Assembly (NCBI GenBank): GCA_022510705.1
Contig: JAFLSX010000002.1
Location: 41,818 to 105,817 of the forward strand
DNA from: Lachnospiraceae bacterium
GTDB taxonomy: Bacteria > Bacillota > Clostridia > Lachnospirales > Lachnospiraceae
Reading direction: 5' to 3'
Length of the DNA stretch: 64,000 nucleotides
Shown here: in pieces, positions 1 through 64,000 of the stretch
Layout of the letters: each line of letters begins with the position of its first letter
Numbering within the stretch: position 1 is the first letter of the stretch
Position numbers and translations under genes: made by a program
The notes under the pieces: generated by a model
The model's input: only the letters and a program-made list of their open reading frames with translations
Told to the model about the DNA's origin: nothing
The model's database searches: none

Positions 1-1
1 C

Positions 2-49
2 TACATTTCGACTTATACCTACGAGTACCGTTATACCGGGGATTTATAA
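2..49 (+). CDS. C-terminal end of an ORF truncated at the left window edge (…YISTYTYEYRYTGDL*)
   Basis: Open frame from base 2 to TAA at 47-49, followed by a terminator; too short to identify. Confidence 0.35.
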   Translation, partial: YISTYTYEYRYTGDL

Positions 50-91
50 GAAACGTTTGGGGGCTGTTACCCCCGGAATAGAAATGAAAAG

Positions 92-128
92 AACTGCCGT
101 CTGTCCATAAGGAACAGACGGCAGTTTT
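92..128. terminator. Bidirectional rho-independent terminator
   Basis: 13-bp perfect stem aactgccgtctgt / acagacggcagtt with 9-nt loop, followed by T run; lies between convergent genes. Confidence 0.8.
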
Positions 129-135
129 GGTTCTT

Positions 136-1242
136 TTACTTTATATCATAATGCTTTTCTTGTAAAAGCTTCTTGGTCATTTGCATGGCGTCTTCTTCAT
201 AGAACTCCAGATGCATGGAGCCTTCGGCTGCCTCCCTGTTGTGGGTGATGCCGATATTTTTAATGCTGATGCCATGCTCTGCCAGGAGACTGACAATGGT
301 AGCCATGGATCCGGGTTTATCCGCAATATCCACAGTAAGGTCATAAGCCCTTTTAATAGGACCGCTGGAAGAATTGATAAAGGAATCCCGATATATCCTG
401 GCGGTATCAAACAGCTCATAGAGAGCAGCCTCGTCTTTGTTTTCAATGGCCGTTCTGGCCCGGGTCAGCGCATCGATATAGCGCTGTAACAAACCGGCAA
501 TATTCTCCCCGTTGCTTAAGCAGATCTGCTGCCACATGGTGGGAGAGGAAGATGCAATACGGGTAATATCCTTAAAACCGCCGGCTGCAATTTGTTTCAT
601 GGTACCCTCGGGAGAATCCGAGATTCTTACCAGATTCACCAGTGTGGAGGCAATGACATGGGGAAGATGGCTGACAGCCGCGGTGATGAAATCATGTTCT
701 TCATAGGAGAGTACCAATGGAATGGCTCCCATTTCACTCACCAGATTTTCATAGGATGCAAGCTTATGAGGATTTGTCTCCGGGGAAGGAGTCAGGATAT
801 AGTAGGCATTTTGCAGCAGCATTGCTTTGGAGTTCGCGTAGCCAAAACGCTCACTGCCGGCCATGGGATGTCCGCCGATGAATTGCGCTGACAAGCCTGC
901 TTCTTTTATATGTTGATGAATATTTGTTTTTACACTGCCTACATCGGTCAGAATACAATCGGGGGAGAGCACCTCTTTGATCGCCAACAAGTTATCGTCA
1001 TTGCAGGAAACCGGTGCGCACAAAAAGAGGTAATCACAGGAAGAGAAGCTATTGTCTATAGCGGAGGTAATGCTGTCGGCAACCCCTTCCTTTAGAGCCA
1101 GTGCCAGAGCCTCTTCATTGATATCATAGGCAATAATGCGTATATGAGGTCGGGCTTCTTTTAATGCGCGGGCAATGGAGCCGCCAATGAGTCCCAGACC
1201 TATAAAACCGCAGGTTAGTTCAGACATAGATGCATACCTCAT
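136..1242 (-). CDS. tyrA: Prephenate dehydrogenase with C-terminal ACT domain
   Basis: N-terminal Rossmann GxGxxGGS (GFIGLGLIGGSIARAL), GGHPMAGSE motif, C-terminal ACT-like DLTVDIADKPGSMATIVSLLAEHGISIKNI. Confidence 0.93.
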   Translation of the reverse strand: MRYASMSELTCGFIGLGLIGGSIARALKEARPHIRIIAYDINEEALALALKEGVADSITSAIDNSFSSCDYLFLCAPVSCNDDNLLAIKEVLSPDCILTDVGSVKTNIHQHIKEAGLSAQFIGGHPMAGSERFGYANSKAMLLQNAYYILTPSPETNPHKLASYENLVSEMGAIPLVLSYEEHDFITAAVSHLPHVIASTLVNLVRISDSPEGTMKQIAAGGFKDITRIASSSPTMWQQICLSNGENIAGLLQRYIDALTRARTAIENKDEAALYELFDTARIYRDSFINSSSGPIKRAYDLTVDIADKPGSMATIVSLLAEHGISIKNIGITHNREAAEGSMHLEFYEEDAMQMTKKLLQEKHYDIK

Positions 1243-1453
1243 ACATAGGATAACGGCTTTTGGCCGCTTTGTTGTCAGCTTTTGAATATGCTATATTTTA
1301 GCATGGCCTTTCAGGTTCGTCAATCTTGCATAAAATAAGCAAATAATCTTGTAATTAGATAAAAAATTTAGTAATATATACCTATAGTGTTTTGGAAATC
1401 AGCTTAAAAGTTGTAAATTAGCACAAAAATAAACAAGAAAGGACGTAATCAGC

Positions 1454-3544
1454 ATGAAAGTTTACACGACCGACAAGATCCGCAACGTTGTTTTACTGGG
1501 GCATGGTGGCTCCGGTAAGACCAGTCTGGCTGAGGCTATGGCTTATTTATCCGGCATTACTTCCCGTATGGGGAAAGTGGAGGACGGCAATACAGTTAGC
1601 GATTACAGTAAGGAAGAACAGAAGAGGCAGTTTTCTATTTCTACTTCCGTCATTCCGGTAGAGTGGGAGGGTTACAAGATCAACATTTTGGATGCTCCCG
1701 GCTATTTTGATTTTGTTGGAGAGGTGGAGGAAGCCGTCAGTGCGGCAGGCGCTGCCATTATCGTAGTAAACGGTAAATCCGGTATAGAAGTGGGAACGGA
1801 GAAAGCATGGGAACTCTGTGAAAAATACAAGCTGCCGCGTTTTGTTTATGTAACCAACATGGATGTGGACAATGCTTCTTTCAGACAGGTAGTAGAGGAT
1901 ATGACAGAGAAATACGGCAAGAAGATCGCACCTTTCCATTTACCCATCCGCGAAAACGAAAAGTTTGTAGGTTATGTCAATGTAATTTCCGAAACCGGTC
2001 ACAGATGGCAGGGCAAGGAAGTTGCCCCCTGTGATGTGCCGGAGTATAATAAGCCCAATCTGCAGATCTGCAGAGACGCTCTCTTAGAGGCGGTAGCGGA
2101 GACCAGTGAGGAAATGATGGAGCGTTATTTCGGAGGAGAGGTATTCTCAGAGGCGGAAATCCGTGCGGCTCTGCGTACCAATGTCTGTGACGGCAGTATT
2201 GTTCCCGTGAGTATGGGATCCAATACGCTCTGCCAGGGTATTTATACGCTTTTGGACGATATTATCAAGTATCTGCCCAGTCCCGAGAATCGCCAGGTGG
2301 CAGGTATCAATATGAAAACCAATGATATCTACCATGCGGACTATGATTTTTCTAAGGCAAAATCCGCTTACATATGGAAGACTATTGTGGATCCGTTCAT
2401 CGGCAAATATTCCTTGATAAAAGTTAATTCGGGCGTTTTAAAAACAGATGATCTGATCTACAATGTGGACAGGGATATTGAAGAAAAAATAGGAAAGCTC
2501 TATGTGATGCAGGGTAATAAGCCCATAGAGGTTCCGGAGCTGCATGCAGGTGATATCGGCGCACTGGCCAAACTGACCGCAGCCAGAACAGGAAACAGTC
2601 TTTCCACCAAGGCCGTTACCATTAAATACGGTAAATGGGAGATTTCCAAGCCCTACACTTATATGCGTTATAAGCCCAAGAATAAGGGGGATGTGGATAA
2701 GATTTCCCAGGCACTGCAGAAGATGTCTCATGAGGACCAGACCCTGCAGATCGTCAACGATGCAGAGAACAGGCAGACACTTTTATACGGTATTGGTGAG
2801 CAGCATCTGGACATCGTAGCCAGCAGACTTCTGAATGAATACAAAGTGGAAATTGAATTGGCAAAGCCCAAGATTGCTTATAAGGAAACCGTTAAAAAGA
2901 CTTCGGATGTGGAATATAAGTACAAGAAACAGTCCGGCGGACACGGACAGTACGGCCATGTCAAGATGAGATTCTCTTCTTCGGGAGATTTGGAGACGCC
3001 ATTTGTTTTTGAGCAGGAAGTAGTGGGAGGTGCGGTTCCCAAGAATTTCTTCCCCGCTGTGGAGAAGGGACTGCAGGATTCCGTTGAAAGAGGCCCCATG
3101 GCTGCCTATCCGGTAGTGGGCGTAAAGGCCGTGCTCTATGACGGTTCCTATCATCCCGTGGATTCTTCGGAAATGGCTTTTAAGATGGCGACGATCCAGG
3201 CTTTCAAGAAGGGATTTATGGAGGCAGGACCGGTGCTCTTAGAGCCCATTGCTTCCTTGAAAGTGACGGTGCCGGATTCTTATACCGGAGATATCATGGG
3301 TGATCTGAATAAGCGCCGCGGCAGGGTATTAGGTATGAATCCTTTACCCGGAGGTAAACAGGTGATCGAGGCGGATATTCCCATGAGCAGTCTGTACGGC
3401 TATTGTACGGATCTGCGTTCCATGACCGGCGGACGGGGTGAATACACTTACGAATTTGCACGCTATGAACAGGCCCCCTCCGATGTACAGGAGAAGGAAG
3501 TAGCGGAAAGAGCTGCTAAGGTAGCGGAAGGAAATGTGGAGTAA
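1454..3544 (+). CDS. Elongation factor G-like GTPase (EF-G paralogue)
   Basis: P-loop GHGGSGKTSL, EF-G domain IV/V signatures (SGGHGQYGHVKM, GDIMGDLNKRRGRVLGM); divergent G3 (DAPGYFDF) and G4 (TNMD). Confidence 0.9.
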   Translation: MKVYTTDKIRNVVLLGHGGSGKTSLAEAMAYLSGITSRMGKVEDGNTVSDYSKEEQKRQFSISTSVIPVEWEGYKINILDAPGYFDFVGEVEEAVSAAGAAIIVVNGKSGIEVGTEKAWELCEKYKLPRFVYVTNMDVDNASFRQVVEDMTEKYGKKIAPFHLPIRENEKFVGYVNVISETGHRWQGKEVAPCDVPEYNKPNLQICRDALLEAVAETSEEMMERYFGGEVFSEAEIRAALRTNVCDGSIVPVSMGSNTLCQGIYTLLDDIIKYLPSPENRQVAGINMKTNDIYHADYDFSKAKSAYIWKTIVDPFIGKYSLIKVNSGVLKTDDLIYNVDRDIEEKIGKLYVMQGNKPIEVPELHAGDIGALAKLTAARTGNSLSTKAVTIKYGKWEISKPYTYMRYKPKNKGDVDKISQALQKMSHEDQTLQIVNDAENRQTLLYGIGEQHLDIVASRLLNEYKVEIELAKPKIAYKETVKKTSDVEYKYKKQSGGHGQYGHVKMRFSSSGDLETPFVFEQEVVGGAVPKNFFPAVEKGLQDSVERGPMAAYPVVGVKAVLYDGSYHPVDSSEMAFKMATIQAFKKGFMEAGPVLLEPIASLKVTVPDSYTGDIMGDLNKRRGRVLGMNPLPGGKQVIEADIPMSSLYGYCTDLRSMTGGRGEYTYEFARYEQAPSDVQEKEVAERAAKVAEGNVE

Positions 3545-3887
3545 AAAATTTTTGATCATTGCTATAGTGGTTACGATAGCTGCATGCCTTATCAATCTTG
3601 CCGAGGCCTATTTCTGGGAAGTGCTGCCGATTGCTACCGATGTGGATAAAGATAAGTGGTTTTCCGGCGAAACAAAAAGGGGCTATGGTGTTGAACTGCG
3701 TACAAGATATGATTATTCGGTACACGACTGGGGAGACCCCATAGTGGAAATGAGGTTTAGCCTTTTTTCTCTGATTTCCGATTTTGTGTTTACCTATTTT
3801 TATGTTGTTATGGGCTGGGCGCTTCTCGGTATTGGGAAGGAAGCAGTGAAGGATGTCACAAATTTTGGCAAGGAGGATGAATCCTGA
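3534..3887 (+). CDS. Small hypothetical membrane protein (two predicted TM segments)
   Basis: 117-aa ORF overlapping the end of the EF-G-like gene by 11 nt; hydrophobic segments at both ends. Confidence 0.6.
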   Translation: MWSKKFLIIAIVVTIAACLINLAEAYFWEVLPIATDVDKDKWFSGETKRGYGVELRTRYDYSVHDWGDPIVEMRFSLFSLISDFVFTYFYVVMGWALLGIGKEAVKDVTNFGKEDES

Positions 3888-3944
3888 TATTCCTGCTTGA
3901 CAGAAAACTCCAAAACGGATAAAATGTAGGCAGTTTAAAGTATA

Positions 3945-4212
3945 AGGAAATGCAGAGAAGGAGAAGAGTAACAGCGCCAGGCTGTCAGAGAGCTGCCGGT
4001 TGGTGAGAGGCAGCAGCGCAAGGCTGTGAACTGGCTCCGGAGTTCCTGTGGGGAAATGCAGATTGTGCAGAGTAGTTGCAGGCGGCCCACTACCGTTATC
4101 AGTTATAAGTGCGTGGATATTTCTTTGTAATTCGGAGAATGTTCACGAAGCAGAGTGGTACCACGGAATGGAAAGCCCTTTCGTCTCTAGAAAACGAAAG
4201 GGCTTTATTATT
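3945..4212 (+). promoter_or_regulatory. T-box leader (tRNA-Leu-responsive), probable CUG specifier at 4031-4033
   Basis: AGAGTGGTACCACGG T-box at 4152-4166 followed by terminator helix aaagccctttcgt/acgaaagggcttt + T tract; stem I elements (GGTGAGAGGCAGC, GTGAA-CTG-GCTCCGGAG) upstream; immediately precedes leuS. Confidence 0.9.
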
Positions 4213-4215
4213 TTT
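4172..4215 (+). terminator. T-box-controlled intrinsic terminator
   Basis: 13-bp stem 4172-4184/4194-4206 followed by ttattatttttt. Confidence 0.85.
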
Positions 4216-4230
4216 TAGGAGGAGAACAAA

Positions 4231-6645
4231 ATGGCAGAACCGTACAATCACAGTGAGGTGGAAGCAAAATGGCAGAAAATATGGGATGATGAAAGGGCTT
4301 TTGCTACTTCAGAAGACTATAGTAAACCCAAATACTATGCGCTGGTAGAATTTCCCTACCCTTCGGGCCAGGGACTTCATGTAGGACATCCCCGTCCTTA
4401 TACGGCTCTTGATATTGTGGCAAGAAAGCGGAGAATGCAGGGTTATAACGTGCTCTATCCCATGGGCTGGGACGCATTTGGTCTGCCCACGGAGAATTAT
4501 GCGATTCAGAATCATATTCATCCCAGAATTGTAACAAAAAATAATGTGGAGCGTTTCAAAGGACAGCTTCATGCGCTGGGTTATTCCTTTGACTGGGATA
4601 GAGAGATCAACACTACGGATGAACACTATTATAAATGGACCCAGTGGATTTTTTTAAAGCTTTTTAATGCAGGACTGGCTTATAAGAGTGAAATGCCCAT
4701 CAACTGGTGTACTTCCTGTAAGGTGGGACTGGCCAATGAAGAGGTGGTAAACGGCGTCTGTGAGCGCTGTGGCTCCGAGGTTGTCCGTAAGGTCAAGAGC
4801 CAGTGGATGTTAAAGATTACGGAATATGCGGATAAATTGCTTCAGGGACTTGACAGCGTGGACTATGTGGAGCGCGTCAAGGTATCCCAGAAGAACTGGA
4901 TTGGTAAATCCACCGGTGCGGAAGTGGACTTTATCTTAAAAGATAAGGAAGATAAGCTGACAGTCTATACCACCAGACCGGATACTCTTTTCGGTGTTAC
5001 CTATATGGTTATGAGCCCGGAGCATCCTTTCATTGACAAGTATAAAGCGGACATTAAAAACTGGGATGCAGTGGTGGCTTACAGAGAGCAAGCTGCCAGA
5101 AAGTCCGATTTTGAGCGTACCGAGATAGCCAAAGACAAGACCGGTGTTATGTTAAACGGCCTGACAGCCGTAAATCCGGTAAACGGCAAGGAGATTCCGG
5201 TATGGATTTCCGACTATGTCCTCATGACCTACGGTACCGGTGCCATTATGGCGGTGCCTGCTCATGATGAGAGAGACTGGGAATTTGCAAAGAAGTTTGA
5301 TATGCCCATCATTGAAGTGGTGGCGGGTAGTCCAGTGGACGTGAATGAAGCGGTTTATACGGATGTTGCAAGCGGTATCTTGGTGAATTCTGAGTTTTTA
5401 AACGGTCTTTCCGTTGCGGATGCCAAGAAGAAGATTATTGAGTATTTAACCGAAAAAGGGATCGGACATCAAAAGACCAATTTTAAATTGAGGGACTGGG
5501 TATTTTCTAGACAGCGTTACTGGGGAGAGCCGATTCCTATTGTACACTGTGAAAAATGCGGTTATGTGGCTCTGCCGGAAAGTGAACTGCCTTTGGAATT
5601 ACCTGAGGTGGAGAGCTATATGCCCACGGACAACGGAGAATCCCCTCTGGCCCATATGACAGACTGGGTAAATACTACCTGTCCGCACTGCGGCGGTCCG
5701 GCTAAGCGGGAGACGGATACCATGCCCCAGTGGGCGGGTTCTTCCTGGTATTTCCTTAGATATACCGACCCGAAGAACGAGAAGGAACTGGCAAGTAAAG
5801 AAGCGCTGAACTACTGGATGCCCGTAGACTGGTATAACGGCGGTATGGAGCATACCACGCTGCACCTTTTATATTCCCGTTTTTGGCATAGATTTCTCTA
5901 TGATCAGAAGGTGGTACCTTGTCCGGAACCCTATCAGAAGAGAACCTCCCACGGTATGATCTTGGGATCCAACGGCGAGAAGATGAGTAAGTCCAGGGGA
6001 AATGTGGTCAATCCTGACGATATTGTCAGGGAATACGGCGCAGATACTCTGCGTACTTATGAAATGTTTATCGGTGCATTCGATCTGAGCGCTGCATGGT
6101 CTGAGGATGGTGTTAAGGGATGTCGCAGATTTTTGGAGAGAGTATGGAAACTGCAGGATATTCTGACGGATGAGGAAGGCTATTCCGCTGATATGGAAAC
6201 CAAACTGCATCAGACCATTAAGAAGGTCAGCTCGGATTTTGAAAATTTGAAATACAACACGGCTATTGCCGCTATGATGGCCCTGTTAAATGATTTCTAC
6301 AAGAAGAATGCGGTTACGAAGGGAGAGTTTAAAATTCTGCTCACTCTTTTAAATCCTGTAGCACCCCATATTACGGAGCAGCTTTGGGAAACTGTGGGAT
6401 ATGAGGGAAGGATCTACCAGACCTCCTGGCCCGAGTATGACGAGGCTAAGACAGTGGAAGCCAATGTGGAAGTTGCCGTGCAGATAAACGGCAAGACCAA
6501 GGCTACCATCCTGATTCCTAAGGAGGAAGGGAAGGAGAAGGTACTTACAATGGCAAAAGAGGTATTGGGAAGCAAGCTTTCCGGCACCATTGTAAAAGAA
6601 ATCTATGTACCAGGCAGAATTGTCAATCTTGTTGTAAAGCCTTAA
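4231..6645 (+). CDS. leuS: Leucyl-tRNA synthetase
   Basis: HIGH-like [22 protein letters not shown] motif ([18 protein letters not shown]), CP1 editing domain [14 protein letters not shown]; leader T-box. Confidence 0.97.
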
Positions 6646-6649
6646 TAGT

Positions 6650-6680
6650 AAAAGCGCCGGTCAGTGGATCGGCGCTTTTC
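6650..6680. terminator. Bidirectional terminator between leuS and minus-strand gene
   Basis: aaaagcgcc(g)…(c)ggcgctttt inverted repeat between convergent CDSs. Confidence 0.7.
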
Positions 6681-6978
6681 TCATGATATTATCTATCTGT
6701 TTCAGTTCCTCCGGTGTGCTGTATTTTTTGATGGCGCTTATAACGGCGCCAACCTCGGCGGAGGAAAAAGAAATGGATTCGTTTTTTGCCTGTTTCATTT
6801 TGGTCATCATAAAGGGCATGAGTTCTTTTTGACTCTTTCCCTGACAGCCTGTTACCAGTTCTCCTAAAAAACGCAGCTTATTTTCTTCTATGTTGTTTAA
6901 GATGGGATCTGACATCCACTCAGGTCTGTTTTCCATATTTCTCTCCAATGTGTGGGTGCACACGAATCTTTCTTTCAT
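6661..6978 (-). CDS. Hypothetical protein
   Basis: 105-aa ORF; 1-nt overlap with the upstream minus-strand ORF suggests one operon. Confidence 0.6.
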   Translation of the reverse strand: MKERFVCTHTLERNMENRPEWMSDPILNNIEENKLRFLGELVTGCQGKSQKELMPFMMTKMKQAKNESISFSSAEVGAVISAIKKYSTPEELKQIDNIMRKAPIH

Positions 6979-7415
6979 TATTTTGAGAGCATCTGAAACA
7001 TCTGCATAAAATCCTCTGCGCCGCCATCCCCGTCACCGAAGTGAAAGCCTTCGGGAAAAATCTCTTTCATCATATTGACGGTTTCCATCATTTCCTCAGC
7101 ATTTTTTAGGGTGGAGAAGATATCTATCAGCCGCTCCACCTTTTTTCTTTCCGCATAGGAGCAGTAGGGGAGAATTTCATGATAGAGTTGTGTGGTATCC
7201 GACAAGATCTCCCTCGGCATACAGCCGAAGGGATGATGTTTAAAATAGGCGGCAGTATATTGAAATTCCAGATACTTGATATAGACGGCAAGCTGCTGTT
7301 GCAGGGACGGATCCAGATAGGGGAGAAGCAGCTTGTATATCTGTATATGATTGGTTGTAAAGAGTGCGTCAAAGGCCCGAATTCTGTCCTTTTTTTCGGC
7401 TTCATCCCTGCTCAT
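6978..7415 (-). CDS. Hypothetical protein
   Basis: 145-aa ORF co-oriented with and touching 6661..6978; acidic, helical; no recognised family. Confidence 0.6.
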   Translation of the reverse strand: MSRDEAEKKDRIRAFDALFTTNHIQIYKLLLPYLDPSLQQQLAVYIKYLEFQYTAAYFKHHPFGCMPREILSDTTQLYHEILPYCSYAERKKVERLIDIFSTLKNAEEMMETVNMMKEIFPEGFHFGDGDGGAEDFMQMFQMLSK

Positions 7416-7515
7416 ACCTTTTTCCTCGTGCTTTCTTCGTATTAATCTTATGAAAGGTGACGAGTATGTATGCGTGAAACAGGCTCTTTAAAAGAGCCTG
7501 CACGCATCAGAGTTG

Positions 7516-7743
7516 TTAGTTGTTGCAGCCACCGCAGAAGCAGGAGATCAACAGAATCCAGATTAACAGATCGCAGCTGTTGTTGTTGCCCCAGCCGTCA
7601 TTGTTGTTTAAGAGTCCGATACCGTTGTTGCCATTGCAGAAAGCAAGCAGCAGGATGATCCAGATCAGATTGTTGTTGCCGCTGCGGCCTTCATTACCGG
7701 AGCATCCGCAGTTGCTGGCAGTTAAATCGCTCATATTAAGCAC
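7516..7743 (-). CDS. Small Asn/Gly/Cys-rich hydrophobic protein (YjcZ/spore-coat-like in composition)
   Basis: 75 aa with CGCSGNEGRSGNNN, LIWIILLLAFCNGNNG, two LIWI(I/L)L(L/I) hydrophobic segments and terminal CFCGGCNN; RBS-like gaggtg upstream on the minus strand. Confidence 0.55.
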   Translation of the reverse strand: MLNMSDLTASNCGCSGNEGRSGNNNLIWIILLLAFCNGNNGIGLLNNNDGWGNNNSCDLLIWILLISCFCGGCNN

Positions 7744-7884
7744 CTCTAGGTTTTTTTATGGTTTATATTATGAGGGTGAGCATGTCAATGTTTCCTGATT
7801 TTGTTAAAAAAATTAAAACTTTAAGGTCTTGCATTAATTTTAATATGTAGTAAAATAATCATGTATAATAAAATTAGGGATAGT

Positions 7885-9081
7885 ATGTATTCGAGGCTGA
7901 TGGATATGAATACACAAATGGTTTCGGGAAGGCAGTTTCGAAATGCCGCTGACTATGAGGCGGCTCTCAAGGATGCCGCTTACATAGATGCACTCAAGAA
8001 AAGGTATGATCTGAATACCAAAGAGGGTGTTACTTCCTTTCTGCAGGACATACGGAGTGGAAAGTACCGCTTCCGTACTATCTTAGGTCAGGATCTGAAG
8101 GAAGAACTGGAAGAACTGTTGGAACAGAAGAAAAAAGAAGCGGCTGCAGATACCGGTAAGAGTAAGAAAGGAAAAAGAAGCGGTTCCGGTATTTCAAGCC
8201 CAAAGAAGTCCTCTGCAAAAAAACAAAACACAAAGAAATTGGAAGATTATGATGCGGATATGCAGAAGTCCATTCTGCAGGAATTAAAAAAACGGGAGCG
8301 CATCAGAAAGCTTGTTATGGTTGTCTGCCTATGTATGGCAGGGGGATGTTTTGTTTATCTGGGGATTTATTCCTATCAGACCAGTAGACTGGACGCCTAT
8401 GCGGCTTCCCAAAGGAGACTGATCGGAACCACGGGTATTGTGGCGGATCAGACACCGGAAACGGTGGTGATCCATTATGACAATCAGGAACTTGTGGTGC
8501 CGGATGTCTTAGATGATTATAAAACTTTATATACTTTGAACAAAAATCTAATCGGATGGGTTAAAATTGACGATACATATATAGATTACCCTGTATTGCA
8601 GACAACGAACAATGAATACTATCTGGATCATAATTTTGATCAGGAACAGGATAAGAACGGCAGCATTTTTTTGGATAAGGATTGCAGCATCTTTCCAAGA
8701 AGTGACAATCTGATCATTTATGGGCATCATATGCGCAGCGGCCGAATGTTCGGACAGTTAAACAAGTACAGTTCGGAGTCCTTTTATGAGGATCATAAAT
8801 ACATTCAGTTCGATACCATCTATGAAATGGGCACCTATGAAGTCATGTATGTGTTCCGTTCTAAAATTTATGAAGAAAGTGAAATAGTCTTTAAATATTA
8901 TCAGTTCACTAATGCGACATCGGAAATAGAGTTCAACTCCTATATGCGGGAGATGGCGGAGATGTCCTTATATGATACCGGTGTAACGGCGCAGTACGGA
9001 GATGAGCTTCTGACGCTGTCCACCTGTGATTATTACACGGATTACGGCCGTTTTGTGGTAGTGGCAAAACGAATCTATTAA
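7885..9081 (+). CDS. Class B sortase with ~150-aa cytoplasmic N-terminal extension
   Basis: Catalytic TLSTCDYYTDYGRFVVVAKR, HHMRSG, IDYPVLQTTNNEYYLDHNF. ORF extends to 7861, but the ATG at 7885 has AGGGA upstream, so that start is preferred. Confidence 0.9.
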   Translation: MYSRLMDMNTQMVSGRQFRNAADYEAALKDAAYIDALKKRYDLNTKEGVTSFLQDIRSGKYRFRTILGQDLKEELEELLEQKKKEAAADTGKSKKGKRSGSGISSPKKSSAKKQNTKKLEDYDADMQKSILQELKKRERIRKLVMVVCLCMAGGCFVYLGIYSYQTSRLDAYAASQRRLIGTTGIVADQTPETVVIHYDNQELVVPDVLDDYKTLYTLNKNLIGWVKIDDTYIDYPVLQTTNNEYYLDHNFDQEQDKNGSIFLDKDCSIFPRSDNLIIYGHHMRSGRMFGQLNKYSSESFYEDHKYIQFDTIYEMGTYEVMYVFRSKIYEESEIVFKYYQFTNATSEIEFNSYMREMAEMSLYDTGVTAQYGDELLTLSTCDYYTDYGRFVVVAKRIY

Positions 9082-9110
9082 ACCGGATTTCCGGATGAAG
9101 GAGATGCGAA

Positions 9111-12100
9111 ATGGCAAAGAACAGTGAAAAGAAAAAGAATATCGGGCTGCGCAGGAGAGTGCGTAAAACCATGGGTGCAGCCTGTCTGATCACGGCAATT
9201 TTGGTAGCGGCGATCCCGGTACCGGAAGCGAGCGCGGCGGAAGAGGGCCCGAAAAAACTGACTTGGGTGGATCAGATTGAAAAGAATTCTAAAATTCCGC
9301 TGGTTCCCGGGGACTGCGAAACTATCTATACTACGGACGACGGCAGGTATCAGTTTGCATGGGTGACTGCGTCTGCACAGGATACAAAGAGGATAGCGGT
9401 AATCTTAGGTTATAACGGCGGTACTCTTACCGGCGGCAATCTGGTGATCCCGGACGAAGTTGACGCTTACACCAAGTTCAGTGAGAACGAGGGTACGGGC
9501 ACGGGATACGTGGCCGTAAGCCAGAGCCAGAAGCCCCTGTACTATATGTCCGAGGTTGTCTATAACAAGGATGTTTCGGGAAATGATATCATTGGTGACA
9601 TTGATTATGAAAATTCCAAGTATCTTCCCTGCTATGCCAATACCCGTGACCAATGGATGTATGTAGGAGAAGGGACCGGCAGGAAAGAAAGACCTCTGGA
9701 TGAGTTTTACTATCTGGAAAGAGGAGAATATAAGCGTACTGAGAATAGCAATGAGCAGTGGATCCGTAAGATTACGGTGGCCTATATCGGCAACCAGTAT
9801 CTGGAGCCTAATAAGAGCGGTCCGAATGCGGACGGAATACAAGTGGAATGGAAAATAGCCGACGCTGTTAAAACCACTTACAATACGAATCCGGATAAGG
9901 GCATCTTTGCAAACCAGGGAAATATTACCAACCTGACGGTGGGTGAGAACTTAGTAGGTATCGGTAACTATGCCTTTTATAATTGCAGCACGTTAGATAC
10001 CATCACCTTAGGAAACGGTATTGAAGAAATCGGGCACCATGCTTTTGCCGAATGCATCAACATGCGGTCCATCGGATTGGATTTTGGCAGCAATTTAAAC
10101 TATATTTCCGACTATACCTTCTATAATTGCCGCGCCCTGACCAGCTTCCAGCTGCCGGCCGGCGTGAATAAGATTTACGACCATGCCTTTGATGGATGCG
10201 AGGCCTTGACAACCGTAGATTTAAACGGAGCGAAAGACGGTAGAAATACTGCGCTGCAGGATTTGGGCTACTATGTATTTAACGGTTGTATAGCCTTAGA
10301 AGATTTAGTATTGCCAAGTTCCTTGACGGGAAATACGGTAAATGGTACAGCCAATGCGATTCATTTGAACAATTTTGCAGGCTGCAGCAAACTAAAAAGG
10401 ATTCAGGTGCTGGCTTCTTCACTGCACTTGGTAACGGATGGCCTGTTTACCGTAGAGAATTTTAAGAATTCCGTGGATCCTACTTTCTATTTTGAAGCGG
10501 ATGGCACTGCCAATACGCATACGTTTACACAGGATAATGCTATTGCGTTCAAATATGCGGGTGAGGATCGATATGAGATCATCATTATAGAAAAAGCAAC
10601 AAAGCAGGCAGGCGGCGGAGATTCCAAATTGACATATCAGGTCAACTCCCGCAATGAGTTGCTGAATTTTGATATGGAACTGCCGGTGGAAGTGGTGACG
10701 ATTCCCAGCACCATCGGTCCTTACGGCGTGTCCGCCATTAATTCGGGAAGCTTTGGCGGCGGTGCCGGCAGCTGTTACTTAAAGAAGATCACCATTCCGG
10801 GAACCGTAACCGTCATTGGTGAGAACGCTTTTAGAGGCTGTCACAATCTGGAGCATGTTATTTTTCTGGATGCAAGCAGAATCACCACTATCGGGAAAAA
10901 TGCATTTGCGACACAGCTGGTTGTGGGCAGCCATCAGGGTCAATGCGAAAATCCGAAGTTCCTGGAGCCTGTCGGTGGTATTGTGGCTGCTCCCAAACTG
11001 ACCTTTACAGGTGCGGTATATGATGAGGCGACCGGGAAGATCTGTGAACCCTTTGCCTATGCAATGAACCCAAGCAGTAATATCAATCAGGGTTCGCAGC
11101 CCAGTACCTATATTACCTATTACACCGGATGGCCCACCAATCTGGAGATACAGTATGTTTATGATCAGGGGACCAAAACCGGAGCGGCTACGCTGATAGA
11201 CTATCCGACAGCTACGGAGTTAAAGACAGGTTCTAAGTATACAACCGCTGCATATCCTTATATGACCCAGGAATATGTGGAGGCGGCAAAGAATGCCTTT
11301 AGCAAGGATCCGGGTAGTAGATCCGACTATGAGAAACAGATCGTGGACGCGGCCTTGAATGTATCCGTGCCCATGGGTGTAAAGCGCATTGCAACCGGAC
11401 TGTTTTCCAATGCGACATCATCGGTAACGCAAAATGAGAAAGGTGAATATATCTATACTGGTGAGGTGGAGAAAGTTGATGAATCTAAAACGGCGGATAC
11501 CGATATCCAGAGCGTGACTTTCGCCGATATTGCGGAGTTTGAGCCCTACAGCTTTACCGGCTGCACCAGCTTAACGACCATCAATATTACCGGCGGAGAG
11601 GCTGTAATAGATGATTATGCCTTTGCTTATGAATATACTGATCCGGAGAATGAAGAGGGCAGTCAGTCTGCACTGACTACTGTGAATATGACGCGCGGCG
11701 GCAGCACGATTGGTGATTATGCATTTTGTAATAACAAAAAACTGACCAATGTGAAGCTTTCCTCCACCGTATCGGAATTGGGACTTCGACCTTTTAAAGA
11801 TTGCTCGGCGCTTACTAATGTGGACTTCTCCGGAGGACCGTATTTTAAAACCGAAACATGCATTATCTACGGACTGGATGCTGCCGGTAATAAGAAGGTT
11901 TTGGTAGAATGTCTGGAGAGCCGCGGTAAGGGAGGCGAACGCGGAAGTTCTACGGTCAGTGCAACGGAGACCGCGGGCATTAAGGAGATCCGCCCGGAAG
12001 CCTTTATGAATTGTGATAGCGTGGGAGAGGTGGATTTTAGCAGTTCCAATATTGAGACTGTGCCGGTGCGTGCCTTTGCCGATACCGATAATCTGTACTC

Positions 12101-13799
12101 CGTGTATCTGCCCACTACCTGCTATAGTATTGGTGATCAAGCCTTCCATGACAGTAGTCTGCAGCGTATAGGGATTCCCCGCAGTGTCAGCCTTATCAGC
12201 CTGACTGCGTTTAATCATAAGGATAATCCCCGGACGGACGGCGAGACGAGAACGATAAACTTTTACACTGAGTTGGAATTGCCGAAATGCGCGGCTGTGG
12301 TTTATGCAGAAAATTACGAGAACATTGATCCTACGGAAGCGCCGGATTCCAGAGAGTTTACGGTATACTTCTGGTATTATGACTACAGTGCGGAGGTAGA
12401 GGAAGGCGAGGCACCCCCTCTGGTACTGAAGGAACAGTGGACGGTAAGCATTGGAACGACTATCGATGAAAGGCTTTTGCCTACCGCACCTGATTTTACG
12501 AAGTATGGCTATGAGTTTGTACGCTGGACCGGCAATCTGGTCGATATTTCCATGGATACGAATATTACTGCGTATTATAAGAGTATCGATTCCTCGGAAT
12601 CCATGTTAAAAGTAAGTTACTATCTTGATACGGGTGATGCGGAGCCTTGGCAGATTATGGAAGTGCGGTACGGTGCGACTGCTCCCTTTTTGATGCCGCC
12701 GGCTGATAAGATACCGGAAGGGTATACCTTTGTTGGCTGGAGCGGCGAGCAGGGCTTAGAGAATATTACGCATGATACAAGATTTTATGCTAAGTATGAA
12801 CTCGGTGACAGCACAGGAGGCAACGGTTCCGGCAATGGTACTGATGGAGACGGTAATGGTAACGGCAATGGCAATGGTAATGGTAATGGTCAGAATGGTA
12901 CGTTCTATACGCTGACCGTCAAAAACGGCAGCGGTTCCGGCAGTTATGTGGCCGGCGCTACGGTCATCATTGTAGCTAACGAGCCTGCCAGCACGCAGCA
13001 GTTTGACAAATGGACGCAGGAAGGCAGTACCGATCTGAAGATGGCAAGCACCACCATTTCGGCTACCACATTGGTAATGCCTGCGGCAAATACTACGGTA
13101 ACGGCAAATTATACCACGAAACCCGGAAGCGGAAGTGGCGGAAGCGGAAGCGGCAGTGGTGGAAGCGGAAGCGGAAGCGGTGGCGGAACCACAAACAAGC
13201 CCACCGTATCCGGCAACGGAGGTACGACCACAGTTGTGATCGATAAGAACGGACTTTCCAATACCGGCGTGGTATCGGTAACGGTAAAAGGATCTTCGGA
13301 CAATTTTATCTTAAAGATTTCGGAGGACACCAATGCAACGGAGGCTGCTATCAGAGCACTGATAGCAGAGTATGGAAGTCTGGATAATATTAAGTACTTC
13401 CCCATGGATATTTCACTCTATGATTCAACGGGAACTACCAAAATTACGGATACTTCGGGGCTTTCCATTACGATTACACTGCCCCTGCCGGATTCCATGA
13501 TTACCTATGCGGGTAACAACAGAATTGCGGGTGTGGTAAATGATAAGTTGGATAAACTTTCACCTAAGTTTACTACGATTGACGGCGTATCCTGTATCAC
13601 CTTTACGGCGGAGCATTTCTCACCCTATGTTATTTATGTGGATACTTCGAATTTGGAGTCTGCGGGTGTGACCGACAGATCACCGAAGACGGGAGATATT
13701 CATCCTAAGTGGTTTATAGTGATGGGACTGGCATGTATGTCCGTTATCCTGTTTGTAAAGAAGGATAAGAGCGGCAAAAAGGTACTGGTCCGGGCTTAA
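9111..13799 (+). CDS. BspA-like leucine-rich-repeat cell-surface protein with InlB/Listeria-Bacteroides-type repeats, (GN)n and (GS)n linkers and SPKTGD sorting signal
   Basis: Signal peptide-like N-terminus; many LRR_5 units (IGNYAFYNCSTLDTITLGNGIEEIGHHAF); YGYEFVRWTGNLVDISMDTNITAYY repeats; C-terminal RSPKTGDIHPKWFIVMGLACMSVILFVKKDKSGKK. Confidence 0.9.
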   Translation: MAKNSEKKKNIGLRRRVRKTMGAACLITAILVAAIPVPEASAAEEGPKKLTWVDQIEKNSKIPLVPGDCETIYTTDDGRYQFAWVTASAQDTKRIAVILGYNGGTLTGGNLVIPDEVDAYTKFSENEGTGTGYVAVSQSQKPLYYMSEVVYNKDVSGNDIIGDIDYENSKYLPCYANTRDQWMYVGEGTGRKERPLDEFYYLERGEYKRTENSNEQWIRKITVAYIGNQYLEPNKSGPNADGIQVEWKIADAVKTTYNTNPDKGIFANQGNITNLTVGENLVGIGNYAFYNCSTLDTITLGNGIEEIGHHAFAECINMRSIGLDFGSNLNYISDYTFYNCRALTSFQLPAGVNKIYDHAFDGCEALTTVDLNGAKDGRNTALQDLGYYVFNGCIALEDLVLPSSLTGNTVNGTANAIHLNNFAGCSKLKRIQVLASSLHLVTDGLFTVENFKNSVDPTFYFEADGTANTHTFTQDNAIAFKYAGEDRYEIIIIEKATKQAGGGDSKLTYQVNSRNELLNFDMELPVEVVTIPSTIGPYGVSAINSGSFGGGAGSCYLKKITIPGTVTVIGENAFRGCHNLEHVIFLDASRITTIGKNAFATQLVVGSHQGQCENPKFLEPVGGIVAAPKLTFTGAVYDEATGKICEPFAYAMNPSSNINQGSQPSTYITYYTGWPTNLEIQYVYDQGTKTGAATLIDYPTATELKTGSKYTTAAYPYMTQEYVEAAKNAFSKDPGSRSDYEKQIVDAALNVSVPMGVKRIATGLFSNATSSVTQNEKGEYIYTGEVEKVDESKTADTDIQSVTFADIAEFEPYSFTGCTSLTTINITGGEAVIDDYAFAYEYTDPENEEGSQSALTTVNMTRGGSTIGDYAFCNNKKLTNVKLSSTVSELGLRPFKDCSALTNVDFSGGPYFKTETCIIYGLDAAGNKKVLVECLESRGKGGERGSSTVSATETAGIKEIRPEAFMNCDSVGEVDFSSSNIETVPVRAFADTDNLYSVYLPTTCYSIGDQAFHDSSLQRIGIPRSVSLISLTAFNHKDNPRTDGETRTINFYTELELPKCAAVVYAENYENIDPTEAPDSREFTVYFWYYDYSAEVEEGEAPPLVLKEQWTVSIGTTIDERLLPTAPDFTKYGYEFVRWTGNLVDISMDTNITAYYKSIDSSESMLKVSYYLDTGDAEPWQIMEVRYGATAPFLMPPADKIPEGYTFVGWSGEQGLENITHDTRFYAKYELGDSTGGNGSGNGTDGDGNGNGNGNGNGNGQNGTFYTLTVKNGSGSGSYVAGATVIIVANEPASTQQFDKWTQEGSTDLKMASTTISATTLVMPAANTTVTANYTTKPGSGSGGSGSGSGGSGSGSGGGTTNKPTVSGNGGTTTVVIDKNGLSNTGVVSVTVKGSSDNFILKISEDTNATEAAIRALIAEYGSLDNIKYFPMDISLYDSTGTTKITDTSGLSITITLPLPDSMITYAGNNRIAGVVNDKLDKLSPKFTTIDGVSCITFTAEHFSPYVIYVDTSNLESAGVTDRSPKTGDIHPKWFIVMGLACMSVILFVKKDKSGKKVLVRA
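12830..12899 (+). repeat. Low-complexity ggtaatggcaat tract encoding Gly-Asn linker
   Basis: Translation GGNGSGNGTDGDGNGNGNGNGNGNGQNG. Confidence 0.85.
13126..13190 (+). repeat. Low-complexity ggaagcgg tract encoding Gly-Ser linker
   Basis: Translation GSGSGGSGSGSGGSGSGSGGG. Confidence 0.85.
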
Positions 13800-13811
13800 G
13801 ACCGGAAAGGT

Positions 13812-16685
13812 ATGGGGATTTATATGAAGAAAACGCTGCGACTTTCTTTAAGCGCACTGCTTCTGGCCATTGCCATTGGGGTGACGCAGATACCGGCGCT
13901 GCCATTGATAGCAGAGGAATCGGTATCCAAAGATTCGGATTTTGAATTAAAAGGGACCATATTGGTCAGTTATACAGGCACGGCTAAAACCGTGTCTGTT
14001 CCTGCTTCTGTTACGGAGATAGGTGCAGAGGCTTTTGCGGGCAATACTACTATGGAGAAGCTGGAGTTTAAGGGGAGCGCAGTAGAAAAGGTTGACTACA
14101 GGGCTTTTGCAGGCTGCAGTGGTCTGAAAGAAGTAAAACTACCCAATTCCGTACTGCGTCTGGGAAACGGTGCTTTTGCAGATTGTACCGCACTTGAAAA
14201 ATTTACGATCGGTTCAGGATTATCTGATCCGGGTATCGGTACCTTTGCGGGTTGTATAGCATTAAAAACCATTACCGTAGACAAGAACAATACAGCTTTT
14301 TCCGTGGATGACGGATGTTTATATAATGCTGATAAGAGCAAACTTTATTTACTGTTGCCGGTGAGGAAATCAGACAGCTATACCATGCCTTCTTCTGTAA
14401 CGGATATTGCGGAATATGCTTTTTGGGGTAATGAGGCCGTTACTACCGTAAGACTAAGCAGTAATTTAAAGAAGATACCTGACTATGCCTTTGCAAACTG
14501 TAAAAGTTTGACGGGTATTTCAATCCCTTATTCGGTTACCGTCATTGGACTGAAATCCTTTGCTGACTGCGTGAATCTGGAAAATGTCAGCATTCCTTCT
14601 TCTGTACTTATCATACATGATACAGCTTTTGACGGATGCAAAAAACTCAATATCATAGCACAGGAGAATACACCTGCCTATGACTTTTTTGAGGAATGGA
14701 AAAAGAGAAATCCATCAAAAAATGAAGATGTGACAACGGATAATACAAATTCATTTCCTTTTGGCGATTTATTAGGCAGCGTCAGCGGAGGAGATTCCCA
14801 AGGGAATATATCTCAAGGGAATACGTCCCAAGGGAATACGTCCCAAGGGAATACTTCTCAAGGAAGCAATCATGGTACGGGGAATACCACTGTTGAGAGC
14901 GGACCTATGGGAAATATACTGGGCAGCACCTATATTGTGGGGAATTCTGCGGTAGTTCTCGTGGACAGTGCATTGCTCAATGCACAGGGCACTGCGGCAG
15001 TCCCGAATGCTGGGCAGAGTGATGGCAGTAGTGGTAACACAGAAGGTAATACCGGCACAATCCCTGACGGAAGCGTAGGCGGAACGGACGGTATTGTTGA
15101 GGAGATAAAACCGGAAGGAAGTACAGAAAAGGGCTATGATATTCCCAAAATGATAGTGGCCGGAAATACCGTTTTAGCAGATCTGGCTTATTATCAGAGC
15201 AGCGGTATGGCGGATTATCAGTTCCCTAACGGCATAGAGGAAATCGGAGAGTTCGCATTTGCACGGAGCAATATCACTAAGGCGAATATACCTAACGGTG
15301 TGAAAGAAATTGCGTATGGTGCGTTTTATCACTGTGATTATCTGAGCGAGGTTCGCATTCCGTCCTCTGTTACATATATTGCGCCCAAAGCATTTGATAA
15401 GAGTATGTGGTTGGAAACCTGGCTGAATGCCTCGGGTGATGACTATTTAATCGTGGGAGACGGTATTCTGTTAGCCTATCGGGGAGATGGAGGCAATCTT
15501 ACGCTTCCGGATACGGTGAAGGTCATTGCACCGGAAGCATTTGCGAATAACCACAGCATTGTTTCTGTATATTTGCCGGATTCGGTCACTGATATTGGAG
15601 AGGATGCCTTTGCAGGCTGTATCAATTTGGAAAAAGTAACCGGTGGAGCCAATGTAAAGACGATCCGTGACAGGGCTTTCGCAGGCTGTGAATTAAGTTC
15701 GGCCCATGTTTTTGCCAATGTAACGCAGTTAGGGCTGCGGAGCTTTGATTTTTCCCAGACATCCTATGGAGATTCCCAGAAAGTAGTGGTATTTGACAGT
15801 ACGGATGCATTGCCGGTTGCGGGACATGAGTTGACGGCCGAAAGACTTTCTAACACACAGGCAAGGGGCAATATTTTAGGTGATACCAAAATTGTAGTGG
15901 TGGATAAAAAGATTCGGGCAGAGCAGTTGGCCAATCTGGCACTCTTTACGGATGGCAGTGGGTTTAAGGGTCTGATCGTATATATCAGTTCCAGAGATCA
16001 GGCACAGGTTACCTGTCTGGCAACCACCTATACAAAAGAGGAACTGGCAAGTGTTTATCTACCGGACTATGTTTCCATTGATGGAAAAAGTTATGAAATA
16101 TTGGGCAAGGAAAATCCTGTGATATTGGGAAATTCGCAGACCTATACACCGGGAAGCATAGAGGTAGTAAATACCGGAAGTGCGTTAACGGGCAATATCA
16201 GTGCGACACTGGGAGGAAATACAGGAGCCTACAGGCTGGATATAACGGATGATGAAAACGGAGCGGAGGCCATAAAAGCAGGATATGAGGCTGTTTATCG
16301 AGAGGAACTTCCTTCCAATGCGGTATTTGCGGAAATGAACCTGATCGATTGCAATACGGGTGTGCCGATAACCAAGATGGGAATGCAGTCCCTGCAGGTA
16401 ACGGTAACCCTGCCTGCTTCGGTAAGCGGTGGCAGTCTGCGGATATTTACGGTGGACAGAAACGGACAGCTTGAAAGTCTGAGCTATACTTTATCCGGCA
16501 ATAATGTGACCTTTTCCACAAATCATCTATCCCCCATTGCTTTTTGCAGGGTAAGCAATACTGTATCGGGCAGGTTGGACGCTTCTCCGGATACGGGGGA
16601 TAAGCAGATCAATCCCAATTATATTTTGGCGGCAGGTCTCGTGGGTCTGGCCGTAGCAATTCTGTTTATTAAAAAGAAGAGATAG
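13812..16685 (+). CDS. BspA-like leucine-rich-repeat cell-surface protein with SPDTGD sorting signal
   Basis: LRR_5 repeats (VTEIGAEAFAGNTTMEKLEF…), N-terminal signal (KKTLRLSLSALLLAIAIGVTQIPALPLIAEE; initiation may be at MKKTL, 13824), C-terminal ASPDTGDKQINPNYILAAGLVGLAVAILFIKKKR. Confidence 0.9.
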   Translation: MGIYMKKTLRLSLSALLLAIAIGVTQIPALPLIAEESVSKDSDFELKGTILVSYTGTAKTVSVPASVTEIGAEAFAGNTTMEKLEFKGSAVEKVDYRAFAGCSGLKEVKLPNSVLRLGNGAFADCTALEKFTIGSGLSDPGIGTFAGCIALKTITVDKNNTAFSVDDGCLYNADKSKLYLLLPVRKSDSYTMPSSVTDIAEYAFWGNEAVTTVRLSSNLKKIPDYAFANCKSLTGISIPYSVTVIGLKSFADCVNLENVSIPSSVLIIHDTAFDGCKKLNIIAQENTPAYDFFEEWKKRNPSKNEDVTTDNTNSFPFGDLLGSVSGGDSQGNISQGNTSQGNTSQGNTSQGSNHGTGNTTVESGPMGNILGSTYIVGNSAVVLVDSALLNAQGTAAVPNAGQSDGSSGNTEGNTGTIPDGSVGGTDGIVEEIKPEGSTEKGYDIPKMIVAGNTVLADLAYYQSSGMADYQFPNGIEEIGEFAFARSNITKANIPNGVKEIAYGAFYHCDYLSEVRIPSSVTYIAPKAFDKSMWLETWLNASGDDYLIVGDGILLAYRGDGGNLTLPDTVKVIAPEAFANNHSIVSVYLPDSVTDIGEDAFAGCINLEKVTGGANVKTIRDRAFAGCELSSAHVFANVTQLGLRSFDFSQTSYGDSQKVVVFDSTDALPVAGHELTAERLSNTQARGNILGDTKIVVVDKKIRAEQLANLALFTDGSGFKGLIVYISSRDQAQVTCLATTYTKEELASVYLPDYVSIDGKSYEILGKENPVILGNSQTYTPGSIEVVNTGSALTGNISATLGGNTGAYRLDITDDENGAEAIKAGYEAVYREELPSNAVFAEMNLIDCNTGVPITKMGMQSLQVTVTLPASVSGGSLRIFTVDRNGQLESLSYTLSGNNVTFSTNHLSPIAFCRVSNTVSGRLDASPDTGDKQINPNYILAAGLVGLAVAILFIKKKR
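14796..14867 (+). repeat. 15-bp tandem repeat (tcccaagggaatacg), about 4.8 copies, encoding SQGN(T/I)
   Basis: Units at 14796, 14811, 14826, 14841, 14856 with near identity; translation SQGNISQGNTSQGNTSQGNTSQGS. Confidence 0.9.
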
Positions 16686-16692
16686 AACACCA

Positions 16693-16738
16693 AAGAAAAA
16701 CTTCGGCATATGATAAGGAAAAAGCCGGAGTTTTTCTT
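16693..16738 (+). terminator. Terminator-like hairpin between LRR gene and subtilisin gene
   Basis: 15-bp stem aagaaaaacttcggc (16693-16707) / gccggagtttttctt (16724-16738) with one G·U pair; the 3' arm contains ggag 10 nt before the next ATG. Confidence 0.65.
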
Positions 16739-16740
16739 AT

Positions 16741-17646
16741 ATGTACAGAGTACGTAAGCAAATTGACGCTGCGGTCACGGAAGCCGGTAACGAAAAGCTG
16801 GCCGTTGCGGTACTGGATACGGGAGTTGTGGAACATCCGGATTTGAGAGGGCGAATTAAAGGTTTTCAGGATTTTATTGAAGGCGGCCGCAAAATTTATG
16901 ATGACAGCGGACACGGTACGCATGTCTGCGGAATCATAGGAGGCAACGGGGCGCTCTCCGGCGGCAAATACAGAGGCATCGCACCTTCGGTCAACCTGGT
17001 GGTTGGAAAGGTATTGGATAAAAAAGGGGACGGAACGGTGGAGGCCATGTTGGATGGTATCGACTGGGTATTGGAAAAAAAGTCGGAATGGAATATCCGG
17101 ATTTTAAATATATCGGTGGGAATTGGCCGGCTGATGAATGAAGAGAAAGAGGCCATGTTAAAAAACAAACTGGAAAATGCCTGGAAAAAGGGGCTTCTGG
17201 TGGTCTGTGCGGCCGGTAATAACGGTCCTGCCTGTGATACGCTTTCTTCCATCGGAAAAAGTAAACTGTTGATAACGGTGGGATGCCATGACGGAGAATA
17301 CTTTCAGGGCAGCGCAAAACGCTGTGCAGCTTATTCTTCCAGAGGCGACAGATTTGATACAGGCAAAAAGCCGGATATTGTTGCACCGGGAACGGAGATC
17401 ATATCCTGTAACGGTGGTGTGAGCAGAGGTTTGGGAGGCTATAGCAATGCTTATATTTCAAAAAGCGGCACCTCTATGGCTACACCCATTATATCAGGTG
17501 CTCTGGCACTGCTTGTGCAGAAACATCCGGAATATGACAATGAAACGGCAAAACGTAAGCTCTTATACACGGCTACGGATTTAGGAGAACCCTGGTACCA
17601 ACAAGGCTGGGGAATGGTGAATGTAAAGCGGCTGCTGGAAGGATAG
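16741..17646 (+). CDS. Subtilisin-like S8 serine protease without signal peptide
   Basis: Catalytic triad motifs AVLDTGVVEHPDL, DDSGHGTHVCGIIGG, KSGTSMATPIISGALAL. Confidence 0.93.
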   Translation: MYRVRKQIDAAVTEAGNEKLAVAVLDTGVVEHPDLRGRIKGFQDFIEGGRKIYDDSGHGTHVCGIIGGNGALSGGKYRGIAPSVNLVVGKVLDKKGDGTVEAMLDGIDWVLEKKSEWNIRILNISVGIGRLMNEEKEAMLKNKLENAWKKGLLVVCAAGNNGPACDTLSSIGKSKLLITVGCHDGEYFQGSAKRCAAYSSRGDRFDTGKKPDIVAPGTEIISCNGGVSRGLGGYSNAYISKSGTSMATPIISGALALLVQKHPEYDNETAKRKLLYTATDLGEPWYQQGWGMVNVKRLLEG

Positions 17647-17662
17647 CAGCCGCTTTATCTTT
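17631..17662 (+). terminator. Possible intrinsic terminator at end of subtilisin gene
   Basis: agcggctgct … agcagccgcttta inverted repeat spanning the stop codon; weak T tract. Confidence 0.5.
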
Positions 17663-17676
17663 ACGTATTTCAGGTA

Positions 17677-17716
17677 TTGACATACCTCGTATGATTGTAT
17701 ACAATTATACGAGGTA
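17677..17716 (+). promoter_or_regulatory. Sigma-A-like promoter (TTGACA-17-TACAAT) overlapped by a 34-bp near-perfect palindrome, probable GntR operator
   Basis: -35 at 17677-17682, -10 at 17700-17705; tacctcgtatgattgta|tacaattatacgaggta (17683-17716) is palindromic with one mismatch; core ATTGTATACAAT. Confidence 0.7.
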
Positions 17717-17765
17717 AAACTGCGGTACATTGTATAATATAATTTTTTGCAGTAAACGGAAAGGC

Positions 17766-19193
17766 ATGATGGTAGATATGATGGATATGAATAATGTGGA
17801 AATGTTTCAAAACCGCCCTGTGAATATGAATCACAAAAATAATCTTTTGGAAATTGAAGAGCATATGTATATATTGGACGATGTAGAAAAGCCCAATGTA
17901 TTTCGGAATATGTTTCCCTACTCGGAGATTCCGAAGATTCCTTTCAATGATCGAATTGTGCCCCACAATATGCCCAAAGAAATCTGGATTACGGATACCA
18001 CCTTTAGGGATGGACAGCAGTCCAGAGCTCCCTATACTACGGAGCAGATAGTAACGATTTATGACTATTTACATAAATTGGGCGGACCCAACGGCATGAT
18101 TCGTGCTTCCGAGTTTTTCCTTTACAGTAAAAAGGATAGAGATGCCGTATACAAATGTATGGAGCGGGGGTATCAGTTTCCGGAAGTGACCAGCTGGATC
18201 AGAGCTAACAAGGAGGACTTTAAACTGGTAAAGGAAATCGGTATGAAAGAAACCGGTATTCTGGTAAGCTGTTCCGATTATCATATTTTTTTAAAATTAA
18301 AAATGACGAGAAGACAAGCTATGGAACACTATTTAAGTGTGATTCGCGACTGTCTGGAGGAGGGTATTTCGCCCCGTTGTCATTTAGAAGATATTACCAG
18401 AGCAGATATCTACGGCTATGTAGTGCCTTTCTGTCTGGAACTGATGAAACTGCAAAAGCAATATGGGATTCCCATTAAAGTGCGCGCCTGTGACACCATG
18501 GGATATGGCGTAAACTATCCCGGTGCGGTTATTCCCAGAAGTGTACAGGGTATTATCTACGCATTGCACACTCATGCAGGCGTACCGCATGCGAATATTG
18601 AATGGCATGGTCATAATGACTTCTACAAGGCCGTATCCAATTCTACTACGGCATGGCTGTACGGTTGCGCAGGAATCAATACTTCTTTATTCGGTATCGG
18701 AGAGCGGACGGGCAATACGCCTTTGGAGGCTATGGTATTTGAGTATGCACAGCTGCGGGGAGATCTAAACGGTATGGATACCACCGTCATTACCGAGCTG
18801 GCGGAGTATTATGAAAAAGAGATAGGATATCATATTCCGGAAAGAACGCCTTTTGTGGGCAAGAATTTCAATGTCACAAGAGCGGGCATTCATGCGGACG
18901 GTCTGTTAAAAAACGAGGAAATATACAATATCTTTGATACGGATAAATTTTTGAACAGACCTGTGTTGTGTGCGGTTTCCAATACTTCCGGCCTGGCAGG
19001 AATTGCCCACTGGATCAACACCTACTACAAGTTAAAGGGCGATAGACAGGTGGACAAGAACAGTGAACTGGTAAAAGAGATAAAGCTTTGGGTGGACGAA
19101 GAATATGCAGGCGGTCGTGTGACGGTGCTGACGGATGGGGAATTGGTTGAGGTCATTGACAAAATCAGCCGGAAACTCAATATTTCACTTTAG
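17766..19193 (+). CDS. LeuA/homocitrate synthase-family acyltransferase, candidate Re-citrate synthase
   Basis: DTTFRDGQQSRAPYT, HGHNDFYKAVSNS, and GIHADG motifs of the HMGL-like family; adjacent to GntR and isocitrate dehydrogenase. ORF track begins at a TTG (17730); ATGs at 17766/17769/17778 are more likely starts. Confidence 0.85.
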   Translation: MMVDMMDMNNVEMFQNRPVNMNHKNNLLEIEEHMYILDDVEKPNVFRNMFPYSEIPKIPFNDRIVPHNMPKEIWITDTTFRDGQQSRAPYTTEQIVTIYDYLHKLGGPNGMIRASEFFLYSKKDRDAVYKCMERGYQFPEVTSWIRANKEDFKLVKEIGMKETGILVSCSDYHIFLKLKMTRRQAMEHYLSVIRDCLEEGISPRCHLEDITRADIYGYVVPFCLELMKLQKQYGIPIKVRACDTMGYGVNYPGAVIPRSVQGIIYALHTHAGVPHANIEWHGHNDFYKAVSNSTTAWLYGCAGINTSLFGIGERTGNTPLEAMVFEYAQLRGDLNGMDTTVITELAEYYEKEIGYHIPERTPFVGKNFNVTRAGIHADGLLKNEEIYNIFDTDKFLNRPVLCAVSNTSGLAGIAHWINTYYKLKGDRQVDKNSELVKEIKLWVDEEYAGGRVTVLTDGELVEVIDKISRKLNISL

Positions 19194-19247
19194 ACAGATG
19201 GAGCTTTAAGCGTATAGCGGCTCTAATCCGGCAGGGGAGGAAGGATT

Positions 19248-19973
19248 GTGGCAAATTATAATGTCAAAGAGGAAGTAACGGACAAATATTCGCTGCGAGG
19301 CAGGGTTTTTCATAAACTCAGGGAGAATATTTTAAACGGTACCTATAAGGAACACGAAGAATTAAAAGAGGTTACTATTGGGGAGGAGCTGGGTGTCAGC
19401 CGAACTCCGGTGAGAGAGGCGTTTAGACAGTTAGAGTTAGAAGGTCTGATTCAGATCATACCCAACAAGGGTGCCTATGTGACGGGGATTACAGAGAAAG
19501 ATGTTAAGGATATCTATATGATCCGTTCCCTTTTAGAAGGACTTTGTGCCAGATGGGCAACTGCTCACATTAAAAAGGAGCAGTTAGAGGAAATGGAGGA
19601 AAATGTTTATCTTGCCAGATTCCATGCCGAGAAAGGACATATGGAGCAGTTGGCGCAGCTTGATAATCGTTTCCACGAAATCATGTATGAGGCCTGCAAT
19701 TCCAAGATGTTGGAACATCAGTTGAAAGACTTTCATGAATATGTTCTGCGCGTCAGAAAAAAGACTCTGGCAGATATCAACAGGGGAACCGCCTCCAATG
19801 AGGAGCATGAAAAGATCATGTTGGCGATCAAGGCAGGGGATGCGGACAGTGCGGAGCGGCTGGCCCATATGCATATGATCAATGCCTATGAAAATATGGT
19901 AAAAAATGGTTTGCATGAGGTCTACCAAAAGGAAGGCATGGAACCCTATAAGGAAGATACACAAAATAATTGA
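19248..19973 (+). CDS. GntR-family regulator (FadR/FCD subfamily)
   Basis: N-terminal wHTH (LRENILNGTYKEHEELKEVTIGEELGVSRTPVREAFRQLELEGLIQIIPNKGAYV) plus all-helical FCD ligand domain; GTG start. Confidence 0.92.
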   Translation: MANYNVKEEVTDKYSLRGRVFHKLRENILNGTYKEHEELKEVTIGEELGVSRTPVREAFRQLELEGLIQIIPNKGAYVTGITEKDVKDIYMIRSLLEGLCARWATAHIKKEQLEEMEENVYLARFHAEKGHMEQLAQLDNRFHEIMYEACNSKMLEHQLKDFHEYVLRVRKKTLADINRGTASNEEHEKIMLAIKAGDADSAERLAHMHMINAYENMVKNGLHEVYQKEGMEPYKEDTQNN

Positions 19974-20001
19974 GCAGGAAGACCTGTAGAAGGAGGACAA
20001 T

Positions 20002-21207
20002 ATGAGTAAAATTCAGATGACAACCCCTCTGGTAGAGATGGACGGAGATGAAATGACCCGGATTCTCTGGAAGATGATTAAGGAAGAGTTATTGCTTCCC
20101 TTTATTGATTTAAAAACGGAATATTACGATCTGGGACTGGAAAACCGTAATAAAACTGATGATCAGGTGACCGTTGATTCTGCCAATGCGACTTTGCAAT
20201 ACGGCGTTGCGGTTAAATGTGCCACCATTACACCCAATGCGGCCAGGATGACAGAATATAATCTAAAAGAGATGTGGAAGAGTCCTAACGGCACCATCCG
20301 TGCCATTTTAGACGGTACGGTATTTAGGGCGCCCATTGTGGTGAATGGTATCGAGCCCTGTGTGAAGAACTGGAAGAAGCCGATTACACTGGCCCGCCAT
20401 GCTTACGGGGATGTGTATAAGAATACGGAAATCAAAGTAGGAGGACCCGGCAAGGCAGAACTGGTATTTACCGATGCAGAGGGGAAGGAGACCAGGGAAC
20501 TGATACATACTTTTAATGGTGCAGGTATTCTGCAAGGTATGCACAATACGAATCAGTCCATTGAGAGTTTTGCAAGGGCATGTTTTGGTTATGCTGTTGA
20601 TACAAAGCAGGATTTGTGGTTTGCGACCAAAGATACCATTTCCAAAAAGTATGATCATACCTTTAAAGATATTTTTCAGGAGATCTATGATGCGGAATAC
20701 AAGGTAAAATTTGAGGAACTGGGCATCGAATATTTCTATACCCTGATTGACGATGCGGTAGCCCGTGTTATGAAGTCAGAAGGCGGATTTATCTGGGCTT
20801 GCAAGAATTATGACGGAGATGTCATGTCGGACATGGTCTCATCGGCATTCGGCTCTTTAGCCATGATGACCTCTGTACTGACATCGCCGAGCGGCGTTTA
20901 TGAGTATGAAGCAGCCCACGGTACCGTGCAAAGACATTATTATAAGCATTTAAAGGGAGAAGAGACCTCTACGAATTCTGTAGCAACGATCTTTGCCTGG
21001 ACCGGTGCGCTTAGAAAGAGGGGCGAACTGGATGAAAACAAGGCGCTTATGGAATTTGCGGATAAACTGGAGAAGGCCACATTAAGTACCATAGAAAGCG
21101 GTAAGATGACAAAGGACTTGGCGCTGATCACGTCCCTTGAAAATGTGACGGTTTTAAACAGCGGGGACTTTATCAAAGCAATCCGGGCTACTTATGAAGC
21201 AATGTAG
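20002..21207 (+). CDS. icd: NADP-dependent isocitrate dehydrogenase, eukaryotic-like homodimeric type
   Basis: [78 protein letters not shown]. Confidence 0.95.
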
Positions 21208-21239
21208 GACTTCAAATTTAAGTAATTAATATGCAAAAG

Positions 21240-21294
21240 AAAAGGTGTTTGGAGGGATGAGCCGAAACAGGCTGCATGTCCAAACACCTTTTTT
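21240..21294. terminator. Bidirectional terminator between icd and ABC-F gene
   Basis: aaaaggtgtttgga … tccaaacaccttttt long inverted repeat between convergent genes. Confidence 0.75.
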
Positions 21295-21299
21295 GCGCG

Positions 21300-23192
21300 T
21301 TACTCCGCTAATTGCTCCCATTGCTCATATAGTATATCCAATTCATCCGTAATTTCCTGCTGTTCTTTTGCAATGGCCTGCAGTTTTGCTACATCGGTTG
21401 CCACTTCGGGGACATTCATTTCTTCACTCAGCACATTTTGACGCTGTTCCAAAACGGCAATTCGTTCTTCGCATTTTTTTAAGTCATTTTCCTTCTTGCG
21501 AAGTTTAGCTTGTTCTTCTTTCTGCTGTTGCCAGTCTGCTTTGGCTGCGGTAGTCTGAGATGCTTGTATTTTTACAGGATCGGAAACAGCCGGAGAAAGA
21601 AGCGTCTTTTTTTCCAGATAATAGTCATAATTACCTATATAGTTGACAAAGGTGGAGGCTGTAAGCTCCAAGATGCGGGAGGCAGTACGATTGATAAAAT
21701 ACCGGTCGTGGGAGACATAGAGCACCGTGCCTTCGTAACTGTTAAGAGCATCTTCCAGAATCTCCTTGGACTGAATATCCAGATGGTTGGTAGGCTCATC
21801 CAGAATGAGGAAATTTGCATTGCCCAGCATCAGCTTTGCTAAAGAGAGGCGGCCTTTTTCTCCGCCGCTTAAATCCTTTACCTGCTTAAAAACCTCTTCA
21901 CCGGTGAAGAGAAAAGCGGCCAGAACATTGCGGATTTCAGTATTATCTAAGTAGGGATACTCGTCGGAAATTTCATCAAACAAGGTCTTTTCCTGATGGA
22001 GGACATGATGTTCCTGATCATAGTAACCAATTTCCACATTGGCACCCAGCCGAAAGAAACCGTTATCGGCAGGAATCAGGTCATTTAATATTTTTAAAAG
22101 GGTGGTCTTTCCGGTACCGTTATCCCCGATAATGGCAACATGTTCACCGCGTTTTAGAGAAAAATGCACGTCACAAAACAGGGGTTGAGATCCAAAGGAC
22201 TTGGAGAGCCCCTCCACTGCCAGTACATCGTTGCCACTCTGTAGACGGGGTGTCAGTACCAGTCTCATGTCGGATCGAACGTCGGTTGGCTTTTCCAACA
22301 CCTCTATTTTTTCCAGTTGTTTTTCCCGGCTTTCCGCCCGCTTAATGGATTTTTCGCGATTGAAAGAGCGCAGTTTTTCAATCACTTCTTCCTGATGCTT
22401 AATTTCCCGTTGTTGATTTAAATAGGCATGCCATTTTGCTATACGCAGCTGTTCTTTTTTAGCTGCATAGTCGGTATAGTTACCGGAGAAAGTAGTGGCT
22501 TTACTCTGATCCAGTTCAATGATCTTTCCCGCAATGCGGTCCAGAAAATAACGGTCATGGGAAACAATTAAAACTGCTCCTTTATAATTCAATAAATAGG
22601 TTTCCAGCCAAGCTATGGAGTTCATATCCAAATGGTTGGTAGGCTCATCCAGAATGATCAAATCAGGAGAAAGTAACAGCAGCTTACCAAGTGCTACACG
22701 GGTTTTCTGACCGCCGGAGAGTGTGGAAACCGGTTTTGAGAATTCCTCTTCGGCAAATCCCAAACCTTTTAACACACCTATCAGTTCGCTTTTATAAAGA
22801 TAGCCGCCGTCGGTCTCAAAGCGGTGTGTCAAAACGCTGTACTGTTCTAAAAGAGTATCGTCTGCTTCCTTCATGGAGATTTCCAACTCACGTATGCGCT
22901 TCTCCAATGTGATCAGATCTTCTCTGACAGAGAGAAGTTCTTCATATATGGTATTTTCACTGTTTAAACCTGCGTTCTGAGCCAGATAGCCCAAGGTTTT
23001 TCCCTTTGCCAAAACGACTAATCCATCGTCTGCGGCAAGTCCGCCTACAATAATGCGTAGCAGCGTAGTTTTGCCTGCACCGTTAATACCAACAATAGCT
23101 GCTTTTTCATGGTCTTCTATATGAAATGATACATTGGAAAGTACAATATTATCCGGAAACTCCTTCCGGATGTTCTGACAGGACAGTATCAT
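21300..23192 (-). CDS. ABC-F family ATPase (ribosome-associated duplicated ABC protein)
   Basis: Two Walker A (GINGAGKTTLL, GDNGTGKTTLL), two LSGGxK(T/G)R signatures, no TM, C-terminal coiled coil. Confidence 0.95.
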   Translation of the reverse strand: MILSCQNIRKEFPDNIVLSNVSFHIEDHEKAAIVGINGAGKTTLLRIIVGGLAADDGLVVLAKGKTLGYLAQNAGLNSENTIYEELLSVREDLITLEKRIRELEISMKEADDTLLEQYSVLTHRFETDGGYLYKSELIGVLKGLGFAEEEFSKPVSTLSGGQKTRVALGKLLLLSPDLIILDEPTNHLDMNSIAWLETYLLNYKGAVLIVSHDRYFLDRIAGKIIELDQSKATTFSGNYTDYAAKKEQLRIAKWHAYLNQQREIKHQEEVIEKLRSFNREKSIKRAESREKQLEKIEVLEKPTDVRSDMRLVLTPRLQSGNDVLAVEGLSKSFGSQPLFCDVHFSLKRGEHVAIIGDNGTGKTTLLKILNDLIPADNGFFRLGANVEIGYYDQEHHVLHQEKTLFDEISDEYPYLDNTEIRNVLAAFLFTGEEVFKQVKDLSGGEKGRLSLAKLMLGNANFLILDEPTNHLDIQSKEILEDALNSYEGTVLYVSHDRYFINRTASRILELTASTFVNYIGNYDYYLEKKTLLSPAVSDPVKIQASQTTAAKADWQQQKEEQAKLRKKENDLKKCEERIAVLEQRQNVLSEEMNVPEVATDVAKLQAIAKEQQEITDELDILYEQWEQLAE

Positions 23193-23274
23193 AAGTATTT
23201 CACTCCTAAAGGCATAAAAGGTATCACAGTCAGTTTACAGTTCTGATAAAAGGATGTCAAGCAGGGGCCCCGGA

Positions 23275-23303
23275 TTGACATTAATTTAACAGTCGGATAT
23301 AAT
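23275..23303 (+). promoter_or_regulatory. Consensus promoter TTGACA-17-TATAAT upstream of rex
   Basis: -35 23275-23280, -10 23298-23303, exact 17-bp spacer. Confidence 0.75.
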
Positions 23304-23325
23304 AAAATAATAAGGGGACTTCGGG

Positions 23326-23991
23326 ATGAGAGCAGGAGGTAGTAGGGTGGAGGAAAAAGGTATTTCCCAAGCGGTAATAGCACGTCTGCCACGTTATTTC
23401 AGGTATCTGGGAGAACTGAAGGATGAAGGTGTAGAGCGTATTTCTTCCCAGGAGCTTTCAGAACTGATGCATGTTACCGCATCCCAGATTCGTCAGGATT
23501 TCAATAATTTCGGTGGTTTCGGACAACAGGGGTATGGCTATAATGTAGAATTTCTGTATGAAGAGATCAGTAAGATACTGGGCTTAGATAAGACACACCA
23601 TTTGATTATCATCGGTGCCGGAAACTTAGGGCAGGCATTGGGCAACTACATGAATTTTGAACGCAGGGGATTTATCTTAAAGGGCATCTTTGATAAGAAT
23701 CCTGCATTATATGGGAAAAAGGTACGTGAAATTCAGGTACAGCCCATGGAAAAGGTAGAGAAATTTGTAAGGGAAAACGATATTGATATAGCGGTGCTGA
23801 CCGTTCCCAAAACCAGCGCGGTGGAGGTGGCGGAGATACTGGTTTCCAACGGTATTAAAGCTATTTGGAATTTTGCACATGTGGATTTAAATGTGCCTAA
23901 GGGTATTCAGGTAGAAAATGTTCATCTCTCGGACAGTTTGATGAAGCTTTCCTATAATTTGGAACGCTATAATCAGGAACAGGATAATTAG
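23326..23991 (+). CDS. rex: Redox-sensing transcriptional repressor Rex
   Basis: ELMHVTASQIRQDFNNFGGFGQQGYGYNVE wHTH and Rossmann IIGAGNLGQALGNY. Confidence 0.96.
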   Translation: MRAGGSRVEEKGISQAVIARLPRYFRYLGELKDEGVERISSQELSELMHVTASQIRQDFNNFGGFGQQGYGYNVEFLYEEISKILGLDKTHHLIIIGAGNLGQALGNYMNFERRGFILKGIFDKNPALYGKKVREIQVQPMEKVEKFVRENDIDIAVLTVPKTSAVEVAEILVSNGIKAIWNFAHVDLNVPKGIQVENVHLSDSLMKLSYNLERYNQEQDN

Positions 23992-24014
23992 TTGATCCGG
24001 AAAGCGGGGTAGCT

Positions 24015-24689
24015 ATGGGACGAAAGGAAGATGTATTTGAACAGGCTTTAAAGAATAAGAATATTCCGGTGCTGACACTGGATCATAAATGGCATTTGCT
24101 ATTTAATACCGCTGATACGACAACGGCTATTTTGAAGCTGGAGGATAAGCTCAATACGCTGTTGAAAAGACAGGGAAAACTGAATACGGAAACCAAGGAT
24201 ATCCGAAAACTGAAAAAGAAACTGATGGATGAAATCGTCCCCATGGTGGATGAGCTGGAGCAGTCTCCCAGTCCTAAGCTGGATAAGAAAATTGAGGAAC
24301 ATAAGCGGCTGATCAGTGAGTGTAACGATAAGATGGAGCAATATAAGCAGGAACTGATGGAACTGCCCGCTCAAATTGAAACGGCCAATTATGAATTGAT
24401 GCTGGCTACCATGGATGCCTGCTATGATACTTTAAAAGAAAATACAAAAGAAATTGAAGAAATTGGAAACTGGATTGATACAATCCGCATTGAGCTAAAG
24501 AAAAAAATCATCCGCAAACAGGAAAAAGAGGAAAAAAATCATGACTTATACAACTATATGCATGCGATCTTCGGAGCGGATGTTATCAATCTTTTTGACA
24601 TGAAATATAATCCGGAAACGCAGCATCCGAAAAAAGCGGAAAAAAAGCCGCAGGATTCCGCCCGAAAGCCGGATACGAAAACAAAGTAA
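24015..24689 (+). CDS. Coiled-coil hypothetical protein
   Basis: 224-aa Lys/Glu-rich helical ORF, no recognised catalytic motif; between rex and nnrD/E. Confidence 0.7.
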   Translation: MGRKEDVFEQALKNKNIPVLTLDHKWHLLFNTADTTTAILKLEDKLNTLLKRQGKLNTETKDIRKLKKKLMDEIVPMVDELEQSPSPKLDKKIEEHKRLISECNDKMEQYKQELMELPAQIETANYELMLATMDACYDTLKENTKEIEEIGNWIDTIRIELKKKIIRKQEKEEKNHDLYNYMHAIFGADVINLFDMKYNPETQHPKKAEKKPQDSARKPDTKTK

Positions 24690-24690
24690 T

Positions 24691-24722
24691 GGGACTGTTG
24701 AGCAAACAGTCCCCTTTTTAAA
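24691..24722 (+). terminator. Intrinsic terminator
   Basis: gggactgtt gagca aacagtcccc + ttttta. Confidence 0.8.
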
Positions 24723-24737
24723 AAATGGAGTGAAAAT

Positions 24738-26237
24738 ATGGATTATTTAGTAACACAGGAGGAAATGAGGGCATATGATATTTATACCATAGAGCATATA
24801 GGGATTCCGGCCCTGGTGCTGATGGAGAGGGCGGCATTGGCTGTGGCCCGACGGGTGGAATGTGCCCTGCAGGATAGAAAAGGGAAGGTGCTGTGTGTCT
24901 GCGGAAGCGGGAACAATGGAGGAGACGGCCTGGCTCTGGCACGTCTGCTCTTGGATAAAGGCATTGCAGTACAGACAGTTTTTTTGGGAGAAAGGGATCG
25001 TGCGAGCAAGGAGACGGCATGCCAGCTCTCTATTTTGCAGAAATATGAAGTCACACTTTTAAACGAAATTCCCCATGAAGAATATGCGGTGGTGGTAGAT
25101 GCCATATTCGGTACCGGATTATCCAGAGAGGTGACGGGGATTTTCCTAAAGGCTATAGAGACCATCAATGAACTTGGGGCTTATACCATTTCAGTAGATA
25201 TTCCTTCGGGATTGGACGGGGATACGGGAAAAGTGCTGGGAGCTGCCGTAGAGGCTGACGAGACGGTAACGCTGGCCTTTGCAAAAAGAGGGCTCTATCT
25301 TTATCCCGGGCCTTACTATGCCGGAAAAATACAGGTGGCAGATATCGGAATTACACGGAAAAGCTTTAACGGAAGAATCCCGGGTATGTATACCCGCAAA
25401 GATGCGCCGGCCATGCTCTGGCCGAAAAGGAGGCCGGACGGCAACAAAGGCACTTTTGGGAAACTGTTGTTAGCAGCGGGCAGCGAAGGGATGACAGGTG
25501 CGGCATTGTTAGCGGGAGAGAGCGCTTACCGGGCAGGGGCCGGTATGGTAAAGCTGGTTGTACCAGAAAGCATCAAGGGAACAGTACAGGAAAAACTGCC
25601 GGAGGCTTTACTGTTAAGCTATAGTAAAAGTATGGGATTGGCAGATAAGGAGGAAACCGCCTTTTTAGAGAGCTGTGAGTGGGCGAATACGCTGGCAGTC
25701 GGGCCGGGACTCTCGGTATGCGAAAGCGGCAGAAGACTATTGGAACTGGCGCTCCAAACAACCAAACCACTGCTGATTGATGCGGACGGTCTGAATATAC
25801 TGGCAAAAGATGAAAGTCTTAAGCAGATTTTAAAAAGAAGGCAGGGTAGGACGATACTCACTCCCCATATGGGGGAACTGGCGAGACTTTTGGGAAAGTC
25901 CCTGGCAGAGATAACGGACACAGAGGCAGAAAGCACGTACCGGGCTGCGGAAGAGTTTAGGTGTATTGTGGTCGGTAAGAGTGCCAGAAGCTATGTATGC
26001 GAGCCAGGTGGAGCAATGTTTTTAAATATTGCGGGAAATGATAAATTGGCTACCGCAGGAAGCGGGGATACCCTGTTTGGTATTCTGGCTGCCTTGACAG
26101 CTCAGGGAATGGATATGCGGGATGCAGCTGAAGCCGGCGTCTATCTGCATGCCTGTGCAGGAGACGTGGCGGCTAAGATGGCAAAAGGAGCGGGCATTAC
26201 GGCCTCGGATATTATAAAGAGTCTGTCCGTACTGTGA
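24738..26237 (+). CDS. nnr: Bifunctional NAD(P)H-hydrate epimerase / ADP-dependent NAD(P)H-hydrate dehydratase
   Basis: YjeF_N GSGNNGGDGLALARLL; C-terminal carbohydrate-kinase-like domain with NKGTFGKLLLAAGS and NDKLATAGSGDTLFGILAALTAQG. Confidence 0.95.
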   Translation: MDYLVTQEEMRAYDIYTIEHIGIPALVLMERAALAVARRVECALQDRKGKVLCVCGSGNNGGDGLALARLLLDKGIAVQTVFLGERDRASKETACQLSILQKYEVTLLNEIPHEEYAVVVDAIFGTGLSREVTGIFLKAIETINELGAYTISVDIPSGLDGDTGKVLGAAVEADETVTLAFAKRGLYLYPGPYYAGKIQVADIGITRKSFNGRIPGMYTRKDAPAMLWPKRRPDGNKGTFGKLLLAAGSEGMTGAALLAGESAYRAGAGMVKLVVPESIKGTVQEKLPEALLLSYSKSMGLADKEETAFLESCEWANTLAVGPGLSVCESGRRLLELALQTTKPLLIDADGLNILAKDESLKQILKRRQGRTILTPHMGELARLLGKSLAEITDTEAESTYRAAEEFRCIVVGKSARSYVCEPGGAMFLNIAGNDKLATAGSGDTLFGILAALTAQGMDMRDAAEAGVYLHACAGDVAAKMAKGAGITASDIIKSLSVL

Positions 26238-26265
26238 GAAGAATAGGATGAGAGGAAACATAGAG

Positions 26266-27405
26266 ATGGAACGATACGCAAGAGGGTATGCGGAAGTAAA
26301 TTTGGATGCCATTGTATCCAATATGAAAAACATGAAGGCCCATGTCAAAGCAGACACTCGCATGATGGGAGTGATCAAAACGGATGGCTATGGGCATGGA
26401 AGTATTCCTATCGCAAAAGAATTAGAAAAATTAAGCGGTATGTACGGCTTTGCGGTGGCTACTGCAGAGGAGGCCTTTGAACTCCGTGAGGCGGGTATCA
26501 AGCTGCCTATTCTGATACTGGGCTATACCTTTCCCGATGACTATGCAAAACTGATAGAATGGGATATCAGCTTAACTGTTTTTCGGATGGATTCAGTAGA
26601 ACTTTTGAGTAGAGAGGCAGCAAAGCAGCACAAGATGGCCAGAGTACACATCAAGGTAGATACGGGTATGGGCAGGATCGGTATTCTGCCCGATGAGGAA
26701 GGCCTGAACTTTGTAAGACATATTGCAAAAATTCCCGGAATTGTTATAGAGGGTATCTTCACTCATTTTGCCAGAGCTGACGAAGTAGATAAGGAAAATG
26801 CCATACAGCAATTGTCCCTATTTAGACATTTTACAGAAGAAGTAGAAAATGCCACGGGCCTAAAGGGATTGATCAAACACTGTGCCAACAGTGCCGGTAT
26901 TTTGGAACTTCCCGAGGCCAATATGGATGTTGTCAGGGCGGGAATCAGCCTTTATGGACTGGCGCCTTCAAAAGATATAGATATGAGCCGTATTCCTTTA
27001 AAACCTGCCATGGCATTCTACAGTACCGTGGTTTATATTAAGTGGCTGCCAGCCGGTTCACCAATCAGCTATGGGGGGACCTATGTGACGGATAAAAAGA
27101 GCCGGATCGCTACGATTCCTTTAGGCTATGGGGACGGATATCCCAGAGGATTGTCGGGAAAAGGCTATGTGTTGATAAGAGGGCAAAAGGCCCCCATTGT
27201 AGGACGTATCTGCATGGACCAGTTTATGGTAGATGTAACGGATATCCCCGAAGTACGGGAAGGTGACAGGGTTACCCTCATGGGACGGGACGGAGAAGAA
27301 GAGATTTCCGCAGAAATGCTGGGAGAGCTTTCCGGGCGATTTAATTATGAGCTTGTCTGTATGTTGAGCAAACGGATTCCCAGAGTGTATATAGGAGGAG
27401 AATGA
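26266..27405 (+). CDS. alr: Alanine racemase
   Basis: PLP-lysine motif MMGVIKTDGYGHG, HIKVDTGMGRIG, YGDGYPRGLSG, VGRICMDQFMVDVTD. Confidence 0.96.
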   Translation: MERYARGYAEVNLDAIVSNMKNMKAHVKADTRMMGVIKTDGYGHGSIPIAKELEKLSGMYGFAVATAEEAFELREAGIKLPILILGYTFPDDYAKLIEWDISLTVFRMDSVELLSREAAKQHKMARVHIKVDTGMGRIGILPDEEGLNFVRHIAKIPGIVIEGIFTHFARADEVDKENAIQQLSLFRHFTEEVENATGLKGLIKHCANSAGILELPEANMDVVRAGISLYGLAPSKDIDMSRIPLKPAMAFYSTVVYIKWLPAGSPISYGGTYVTDKKSRIATIPLGYGDGYPRGLSGKGYVLIRGQKAPIVGRICMDQFMVDVTDIPEVREGDRVTLMGRDGEEEISAEMLGELSGRFNYELVCMLSKRIPRVYIGGE

Positions 27406-27498
27406 AAGAGCAAAAGAACAACTGAATAGCCAAAGATAAACTGGCAATACTACTACCAGAGCAGGAAAGCCCGGGAAAATCCGGGAAGCCGGAAAGGA

Positions 27499-27849
27499 AT
27501 GCATGCTATGAGAAGAGGCGACGTATATTATGCAGATTTAAGACCGGTGGTAGGTTCCGAACAGGGAGGTATCCGGCCGGTTTTGATCATACAGAATGAT
27601 GTGGGAAACCGTCACAGTCCTACAGTGATCTGTGCTGCTATCACATCCAAGATGAATAAGGCCAAACTGCCTACTCATATTGAGCTGTCCACACTGCAGT
27701 ATGATATGGATAAAGATTCTGTTATATTGCTGGAACAGCTGCGTACCATAGATAAAAAGAGATTAAAAGATAAGGTCTGCCATTTGGACCCTCAGATTAT
27801 GAAAAAAGTGAATAAAGCTCTGATGATAAGTCTGGAACTGGATACATAA
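27499..27849 (+). CDS. ndoA: MazF/PemK-family mRNA endoribonuclease toxin (EndoA/NdoA-like)
   Basis: [59 protein letters not shown]; located downstream of alr. Confidence 0.94.
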
Positions 27850-27930
27850 TCAAAGGGCGGTCCGGCTTGACGAATGAACCCATAAATGGTATATTTAAAT
27901 TTACGGAAAAAGTACTAAAGGAGAGTAATT

Positions 27931-28659
27931 ATGTCAGGACATTCTAAGTTTGCCAATATAAAGCATAAAAAAGAAAAGAACGATGCTGCCAAGGGAAAGA
28001 TTTTTACCATCATCGGAAGGGAAATTGCGGTAGCCGTAAAGGAGGGTGGACCGGATCCGTCCAACAATTTTAAGCTGGCGCAGGTAATAGCAAAAGCAAA
28101 GTCAAACAACATGCCTAATGATACGATTGAAAGAGGCATTAAAAAAGCAGCCGGTGATGTGGGAAATGTGAATTACGAGTATGTAACTTATGAAGGCTAT
28201 GGTCCTAACGGCATTGCCATTATCGTAGATGCGCTGACGGACAATAAAAATCGTACCGCAGCCAATGTCAGAAGTGCCTTTACCAAAGGGCAGGGCAATG
28301 TAGGAACTCCCGGTTGTGTATCTTTCATGTTTGATAAAAAGGGACAGATTATCATTGATAAGGAAGAATATGAGGCTGATCCGGATGAACTGATGATGCA
28401 GGTTCTGGATGCAGGTGCAGAGGATTTTACCGAGGAGGAAGACAGCTATGAAGTGTTGACCGATCCCGATTCCTTCGAAGAGGTCAGAAAAGCCTTGGAG
28501 GAGGCCGGTATCCCCATGTTGAGCGCCGAAGTGACCATGATTCCTCAGAATTATGTCGAATTGACGGACGAAACCGCGATCAAAAATTTACAGCGCACAT
28601 TAGATCTTTTGGAAGATGATGATGATGTGCAGGCTGTTTACCATAACTGGGATGAATAA
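27931..28659 (+). CDS. YebC/PmpR-family protein
   Basis: [32 protein letters not shown]…[34 protein letters not shown]. Confidence 0.96.
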
Positions 28660-28729
28660 AAACCCTATACATATTTTTGGTTTTTGATGCAGGCATTGAC
28701 CCATATTTGCAGAAGAAAGGAAGTTACAT

Positions 28730-29674
28730 ATGGATAAATTGGCAATTGTGGTTCCCTGCTATAATGAAGAAGAGGTTCTTCATATTGCGGCCGATGCACT
28801 CAGAGATGTGCTGGACGATTTGATCAGGAAGCAAAAAATTGCGCAGGACAGCTTTCTTTTGTTTGTAAACGATGGCAGTAAGGACAGAACATGGGAATTG
28901 ATTGAAGAAGAACATGCGGCTCATCCCGCACAGATACGCGGCGTAAAGCTGGCCGGCAATGTGGGACATCAATTTGCACTGACTGCGGGGCTGCTGATCG
29001 CAAAGGACAGAAGTGATGTTGCCATATCCATAGATGCGGATTTACAGGATGACGTGTCTGTTATTGAGGAAATGATCGATAAATATCATGCAGGAAATGA
29101 TATTGTATACGGTGTGCGCAGTAACAGGAAAAAGGATTCCTTTTTCAAGCGTTTTACAGCTCAGGGTTTTTATAGGTTTATGGGAATCATGGGCGTAAAA
29201 ACAATATATAATCATGCGGATTTTAGGCTGATGAGCAAACGGGCTCTGGAGCAGTTTTCTCAATACGGAGAAAACAATCTGTTCCTTCGGGGAATCGTGC
29301 CTTTGATCGGATATCAGACGGATTGTGTCTACTACGAGCGAAAGGAGCGGGTAGCAGGGGAGTCCAAATATCCGCTTAAAAAAATGTTGGCACTGGCATT
29401 TAACGGTATTACTTCTTTTTCCATAAAGCCCATCAGTCTGATCACTTGGTTGGGCTGCGTCATTATTGTTGGCAGTGTACTGGCAGCTGTTTATGCCTTG
29501 ATATCGTATTTTACCGGCAATGTTGTACAGGGTTGGACTTCTTTGATCTTGTCCATTTGGTTCATCGGAGGTGTACAGCTTTTGGCCATCGGGATGGTTG
29601 GACAGTATATCGGAAAGATTTACGTAGAGGTAAAGCATCGTCCACGTTACAATGTAGAAAAGGTGTTGGAATAG
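28730..29674 (+). CDS. Family 2 glycosyltransferase (GtrB/DPM1-like) with C-terminal TM helices
   Basis: IVVPCYNEEEVL, FVNDGSKDRTW, SIDADLQDD, two C-terminal hydrophobic segments. Confidence 0.92.
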   Translation: MDKLAIVVPCYNEEEVLHIAADALRDVLDDLIRKQKIAQDSFLLFVNDGSKDRTWELIEEEHAAHPAQIRGVKLAGNVGHQFALTAGLLIAKDRSDVAISIDADLQDDVSVIEEMIDKYHAGNDIVYGVRSNRKKDSFFKRFTAQGFYRFMGIMGVKTIYNHADFRLMSKRALEQFSQYGENNLFLRGIVPLIGYQTDCVYYERKERVAGESKYPLKKMLALAFNGITSFSIKPISLITWLGCVIIVGSVLAAVYALISYFTGNVVQGWTSLILSIWFIGGVQLLAIGMVGQYIGKIYVEVKHRPRYNVEKVLE

Positions 29675-29722
29675 CAGGTCTTTTCTCAATGAAAAAGCAT
29701 TAAAACAGGTGGTGAGCGCAAA

Positions 29723-31327
29723 ATGACTTTTAGAAAAAATGTTTTTAGTTATCTGTTATGGGCTGTTTTTACGGCATCTATCTGCATTTATCATATCGCA
29801 ATCGTTACCCTCTTTTTAGAGCAGACGCCTTTGAAAGATGCCTATGCCCAGATGGGTGTTATCGGTCTGACTATTGTATTGGCTGCGGGATTTTTTGCGC
29901 TGCTTCGAAGACTGGTTAAGAAACAGGATAAAGAAGCGGATAAACATACGATATCCCATTTGATATGGGAGTCCACTCTGGCGATTCTGCTATTGGGAGC
30001 CGGCATTTTTATACGGGCCTGCATGGCCGGTGACGGTACTCAGGAAGCTGCTTTTTTTGAGACCGCCAGTATTACCGGGCAGCCGGTGATCCCGATTGCT
30101 CATGGTGCGCAGTATTTGTATGTAGTAGTATTGCGTGGCCTCTTTTTCATGGTGGGTAACAATTTTACGGCCGGCATTATTCTGCAAATTTGCTTGCAGG
30201 CATTGGCGGCGATAGTATGGTATTTCGGTATCAGAAGAATTTCAGGAACGGTTGCGGCATTATTGTTTTTAGCCGGTACCATGTTGCTGCCCATGTCTAT
30301 GCAGGAGGGAATCACCTATTCTCCCAAAATGCTGTATCTGCTCTTATTCGGACTGGTATTTCTCATGGTGGGTCGCTTTCTGCATAGACAGAAAAAAGGC
30401 GTTTCCCTAAAATGGTATTCATGGATACATATTGTGGTTTTAGGAATTGGCATTGGTATTCTGACATATCTGGATGTATCGGGGTTGACTTTACTTCTTC
30501 CTGTTCTTTTTATCTATGGAGTAAAGGAAGATGAAGCAGCCGAGAAAGGAGCAAAGCGCTTTCTAAAGCTGTCTCTGCAAGTGATGACCGTCATTTTGGT
30601 TTTTTTGCTGACAGTGATCCTGTTGATGTTTTTAGATGCTATGCAGAGCAATGCGGATATTATACAGGTGTTTGATATCTGGTGTCTGCTCTTTTCCTAT
30701 AAGGAAATGGGAGGGGTACCTGCTTTACTGTATCCCAATGCACTTTCCGGTGTTTATGCTATGCCGTTAATATCTTTTCTCTTGGTATTAGGCATTCCTG
30801 CCTTCTTTATACATGAAAAAAGAGAATCTCAGATGCTGTACTTTTTCTTCCTTGCAGGGGTGGCGGTCATTCTTGCCGGAAATTTCCATGCATCCGGTAT
30901 GACGGCGGGATATCTTGCCTTTTCCCTGGTACTGGCATTGATGGGCGCCGGTGTACAGGAGACACTGCAGAAGAGTATAAAAGAAGCAGATTTGGCTGCT
31001 GTAAAAGCCGAGGATGATTCCAAGCAGGGGGCAGAGCAGGATCAAAAGGATGTTGCTGATAAGCCGGAAGCAAAGGCAAAAGAGAAAAAAGCAGAAAAAG
31101 TCAAGAAACAAAAGCCCGAGAAAAAGAAAAAAGCCGGTAAAGTTGCTGATATTCCGGTACTTGCACCGACTGCCGGAGCACAGGAGAAACGGGGAAATTA
31201 CATAGAGAATCCATTGCCCTTACCGAAAAAGCACGAAACAAAGGTTTTGGACTATCCTTATTTTGTAGCTACGGATAAGTTAAGATATGATGTCCGTGTG
31301 GCGGACGATGACGATTTTGATATTTAA
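29723..31327 (+). CDS. Polytopic membrane protein with Lys/Glu-rich cytoplasmic tail; possible glycosyltransferase partner of the upstream GT2
   Basis: About 10 hydrophobic segments, then AKAKEKKAEKVKKQKPEKKKKAGK tail; adjacent to DPM1-like gene. Confidence 0.65.
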   Translation: MTFRKNVFSYLLWAVFTASICIYHIAIVTLFLEQTPLKDAYAQMGVIGLTIVLAAGFFALLRRLVKKQDKEADKHTISHLIWESTLAILLLGAGIFIRACMAGDGTQEAAFFETASITGQPVIPIAHGAQYLYVVVLRGLFFMVGNNFTAGIILQICLQALAAIVWYFGIRRISGTVAALLFLAGTMLLPMSMQEGITYSPKMLYLLLFGLVFLMVGRFLHRQKKGVSLKWYSWIHIVVLGIGIGILTYLDVSGLTLLLPVLFIYGVKEDEAAEKGAKRFLKLSLQVMTVILVFLLTVILLMFLDAMQSNADIIQVFDIWCLLFSYKEMGGVPALLYPNALSGVYAMPLISFLLVLGIPAFFIHEKRESQMLYFFFLAGVAVILAGNFHASGMTAGYLAFSLVLALMGAGVQETLQKSIKEADLAAVKAEDDSKQGAEQDQKDVADKPEAKAKEKKAEKVKKQKPEKKKKAGKVADIPVLAPTAGAQEKRGNYIENPLPLPKKHETKVLDYPYFVATDKLRYDVRVADDDDFDI

Positions 31328-31373
31328 ACGGCGTTTCTTATAAGTATGAAATCAAAATTCCTGCACACAATAG

Positions 31374-31403
31374 TAGAGAACCGTGATTCGGTTCTCTATT
31401 TTT
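31374..31403 (+). terminator. Intrinsic terminator
   Basis: tagagaaccg tgatt cggttctcta + tttttg. Confidence 0.8.
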
Positions 31404-31418
31404 GTTGGAGGAAAGTGT

Positions 31419-32126
31419 ATGCAGAAAAATCGGGACAATGCTCAAGACGATAAGAGGCGAGAAGAAGAGAAGCACAAAGATGAGCGGATTGAACAACTCG
31501 GACAGGTGACATTGAACAAGAATAAAGAAAAGCAGAATATACATCTTCTTACCATTATTGGGGAGGTAGAGGGACACGACAATCTGAACAGCTCCGCAAA
31601 AACAACTAAATATGAGCATATTCTGCCCCAACTGGCTGCGATTGAGGACAGTCAGGAAATCCAGGGTGTCATGGTGCTTTTAAATACTGTGGGAGGAGAT
31701 GTAGAAGCAGGACTGGCTATTGCGGAGATGTTATCTTCCCTTTCCAAACCTACGGTATCCCTGGTACTGGGAGGCAGCCATTCCATCGGGGTGCCCATTG
31801 CAGTCAGCACAGACTATTCTTATATTGTTCCCTCGGGGACCATGGTCATACATCCCGTACGGATGAACGGTATGGTAATCGGGGTTCCGCAGACTTTTGA
31901 TTATTTTAAACAGATTCAGGACAGGATCACAGGCTTTGTATGTACCCATTGTGATATAAAAAAACAAAGGTTGGAAGAACTTATGATGGAGACCGGTGTG
32001 CTCACCAAGGATGTAGGAACCATTCTGGTGGGGCAGGAAGCGGTGAACGAAGGAATTATCGACGCGGTAGGCGGAATCAAAGAGGCCATGCGTAAGCTGC
32101 ATAAGTTGATTTCAGAGGGAAAGTAA
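31419..32126 (+). CDS. ClpP-fold protease (TepA/YmfB-like translocation-enhancing protein)
   Basis: LLNTVGGDVEAGLAIAEML, SLVLGGSHSIGVPIAVS, SGTMVIHPVRMNG; start chosen at MQKNRD with GGAGG upstream. Confidence 0.85.
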   Translation: MQKNRDNAQDDKRREEEKHKDERIEQLGQVTLNKNKEKQNIHLLTIIGEVEGHDNLNSSAKTTKYEHILPQLAAIEDSQEIQGVMVLLNTVGGDVEAGLAIAEMLSSLSKPTVSLVLGGSHSIGVPIAVSTDYSYIVPSGTMVIHPVRMNGMVIGVPQTFDYFKQIQDRITGFVCTHCDIKKQRLEELMMETGVLTKDVGTILVGQEAVNEGIIDAVGGIKEAMRKLHKLISEGK

Positions 32127-32206
32127 AAAACGATTGTATACATGATGACAAGCCCGCAGAAAAATGATATAATAGTCGAAGCATATGAAGCGGGGTTTAA
32201 GAATAT

Positions 32207-34906
32207 ATGGCATCCAATCAGAATAAAAAGTCATCAGCTTCGAAGAGAAGCACACAGAACACCAGAAGGCATGATGAAGATACCAGACAGTATACGGAGC
32301 AGGAGAGCGCTCTTTTTCATGAAGTAGCGTTAATCCTGCTGTTTGCAGTTGCAGTCATTTTATTTTTGTGCAATTTTGGCGTGATCGGAACCGTAGGAAA
32401 TGCTATTAGTGCTGTGTTGTTCGGCCTATTCGGCTTCTTAGCCTATGTGATCGCGATTGCTGCTTTTGTGGCAATGGCCTTCTGGTCTGCAAATCAGGGC
32501 AATCCCGCCGCTGTCAGAAAGCTGATAGCGGCCTGTGTTTTGTTTGTGTTGGTCGGAATTGTATGTGAGCTTGTTTCCGGTAATCCTTCGGCACCGGAGT
32601 ACAGTGTGGGAGAGATTTACCGGTTTTCCAGTGAAAATAAGGCAGGCGGTGGTGTGATCGCAGGCAGTTTGGCTTATTTAATGGTGCATTTTTTGGATAT
32701 GATAGGTACGATCTTAGTAGTGCTGATATTGAGTATTATCAGTGCGGTTCTTTTGACTGAACGTTCTTTTGTAGACAGTGTTAAAAAAGGTGGCAGAAGA
32801 ATGGCCGAGCTTTCCAAAGAAGATGCAGAGAGAAGGCGGGAACAGGCCAGAATACGCCGCAGTGATTATGAAGAAGCCCGTGCAAGAAGAGACGAAGAGC
32901 GGGCCAAACGTGAAGAAGAACGTCGGTTGAAAGCGGAGGAGAAGGAAAATGAAAAGATTCTCCGTATGGATAAAAAAGTGACGGGTGTCATGGCAGATAC
33001 CGCCTTGACGGCAAGCACCGATAAAAGAGGCAGAGATGATATTCACGAGATAACCCTGAATGAAGAGAATCTGACAGATTTTGAGAATCTTACGGATTAT
33101 AATAATATCAGAATTAACGGGGAAACTGTGGACTATGAGCCCGAAGAGCACTACGAGGATGTGAGGGAAATCTATGCGCCTGAGGAAGAGGAAGCAGATT
33201 TTGAATCCTATCCGGAAGAGCAGCCCATATATAGGGAAGCTACTATTCGTATGAGTACTGTAGGCAAAGAAGAGCAGCCTATACAAAGGCAAGCGATACA
33301 GGAAGAAGCGCCGGCTTATCAGTCTGACAAACCATCCGTCAGGCCGATAGCCAGACCCGCTGCAGTACCCAGACCGAAAGGCAGTGAAGCCCGCATGAAG
33401 GAAGAGGTTTTCTCTGTGGAAAAGAAGATTCCTAAGAAGTACATATTCCCGCCGCTGTCTCGTTTACAGAAGGGTCAAGGCGGCAGAGGTGATTCTTCCA
33501 AAGAATTGAAGGATACCGCCTACAGGTTGCAACAGACCTTAAATACTTTTGGCGTAAAGGTGTCCATTACCGACATCAGTCAGGGGCCTGCGGTTACCAG
33601 ATATGAACTGCAGCCGGAGCAGGGTGTAAAGGTCAGCAAAATAGTGGGACTGGCAGATGATATCAAACTGAATCTGGCAGCTACGGATATTCGTATTGAA
33701 GCGCCTATTCCCGGAAAAGCGGCTATTGGCATCGAGGTGCCGAATAAAGAAAATACGGCTGTTGCTCTTAGGGATTTGTTGGAAAGTAATGAGTTTAAGG
33801 AATTCTCATCCAATCTGGCCTTTGCGGTAGGTAAGGACATTGCCGGCAAGGTGGTCGTGACGGATATTGCGAAAATGCCGCACATGCTGATCGCGGGAGC
33901 TACCGGCTCCGGTAAATCTGTTTGTATCAATACTCTGATCATGAGTATTCTCTATAAGGCACATCCGGATGATGTAAAACTCATTATGGTAGATCCTAAG
34001 GTGGTGGAATTGAGTGTCTACAATGGAATCCCCCATCTTATGATCCCTGTGGTCACGGATCCCAAGAAGGCCGCAGCAGCCCTGCACTGGGGTGTTTCCG
34101 AAATGACGGACCGCTATAAAAAATTTGCCGATTTCAATGTAAGGGATTTAAAAGGATATAACCAAAAAGTAGAAAGTATGAAGGAACGGGGGCAGGAGGA
34201 TGCGCCGGCCAAGCTGCCACAGATAGTCATTATTGTGGACGAGTTGGCGGATTTGATGATGGTGGCACCCGGTGAAGTAGAAGAGTCCATATGCCGTCTG
34301 GCACAGCTTGCCAGGGCTGCAGGAATTCATTTGATCATTGCAACACAAAGACCTTCCGTGGATGTTATTACCGGTTTGATCAAAGCAAATATGCCAAGCC
34401 GTATTGCTTTCAGCGTATCCAGTGGAGTGGACTCCCGTACGATTCTGGATATGAATGGTGCGGAGAAACTTTTGGGTAAGGGAGATATGCTGTTCTATCC
34501 ACAGGGCTATACCAAGCCTGCGCGCGTACAGGGAGCGTTTGTTTCCGACAAGGAAGTATCCGATGTGGTAGACTTCTTAAAGAATCAGAATCTGGGTAAT
34601 GTATATGCGGAGGATATTGAAGAAAAAATCATGAATATGGGTTCCGGAGGCGGTTCAAATGGCTCTTCAGGTGAAGGAGGCAGTTCATTGGACGAATATT
34701 TTGCCGATGCCGGAAGGTTTATTATCGATAAGGATAAGGCGTCCATAGGAATGTTTCAGAGAATGTTCAAGATAGGCTTTAACCGGGCAGCCCGTATTAT
34801 GGACCAGTTGTATGAATACGGTGTGGTAGGCGAAGAAGAAGGGACGAAGCCCCGCAAGGTATTGATGAGTATGGAGCAATTTGAGCAGCTATTGGAGGAA
34901 ATATAG
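32207..34906 (+). CDS. FtsK/SpoIIIE-family DNA translocase
   Basis: N-terminal TM helices, Walker [18 protein letters not shown], Walker [16 protein letters not shown]-terminal gamma wHTH domain. Confidence 0.96.
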
Positions 34907-34908
34907 TC

Positions 34909-36579
34909 ATGAAGACAGACATCGAAATTGCGCAGGAAGCCGTGATGCAGCCTATCACCGAGGTGGCGGCAAAGCTGGATATCGGAGCGGAGGAACTGGA
35001 ACTCTACGGCAAATACAAAGCAAAAATATCTGACGAATACATAAATCGCATCTCTTCTAATGAGGATGGAAAATTGATCTTGGTAACCGCTATCAATCCG
35101 ACTCCGGCAGGAGAAGGTAAGACTACCACCAGTGTCGGCCTAGGACAGGCATTCGGCAAGTTAGGTAAAAAAGCGGTCATTGCGCTTAGGGAGCCTTCTC
35201 TGGGTCCCTGTTTTGGCATCAAAGGCGGCGCGGCGGGAGGCGGCTACGCACAGGTAGTGCCAATGGAAGATTTGAACCTGCATTTTACAGGAGATTTCCA
35301 TGCTATAACCTCTGCCAATAATTTACTGGCAGCTCTTTTGGATAATCATATTCAACAAGGAAATGAATTGGGGATTGATACCAGACAGATAGTCTGGAAA
35401 CGCTGTCTGGACATGAATGACCGTGTGCTCCGTAATATCGTGGTAGGACTTGGCAGTAAAACTGACGGTGTTGTCAGAGAGGATCATTTTGTTATCACGG
35501 TAGCTTCGGAAATCATGGCGGTACTTTGTTTGGCAGAAGATATGCAGGATTTAAAAGAAAGGCTTTCCCGTATGGTAGTAGCCTATAATTATGACGGAGA
35601 GCCGGTATCGGCCGGGGATCTGCAGGCAGTGGGCTCCATGGCAGCACTTTTAAAGGATGCCCTAAAGCCCAATTTAATCCAAACCTTGGAGCATACGCCG
35701 GCCCTGGTACACGGCGGTCCCTTTGCCAATATTGCCCACGGCTGCAATTCGGTACGGGCTACTAAAACTGCTTTAAAGATGGCGGATTATGTTATTACCG
35801 AGGCCGGTTTTGGCGCTGATCTGGGTGCGGAAAAATTCTTTGATATCAAATGCCGCATGACAGGACTGAAACCTGATGCGGTTGTGCTGGTTGCTACAAT
35901 AAGGGCTTTGAAGTATAATGGAGGTGTTCCCAAAGCGGAACTTGGAAAGGAAAACATAGAAGCGCTTGAGAGGGGAATTGTCAATCTGGAGAAGCATATT
36001 GAAAATCTGCAGATATATGGAGTGCCGGTGGTAGTGACCCTGAATTCTTTTGTATCGGATACGGAAGCGGAAATAAATTTTGTAAAGCAGTTCTGTGAAG
36101 AACGGGATTGTGAATTTGCAATTTCCGAAGTCTGGGAAAAAGGCGGCGAGGGAGGTATCGAACTGGCCCATAAGGTGCTTAAGACCTTGGAAACGAAAGA
36201 GAGTCATTTCAAAGTGCTCTATGAGGACACTCTGTCTCTGAAAGAGAAAATAGAAACGGTTGCCAGGAAAATATACGGTGCAGGCAGCATCAGCTTTTCA
36301 CCTGCTGTCATTAAACAGCTGGAAAAGTTGGAGTCATTGGGATTTGGAAATCTGCCTGTTTGTATGGCAAAGAATCAGTACTCATTGTCGGATGATCCGG
36401 ATAAGTTAGGGAGACCCGAAGGCTTTGAATTGGGAGTCAGGGAGGTCTATGTTTCCGCAGGCGCCGGCTTTGTTGTTGTGCTGACAGGCGCTATCATGAC
36501 TATGCCGGGTCTTTCCAAAAATCCGGCAGCGTACGGCATTGATGTGGATGAAAGCGGTAGGATTACCGGCCTGTTCTAG
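34909..36579 (+). CDS. fhs: Formate--tetrahydrofolate ligase
   Basis: [54 protein letters not shown]. Confidence 0.97.
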
Positions 36580-36605
36580 AAGGAAGATGAAGGAGTTTAT
36601 AAATT

Positions 36606-37454
36606 ATGGCACAGATAATTGACGGAAAAGCCATTTCCTCCCTGATAAAAGATGAACTGAAGGAAAAGGTCAGCAATTTAAAGGCACAGGGAAAGGAAAC
36701 CACATTGGCGGTGATTCAGGTGGGTGCGGATCCTGCCTCCACTGTATATGTGGGAAATAAGAAAAAAGCCTGTGAATATATCGGGATCAACTCCCTGGCA
36801 TACGAGCTTCCGGAAGAAACCGGTGAGGATGAGCTGTTAAACCTTATAGCAGAGCTGAATGCCAGAAAAGACGTAAACGGCATCTTGGTACAGCTGCCTT
36901 TGCCGGAGCATATTGATGAGGATAAAGTAATAAAAAGCATTGCGCCTGCCAAGGATGTGGACGGTTTTCATCCTCAGAATGTTGGCGCTCTTTGTATCGG
37001 TGAACCGGGTTTTGTTTCCTGTACGCCTGCCGGTATTATTGAACTGTTAAAGCGTTCGGGTATTGAAATAGAGGGAAAAGAATGTGTAGTAGTGGGCAGG
37101 AGTAATATTGTGGGAAAACCTATGGCACTTTTGCTGCTTAGAGAAAACGGTACGGTTACAGTTGCGCATTCCAAAACCGAGAATTTAAAAGAGATTACGA
37201 AAAGGGCCGATATTTTTGTGGCTGCTGTTGGAAAGCCTAAAATGATCACCAGAGAATATGTAAAAGAGGGTGCGGTGGTTATCGACGTGGGAATTCATCG
37301 CATGGAGAACAAAAAGCTTTGCGGGGATGTGGACTATGAGGATGTAGAACCGATCTGTAGTGCGATCACGCCGGTTCCGGGAGGCGTAGGCCCCATGACG
37401 ATTGCCATGCTGATGCATAATTGTGTAGAATCTTTAAACTTGCAGGAAGGTTAG
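36606..37454 (+). CDS. folD: Methylene-THF dehydrogenase / methenyl-THF cyclohydrolase
   Basis: GADPASTVYVGNKKKACEYIGI, GILVQLPLPEHID, VVGRSNIVGKPMALLLL, TPVPGGVGPMTIAML. Confidence 0.97.
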   Translation: MAQIIDGKAISSLIKDELKEKVSNLKAQGKETTLAVIQVGADPASTVYVGNKKKACEYIGINSLAYELPEETGEDELLNLIAELNARKDVNGILVQLPLPEHIDEDKVIKSIAPAKDVDGFHPQNVGALCIGEPGFVSCTPAGIIELLKRSGIEIEGKECVVVGRSNIVGKPMALLLLRENGTVTVAHSKTENLKEITKRADIFVAAVGKPKMITREYVKEGAVVIDVGIHRMENKKLCGDVDYEDVEPICSAITPVPGGVGPMTIAMLMHNCVESLNLQEG

Positions 37455-37463
37455 GAGTTCCTT

Positions 37464-38906
37464 ATGAAATGTCCCAATTGCGGAACAGACATGAAGGATG
37501 GCAATCTTTACTGTGAGGTGTGTGGTGAAGAGATACATATTGTGCCAGACTTTGAACCTGAAATTGAATATAGTATAACGGAAACGCTGTCCGGCATCAG
37601 GGACGAAGTCTTAGAGGAAGTTCCTGATGATAAGACGGTATTGAAAGAACAGGACGGTTTTTCTAAGCGCATAAACATCAGACGTATCATGATCATTGTC
37701 TGCTTAACTGTTCTGCTATGCGGTATTGTGATCATAATTGTCGCAGGTATACGAGATTACCGCCGTAATTCGGTACAGTATCAGATTTCACAGGCGCAGA
37801 CCTGTGTGGCTTCCGGAAATATGGAGGGAGCCATTGACTATTATGAAAGAGCAGTGGAACTGGAGGAAAATATCAATCTACGGCTCCAATTGGCGGCACT
37901 TTATGAACAGAGCGGACAGAATCAGGAATATGTAAGCTGCCTGAGTCTTATTATTTCCTCTCCCGAGACATCGGCGGAGGAACTGGAAGTTGCTTATAAA
38001 AGGCTGATCGCATATTTTCGTGATAGGGAAGATTACGCATCCATCCATACGCTTTTAACGAATACGAAGAATGAAAACATTCTCGATATGTTTCAACATT
38101 ATATGGCGGCCCCGCCGGAGTTTAGTTATGCCGCCGGTACCTATGCGGAGGTCATTCCGCTCAAACTGACGGCCAGTAACCGGGGAACTATATATTATAC
38201 CTTGGACGGTACCCTTCCCAATGAGAGCAGTGAGGTTTATACGACCCCTATTTTTCTGGAAACGGGAACTTATGAAATAGCCGCTATATTTGTAAACGAG
38301 TACGGCATTACCAGTGAAGTGGTTGCCAGAACTTATATTATCGATGTTTTAAAGCCACCGGCGCCTGAGGTGGAAACCTATAGCGGGGAATACACCGCAC
38401 CTACTATGATAAAAGTTTCGGTACCTGCGGATGGCACTGTTTATTATACAACAGACGGCACTACTCCCACGGATCATTCCACAAGGTATACAGGGGCCAT
38501 TCCTATGCCGCTGGGAAAAACTACTTTTAAATTTATCACTTACAATGAAGAAGGTGTATCGGGCAGTACTACTACAAGACAATATGAATTAGTGCTTCCC
38601 ACTGATTTTACAGTGGATATGGCGTTGCATGGTGTTAAGGAAGAATTGATCCAAAGCGGCAAACTTCTGGATATGGAAGGGACGATTGCAGGCAATCTGC
38701 CGGGAAGATACCTGTACGTATTCCATTCCGCACAGACTCTTTCGGGTGCCGGCGATTTTTATATCCTGGCCGAAATCTACGAGGATGCCGACGGTGTACA
38801 GAATATGACAGGTACCCTTTATGCAGTAGGTATCTATACGGGAAGTTATTATCAGTTATTCCTGGAAATCTCCGATAGTCCCGTTTTGGAACCGATTAAC
38901 GATTAA
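37464..38906 (+). CDS. Zinc-ribbon/TM/TPR protein with two chitobiase C-terminal-like (CHB_HEX_C) domains
   Basis: MKCPNCGTDMKDGNLYCEVCGEE, one TM, TPR-like helices, GTIYYTLDGTLPNESSEVYTTPIFL and GTVYYTTDGTTPTDHSTRYTGAI. Confidence 0.85.
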   Translation: MKCPNCGTDMKDGNLYCEVCGEEIHIVPDFEPEIEYSITETLSGIRDEVLEEVPDDKTVLKEQDGFSKRINIRRIMIIVCLTVLLCGIVIIIVAGIRDYRRNSVQYQISQAQTCVASGNMEGAIDYYERAVELEENINLRLQLAALYEQSGQNQEYVSCLSLIISSPETSAEELEVAYKRLIAYFRDREDYASIHTLLTNTKNENILDMFQHYMAAPPEFSYAAGTYAEVIPLKLTASNRGTIYYTLDGTLPNESSEVYTTPIFLETGTYEIAAIFVNEYGITSEVVARTYIIDVLKPPAPEVETYSGEYTAPTMIKVSVPADGTVYYTTDGTTPTDHSTRYTGAIPMPLGKTTFKFITYNEEGVSGSTTTRQYELVLPTDFTVDMALHGVKEELIQSGKLLDMEGTIAGNLPGRYLYVFHSAQTLSGAGDFYILAEIYEDADGVQNMTGTLYAVGIYTGSYYQLFLEISDSPVLEPIND

Positions 38907-38949
38907 AAATACAAACCGCCAAAAGAAACTGGCAGAATGAGAGGAAAAA

Positions 38950-39828
38950 ATGTATAAGATTATTGATGCAAAACAACTAACTGACACAATTTTTCAAATG
39001 GAAGTAGAGGCTGTAAGAATAGCAAAGGCCTGCCAGCCGGGACAATTTGTAATTGTCAGAATGGATGAAGAAGGAGAAAGAATTCCGCTTACCATCTGCG
39101 ATTATAACAGGGAAAAAGGTACGATCACAATTGTATTTCAGATCGTGGGTGCTGCAACGCAGATGATGGCAGGATTGAAGATTGGAGATTCTTTCCATGA
39201 TTTTGTAGGACCTCTTGGATGTCCCTCGGAATTTGTATCAGAGGATTTGGAAAGCCTAAAAAAGAAAAAGATGCTTTTTGTTGCAGGCGGCGTAGGTACT
39301 GCACCCGTATATCCACAGGTAAAGTGGCTGCACGAGCATGGTATTGAAACTGATGTGATCGTAGGCGCTAAAACAAAAGATCTGGTGATCTTAGAGAAGG
39401 AAATGGAAGCGGTGGCAGGTAATCTGTATATCACCACCGACGACGGTTCCTATGGCAGAAGCGGCATGGTAACCCAGACCATTCAGGATTTGGTAAACGA
39501 GGGTAAACACTATGATATCTGCGTTGCCATCGGTCCCATGATCATGATGAAATTTGTCTGCAAGCTGACAAAGGAGTTAGGTCTGCCCACAATCGTCAGC
39601 TTAAATCCTATTATGGTGGACGGCACGGGAATGTGCGGCGCCTGCCGTGTCAGCGTGGACGGAAAAGTGAAATTTGCCTGTGTGGACGGACCGGAATTTG
39701 ACGGCCATCAGGTGGATTTTGACGAGGCCATGCAAAGACAACAGATTTATAAGACTGCAGAAGGCAGAGCATTTTTAAAGGCAAAAGAAGGCAGTACGCA
39801 TCACGGAGGCTGTGGCAACTGTCATTAA
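38950..39828 (+). CDS. nfnA: NfnA-like FAD/NAD-binding ferredoxin-NADP reductase subunit
   Basis: PLTICDYNREKGTITIVFQIVGAATQMMAGLK, GGVGTAPVYPQVK, [2Fe-2S] cysteines GMCGACRVSVDGKVKFACVDGPEFDGHQVDF. Confidence 0.93.
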   Translation: MYKIIDAKQLTDTIFQMEVEAVRIAKACQPGQFVIVRMDEEGERIPLTICDYNREKGTITIVFQIVGAATQMMAGLKIGDSFHDFVGPLGCPSEFVSEDLESLKKKKMLFVAGGVGTAPVYPQVKWLHEHGIETDVIVGAKTKDLVILEKEMEAVAGNLYITTDDGSYGRSGMVTQTIQDLVNEGKHYDICVAIGPMIMMKFVCKLTKELGLPTIVSLNPIMVDGTGMCGACRVSVDGKVKFACVDGPEFDGHQVDFDEAMQRQQIYKTAEGRAFLKAKEGSTHHGGCGNCH

Positions 39829-39895
39829 TATCACATCGAAACAAAATAGAATTCAAATAAAATGTAAGCCGTTTACGGCAGAATGAGAGGAAAAA

Positions 39896-41281
39896 ATGGA
39901 CGTAATGAAGAAAGTGCCGGTTCGCGAGCAGGAACCTCAGGTGCGCGCGGCAAATTTTGAAGAAGTATGCTTAGGTTATAATAAGGAGGAAGCGATGGAA
40001 GAAGCTTCCCGTTGTATTGGCTGTAAGAATGCCCAGTGTATTCAGGGGTGCCCTGTAGCTATTAATATTCCGGGTTTTATCGATCGTATTAAAACAGGAG
40101 ATGTGGAAGGTGCTTATCAGGTTATCAGCGAGTCCTCTGCATTACCTGCAGTTTGCGGCCGTGTATGCCCTCAGGAAAGCCAGTGCGAAGGAAAATGTAT
40201 CCGGGGCATCAAAGGTGAACCGATTTCCATCGGTAAGTTGGAACGTTTTGCTGCTGACTGGGCAAGAGAAAACGGTATTAAGCCGGAAGGTGCCAAAGAT
40301 AAGAATGGTAAGAAGGTGGCTGTGATCGGTTCGGGCCCCGCAGGTCTTACCTGTGCAGGTGATCTGGCCAAGATGGGCTATGATGTGACTATTTTTGAAG
40401 CGCTGCATGAGCCCGGAGGCGTATTGGTATACGGCATTCCCGAGTTCCGTCTGCCCAAGGAAGCGGTTGTGGCAAAAGAGATTGAAAATGTAAAAGGACT
40501 GGGGGTTAAGATTGAAACCAATGTGGTAGTGGGTAAATCCGTTACCATTGATGAACTCCTTTCTGAGGAGGGCTTTTCCGCGGTATTTATTGGCTCCGGT
40601 GCGGGTCTTCCTAAGTTTATGGGTATTCCCGGAGAAAATGCTAACGGAGTGTTCTCGGCAAACGAATATCTGACCAGAAGCAATTTGATGAAAGCATTCA
40701 GTGAAGATTCCAATACACCCATCATGAGAGGTAAAAAGGTAGCGGTAGTAGGCGGAGGAAATGTAGCTATGGATGCTGCCAGAACTGCGTTGCGGTTGGG
40801 GGCAGAGGTGCATATTGTATACCGAAGAAGTGAAGAAGAACTGCCCGCCCGTGTGGAAGAAGTGCATCATGCCAAGGAAGAAGGAATTATCTTTGATTTA
40901 TTGACCAATCCGGTCGAAATCTTGCAGGATGAAAAAGGTTGGGTAACCGGCATGAAATGTATCAGAATGGAACTGGGTGCACCGGATGAATCCGGCAGAA
41001 GACGTCCGGTGGAAGTGGCCGGCTCCGAATTTGTTATCGATGTGGATACGGTTATTATGTCTTTGGGAACTTCCCCCAATCCATTGATCTCTTCTACGAC
41101 GGAAGGTTTGGAAACTAACAAGTGGAAATGTATTATTGCGGAGGAAGAGAACGGCAAAACCACCAAGGAAGGCGTTTATGCCGGCGGTGATGCGGTAACG
41201 GGTGCTGCAACCGTTATTCTGGCTATGGGTGCCGGAAAAGCGGGTGCAAAAGGTATTGACGAGTATCTTCGCAATAAATAA
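39896..41281 (+). CDS. nfnB: NfnB-like / glutamate synthase small-chain-like FAD/NAD protein
   Basis: CIGCKNAQCIQGCPVAINIPGFI, VCGRVCPQESQCEGKCI, GSGPAGLTCAGDL, GGGNVAMDAARTALRLGA; directly follows nfnA. Confidence 0.94.
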   Translation: MDVMKKVPVREQEPQVRAANFEEVCLGYNKEEAMEEASRCIGCKNAQCIQGCPVAINIPGFIDRIKTGDVEGAYQVISESSALPAVCGRVCPQESQCEGKCIRGIKGEPISIGKLERFAADWARENGIKPEGAKDKNGKKVAVIGSGPAGLTCAGDLAKMGYDVTIFEALHEPGGVLVYGIPEFRLPKEAVVAKEIENVKGLGVKIETNVVVGKSVTIDELLSEEGFSAVFIGSGAGLPKFMGIPGENANGVFSANEYLTRSNLMKAFSEDSNTPIMRGKKVAVVGGGNVAMDAARTALRLGAEVHIVYRRSEEELPARVEEVHHAKEEGIIFDLLTNPVEILQDEKGWVTGMKCIRMELGAPDESGRRRPVEVAGSEFVIDVDTVIMSLGTSPNPLISSTTEGLETNKWKCIIAEEENGKTTKEGVYAGGDAVTGAATVILAMGAGKAGAKGIDEYLRNK

Positions 41282-41292
41282 AAGGAGCGCAT

Positions 41293-41592
41293 ATGATAAA
41301 GCATATTGTTTTATGGAATTTTAATCCGGAAATGACGGCTGAAGAGAAAAAGGCTGCAGGGGATAAGATGAAATCCCTGTTAGAGCCTATTAAGGAGCTG
41401 GTGGATGGTGCAGTGGACATTCGGGTGGTAGTAAACGAACTGGAGTCCAGCAACCGTGAGATCGCATTGATCGGTACCTATGAAACGGTTGAAGCACTGA
41501 AAGCCTATCAGGTTCATCCTGCTCATGTAGAAGCCGGAAAGTTTGTAAGAAGCGTGACGTGTGACCGCGCCTGTCTGGATTATGAGGAATAA
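41293..41592 (+). CDS. Dabb-family (stress-responsive A/B barrel) protein
   Basis: MIKHIVLWNF…, 99 aa, C-terminal HPAHVEAGKFVRSVTCDRACLDYE. Confidence 0.88.
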   Translation: MIKHIVLWNFNPEMTAEEKKAAGDKMKSLLEPIKELVDGAVDIRVVVNELESSNREIALIGTYETVEALKAYQVHPAHVEAGKFVRSVTCDRACLDYEE

Positions 41593-41618
41593 AAGATTTC
41601 CCAACTGGAGGAATAGAT

Positions 41619-42458
41619 ATGCCATGGTGTCCACAATGTAAAAACGAGTACAAGGAAGGAATCACAGTCTGCACAGACTGTGGCTGTGAATTGGTTTCCG
41701 ATGAGACGGAAAGCTATAAACCTCTTACTTTTGGAAGTAAGGAAGAGCTTTCCGAATTGGAAGATTTTTTGAAATACAGCGGTATTTCTAAAGTCAGAAT
41801 TTCTGAAAGCCGGGATGCAGCCGAAAGCGCGCAGAAGAGTGAAGAGGAAGCTATAAAAGAGGATTATGAACTCTTTGTAGATGAGACGGTCTTTGAAAAA
41901 GCCGCAAAATTAGTCTATATTTATAAGCGCCAGAAAGCGGAATCGGAGCCGGAAGAAAAAACACCGATTGCACCCTCGGCCCTGTATGAAAACAGTGCGG
42001 AGAGAGCGGCAGACAACAAATCGTCGGCTTATATGCTGCTCATAGTGGGAGGATTGGGCCTGTTAGTGATCGTGCTGGGAATCGCAGGTGTGCTGCCCTT
42101 TCATCTGACCGGTACTATGAAATACATGACCTACGGCATCATGAGTGCCCTATTTGTTCTGTTTGTAATTATGGGCATTATATCCATGAAATCCTACCAT
42201 ATTTTTGCAAAGAAAGCAGAGTCTGAGAATTCTTTGAGGAGTACGATTGAAAAATGGTGTCTCGAAAATGTAAAAGCCGAGAATATTGATGGAGAGATCA
42301 CTGCCGCTGAGGTCTCGGATGAAGAAAAATATTTTAAACGTACATCTTGGATGAAGGAGAAGATTTCAAAACAATTTCTCAATCTGGACGAAGCTTTTTT
42401 GGAAAATTTTGTAGATGAAATCTATGACAGGGTTTTTGAAGAAGAGAAAGAAGTATGA
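41619..42458 (+). CDS. Zinc-ribbon-containing hypothetical membrane protein
   Basis: WCPQCKNEYKEGITVCTDCGCELV ribbon, two TM helices. Confidence 0.75.
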   Translation: MPWCPQCKNEYKEGITVCTDCGCELVSDETESYKPLTFGSKEELSELEDFLKYSGISKVRISESRDAAESAQKSEEEAIKEDYELFVDETVFEKAAKLVYIYKRQKAESEPEEKTPIAPSALYENSAERAADNKSSAYMLLIVGGLGLLVIVLGIAGVLPFHLTGTMKYMTYGIMSALFVLFVIMGIISMKSYHIFAKKAESENSLRSTIEKWCLENVKAENIDGEITAAEVSDEEKYFKRTSWMKEKISKQFLNLDEAFLENFVDEIYDRVFEEEKEV

Positions 42459-42934
42459 AAATATCCATTGTATGCGTAGGAAAGATAAAAGAAAAATTCT
42501 ATAAGGATGCAATGGAAGAATACTTAAAACGGCTTTCCCGCTATTGCAAAACGGAAGTTGTAGAAGTGACGGACGAGAGCACGCCGGACGGTGCAAGTCT
42601 TGTTTTAGAGGAACAGATCAAACGGCGAGAAGGCGAGCGGCTGCTTGCAAAGCTAAAAGAGGATGCCTATGTCATAACTTTGGAAATTGCAGGTGATAAG
42701 GAAGATTCCTTTTCTTTTTCAAATATCATAAAACAGGTCGGCATAAGCGGTAAGAGTCATATTCAGTTTGTGATCGGCGGTTCTTTGGGCCTGCATGAAA
42801 CGGTCAGTGCACGAGCGGATAAAAAGTTAAGCTTTTCCGATATGACCTTTCCCCATCAGTTGATGCGGGTCATCCTCTGTGAGCAGATTTACAGGGGGTA
42901 CCGTATTATGAACGGAGAGCCGTATCATAAATAA
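42455..42934 (+). CDS. rlmH: 23S rRNA (pseudouridine1915-N3)-methyltransferase
   Basis: MKISIVCVGKIKEKFYKDAMEEYLKRLSRY, FVIGGSLGLHETV, HQLMRVILCEQIYRGYRIMNGEPYHK; ATGA overlap with previous gene. Confidence 0.96.
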   Translation: MKISIVCVGKIKEKFYKDAMEEYLKRLSRYCKTEVVEVTDESTPDGASLVLEEQIKRREGERLLAKLKEDAYVITLEIAGDKEDSFSFSNIIKQVGISGKSHIQFVIGGSLGLHETVSARADKKLSFSDMTFPHQLMRVILCEQIYRGYRIMNGEPYHK

Positions 42935-42956
42935 ATTAAAAAACAGGAGGAGAAAA

Positions 42957-43313
42957 ATGAGTTTAAAATTTGGTGATTTTAGTAATGTAGACATATTCGG
43001 AATGCATGTGGACTATATTCAGATTTTAATTATTGCCGCACTGGTTTTCTTTGTGTTTATCATTGCATTGGTTATTATTTTAGTCAATGTAAAGGGAAAG
43101 AAGAATAAGAAGGTTCCCAATATGCAGCCGATGCAGGGATTTCAGCAGACGCAGCAGATACAAACATACCAGACGGCAGGACAGGTACAGTCAGCGCAAT
43201 CCAATCAGGCGGTTTCAGCCGGGGGCATTACGATGCGCTTTTGTCCGTCCTGTGGTGGCAAACTGGTGCCTGAATCAAGTTTCTGTGTACAATGCGGTAC
43301 CAAGATTAGATAG
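42957..43313 (+). CDS. Single-TM protein with C-terminal zinc ribbon
   Basis: TM segment then Gln-rich linker and FCPSCGGKLVPESSFCVQCGTKIR. Confidence 0.7.
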   Translation: MSLKFGDFSNVDIFGMHVDYIQILIIAALVFFVFIIALVIILVNVKGKKNKKVPNMQPMQGFQQTQQIQTYQTAGQVQSAQSNQAVSAGGITMRFCPSCGGKLVPESSFCVQCGTKIR

Positions 43314-43341
43314 TGGAAAAACAGAATTCACAAATATTTTT

Positions 43342-43370
43342 AAAGGGGAACTTACGGGTTCCCCTTTCAT
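43342..43370. terminator. Bidirectional terminator
   Basis: aaaggggaac ttacgg gttccccttt between convergent genes. Confidence 0.8.
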
Positions 43371-43408
43371 TTTAGAATTGACGCGTATTCTTCTATAAAT
43401 GATTTTAA

Positions 43409-43945
43409 TTATTGCGCAAAAATCTGAACATAGTGGAGTTGTCCTTCCTCTGATAGATAGACAGCTGTTCCTATTTTGTTAAAATCGCCAACCAGATTCG
43501 CCTGATGCGAAGGAGAGGCAATCCACATCTCCATAACCTGAGAAACCGAATCCTGATATCTGGCAAGATTCTCGCCAACCAGTGGTGAGGGATATTGCAT
43601 TTCTACAAGGATATCTACATATTTTGTTCCATCCGGGCGGATATGCGACCAAGTGGTCACAATTTCCTGCGCACGGATACGTGCTACATATGTAAGCTGA
43701 TCATCCTGCGTCAATTCGTTCAAACCAAGACTAACACGATACTCATTGGTCTGACGAATGATTTCTGCTTCCATTTCAAGCAACTCTTCAGGTGATGGAG
43801 TCGTTGCTGCATCGGAATCCCCCGCCTGGCTGGTGTTTTGGTCAGAAGGTGCGGTTCCGTGCATAGATACATGGATTCCCCATGCCGTCACCAGTGTTAT
43901 TGTGGCGGCCACCAAGAAGGTCAGCCACCATTTTTTGGGCATCAT
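43409..43945 (-). CDS. Secreted/anchored CAP (SCP/YkwD) domain protein
   Basis: N-terminal TM; TNEYRVSLGLNELTQDDQLTYVARIRAQEIVTTWSHIRPDG and WIASPSHQANLVGDFNKIGTAVY; start set at MMPKKWW after aaggag-like RBS. Confidence 0.88.
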   Translation of the reverse strand: MMPKKWWLTFLVAATITLVTAWGIHVSMHGTAPSDQNTSQAGDSDAATTPSPEELLEMEAEIIRQTNEYRVSLGLNELTQDDQLTYVARIRAQEIVTTWSHIRPDGTKYVDILVEMQYPSPLVGENLARYQDSVSQVMEMWIASPSHQANLVGDFNKIGTAVYLSEEGQLHYVQIFAQ

Positions 43946-44203
43946 AATGAATTTCTCCTTACTTTGTGGGAAATAATTTCCAATTAAATTACTATCTGCT
44001 AATATATCTAAATCACTGTTTATAAGTATAAGGGAACTATAAAGTAATATCAACCCAAATTAGTTATTACGCATATCATGAAATGTATTTGTTCTCTCAT
44101 TTGTAAAATTTTGTTTAATATTTATGGATTTTCTTTTATTGTAGAAAATGGTATGTTATAATAAGCAAGCTCGAAAACATAACATTTCCCGTGGAGGATT
44201 TAT

Positions 44204-44956
44204 ATGTATAATGATTTATTTTCTGTTGGTCCCATTACCATACATACTTATGGTGTGATGATTGCAATCGGCGTGTTGGCGGCTCTGTTTTCCGGAGAGG
44301 CCAGAGCGAAAAAACGGGACATGAATGCCGATGTTTTATATCCCATGACTTTTTTATGTGTGGTTTTGGGGTTTTGTGCGGCAAAGGTGCTATTCTGTAT
44401 TGTGGAATGGAAGAGATTTATTCAAAACCCGTTAAGCATGCTGAGTAATAGCGGATTTGTGGTTTATGGAGGCATTTTGGGCGGTGTATTGACTGCTTAT
44501 GTGTACTGCAGGATTAAGAAGTTGAACTTTGTGGACTATTTTGATCTGATGCTTCCTTCGGTGGCATTGGCTCAAGGCTTCGGAAGGTTTGGCTGTTTCT
44601 TTGCGGGATGCTGCTATGGCAGGGAAACGAATTCTTTTATAGGAATTGCTTTTTCTCGCTCCGATTATGCACCAAATGGCGTAAAGTTGATTCCAACACA
44701 GCTGTTTTCCGGTGCGGGTATGTTTATCATTGCCGGTATTTTATTTTACTACGCAAAAAAAGAAAGGGCAAAAGCAAAAGTTGGTGCCCTGTATTTGATT
44801 CTTTACAGTATCGGCAGATTTAGTATAGAGTTTTTCCGAAATGATTATCGAGGAGCGGTGGGGATTTTTTCCACTTCCCAGTTTATTTCCTTTTTTATTT
44901 TGGCGCTGGGACTCCTTTTGTTTTTTCGGAAACAGAAAAGTGAGGAAAAGGCATGA
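44204..44956 (+). CDS. lgt: Prolipoprotein diacylglyceryl transferase
   Basis: ITIHTYGVMIAIGVL, GFVVYGGILGGV, AQGFGRFGCFFAGCCYG, GRFSIEFFRNDYRG. Confidence 0.94.
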   Translation: MYNDLFSVGPITIHTYGVMIAIGVLAALFSGEARAKKRDMNADVLYPMTFLCVVLGFCAAKVLFCIVEWKRFIQNPLSMLSNSGFVVYGGILGGVLTAYVYCRIKKLNFVDYFDLMLPSVALAQGFGRFGCFFAGCCYGRETNSFIGIAFSRSDYAPNGVKLIPTQLFSGAGMFIIAGILFYYAKKERAKAKVGALYLILYSIGRFSIEFFRNDYRGAVGIFSTSQFISFFILALGLLLFFRKQKSEEKA

Positions 44957-45657
44957 GCGCATTTGTTGAATTCCAAGCAGTAGATAAGATATATCAATCG
45001 GGTGAGATTTCCATTCAGGCCTTAAGGGATGTAAATTTTGAAATAAATAAGGGGGAATTCTGCGTTGTGGTAGGAGCATCCGGCGCAGGAAAGACCACCA
45101 TCTTAAATATTTTGGGTGGAATGGATACGCTGACTGCGGGTAAAGTATTTTTGGATGGGCAGGAAATTTCCGCCTATAATAAAAGGCAGTTGACTGCATA
45201 TCGCAGATATGATGTAGGTTTCGTATTTCAGTTCTACAATTTGGTACAGAATCTGACAGCACTGGAAAATGTGGAATTGGCAGCACAGATATGCAAGGAG
45301 CCGTTAGATGCGGCAGAGGTGTTAAAGGGAGTCGGTTTGCAGGACCGTATGGGAAATTTCCCGGCGCAGCTTTCCGGCGGAGAGCAGCAGCGTGTTGCAA
45401 TAGCCAGAGCGTTAGCAAAGAATCCGAAACTGCTTTTGTGTGATGAACCGACGGGTGCGTTGGATTATAATACGGGCAAGGCGGTCTTAAAACTATTGCA
45501 GGATACTTGCCGTAAAATGGGGCGAACCGTGGTAGTGATCACTCACAATCAGGCCTTGACAGCTATGGCTGATAGGATCATTACGGTAAAGAGCGGCACT
45601 ATACATAGTATGGTAGAAAATAAAAATATTGTGGATATAGACAAGATTGAATGGTAA
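44953..45657 (+). CDS. ABC transporter ATP-binding protein (MacB/LolD-like)
   Basis: [46 protein letters not shown]. Confidence 0.95.
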
Positions 45658-45673
45658 TAGAGGTTAGCTGGCA

Positions 45674-48600
45674 ATGAAATCCATGATGCGAAAAACAACA
45701 TTTAGGGAAATTAAACAGAGCCTCGGTAGATACTTGGCAATTCTGGCAATTATATCACTTGGAGTCGGTTTTTTTGCCGGTCTTAAAGAAACGAGGGATA
45801 CTATGGTGACCTCTGCCGGAGAATATCTTAACGGGTTGCAGTTATATGATTACAGGCTTTTATCCACGCTTGGTTTTGAAGAAGAGGCTGTTGAGGCACT
45901 GGCACAAAAAGAAGGTGTCAGGGCTGTGGAAGGAGCCGTATCCGCAGATATTTTATATATTGATGACGCAGGAAATGAAAATGTGTTGAAGATTCATTCG
46001 CTGACCAATACAGTCAATGCTACTGTGTTGACGGCAGGGAGGATGCCGGAGAATGCGTCGGAATGTGTTGTGGACAATTTGTTATTTGATGAAAGTGCGA
46101 TCGGTACGCAACTGGTGCTATCAGAAAATAACAAAGAAGAGGATCTGGATCATTTTTCTTTCCGGGAATATACGATTACCGGATTGGTACAGTCCTCTTA
46201 TTATATACAGTTTGAACGGGGTAATACATCTCTCGGAAGCGGACGGATAAGTGGATTTGCCTATTTGCTGCCGGATGGCTTCGCCATGGATTATTATACG
46301 GAAATTTTTGTGAAATTTGATGCAGACTATACATTATATTCAGAGGAATATGAGGCCTTTTTAGACAAACAGCAGCCCCTGTGGGAAGCTTACACCGATG
46401 AAGTTGCAATGCGTAGATACGATGAGTTGATCGAAGATGCAAAAGCCGAACTTGCGGATGCAGAAAGCGAACTTGCCGAAACGGTGGCTGATGCGGAGGC
46501 TGAACTTGCAGATGCGGAAAGAGAACTCTTGGACGGAGAAGCTAAACTAGCCGATGCAGAGGCCGAGTTTTTAGATGCAGAGAGAGATATTGCGGATGCG
46601 AGAAAAGAACTGGATATCGGCTGGAAGGAACTTGCTGATGCAGAAAAGGAGCTCGCGGACGGGGAAATTGCGCTTGCAGATGCAAAGATAACATTAGAAG
46701 AAAATGAGGCGCTGCTTGCCGGAAAACAGCAGGAATATGAGGACGGCATGAGAGCCTATACTTCCGGCAAAGAGCAGATTGCGGCGCAGCAGAGGGAACT
46801 TGATGCTGCTCGTATCCGCTTGAATACGGCGCAAGCGGATCTTGATAATGGGCAGGCATTATTTGATAGTTCTATGAATAGCTTACAAGGTGGATTTGCG
46901 GGTGGACTTCCGGATGATTTTTTGGATAATTTTCCGGATGGATTACCGGATGGCTTTCTGGATAATTTACCGAATGAGTTAATTGAAGAATTAATGTATT
47001 TAAAACAATTAAAAATTAAACTGGAAACCGGCAGAGCAGAGTTAGCCGCAGGCTGGGCACAGGTCAATGCAGGAACCGGACAGCTTAATTCTGCGAATGC
47101 TCAGTTAAACGGCGTCTATGCGCAGCTTTTGGATGCAGAGAAGCAGCTTACGGAAGGCTGGGAGGAACTAAATGCCGGTTGGGAGGAATATTACGATGGC
47201 GAGATAGAACTCGAAAACGCCAGAGCGGAAATTAAGGATGCCAGGCGTAAACTGCTGGACGGTGAGAAGGAGCTTGCGGATGGAGAAGCGGAGCTTGCGG
47301 ATGCCAGGGTGGAAATTGAGGATGCAAGGCAGGAACTTTTAGACGGCTGGGAGGAATATTACGACGGTCAGAGGGAACTTGCAGAAGAGGTTGCTGATGC
47401 AGAAGCAAAAATCGCGGATGCCAGAGCAGAAATAGATGATATTGATGCCCCTGATATTTATGTGCTGGGCCGCAACACCAATGTGGGTTATGTAATGTTT
47501 GAAAATGATTCAGGCATTGTGGAAGGTATGTCCAATGTCTTTCCTGTCATGTTCTTTTTAGTGGCAGCGTTAGTGTGCATGACCACCATGAACCGCATGG
47601 TGGAAGAGCAGCGGATACAGATTGGCGTATTGAAAGCACTCGGCTACGGTGAAGGCGCCATTATGGGAAAATACCTCTTTTATTCCGGCAGTGCGGCCAT
47701 TGCGGGCGGCTTGTTAGGGTTTGTATTTGGCACGCTGCTGTTTCCGACAGTGATTTGGGTAGTATATGGTATTATGTATCGGCTGGGTGATATCGTTCAT
47801 CTGTTTGACTTAAAGATTGCCGTGATTTCTCTGGCGGTGGCAGCGCTTTGTTCCATGGGTACAACCTGGTTTACCTGCAGGCAGGAACTTAGAGAGGTGG
47901 CCGCGGATCTGATGCGCCCGAAAGCCCCAAAAGCAGGCAAACGGGTCTTTTTAGAGCATGTCCCCTTTATCTGGCGGCATCTTAAATTCTTACATAAGGT
48001 ATCAGTCAGAAACATTGTGCGCTATAAAAAGCGTTTCTTCATGATGGTATTGGGAATCAGCGGGTGTACCGCACTTTTGCTGACGGGATTTGGCATTCGG
48101 GATTCCGTAACGGATATTGCCAATCTGCAGTTTGAGACGATCCATATTTTTGATATGAGCATTACCCTGCAGGATAGGCTTTCCGGGACAGGTGATGAGG
48201 AGATACTTAAAACCGCACAATCCTATGGCGTAGAAGTGCTTCCGGTTTTGGAAGAAAGCTGGGATTTGGAGGTGGATGGCACAATTAAGGCCATCAATCT
48301 GGTGATTGCGGGGGAACCGGAACATTCGGAGAATTTTCTTGATCTGCATACGGGAGATGGAATTTCAATTGCATATCCGGGAGAGGGAGAAGCAGTGATT
48401 TCCGATAAGCTTGCGGAGACTTACGGATTAAAAGCAGGAGATGAAATTTTCCTTTATAATGGAAACCGTACACAGTTGCATGCCGTTATATCCGGTATCT
48501 GTGAAAATTATATTTATAACTACGTTTATCTGACCCCGCAGACATATGAAAAGCAGGTAGGGGTTCCCGAATATAAGAGCCTGTATCTGAATGTACCGGA

Positions 48601-49111
48601 AGCGGAGGATGTCCATCGGGTGGGCGCTGCGCTCATGATGGCGGAGGGCGTAACGGGTGTTAACATCAATGAGGATATTCGGACACGTGTATCCGGAATG
48701 ATGGGAAGCATGAATTATATTGTGATCGTGATCATTTTTTCCGCAGGCTCGCTGGCCTTTGTAGTACTGTATAATTTGAATAATATCAATATCACGGAGC
48801 GGCTTCGGGAAATTGCGACCATCAAGGTGTTAGGCTTTTACAAAAAGGAAACGGAAGCTTATGTGTTTCGGGAAAACATTGCGCTGACTGCTATCGGCTG
48901 CGCGGTGGGCCTGGTTTTAGGAAAGCTTCTGCACCTTTTCGTGATGGGAGAGATCAATATCGATATGATATCCTTCGATGTACAGATCAGGCCCAGCAGT
49001 TATGTCTTCAGTGTACTTTTAACCTTTGTTTTCACCTGGTTTATTAATCGGCTGATGTCCGGTAAACTGAACCGGATCAATATGGCGGAATCCTTAAAAT
49101 CCGTGGATTAA
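45674..49111 (+). CDS. FtsX-like ABC transporter permease with large extracytoplasmic coiled-coil insertion
   Basis: N-terminal TM, MacB-like region, ~350-aa (D)AEAELADAE heptad coiled coil, then two FtsX TM blocks. Confidence 0.93.
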   Translation: MKSMMRKTTFREIKQSLGRYLAILAIISLGVGFFAGLKETRDTMVTSAGEYLNGLQLYDYRLLSTLGFEEEAVEALAQKEGVRAVEGAVSADILYIDDAGNENVLKIHSLTNTVNATVLTAGRMPENASECVVDNLLFDESAIGTQLVLSENNKEEDLDHFSFREYTITGLVQSSYYIQFERGNTSLGSGRISGFAYLLPDGFAMDYYTEIFVKFDADYTLYSEEYEAFLDKQQPLWEAYTDEVAMRRYDELIEDAKAELADAESELAETVADAEAELADAERELLDGEAKLADAEAEFLDAERDIADARKELDIGWKELADAEKELADGEIALADAKITLEENEALLAGKQQEYEDGMRAYTSGKEQIAAQQRELDAARIRLNTAQADLDNGQALFDSSMNSLQGGFAGGLPDDFLDNFPDGLPDGFLDNLPNELIEELMYLKQLKIKLETGRAELAAGWAQVNAGTGQLNSANAQLNGVYAQLLDAEKQLTEGWEELNAGWEEYYDGEIELENARAEIKDARRKLLDGEKELADGEAELADARVEIEDARQELLDGWEEYYDGQRELAEEVADAEAKIADARAEIDDIDAPDIYVLGRNTNVGYVMFENDSGIVEGMSNVFPVMFFLVAALVCMTTMNRMVEEQRIQIGVLKALGYGEGAIMGKYLFYSGSAAIAGGLLGFVFGTLLFPTVIWVVYGIMYRLGDIVHLFDLKIAVISLAVAALCSMGTTWFTCRQELREVAADLMRPKAPKAGKRVFLEHVPFIWRHLKFLHKVSVRNIVRYKKRFFMMVLGISGCTALLLTGFGIRDSVTDIANLQFETIHIFDMSITLQDRLSGTGDEEILKTAQSYGVEVLPVLEESWDLEVDGTIKAINLVIAGEPEHSENFLDLHTGDGISIAYPGEGEAVISDKLAETYGLKAGDEIFLYNGNRTQLHAVISGICENYIYNYVYLTPQTYEKQVGVPEYKSLYLNVPEAEDVHRVGAALMMAEGVTGVNINEDIRTRVSGMMGSMNYIVIVIIFSAGSLAFVVLYNLNNINITERLREIATIKVLGFYKKETEAYVFRENIALTAIGCAVGLVLGKLLHLFVMGEINIDMISFDVQIRPSSYVFSVLLTFVFTWFINRLMSGKLNRINMAESLKSVD
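46434..47450 (+). repeat. Degenerate heptad-type repeats (gatgcagaa/cttgcggat) encoding an ELADAE coiled coil, interrupted by a 'DxFLDNxPxxLP' segment
   Basis: Translation DAKAELADAESELAETVADAEAELADAERELLDGEAKLADAEAE… and …EIKDARRKLLDGEKELADGEAELADARVEIEDARQELLDG. Confidence 0.85.
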
Positions 49112-49138
49112 CGGTTGAATAAGGCAATGAAACATGCA

Positions 49139-49180
49139 AAGAAGCGTCCTTTAGCCGGCAGGCGGGGATGCTTTTTTACA
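49139..49180 (+). terminator. Possible intrinsic terminator after permease gene
   Basis: aagcgtcc … ggatgctt followed by tttt. Confidence 0.55.
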
Positions 49181-49302
49181 TTGCGTGAAGGCATGAGGCA
49201 AGATTTGCCGCTGCCCACAAACCAAAGAAACTCACAAAGCGTGCTTCGATGGTGTGGCAAGGTCTGTAGAGATTGCATATTAGAATTTAGATAATATATT
49301 AC

Positions 49303-49354
49303 TTGACATATATAGATAACCTATATATAATCATATATAGGTTATCTATATATG
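49303..49354 (+). promoter_or_regulatory. Perfect-consensus promoter TTGACA-17-TATAAT overlapped by 22-bp-arm palindrome, probable PadR operator
   Basis: -35 49303-49308, -10 49326-49331; catatatagataacctatatat (49307-49328) / atatataggttatctatatatg (49333-49354). Confidence 0.75.
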
Positions 49355-49395
49355 ATTATAAAATTTTTTTGATTTAGGAACATAGTGAGGTAAAT

Positions 49396-49971
49396 ATGAT
49401 TTATGACATTCATTTATCCGTTATGCTTGTTTTATATGCTGTAATTTTGGGCTGTCTGATTTTTTATTATAGAATACGAAAACAGAAAAAGAGGAAGATA
49501 TTGATTTGGCGCTGTTTATTTGCTTTATATATACTTTTACTCATAAAAGTGACAATATTTCCTATTACTTTTACACATTTTGAATGGATGGAAGATACCT
49601 CATATTTGGCAGTGCAGCTAGAGCCGTTTAAGAGTATTGTGTCCATGGTGAAACATAAAAATTATATTCAGATTACAGGGAATATCATACTTTTGATGCC
49701 CCTTCCTCTGTTATTGCAGGGGATAAAGGATCAGATGTTTTCCCGAATGAAATGTTTTGTTTCCGTGTGTGCGGCAAGTCTGGTTATTGAAGTTTTGCAG
49801 TTGGGAATCAATCTGTTAACCGGTGTTAGAAACCGTGTTTTTGACGTGGATGATCTGATTTTGAACATATCAGGAGGTATTCTTTTGATGATTCTATATA
49901 AACCGATAAACTATGCAGCTAAAGGAGTTGTTTCTTATATAGCAGGAGAAGGCTTAAAGAATAACGATTAG
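49396..49971 (+). CDS. VanZ-family membrane protein
   Basis: Multiple TM, KVTIFPITF, LLMPLPLLL, EVLQLGINLLTGVRNRVFDVDDLILNISGGILL. Confidence 0.9.
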   Translation: MIYDIHLSVMLVLYAVILGCLIFYYRIRKQKKRKILIWRCLFALYILLLIKVTIFPITFTHFEWMEDTSYLAVQLEPFKSIVSMVKHKNYIQITGNIILLMPLPLLLQGIKDQMFSRMKCFVSVCAASLVIEVLQLGINLLTGVRNRVFDVDDLILNISGGILLMILYKPINYAAKGVVSYIAGEGLKNND

Positions 49972-50014
49972 TTATCAATATGAGCACAGTAAAGCGGATG
50001 AAGGAGGAGAGCGT

Positions 50015-50356
50015 ATGGCAGTGGATAAAAGTCTGGTATCGGGAAGTATGACTTTGCTATTGTTAAAATTATTGGAGGATAAGGACAGATACGGCTATGA
50101 GATGATCGAGCAGTTATCGGAGAAGTCCCAGAATGTATTTGAATTAAAGGCAGGGACTTTGTATCCACTCTTACATGGGTTGGAAGAAAAGGGATTGGTA
50201 AATTCCTATGAAAAAGAAGTAAACGGAAAGCAGCGGAAGTATTACCATTTGACAAAAGAGGGGCGTAAGAGTCTTTCTGAGAAGAAAGAAGAATGGCAGC
50301 GTTATGCCGGCGCTGTAAACAGGGTGTTGGGAGGTGTGGTTTATGCAGGTATCTGA
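50015..50356 (+). CDS. PadR-family transcriptional regulator
   Basis: LVSGSMTLLLLKLLEDKDRYGYEMIEQLSEKSQNVFELKAGTLYPLLHGLEEKGLVNSYEKEVNGKQRKYYHLTKEGRKSL. Confidence 0.95.
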   Translation: MAVDKSLVSGSMTLLLLKLLEDKDRYGYEMIEQLSEKSQNVFELKAGTLYPLLHGLEEKGLVNSYEKEVNGKQRKYYHLTKEGRKSLSEKKEEWQRYAGAVNRVLGGVVYAGI

Positions 50357-51701
50357 ATATCTGGAAGCGGTCACGGCACAAATGCGCTGTAAAAGGGCCA
50401 GAGGTATGGTGGAAAAAGAACTGAAGGCCCATATTGAGGATCAGGCCGATACGTATATGGAATATGGAATACCGAAAGAGGAAGCATACAAAAAAGCAGT
50501 AGCACAGATGGGAGATCCCATACAGGTAGGCACCGATATGGACAGGCTGCATCGTCCCGATATAGATAAAAAAGCGCTTTTTCTCATATGTCTGCTCAGT
50601 CTGGCAGGCGGTGTCTTATACAGATGGAGCATGGATATGGGAGATGGCCGTATGTTCCAGATGGGGGATTTTTTCGAACACCTGTTATTGGATGTACTCC
50701 CGGGAATGTTTCTCATGTGGCTGATCATTAAAATAGATTATACCAGAATTGCCAGACATCCTTTTCTTTTCAGTTTAGTGCTCGTTATGATTGCTCCATA
50801 TGCAGAACATTTCGAAGCTCGCGGTAAATATGGGTATGTATTTTTAAGTTTTACTTTGATTGCAATCCTTTTTGGAGCAGTCCTTCATAAACTGCGTGAA
50901 TATAAGCTGATGGGGATGTTCTTTGGCTTTCTCTGGCTTATGTTTATCATATTACTGTATCACTTTTCAGGTCGGGCTAATATAGCAAATTCCGTAAATC
51001 TGCTGGTGATCGGTATGTTCCTTTTGGGCACGGGTGCCTTTAAAGATTGGTTTGAGGCGGGGAAAAAGAAATCTGTGGCTATGTATTTGGGACTGTTGTG
51101 TGAGCTGATTCTTCTTGGCGGGTTCGGACTGGTGCTTCACAGATTTTTTGGACAGTCCTATGTCAGACACCGGTTAATGGGCTGGATAAATGCTGATCAG
51201 GAAGGTAATTATATTTTTAATGTGATCAGAACGCAAGCGGCAAATGCCGGCTTCTTTAAGGGAAGCGGCAACTTAACGGGGGTTGGCAATGAAAATGAAT
51301 ACTTTATCATCAATCTGATTTCCAGATACGGTTATTTAGCAGCTATCTTGGTAGCAGTTCTCCTGGGGCTGTTGTTTTTGGTATTGTTATCAGGTGTTAA
51401 AAAGCAGCAGAACAGATTGGGCACGTTAATGGGAATTGCGGCAATCCTTACCCTCTGTATACCTGTAGTGGAGCATATAGCCTATAATTTGAGTTTGATT
51501 CCTACGGGGGCGCTGATCTTACCGTTCTTTTCCGGTACCGGTGCGGATGCATGGATGCAGGGAGATTACTGCAGAGGAGCAATTCTAAGTTATTATGCGG
51601 CTATGGGCATCTGCCTATCGGTATACCGAAGCCGTAACATTGTAGCGGAGCAGGATGCCATTCCAAAGCTGCGGTTAAAATTAAAACTGGAACGGCAGTA
51701 G
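50343..51701 (+). CDS. Permease-prefix-domain / FtsW-RodA-SpoVE (WEDS)-like membrane protein
   Basis: N-terminal EKELKAHIEDQADTYMEYGIPKEEAYKKAVAQMGDP prefix, then ~10 TM with GNLTGVGNENEYFIINLISRYGYLAAI resembling the WEDS signature; overlaps padR; ATG 50343 preceded by GGGAGGTG. Confidence 0.75.
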   Translation: MQVSEYLEAVTAQMRCKRARGMVEKELKAHIEDQADTYMEYGIPKEEAYKKAVAQMGDPIQVGTDMDRLHRPDIDKKALFLICLLSLAGGVLYRWSMDMGDGRMFQMGDFFEHLLLDVLPGMFLMWLIIKIDYTRIARHPFLFSLVLVMIAPYAEHFEARGKYGYVFLSFTLIAILFGAVLHKLREYKLMGMFFGFLWLMFIILLYHFSGRANIANSVNLLVIGMFLLGTGAFKDWFEAGKKKSVAMYLGLLCELILLGGFGLVLHRFFGQSYVRHRLMGWINADQEGNYIFNVIRTQAANAGFFKGSGNLTGVGNENEYFIINLISRYGYLAAILVAVLLGLLFLVLLSGVKKQQNRLGTLMGIAAILTLCIPVVEHIAYNLSLIPTGALILPFFSGTGADAWMQGDYCRGAILSYYAAMGICLSVYRSRNIVAEQDAIPKLRLKLKLERQ

Positions 51702-51730
51702 AGATTGATAACAGTTGATATGATCTATAT

Positions 51731-51780
51731 TTACACCCATATTTTAGGAAGAGGCGTCCGAAAATATGGGTGTCTTTTTA
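51731..51780 (+). terminator. Intrinsic terminator
   Basis: acacccatatttt … aaaatatgggtgt + cttttta. Confidence 0.85.
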
Positions 51781-51837
51781 TTTAAATTATGCTAGAATAG
51801 AACTGTCGGGTGAATTTAATGTATACGGAGGTTTTTT

Positions 51838-52314
51838 ATGGCAATCGAAAAGGTGAGAGAATATTTAAAAGCGTATCAGATGGCGGATAAGATACTGGAG
51901 TTTTCCGTATCTTCCGCTACGGTGGAGCTGGCGGCGGAGGCTCTTTGTTGTGAGCCGAAGCGGATAGCCAAGACCCTTTCCTTTCAGGTGGGTGAGGAAG
52001 CTATACTGATCGTCACTGCAGGAGATGCCAGAATTGACAATCATAAATATAAAGAGTTGTTTCAAACAAAGGCCAAGATGCTGGCCTTTGAAGAGGTAGA
52101 GGAGAAAATCGGTCACGAAGTAGGCGGGGTATGTCCCTTTGGTATTAATGAGGGCGTTAAAGTATATTTGGACGTGTCCTTACAACGTTTTACAACCGTA
52201 TATCCGGCCTGCGGCAGTTCCAACAGTGCGATAGAACTGAATATGGAGGAGCTTAAGAGACTGACCGGTGAAAATTTTGTTAGCTGGATAGATGTCTGCA
52301 AGGATTGGGAGTAA
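51838..52314 (+). CDS. YbaK/EbsC-family aminoacyl-tRNA deacylase-like protein
   Basis: AKTLSFQVGEEAILIVTAGDARIDNHKYK, VGGVCPFGINEGVKVYLDVSL. Confidence 0.92.
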   Translation: MAIEKVREYLKAYQMADKILEFSVSSATVELAAEALCCEPKRIAKTLSFQVGEEAILIVTAGDARIDNHKYKELFQTKAKMLAFEEVEEKIGHEVGGVCPFGINEGVKVYLDVSLQRFTTVYPACGSSNSAIELNMEELKRLTGENFVSWIDVCKDWE

Positions 52315-52350
52315 TAATTCATATTTCACAGGAAAGGCAGGATTACATAG

Positions 52351-53655
52351 ATGAGAATGTATGATTTGATCGTAAAGAAAAGAAATGGGGAAAACCTGTC
52401 GAAAGAAGAAATTCGTTTTATGATACAGGGATATACCGAAGGCAGTATCCCGGACTATCAGATGTCCGCCATGATGATGGCAATTTATTTTCAGGGCATG
52501 AATGAGGAAGAAACTCTGGAATTGACTTTAGCTATGGAACATAGCGGGGAGGTGCTGGATCTGAGTCCTATTAAGGGGATTAAAGTAGATAAGCACTCCA
52601 CAGGCGGCGTGGGCGATAAGACCTCCTTAGCACTGACTCCCATGGTGGCGGCTTGCGGTATTCCCGTAGCAAAAATGAGCGGCAGGGGACTTGGGCATAC
52701 CGGAGGGACTATTGACAAATTGGAGAGTTTTCCTGGGTTTTCCACAGAATTGACGCCGGATCAGTTTATAGAAAATGTGAATCGTATTGGAATTGCCATT
52801 ATGGGTCAGACTGCAGATTTAGCTCCTGCGGATAAGAAACTGTATGCACTGCGGGATGTGACCGCTACCGTGGATAATATGTCCCTGATCGCAAGTTCCA
52901 TTATGAGTAAAAAACTGGCCGCGGGAGCAGATGCCATCGTGTTGGATGTAAAGACCGGCAGCGGCGCTTTTATGAAGCGGGAGGAAGATGCCTATGCATT
53001 GGCAAAAGAAATGGTGCGCATAGGAAACGGTGCAGGAAAAAAGACGATAGCGGTTATTTCCGATATGGATCAGCCTTTGGGCTATGCAGTGGGCAATGCC
53101 CTGGAGGTAAAGGAAGCGCTTGCTACGCTTAGAGGAGAAGGACCGGCGGATTTTCTGGAGTTATGTCTGACACTGGGGGCACAGATGTTAATAGCCGGTG
53201 GCAAAGCGAAGGAAGAGACGGAGGCAAGAGAACAACTGCAGCATGTGATAGAGGATGGCAGTGCGCTTAAGAAGCTGGCGGAGTTCGTGGAAGCACAGGG
53301 CGGAGATCCGGCCGCAGTATACCATGAGGCGCTTTTACCCAAAGCCTCTATGATAGAAGAATGCAGGGCAGAGCAAGAGGGTTATATCGGTCATATTGCC
53401 TGTGACGAAGTGGGTATCTGTTCTCTGATCTTAGGCGGGGGCAGGGAAACAAAGGAAAGTACGATCGATCTGGCAGTTGGCATTGTCCTGTTAAAGAAAA
53501 CAGGGGACTATGTGAAGGCAGGTGAGGCATTGGCGGTTTTACATGCCAATGATAAAGAAAAATGCAATGCCGCAAAAACGCGTCTTTTAAAGGCTTATCA
53601 CATCACACAGGAAAAACCGGTGAGCGCGCCTTTTATACGGAACATTCTGCAATAG
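52351..53655 (+). CDS. pdp: Pyrimidine-nucleoside phosphorylase
   Basis: KVDKHSTGGVGDKTSLALTPMVAACG, MSGRGLGHTGGTIDKLES, VKTGSGAFMK. Confidence 0.95.
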   Translation: MRMYDLIVKKRNGENLSKEEIRFMIQGYTEGSIPDYQMSAMMMAIYFQGMNEEETLELTLAMEHSGEVLDLSPIKGIKVDKHSTGGVGDKTSLALTPMVAACGIPVAKMSGRGLGHTGGTIDKLESFPGFSTELTPDQFIENVNRIGIAIMGQTADLAPADKKLYALRDVTATVDNMSLIASSIMSKKLAAGADAIVLDVKTGSGAFMKREEDAYALAKEMVRIGNGAGKKTIAVISDMDQPLGYAVGNALEVKEALATLRGEGPADFLELCLTLGAQMLIAGGKAKEETEAREQLQHVIEDGSALKKLAEFVEAQGGDPAAVYHEALLPKASMIEECRAEQEGYIGHIACDEVGICSLILGGGRETKESTIDLAVGIVLLKKTGDYVKAGEALAVLHANDKEKCNAAKTRLLKAYHITQEKPVSAPFIRNILQ

Positions 53656-53709
53656 AAACCCTTTTCACAATTTTGGTATGAGAATTCTGCCGCCGGAATA
53701 TAGTGTACT

Positions 53710-54003
53710 ATGAAAAAGAAGCAGAGAGCGGCAGAATTAAAAGAATCAAAAAAAGAAATGCTGGTGGAATCTTTAAAGCTGCCAAAGGATATGATGATGG
53801 GAGCTTTCATGCTCTCCATGACCGGCAACAGAGAAGCGTTTATTGAAAATTATAGGGGCATCCTGGAATATACGGATACCTGCATCTTGCTGCAGACCAA
53901 AAGCGGTCAGGTACGCTTTGAGGGAACAGGCCTTGTGATTGAATATTATACCAATGAGGACATGAAAATCGGAGGATACATCCAGAGTGTAATATTCGGA
54001 TAA
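53710..54003 (+). CDS. yqfC: YqfC-family sporulation protein
   Basis: 97 aa, YRGILEYTDTCILLQTKSGQVRFEGTGLVIEYYTNEDMKIGGYIQSV; directly before yqfD and phoH. Confidence 0.88.
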   Translation: MKKKQRAAELKESKKEMLVESLKLPKDMMMGAFMLSMTGNREAFIENYRGILEYTDTCILLQTKSGQVRFEGTGLVIEYYTNEDMKIGGYIQSVIFG

Positions 54004-54016
54004 GGAGCGGCGCCTT

Positions 54017-55255
54017 GTGATTGGGTTTTTGAAATGGGTCAGAGGATATGTGCAGATCAAAGTTTGGGGATTTGCACCGGAACGTTTTTTAAACCTCTGC
54101 AGCAATAAAAATATACTTTTGTGGGATATTAAGAAAGACGGGGATATCTATTATCTTTGCATCAGTCTTGCAGGCTTTTACCGTTTAAAGGAAATTACGC
54201 GGAAAACGGGAACCAGGGTAGTCATTCTGAAAAGATGCGGACTACCCTTTTTAGTGCCGCAAATCCTTTCCAGAAAGGTATTTGTTCTGGGCCTGTTTGC
54301 CGCATGCTTTTTCTGGTTCTGGTCTTCCCGCTATATATGGGAAATCAATATTACCGGCAATACGATCATTACCGAAGATGTTTTTATTGACTTTCTTAAG
54401 GAGCATGGCATCCGGGTCGGGATGCAGAGTGATGATCTGGATATAGAGGAACTGGAGAAGGAGATCCGTCGTGAATTTCAGGAAATCACCTGGACTTCGG
54501 CCAAGCTTTCCGGTACCAGTCTGGAAATATCCGTAAAGGAGAATGACGCCCTGCTTGCCCCCATGCAGGAGGATATTCTTTCGGATCTGTATGCGGAAAA
54601 AGACGGACTCATCGTTTCCATGATCGTGCGTTCGGGAGTGCCGCAGGTAAAAATCGGAGATCGTGTGGAAGAGGGCACACTGCTTGTGGACGGCAGAGTA
54701 CCCGTTTATAATGAGGATACCACCGTCAGAAAATATCAATGTGTACGTTCCGATGCGGATATTTATGTACAGCGGATACAGGAGGTTTATGAGGAGCTGC
54801 CCTTTTATTATATGGATAAGGTATATACGGGCAGGGAGCAGGAAAGCCACTATATGAAGCTGTTCGGCAAAATGCTGGAAGTAGGAGGAAGCTGTAGTTT
54901 TACTGTCTACGATACGGTCATAACAGAGAAAGAATTTGAACCGCTTAAGGGGCTGACCCTGCCCTTCATTCTGGGTACCAGATGTTATCGTGAATACCAG
55001 AATACGGAGCGAATTTACACGACAGACCAGGCGAAGGAACTGCTGATCAAAAAATATTCCGCATTTATTTCAGGTTTAGAGGAAAAAGGGGTACAAATTA
55101 TTGAAAAAGATGTTAAAATAGAAACAGGCAGTGACAGATGGATACTTGTAGGAAAGCTGCAGGTAATAGAAAAGATTGGAACGGAGGTTCCCTTCACGGA
55201 AGAAAGTATTGTGGAGGAAGGGACGGTAATACCTGAGTCCATAGAATCGGAGTAA
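54017..55255 (+). CDS. yqfD: YqfD-family sporulation protein
   Basis: Single TM, WEINITGNTIITEDVFIDFLKEHGIRVGM, VPQVKIGDRVEEGTLLVDGRV. Confidence 0.92.
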   Translation: MIGFLKWVRGYVQIKVWGFAPERFLNLCSNKNILLWDIKKDGDIYYLCISLAGFYRLKEITRKTGTRVVILKRCGLPFLVPQILSRKVFVLGLFAACFFWFWSSRYIWEINITGNTIITEDVFIDFLKEHGIRVGMQSDDLDIEELEKEIRREFQEITWTSAKLSGTSLEISVKENDALLAPMQEDILSDLYAEKDGLIVSMIVRSGVPQVKIGDRVEEGTLLVDGRVPVYNEDTTVRKYQCVRSDADIYVQRIQEVYEELPFYYMDKVYTGREQESHYMKLFGKMLEVGGSCSFTVYDTVITEKEFEPLKGLTLPFILGTRCYREYQNTERIYTTDQAKELLIKKYSAFISGLEEKGVQIIEKDVKIETGSDRWILVGKLQVIEKIGTEVPFTEESIVEEGTVIPESIESE

Positions 55256-55257
55256 TA

Positions 55258-56256
55258 ATGAGTGTAACGACTTATACCATGGAAATGCCCACTGCTTATA
55301 TGCAAAGCATTTTCGGACAGAATGACAGATATATTAAAAAACTGGAAACAGACTTTCATGTAACGGTTGTGGATCGCAACGGTGCGATCAAGATAACGGG
55401 TGAGGAAACAGAGGTCAAAAAATGTGTCAATATTCTTTCCCGTTTATTTGAGGTGTCACAAAACGGCAGCGAAATAGAGGAACAAAAAGTGGATTATGCG
55501 ATTACATTAGGACAGGAAGAAAAGGAAGAGGAGCTTCTGGAAATTGATAAGGATCTTATTTGTCATACCATAAGCGGGAAACCCATTAAACCCAAGACTC
55601 TGGGACAGAAACAGTATGTGGATGCCATTCGAAACAATATGATAGTATTTGGACTGGGACCGGCCGGTACCGGTAAGACCTATCTGGCTATGGCCATGGC
55701 CATTACTGCTTTTAAAAATGATGAAGTGAGCCGTATTATACTGACCAGGCCGGCCATTGAAGCAGGAGAGAAGCTGGGTTTTCTTCCCGGTGATCTGCAG
55801 AGCAAGGTGGATCCTTATCTGCGCCCGCTCTACGATGCACTATATCAGATTATGGGGGCGGACAGTTTTACCAAAAATATGGAAAAGGGACTGATTGAAG
55901 TGGCCCCTTTGGCTTATATGCGCGGCCGCACTTTGGACAACGCTTTTATTATTTTGGATGAGGCACAGAATACCACACCGGCCCAGATGAAAATGTTCTT
56001 GACAAGAATTGGTTTTGGTTCTAAGGTCATCGTAACAGGAGATGCTTCCCAAAAGGACTTGCCTCAGGGAAGCCGTTCGGGTCTGGATGTAGCGGAACGA
56101 GTTTTAAAAAACATCGAGGATATTGCCTTTTGTACACTGACAAGCAGAGATGTTGTCAGACATCCGCTGGTGCAGAAGATAGTGAAAGCCTATGACGATT
56201 ATGAGGCAAAAGAAAAGAAGGGAAATAAGGATATCCGAAAAAATGGCAGACGATAA
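55258..56256 (+). CDS. phoH: PhoH-like ATPase
   Basis: FGLGPAGTGKTYLAMAMAI, LTRPAIEAGEKLGFLPGDLQSKVDPYLRPLYDAL, DEAQNTTPAQMKMFLTRIG. Confidence 0.96.
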   Translation: MSVTTYTMEMPTAYMQSIFGQNDRYIKKLETDFHVTVVDRNGAIKITGEETEVKKCVNILSRLFEVSQNGSEIEEQKVDYAITLGQEEKEEELLEIDKDLICHTISGKPIKPKTLGQKQYVDAIRNNMIVFGLGPAGTGKTYLAMAMAITAFKNDEVSRIILTRPAIEAGEKLGFLPGDLQSKVDPYLRPLYDALYQIMGADSFTKNMEKGLIEVAPLAYMRGRTLDNAFIILDEAQNTTPAQMKMFLTRIGFGSKVIVTGDASQKDLPQGSRSGLDVAERVLKNIEDIAFCTLTSRDVVRHPLVQKIVKAYDDYEAKEKKGNKDIRKNGRR

Positions 56257-57445
56257 GACAAAGAAAAAAAGCCACACGGGTCTCTGTGTGCTGATCCTGT
56301 TTTTTGTGACGATAGCAGGCACTTTTTTACTGTGCCTTTTAAAGGGCTGCGCCCGCATCGATATGCTCCGCAATGTGGTGCTCGGCGGCATTGGCTGCTT
56401 CGCGGTCCTGTTTTTAATGGTTCAGGCGGCGGAGAAGCATCTTTATGAGTACGACAATGAAGCGTTTTTACTTCGTTTTACCGGGCTGTATGCGGTGTGC
56501 TTCGTTTTAGCTGCCGCCTGTTCCTATCTGCCTTCGGAAGGCTGGCCTTTTTTAACTGTTTTTGTACTACTTGCCCTGTTTTCCAATACGATGATCGGAA
56601 TCTGTGCGGGAGGTCTTTTGTTAGCTGTTTCCGTCCTGTTGGCAGGCTGTGGCACGGAGATTTTTGTGCTGTATTTTACTTGTGGAATCATTGGAGCGGG
56701 ACTGTTCAGGCATCTGAACGATAAGGACAAGCTGATAGTGCCCATATTGCTTTCCGTGGCGTTTCTTCTGGTAGGAGAAACGGCCTGCGTAGTGATTTAT
56801 GCCAATGAAACTTTAAAAGTAGAGCTCTTTCTTGTTCCTTTACTAAATGTAATTATCAATATTGTATTACTTTTTATTTTAATAAAGTTTTTCTCGAATT
56901 TGGTGATTTATAAATATCGGGATAAATACATGGAAGTAAACGACCAGGAATTTGCATTGATGGTGGAACTGAAAGCCTATTCCAAAGAGGAATATTACAG
57001 AGCCATACATACCGCATATTTTTGTGATCGGATAGCAAAGAAGCTCCAGTTGGACGCAGATGCTGCAAAGGCTGGCGGCTATTACCATCGCATCGGCATT
57101 CTTAAGGGAGAAGTTACACTGGAAAATACGAAAGAACTGCTGGTTCCCCATGCCTTTCCGCCTGCGGCCGAAAGGCTTTTAACGGAATACTTAAGAACTG
57201 ATACCCCCATTAAGAGTAAAGAAGCAGTGGTGCTGCTATTGGCAGATGACGTTATTTGCTCTGTACTAAAGCTCTTTGCCGGGGATCCTAAGATACAGAT
57301 TGATTATAATGTGCTGATTGAAAAGATTTTTCAGAAAAAACTGGAGGATTCCGTTTTATGGGAGAGTGACATTACAATGGGAGAACTCACCAGTATGAAG
57401 AATACCTTCAAGGAGGAAAAACTCTACTATGACTTTTTACGTTGA
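56243..57445 (+). CDS. Shortened 7TM-HD (PgpH/YqfF-like) protein with degenerate HD motif
   Basis: Position between phoH and ybeY; TM region then AAKAGGYYHRIGILKGE (PgpH family normally …GAYYHDIGK…) and C-terminal SKEAVVLLLADDV…LIEKIFQKKLEDSVL; ATG 56243 chosen over 56192. Confidence 0.8.
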   Translation: MADDKTKKKSHTGLCVLILFFVTIAGTFLLCLLKGCARIDMLRNVVLGGIGCFAVLFLMVQAAEKHLYEYDNEAFLLRFTGLYAVCFVLAAACSYLPSEGWPFLTVFVLLALFSNTMIGICAGGLLLAVSVLLAGCGTEIFVLYFTCGIIGAGLFRHLNDKDKLIVPILLSVAFLLVGETACVVIYANETLKVELFLVPLLNVIINIVLLFILIKFFSNLVIYKYRDKYMEVNDQEFALMVELKAYSKEEYYRAIHTAYFCDRIAKKLQLDADAAKAGGYYHRIGILKGEVTLENTKELLVPHAFPPAAERLLTEYLRTDTPIKSKEAVVLLLADDVICSVLKLFAGDPKIQIDYNVLIEKIFQKKLEDSVLWESDITMGELTSMKNTFKEEKLYYDFLR

Positions 57446-57932
57446 AAATGAAACAGAAGAATCATTTTCCTTTGATATCAAAGAAATAGCCGGGATGGTT
57501 ATGGAAATTGTTCTGGAAAGTGAAGGATGCCCCTACGAAGCACAAGTCAATCTGGTTCTGACTGACAATGAGGGCATTAAAAGCTGTAACGCAGAGTTTC
57601 GCGGGATAGATAAGGAAACAGATGTTTTGTCTTTTCCCAATGTGGAATACACTGCGCCGGCCGATTTTTCCCATTTAGAGGAAGATGCGGCGGACTGTTT
57701 TGATCCGGAAAGCGGGGAATTGCTTTTAGGGGATATTATGATCTCCGTGGAGAAGATTAAGGAGCAGGCAGTAAGTTTTAATCATTCCGAAAAAAGAGAA
57801 TTTGCTTTTTTAGTGGCTCACAGTATGCTACATCTGTGCGGATATGACCATATGGAGAAAGAAGAAGCCACAGTTATGGAAAAAAAGCAGGAGGAAGTAC
57901 TGAAGACTTTAGGAATTACAAGAGAGGATTGA
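57429..57932 (+). CDS. ybeY: Endoribonuclease YbeY (rRNA maturation factor)
   Basis: NAEFRGIDKETDVLSFP, LGDIMIS, FLVAHSMLHLCGYDHMEKEE zinc motif. Confidence 0.96.
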   Translation: MTFYVENETEESFSFDIKEIAGMVMEIVLESEGCPYEAQVNLVLTDNEGIKSCNAEFRGIDKETDVLSFPNVEYTAPADFSHLEEDAADCFDPESGELLLGDIMISVEKIKEQAVSFNHSEKREFAFLVAHSMLHLCGYDHMEKEEATVMEKKQEEVLKTLGITRED

Positions 57933-57935
57933 CGG

Positions 57936-59558
57936 ATGAAGCAGACAGAAATCAAAAAGAGACAGTTTATGATCGCAACCGAAATGTTTAAACTGGCCAT
58001 TTTTATTCTTCTGGTGCGAGTGATAGGAGATTGGGGAATGACCTATCTGGCTGCAGCGTTGGAGGTATACATTTTACTTCAGATCTTATTTATAGCCTGC
58101 ATACCTGATGGGATAGCCCGACTGTTAAAAGTGCGCATGAATAAAGGACAATATAAGAATGCGGGTAAGGTTTGTAAAGCGGCTGTAGGTTATTGTTTGA
58201 CGGTCGGGATCATCGGTTGTATTCTGATTTTCGCTCTGGCGGATTCCTTAATGGGAGGTCTGTTAAAACTGCCGGAAGCGGCTTATGCACTGCGCTTTCT
58301 GGCCCCCCTGTTTCTGATGGAAGCTGTCTGTGCAATCCTGCAAGGATATTTTCAGGGCATCGGCACATCTATGCCCACGGTGATCGCAGGATTATTAAAA
58401 CAGATTTTTTCCCTTTCTTTTGCACTGTTATTTGCGCATGTACTATACCGGCATGGCGAAAAGGTTTCGAACCTTTTACATACAGAAAAATTTACCTTTA
58501 TGTACGGGGCAGGAGGAATTACTCTGGGCATGTCCATGGCAGGTTTACTTACGCTCTGCTTTTTATTCTTTATTTACATGGGCGCCGGCAGAAAAGCTAT
58601 CAAGCGTGGTCAGGAGGGAATGCGACTGACGGAGAGTAGCTTGGAAGTACTGCGGCTTTTGATGTTGACCGTAACGGTAGAGATGGGTATTCAAATTTTT
58701 TTAAAAGCGGGTACGGTTGTCGGAATGGCAGTATATTTTAGAGGGATTGCAGATACGGAAATACTGCAGACAACCATGGCAGCCTATGGTGGGTTTTATG
58801 CAAAATATCTGCTGCCGGTGGGGTTTCTTACAGGAATTGCACTGCTGTTATGTATAGGAAACCAATCGAATCTCATCAATTCAGTTAAAAAAGAAGAATA
58901 CAAAAATGCTAAGAATTTGTTTACGGGAGGTATACAGACAATTTTTCTCATAAACGGGTTCTTTGCAGTTATCAATATGGTATTAAATCCGGGCATTCTG
59001 CTTGCTATCTTTGGAATTGGAGAAGGCACTCTTTTCGGAGTGGGCTGCATGCAGAGAGGATTTCTGGCAATTCTGTTTCTGCCCATGGGTATTTATTTTA
59101 TGAATCTGCTATGCGGTCTGGGAAGAAAGAAAATCGTATTTCTAAATGTCCTTGGTTCCTTTGCTGTTTTTTTGATTGTGGCTTTGATTGGAAGAAATGT
59201 TTCTAAAGACAGTATCTATACCCTGGCATTTGCTTTTATGATTTTTACTGCGGTAAACTGTATTTTAAACGGTGTTTTTGTTATGAAAACGTTAAAGTAC
59301 AGTCCGGAATGGCTGCATCTCTTTGCTATGCCGGCGCTGGCGTCAGTGGTTACCGGTCTGTGCCTGTTTTTACTAAACAAAGGATTGGTCATGGTGATGG
59401 GAATCATGCCGGCAATGCTGTTGGGAATTGTGATCGGCTGCGGCTGCTATATTGTTTTACTGTTTACTTTCCGATGTATTCGGGAAAAGGAACTATATAT
59501 GCTGCCGGGCGGCGGTGTTTTAAGAAGAATTGGAGAAATCTTACATATTCTGTCTTAA
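57936..59558 (+). CDS. Polysaccharide flippase-like (SpoVB/MurJ/MOP superfamily) membrane protein
   Basis: 540 aa, ~14 hydrophobic segments, GYFQGIGTSMPTVIAGLLKQIFSLSFALL. Confidence 0.8.
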   Translation: MKQTEIKKRQFMIATEMFKLAIFILLVRVIGDWGMTYLAAALEVYILLQILFIACIPDGIARLLKVRMNKGQYKNAGKVCKAAVGYCLTVGIIGCILIFALADSLMGGLLKLPEAAYALRFLAPLFLMEAVCAILQGYFQGIGTSMPTVIAGLLKQIFSLSFALLFAHVLYRHGEKVSNLLHTEKFTFMYGAGGITLGMSMAGLLTLCFLFFIYMGAGRKAIKRGQEGMRLTESSLEVLRLLMLTVTVEMGIQIFLKAGTVVGMAVYFRGIADTEILQTTMAAYGGFYAKYLLPVGFLTGIALLLCIGNQSNLINSVKKEEYKNAKNLFTGGIQTIFLINGFFAVINMVLNPGILLAIFGIGEGTLFGVGCMQRGFLAILFLPMGIYFMNLLCGLGRKKIVFLNVLGSFAVFLIVALIGRNVSKDSIYTLAFAFMIFTAVNCILNGVFVMKTLKYSPEWLHLFAMPALASVVTGLCLFLLNKGLVMVMGIMPAMLLGIVIGCGCYIVLLFTFRCIREKELYMLPGGGVLRRIGEILHILS

Positions 59559-59608
59559 TTGAATAAATTTGAAAGATAGGCTGATACTGATAACAAAGGA
59601 GTCTGATT

Positions 59609-60223
59609 ATGAGATTTGTAAAAGGTATCAGTTTATTTTTCTTATATCCCTGTATGATGTTTTGCGCAGGTATTTATCTGGGTGTGGAAACGGAGCGGTA
59701 TTTTTATCCGGGAAAGCAGGATGTGGTGCAGGAGGAAATAGCAGAAGAGTCTATACAGCCGGTAGCGGTGGAAGAAGAGGAGATACTTACCGCAGACACG
59801 GAATATGTGTTAGAGGAGTTTGATACAAAACGTGGAAGTATTGTAGAAACCGTAACAAAGGTACCGGAAAAATATTTAGGCATGGACAGGGAAACTTTTG
59901 TGCAGTCCATGGATTTGTATGCGCTTACACCGCCCTTGTCCGAGCAGGAAAGAGGATTTATCGGATTGGAGGTAATGTCCTTTTCCAGAAGCCGGGTAGT
60001 AGTACGGATGAATTACCTTTATACTGAGCCAAGTAAGGGTTTCTATCTGAAAGTGGAAGACAATAATATTGTGGTATACTGTGATGATGAGAAAACAGTA
60101 TATATGTATACCACGATTTCAGCCCTAGAACTTCCGGAAAATTTAAGGATTCAGATTGTGGAAGGGATTTTTATGGAAGATGAAGCGGCATTATATAATT
60201 TTTTGGAAACTTATTCCAGCTAA
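59609..60223 (+). CDS. BofC-like hypothetical protein with N-terminal signal/anchor
   Basis: TEYVLEEFDTKRGSIVETVTKVPEKYLGMDRETFVQSM and C-terminal domain reminiscent of BofC; weak by eye. Confidence 0.5.
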   Translation: MRFVKGISLFFLYPCMMFCAGIYLGVETERYFYPGKQDVVQEEIAEESIQPVAVEEEEILTADTEYVLEEFDTKRGSIVETVTKVPEKYLGMDRETFVQSMDLYALTPPLSEQERGFIGLEVMSFSRSRVVVRMNYLYTEPSKGFYLKVEDNNIVVYCDDEKTVYMYTTISALELPENLRIQIVEGIFMEDEAALYNFLETYSS

Positions 60224-60242
60224 ATAAGAAGAGACCGAGAGG

Positions 60243-61484
60243 ATGAATATGAAGCAAAAAAAGATTGCGGTGATCGGCGGCGGAGCCGCCGGTATGATGG
60301 CAGCCATAACAGCCGCAGATAGGAAAGCTGCAGTAACACTCTATGAAAGGAATGAAAGAGTAGGTAAGAAGCTGCTTTCTACCGGGAATGGAAAATGCAA
60401 TTTTTCCAATATGGATTTGAAGCCCTGTCATTATTTTGGCAAAGATATAGAGACGGCCTGGAATGTGCTGAATCGTTTTGATAATCAGGCAGTGCTGAAT
60501 TTTTTTCATGGTTCGGGGATGTTGACGAAAGAAAAGAGGGGCGGTTTGTATCCCGCTGCGGAGCAGGCTTCCGTAGTATTGGACATTTTGCGGTTGCAAC
60601 TAAAAAATAAAGCAATTGAGGTCAGGACTGAAAATAAAGTGCAAAAACTAAGGCCTCTGTCGGAGGGCGGCATCGAGATCATAACAGAAAAAAGTAAGGA
60701 CAGATATGACAGTGTTATCCTTGCCTGCGGCAGTAAAGCGGCACCTAAAACAGGATCCGATGGGAACGGTTATGCGCTGGCGGAGGCCCTGGGACATTCC
60801 TTGATTCCTGTAGTACCGGCTCTGGTACAGTTAAGATGCGGGAATACGCAGTTAAAATCTGTAGCAGGTGTAAGAGCGGAAGCAGAAGTTACCCTTACAG
60901 TAAATAATAGAGAGATGGCAAAGGAACGGGGAGAATTGCAGCTTACCGATTACGGCATATCGGGAATCGTAGTATTTCAAATGAGCAGAATTGCCGCCTA
61001 TGCATTACGGGAGCAAAAGGATGTTACAGTTTACATAGATTTTTTACCGAATTTTTCTGATGAAGAATACAGCAGATGGGTATCCGAAAGAAAGGCCTCA
61101 TTAAACGGAGCAGAAAATGTGGAGCAGTTTTTCACTGGAATGCTTCACAAGAAACTGATGCTTTTTTTGATACGACTGGCAGGTTTAAAACCTACGGATA
61201 GTTATAACAAAGCACCCAAAGGCAGCATTGATAAGGTCTTTACATTATGCAGGCATCTTCCGCTGCATATTACAGGATATAATTCCTTTGATAATGCCCA
61301 GGTCTGTGCGGGAGGGATACCTCTTTGTGAGGTATCAGAGAATTTGGAATCCTTAAAGCAGAAAGGAATCTTTTTTGCAGGAGAGATGTTGGATGTGGAC
61401 GGAAAATGCGGAGGATACAATCTGCAGTGGGCATGGTCTTCCGGCTATGTGGCGGGAAAGAGTGCGGCGGAAAGGTTAATATGA
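60243..61484 (+). CDS. HI0933/aminoacetone-oxidase-family FAD-binding protein
   Basis: KKIAVIGGGAAGMMAAITAADRKAAVTLYERNERVGKKLLSTGNGKCNFSN; CAGGIPLCEVSENLESLKQKGIFFAGEMLDVDGKCGGYNLQWAWSSG. Confidence 0.93.
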   Translation: MNMKQKKIAVIGGGAAGMMAAITAADRKAAVTLYERNERVGKKLLSTGNGKCNFSNMDLKPCHYFGKDIETAWNVLNRFDNQAVLNFFHGSGMLTKEKRGGLYPAAEQASVVLDILRLQLKNKAIEVRTENKVQKLRPLSEGGIEIITEKSKDRYDSVILACGSKAAPKTGSDGNGYALAEALGHSLIPVVPALVQLRCGNTQLKSVAGVRAEAEVTLTVNNREMAKERGELQLTDYGISGIVVFQMSRIAAYALREQKDVTVYIDFLPNFSDEEYSRWVSERKASLNGAENVEQFFTGMLHKKLMLFLIRLAGLKPTDSYNKAPKGSIDKVFTLCRHLPLHITGYNSFDNAQVCAGGIPLCEVSENLESLKQKGIFFAGEMLDVDGKCGGYNLQWAWSSGYVAGKSAAERLI

Positions 61485-63088
61485 TTCGGATACAGATTAA
61501 GTTAAAACCGGGACATGCAGAGAAGGAGCTATATGAAAAAGCTGCCAAGCTGCTGCGGGTGCCTGAGAAAGAAATAAAACATATTACAATTCATAAAAAG
61601 TCTCTGGATGCAAGAAAAAAGCCTTCACTATTTTATTTATATACCTTGGATATAGAAGCGGCAGACGAGGAAAAATTAATAAAACGCAGCGCCGGGGCAG
61701 CCATAGCCGTACATCCTACGTGCTATCGGTTTCCTGATATCAGAGGTGAACAGCCGCTCATGCATCCCGTAGTGGTAGGAACAGGACCTGCAGGGCTTTT
61801 CTGCGGTCTTTTTTTGGCACGGGCCGGCTATGCTCCCATTCTGCTTGAACGCGGAAAAGCAGTGGAAGAACGCCGGAAAGATGTAGAAAGATATTGGGAG
61901 GGCGGCCCTCTTTGTCCTCAATCCAATGTTCAGTTCGGAGAGGGAGGCGCCGGTACTTTTTCCGACGGTAAGCTCAATACTTTAGTGAAGGATAAATATG
62001 GGCGTAATACCGAGGTGCTCCGACTACTGGTGGAGTTTGGAGCGCCCCCTGAAATTTTATATGAGAGTAAACCCCATATCGGAACGGATATTCTGCGAAA
62101 GGTAGTAAAGAATCTACGGGAAGAGATCTGCAGATTGGGCGGCGAGGTTTTATTTGAGAGCAAATTGACGGAGCTCATAACAGAGAGTGGCCGTATTAGC
62201 GGCGTGGTAATTAACGGAGAACGCCAATTGTCCACAAAAGCCGTGATACTGGCTATCGGACACAGTGCCAGAGATACCTTTTCCATGCTCTACGAGAAAG
62301 GGATTCCCATGGAGGCGAAACCTTTTGCAGTGGGATTTCGGGTAGAACATAGGCAGAAAGTGATCAATACCGGTCAATATGGGGCGGATTATCCGAAAAT
62401 ACTGCCTGCGGCATCCTATAAAGTTACTGCAAAAACCCATGACGGCAGGGGCGTCTATTCTTTCTGTATGTGTCCCGGAGGTTATGTGGTAAATGCATCC
62501 TCTGAGGAGGGCAGATTATGTGTAAACGGTATGAGTTATAGCGGAAGAAAAGGAGAGAATGCCAATAGTGCTATCATAGTTGCGGTATCGCCTGATGATT
62601 TTGAAAGCACTCATCCTCTGGCAGGAATTGCATTTCAGAGAGGGTTGGAAGAGAGGGCTTATCTTGCAGGAGCGGGTAAGGTGCCCGTGCAGACCTACGG
62701 AAGTTTTAAGGAAAACGTAGAGCAGAGTAAGAATTCTTCGGATGCGGCAAAAGGGGCATCCTTTGCGCCAGCCATCAAGGGAGAATACACATATGCGGAT
62801 CTCACCCATATTCTGCCCATGCATCTGAATCAAGGCATTATTGAGGGTATGGAGCAGTTTGCAGAGGCCATACATGGATTTAATGATCCGGATACGCTTC
62901 TTTCCGCAGTAGAAGCCAGAACCTCTTCTCCGGTTCGGATTCTGAGGAACGAAACATTACAATCGACCATAGAAGGCTTGTTTCCCTGTGGGGAGGGAGC
63001 CGGCTATGCAGGCGGTATTACTTCGGCTGCTATGGACGGGATTAAAGTGGCGGAAGCAGTGGCAGCGTCCTATAAACCGGTTTCATAA
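61481..63088 (+). CDS. NAD(P)/FAD-dependent oxidoreductase (putative FAD-dependent dehydrogenase)
   Basis: VVVGTGPAGLFCGLFLARAGYAPILLERGKAVEERRKDVERYW, FGEGGAGTFSDGKLNT; ATGA overlap with preceding gene supports the start at 61481. Confidence 0.92.
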   Translation: MIRIQIKLKPGHAEKELYEKAAKLLRVPEKEIKHITIHKKSLDARKKPSLFYLYTLDIEAADEEKLIKRSAGAAIAVHPTCYRFPDIRGEQPLMHPVVVGTGPAGLFCGLFLARAGYAPILLERGKAVEERRKDVERYWEGGPLCPQSNVQFGEGGAGTFSDGKLNTLVKDKYGRNTEVLRLLVEFGAPPEILYESKPHIGTDILRKVVKNLREEICRLGGEVLFESKLTELITESGRISGVVINGERQLSTKAVILAIGHSARDTFSMLYEKGIPMEAKPFAVGFRVEHRQKVINTGQYGADYPKILPAASYKVTAKTHDGRGVYSFCMCPGGYVVNASSEEGRLCVNGMSYSGRKGENANSAIIVAVSPDDFESTHPLAGIAFQRGLEERAYLAGAGKVPVQTYGSFKENVEQSKNSSDAAKGASFAPAIKGEYTYADLTHILPMHLNQGIIEGMEQFAEAIHGFNDPDTLLSAVEARTSSPVRILRNETLQSTIEGLFPCGEGAGYAGGITSAAMDGIKVAEAVAASYKPVS

Positions 63089-63128
63089 ATGTTTTTAGAA
63101 CCGAGGTTTGAAAAACCTTTTCTCTACG

Positions 63129-63157
63129 TTGACGGGCGGAGAAAAATACAGTAGAAT
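63129..63157 (+). promoter_or_regulatory. Promoter candidate TTGACG-17-TAGAAT upstream of proB
   Basis: -35 63129-63134, -10 63152-63157. Confidence 0.6.
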
Positions 63158-63203
63158 GGATACGCAATCGGCCTTTATGGCCGCAGAGAAAGGCAGATAA
63201 AAA

Positions 63204-64000
63204 ATGAATTACAGAGAACTTTTAAAAGATAAAAAGAGAATTGTGGTGAAGATTGGTTCCTCCTCCCTGCAGCATCCCCAAACGGGAGATCTGGATTATA
63301 TCAAGTTGGAAAAACTGGTCAGGGAGCTTTGTGATATCCGCAATCAGGGTAAGGATGTGGTATTGGTGACTTCCGGCGCTATTGCAGTAGGAAAAAAGGC
63401 GGTCAATCCCTACTCGGAGCATGAGGGAAAGCCGGTGACTGATTTAGCCTTTAAGCAAGCTTGTGCAGCAGTTGGGCAGGCCAGACTGATGATGACTTAT
63501 CAGAAGCTCTTTGCGGAATACAATCAGATCGTGGCACAGATTTTGATGACAAAAAACACCGTGGTGGATGATATGAACCGCTTCAATGCCCACAATACTT
63601 TTACGGAACTGTTAAAGATGGGCATTATCCCCATTGTCAATGAAAACGATACCATTGCCAGCTATGAAATCAACTATGAGAAGGACAGTGATACCTTGAT
63701 CGGAGATAACGATACGCTTTCTGCTATCGTGGCAGCTTTGGTAGAAGCAGATTTACTGATCCTGCTTTCAGATATTGATGGCCTTTATACCGATGATCCC
63801 CGTCAGAATCCAAACGCCAAATTCATATCCGAGGTAGAGGAACTGACGGAGGAATATCTGAATATGGCTAAGGCAAGTACGGGAAGCAATGTGGGTACCG
63901 GAGGCATGAATACAAAGATGGTAGCGGCCAGAATTGCCACGAGCGTCGGTGCAGACATGGTCATTGCAAACAGCCGGGATGTAGGCATCTTACATAGGAT
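63204..64000 (+). CDS. proB: Glutamate 5-kinase, 3' end truncated by window edge
   Basis: ATG 63204; MNYRELLKDKKRIVVKIGSSSLQHPQTG…VTSGAIAVGKK…IPIVNENDTIA…FGDND-like IGDNDTLSAIVAAL…LLSDIDGLYTDDPRQNPNA; absent from the supplied ORF track because it runs off the end. Confidence 0.95.
   Translation, partial: MNYRELLKDKKRIVVKIGSSSLQHPQTGDLDYIKLEKLVRELCDIRNQGKDVVLVTSGAIAVGKKAVNPYSEHEGKPVTDLAFKQACAAVGQARLMMTYQKLFAEYNQIVAQILMTKNTVVDDMNRFNAHNTFTELLKMGIIPIVNENDTIASYEINYEKDSDTLIGDNDTLSAIVAALVEADLLILLSDIDGLYTDDPRQNPNAKFISEVEELTEEYLNMAKASTGSNVGTGGMNTKMVAARIATSVGADMVIANSRDVGILHR

Follow-up and report, generated by a model that had tools for sequence, protein, structure and literature searches.

Three adjacent genes in the window (the whole 64,000-nucleotide stretch of Lachnospiraceae DNA analysed) are likely to form a conserved Lachnospiraceae wall-anchoring cassette, in which a class B sortase would read the code [TS]PxT[GA]D and dock to a common partner through a cytoplasmic N-terminal domain (N-domain). 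We propose that the sortase gene and the genes for two LRR proteins, LRR1 and LRR2, are transcribed as one unit, and that Sec exports both LRR proteins, which a hydrophobic helix and a basic tail at the C-terminus then retain in the membrane. The extracellular domain of the sortase would then attack the T-G bond of SPKTG or SPDTG via Cys389 and move the cleaved proteins onto peptidoglycan, so that large adhesin-like LRR proteins are displayed. The N-domain, joined via one TM helix, most likely docks the sortase to a cytoplasmic or membrane partner, either to position the enzyme or to couple it to envelope signalling. The surface adhesins of Lachnospiraceae, which are abundant commensals of the gut, are poorly charted, and the motif together with its sortase clade would allow anchored proteins to be predicted in many genomes of a kind in which LPXTG-tuned models score at or below cut-off.

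Gene content and boundaries of the cassette

The sortase ORF (406 aa) scores 166.8 bits against the curated SrtB model TIGR03064 (cut-off 153.75), which places it in class B, and 52.9 bits against the Pfam Sortase family PF04203. Its best solved relatives are the B. anthracis SrtB structures 2oqw and 1rz2, and a Foldseek search with the structure model, whose catalytic part is of moderate confidence only, returned SrtB for all top matches (2oqw, E 7.9e-18). Residues H289 (in YGHHM), C389 (in TLSTC) and R397 are all intact, and they are invariant among the 16 sortase orthologues compared. These results bear out the original prediction of a class B-type enzyme with a TLSTC...R active site; homology and linkage suggest a transpeptidase that would cleave at its sorting motif and transfer the product.

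Both downstream proteins score far above the Pfam cut-off of 27.7 for PF13306 (LRR_5), which marks them as BspA-type LRR proteins, and LRR1 also contains an InlB-type B-repeat domain (PF18998). Their C-terminal tails, SPKTGDIHPKWFIVMGLACMSVILFVKKDKSGKKVLVRA in LRR1 and SPDTGDKQINPNYILAAGLVGLAVAILFIKKKR in LRR2, each combine a pentapeptide motif, a hydrophobic helix and a basic tail. Tails and domains thus confirm the earlier description of two large LRR_5 proteins that end in SPKTGD or SPDTGD, a TM helix and K/R residues, not in LPXTG. Searched as single proteins, the two score 15.8 and 16.3 against the anchor-model cut-off of 15.9. When all 46 xPxTG[DE] sites in the genome were checked, three lay in an anchor-like tail, namely those of LRR1 and LRR2 and one VPQTGD; an anchor HMM search of the genome added one further tail, RPQTSD. 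From these features, LRR1 and LRR2 are predicted to be covalently wall-attached, adhesin-like proteins.

Table 1. Features of the cassette, in window coordinates.
Feature	Position	Strand	Evidence
Promoter-like site TTAATA-18-TATAAT	7840..7869	+	10/12 consensus match; sites of this type not enriched over shuffles
Class B sortase: cytoplasmic N-domain, one TM helix, extracellular catalytic domain	7861..9081	+	TIGR03064, PF04203, active-site residues, SrtB structure match
Cytoplasmic N-domain, residues ~19-96, beta-hairpin and three helices	7915..8148	+	pLDDT 88.5, orthologue conservation
Sortase catalytic domain, residues ~215-404	8503..9072	+	phmmer alignment to 2oqw
LRR1: secreted 1562-aa BspA/LRR_5 protein, predicted substrate	9111..13799	+	PF13306 241.3 bits, PF18998 37.8 bits, orthologues directly downstream of sortase
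LRR1 sorting signal: SPKTGD, TM helix, basic tail	13680..13796	+	TIGR01167 21.4 bits (genome search)
LRR2: secreted 957-aa BspA/LRR_5 protein, predicted substrate	13812..16685	+	PF13306 268.4 bits
LRR2 sorting signal: SPDTGD, TM helix, basic tail	16584..16682	+	TIGR01167 21.3 bits (genome search)
Hairpin, 15 bp, U-rich 3' side, closes three-gene unit	16693..16738	+	-20.2 kcal/mol

The module had been placed at 7861 to 16685. The ORF ends are exact, but the sortase probably starts at 7900 or 7906, because a -10-like TATAAT (7864-7869) falls on the first ATG (7861) and the sortase orthologues begin near residue 16 of the ORF. The gaps between genes are 29 bp (sortase-LRR1) and 12 bp (LRR1-LRR2), and the hairpin downstream of LRR2 has a z of -6.7, with none of 200 shuffles equally stable. 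An S8 subtilase was rejected as a member of the unit, as this strong hairpin precedes its gene, which some relatives lack or carry in the opposite orientation. A sortase-assembled pilus locus was likewise rejected, no pilin domain being found among the neighbours scanned.

The cytoplasmic domain of the sortase

The least expected part of the cassette, absent from the original prediction, is the N-domain of about 78 residues, whose fold is predicted with confidence when it is modelled alone. Searches of Pfam and NCBIfam gave no match and the PDB gave no fold match; DnaB_bind, PipX, PRP38_assoc and other candidate identities were rejected as sub-threshold noise. Our search of the open-licence literature found no class B sortase with a cytoplasmic domain, although one may be described elsewhere. 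The domain also occurs on other Lachnospiraceae SrtB clades, where TPxT[GA]x proteins adjoin in 12 of 15 loci. It is not phylum-wide, being present in 2 of 200 genomes of a phylum sample, both Lachnospiraceae. The tree does not establish one origin for all N-domain sortases, as its branching is resolved within the supported clades but not at the base that joins them.

Homologues of the domain extend beyond sortases, to a ~200-aa single-TM Lachnospiraceae protein encoded beside a sensor-regulator gene pair of a two-component system (TCS), with the source genome copy at C50:13404-13943. This TCS-linked protein shares with the sortase the cytoplasmic domain at the N-terminus and a single TM helix after it; it has no sortase domain, and its gene directly precedes that of the response regulator (13/13 genomes read). 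It is present in all 26 sampled genomes with a domain-bearing sortase, which suggests that anchoring and envelope signalling may be linked in the cytoplasm. A more specific version, in which the N-domain would be a signalling adaptor that, via a partner common with the TCS-linked protein, couples the state of surface anchoring to the envelope TCS or takes its placement from the TCS, we consider unlikely. Were it true, the cell would control the sortase from within, for which we found no example in the literature searched. The sharing of the domain by a sortase and a TCS-adjacent protein poses a testable question about cytoplasmic control of sortases.

It is quite conceivable, if short of probable, that the N-domain is instead a neutral spacer or membrane-insertion aid that has no partner, and that its likeness to the TCS-linked protein reflects ancestry and not role. 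Several cassette members lack most of the domain and keep their substrates, the linker that comes next (residues ~98-124) varies and is modelled as disordered, and, the genomes being related, the co-occurrence weighs less than the number of genomes suggests. Against a spacer speak the conservation of the domain in 80 orthologues (D38 at 100%; G23, F26, Y32, I42, G67, G76 and F at position 79 at 91-98%), the high confidence of its predicted fold, its presence on several SrtB clades as well as on the TCS-linked protein, and the constant coexistence of that protein with domain-bearing sortases in the sample.

The anchor motif and its probable recognition

The compared genomes are related to each other, so the following counts are not independent. 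All 85 readable LRR1 tails in relatives carry [TSN]PxT[GA][DE], mostly as TPKTGD, and position x, usually K in LRR1, is D or N in LRR2. The background is low, a [ST]PxTG[DE] motif with a TM tail occurring in 1 of 781 other ORFs of the relatives' loci. SPxTGD, first proposed as the sorting code, fits the local tags, but in relatives T mostly stands in place of S. From these tails the motif of the family reads [T>S]PxT[GA]D, with SPxTGD as the local variant of a small sub-clade.

Recognition of (S/P)PxTG by C. difficile SrtB, on which the proposed code had drawn, agrees with the literature, in which the enzyme cuts SPKTG and SPKTG is essential for wall attachment (PMC5569036, PMC4371152). Like the cassette, that system (substrates CD3392, CD2537 and CD0386) pairs a class B enzyme with an SPKTG signal, TM helix and basic tail. 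It differs in having PPKTG among its substrates, which are listed from the genome as a whole, and the first motif position, which fits SPxTG in the local tags, is mostly T in the cassette relatives. As a structure match to the cassette sortase, C. difficile SrtB (29% identity) is weaker than Bacillus SrtB (37%). Mediterraneibacter gnavus, also of the Lachnospiraceae, has SrtB1-6, of which SrtB3 anchors the SPXTG proteins IbpA and IbpB, and candidate targets lie near other SrtB genes; these substrates, unlike ours, are superantigen-like immunoglobulin binders and not LRR proteins, and the text consulted mentions no cytoplasmic domain (PMC13121745). SrtB handling of SPxTG is already known from these two systems, and the cassette joins that type. 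For TPKTG as a sorting signal, or LRR proteins with a sortase in Lachnospiraceae, the open-licence literature gave no relevant description, although one may have been published elsewhere.

Two further systems are comparable in part. Streptococcal abpA-srtB likewise sets a class B sortase gene beside a dedicated adhesin gene, but the adhesin has LPKTS and a short AVK tail with no TM helix (PMC4974636), and the cassette sortase reaches just 57 bits with the LPKTxAVK-specific model, whose cut-off is 200. LRR1 and LRR2 share LRR_5 repeats with BspA/LRR_5 surface proteins, HupY/LrrG-type adhesins among them, and show a partial similarity to NF047961 (76.7 and 113.8 bits, far under the curated cut-off of 1250); the anchor motif of those proteins differs.

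SPDTG may not be a substrate, because C. difficile SrtB, which takes SPKTG, leaves SPSTG and SPQTG unprocessed in vivo (PMC5569036) and LRR2 has D at position x. LRR2 would then be membrane-held by its C-terminal helix, with LRR1 alone anchored to the wall. LRR2-like proteins of 37 relatives have no sorting signal, some ending with just a TM helix and a basic stretch. We nevertheless think this rather improbable, since [ST]P[DN]TGD is kept in the LRR2 tails of 45 relatives, often in the xHPKWF context seen in LRR1, a retention that would be puzzling if recognition were not under selection.

Linkage and other sortases

The source genome (84.7% complete) holds two further sortase genes, C43 and C23, and we can only infer that the module is self-contained, as was originally predicted. 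That one of these enzymes anchors the LRR proteins, with the cassette sortase serving others and the linkage being an inherited neighbourhood, is very unlikely. In its favour, no substrate is linked to the C43 sortase, which is 47% identical to the cassette sortase over the catalytic domain, and SrtB enzymes can process proteins encoded away from them, as in C. difficile (PMC5569036). Against it, the protein encoded beside the C23 sortase bears another tag, RPQTSD; linked tags are mostly missing for sortases that fall outside the cassette clades; linkage is kept across divergent relatives; and in one relative (G086, 100% complete) the cassette sortase is the sole sortase and adjoins both tagged proteins.

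We favour instead a dedicated enzyme-substrate cassette, as first proposed, because the linkage is conserved at one site in dozens of Lachnospiraceae; the short gaps and closing hairpin agree with it. The sortase-LRR1-LRR2 order recurs in genomes of the family and in named Lachnospiraceae, and the shared chromosomal site lies near leuS and citramalate synthase/icd.

Architecture of the sortase unit

The cassette consists of a class B sortase gene and two genes for LRR_5/BspA proteins, LRR1 and LRR2, which lie exactly where the original prediction had placed them. The sortase scores 166.8 bits against the curated class B model TIGR03064 (cut-off 153.75), has B. anthracis SrtB as a solved relative (2oqw, E 1.8e-37), is predicted to adopt the class B fold, and keeps H289, C389 and R397 intact, which bears out its earlier assignment. 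The BspA-type reading of its partners also stands. Each C-terminal tag is followed by a hydrophobic stretch and then a basic tail. The genes are separated by 29 bp (sortase-LRR1) and 12 bp (LRR1-LRR2). Downstream of LRR2, a hairpin of 15 bp, U-rich on its 3' side (-20.2 kcal/mol, z -6.7), marks the end of the unit; an S8 subtilase gene comes next. Because the first ATG of the sortase (7861) overlaps a -10-like box and orthologues begin about 15 residues downstream, translation probably starts at 7900 or 7906.

Features of the unit, its surroundings and related loci (window coordinates unless prefixed; L, locus read; C, contig; G, genome, with G000 the source genome)
Feature	Coordinates	Strand	Remarks
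Two small ORFs	6661-6978, 6978-7415	-	between leuS and sortase; no Pfam match
72-aa peptide	7516-7734	-	divergent from sortase; Cys/Asn/Gly-rich, MSDLTASNCGCSGNEGRSGNNNLIWIILLLAFCNG...CFCGGCNN
Promoter-like site	7840-7869		upstream end of cassette; such sites show no excess there over shuffled sequence
Class B sortase	7861-9081	+	TIGR03064, solved relatives, predicted fold
LRR1	9111-13799	+	LRR_5/BspA protein, C-terminus SPKTGD
LRR2	13812-16685	+	LRR_5/BspA protein, C-terminus SPDTGD
S8 subtilase	16741-17646	+	next after unit; D/H/S motifs intact, no obvious signal peptide
Upstream protein, 1800-2090 aa	L154:3548-9811, L178:3686-9832, L185:3896-9289, L157:4370-9874		relatives only
Secreted protein, 2892 aa	L100:1978-10656 (G000:C5)		orphan VPQTGD signal, no sortase nearby
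C23 sortase region	L099:9059-11266 and L006		divergent second sortase, then Pro-Thr-repeat protein partly masked as N
TCS-linked protein	C50:13404-13943; L257:7393-7959		source genome
N-domain protein, 487 aa	L229:1489-2949 (G076:C4)		third setting; no sortase domain

Conserved tags and the enzyme predicted to act on them

In a family sample of 200 genomes, 24 relatives carry a sortase scoring at least 270 bits to that of the cassette; we read these loci with their flanks, together with one lower-scoring locus and 80 additional named loci from GTDB genomes. The sortase-LRR1-LRR2 order recurs, as the synteny expected of a dedicated unit would have it, within the series leuS, (two small minus-strand ORFs), sortase, LRR1, LRR2, (S8), citramalate synthase, GntR, icd, where names other than sortase, LRR and S8 were assigned by eye from sequence. 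The two small ORFs hold their position in many relatives; the subtilase is syntenic in many, inverted or missing in some. Several relatives encode, directly upstream of the sortase, a large protein with a signal-peptide-like start that is absent from the window.

All 85 LRR1 proteins of relatives with a readable C-terminus bear [TSN]PxT[GA][DE] (TPKTGD 56, TPSTGD 7, SPKTGD 6, TPKTAD 4, others 12); the 781 remaining ORFs in these loci include one such tail. [ST]P[DN]TGD is present in 45 LRR2 proteins. A sorting signal is lacking from 37 LRR2-like proteins, and in some of these the C-terminus is a bare TM helix. Thus the proposed SPxTGD sorting code describes the source genome's two tails but not the family, in which it is a small sub-clade's variant of a mainly TPKTGD system.

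The source assembly (2.19 Mb, 79 contigs, 84.7% complete; nearest named kin, uncultured Lachnospiraceae) only partly matches the picture of a self-contained enzyme-substrate pairing. Tags are confined to few tails: with every xPxTG[DE] site read, 3 of 46 are anchor-like, namely SPKTGD (LRR1), SPDTGD (LRR2) and VPQTGD on a contig C5 protein, and an anchor HMM contributes one more, RPQTSD, just 3' of the Pro-Thr-repeat protein near the C23 sortase. Two more sortases, on C43 and C23, accompany the cassette enzyme (C12). The C43 contig, which ends shortly after its sortase, has no linked candidate substrate.

In G086, a 100% complete genome, the single sortase domain found genome-wide lies beside LRR1 (TPTTGD) and LRR2 (TPDTGD). 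In G137 (81% complete) the cassette sortase is the only one found and SPQTGD occurs on an unlinked 1907-aa protein; unlinked substrates may therefore exist. In a tree, the cassette sortase falls within a 48-row clade (support 90/95) that excludes the C43 and C23 enzymes of the source genome. Elsewhere in the family, class B sortases have conjugation-type genes or spoIIGA/sigE-like genes as neighbours, as judged by eye, and have no linked tag except one SPKTGV case. Loci L265, L266 and L273-L276 hold short class B sortases amid what look by eye like conjugation-type genes, without the N-domain described below or a linked tagged protein, which suggests that mobile elements carry SrtB of their own.

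By homology, LRR1 and LRR2 would be exported by Sec, C389 would attack at the T-G of the tag, and the cleaved proteins would be transferred to peptidoglycan. C. difficile SrtB processes SPKTG in vivo, matching LRR1, but not SPSTG or SPQTG (PMC5569036); LRR2's SPDTG is therefore only a candidate tag. In M. gnavus, SrtB3 anchors SPXTG proteins, and candidate targets have been noted near other SrtB genes (PMC13121745).

A predicted cytoplasmic domain shared with a protein linked to a two-component system

The cassette is thus real and of an already known type, and the original prediction was largely right, although it missed what sets this variant apart: an undescribed N-terminal domain and its paralogue linked to a two-component system (TCS). 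Sortase residues ~19-96 are confidently predicted to form a small domain of a beta-hairpin and three helices (pLDDT mostly 85-94 within the full model, 88.5 modelled alone), followed by a disordered basic linker and a TM helix. Since basic KKRERIRK precedes that helix, we infer that the domain is intracellular. No Pfam or NCBIfam family covering it was found, and Foldseek against the PDB gave no match (best E 4.4). A handful of cassette members with a shortened N-terminus still keep TPKTGD or TPKTAD substrates, so the domain is dispensable for tag recognition.

A profile search placed the N-domain in two further settings. In other SrtB clades, a TPxT[GA]x protein, often LRR2-like, lies directly downstream in 12 of 15 domain-bearing loci. 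The second setting is a TCS-linked protein of ~200 aa with the same N-domain, a single TM helix and a short segment at the C-terminus; a response regulator follows directly in 12/12 relatives, with a histidine kinase too in most, and both follow in the source genome. In reverse, the paralogue's profile matches the cassette sortase N-terminus at 2.3e-10. Within a 150-genome sample, the TCS-linked protein is present in 26/26 genomes with a domain-bearing sortase versus ~33/124 others (p 4e-13 on an assumption of independent genomes that does not hold here). The role that we favour for the N-domain, as a conjecture, is docking to a partner common to both proteins; actual signalling coupling through it seems unlikely. 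A protein in G076 carries the N-domain apart from any sortase domain. At phylum level, a sample of 200 genomes contained the domain in two, each a member of the source genome's family.
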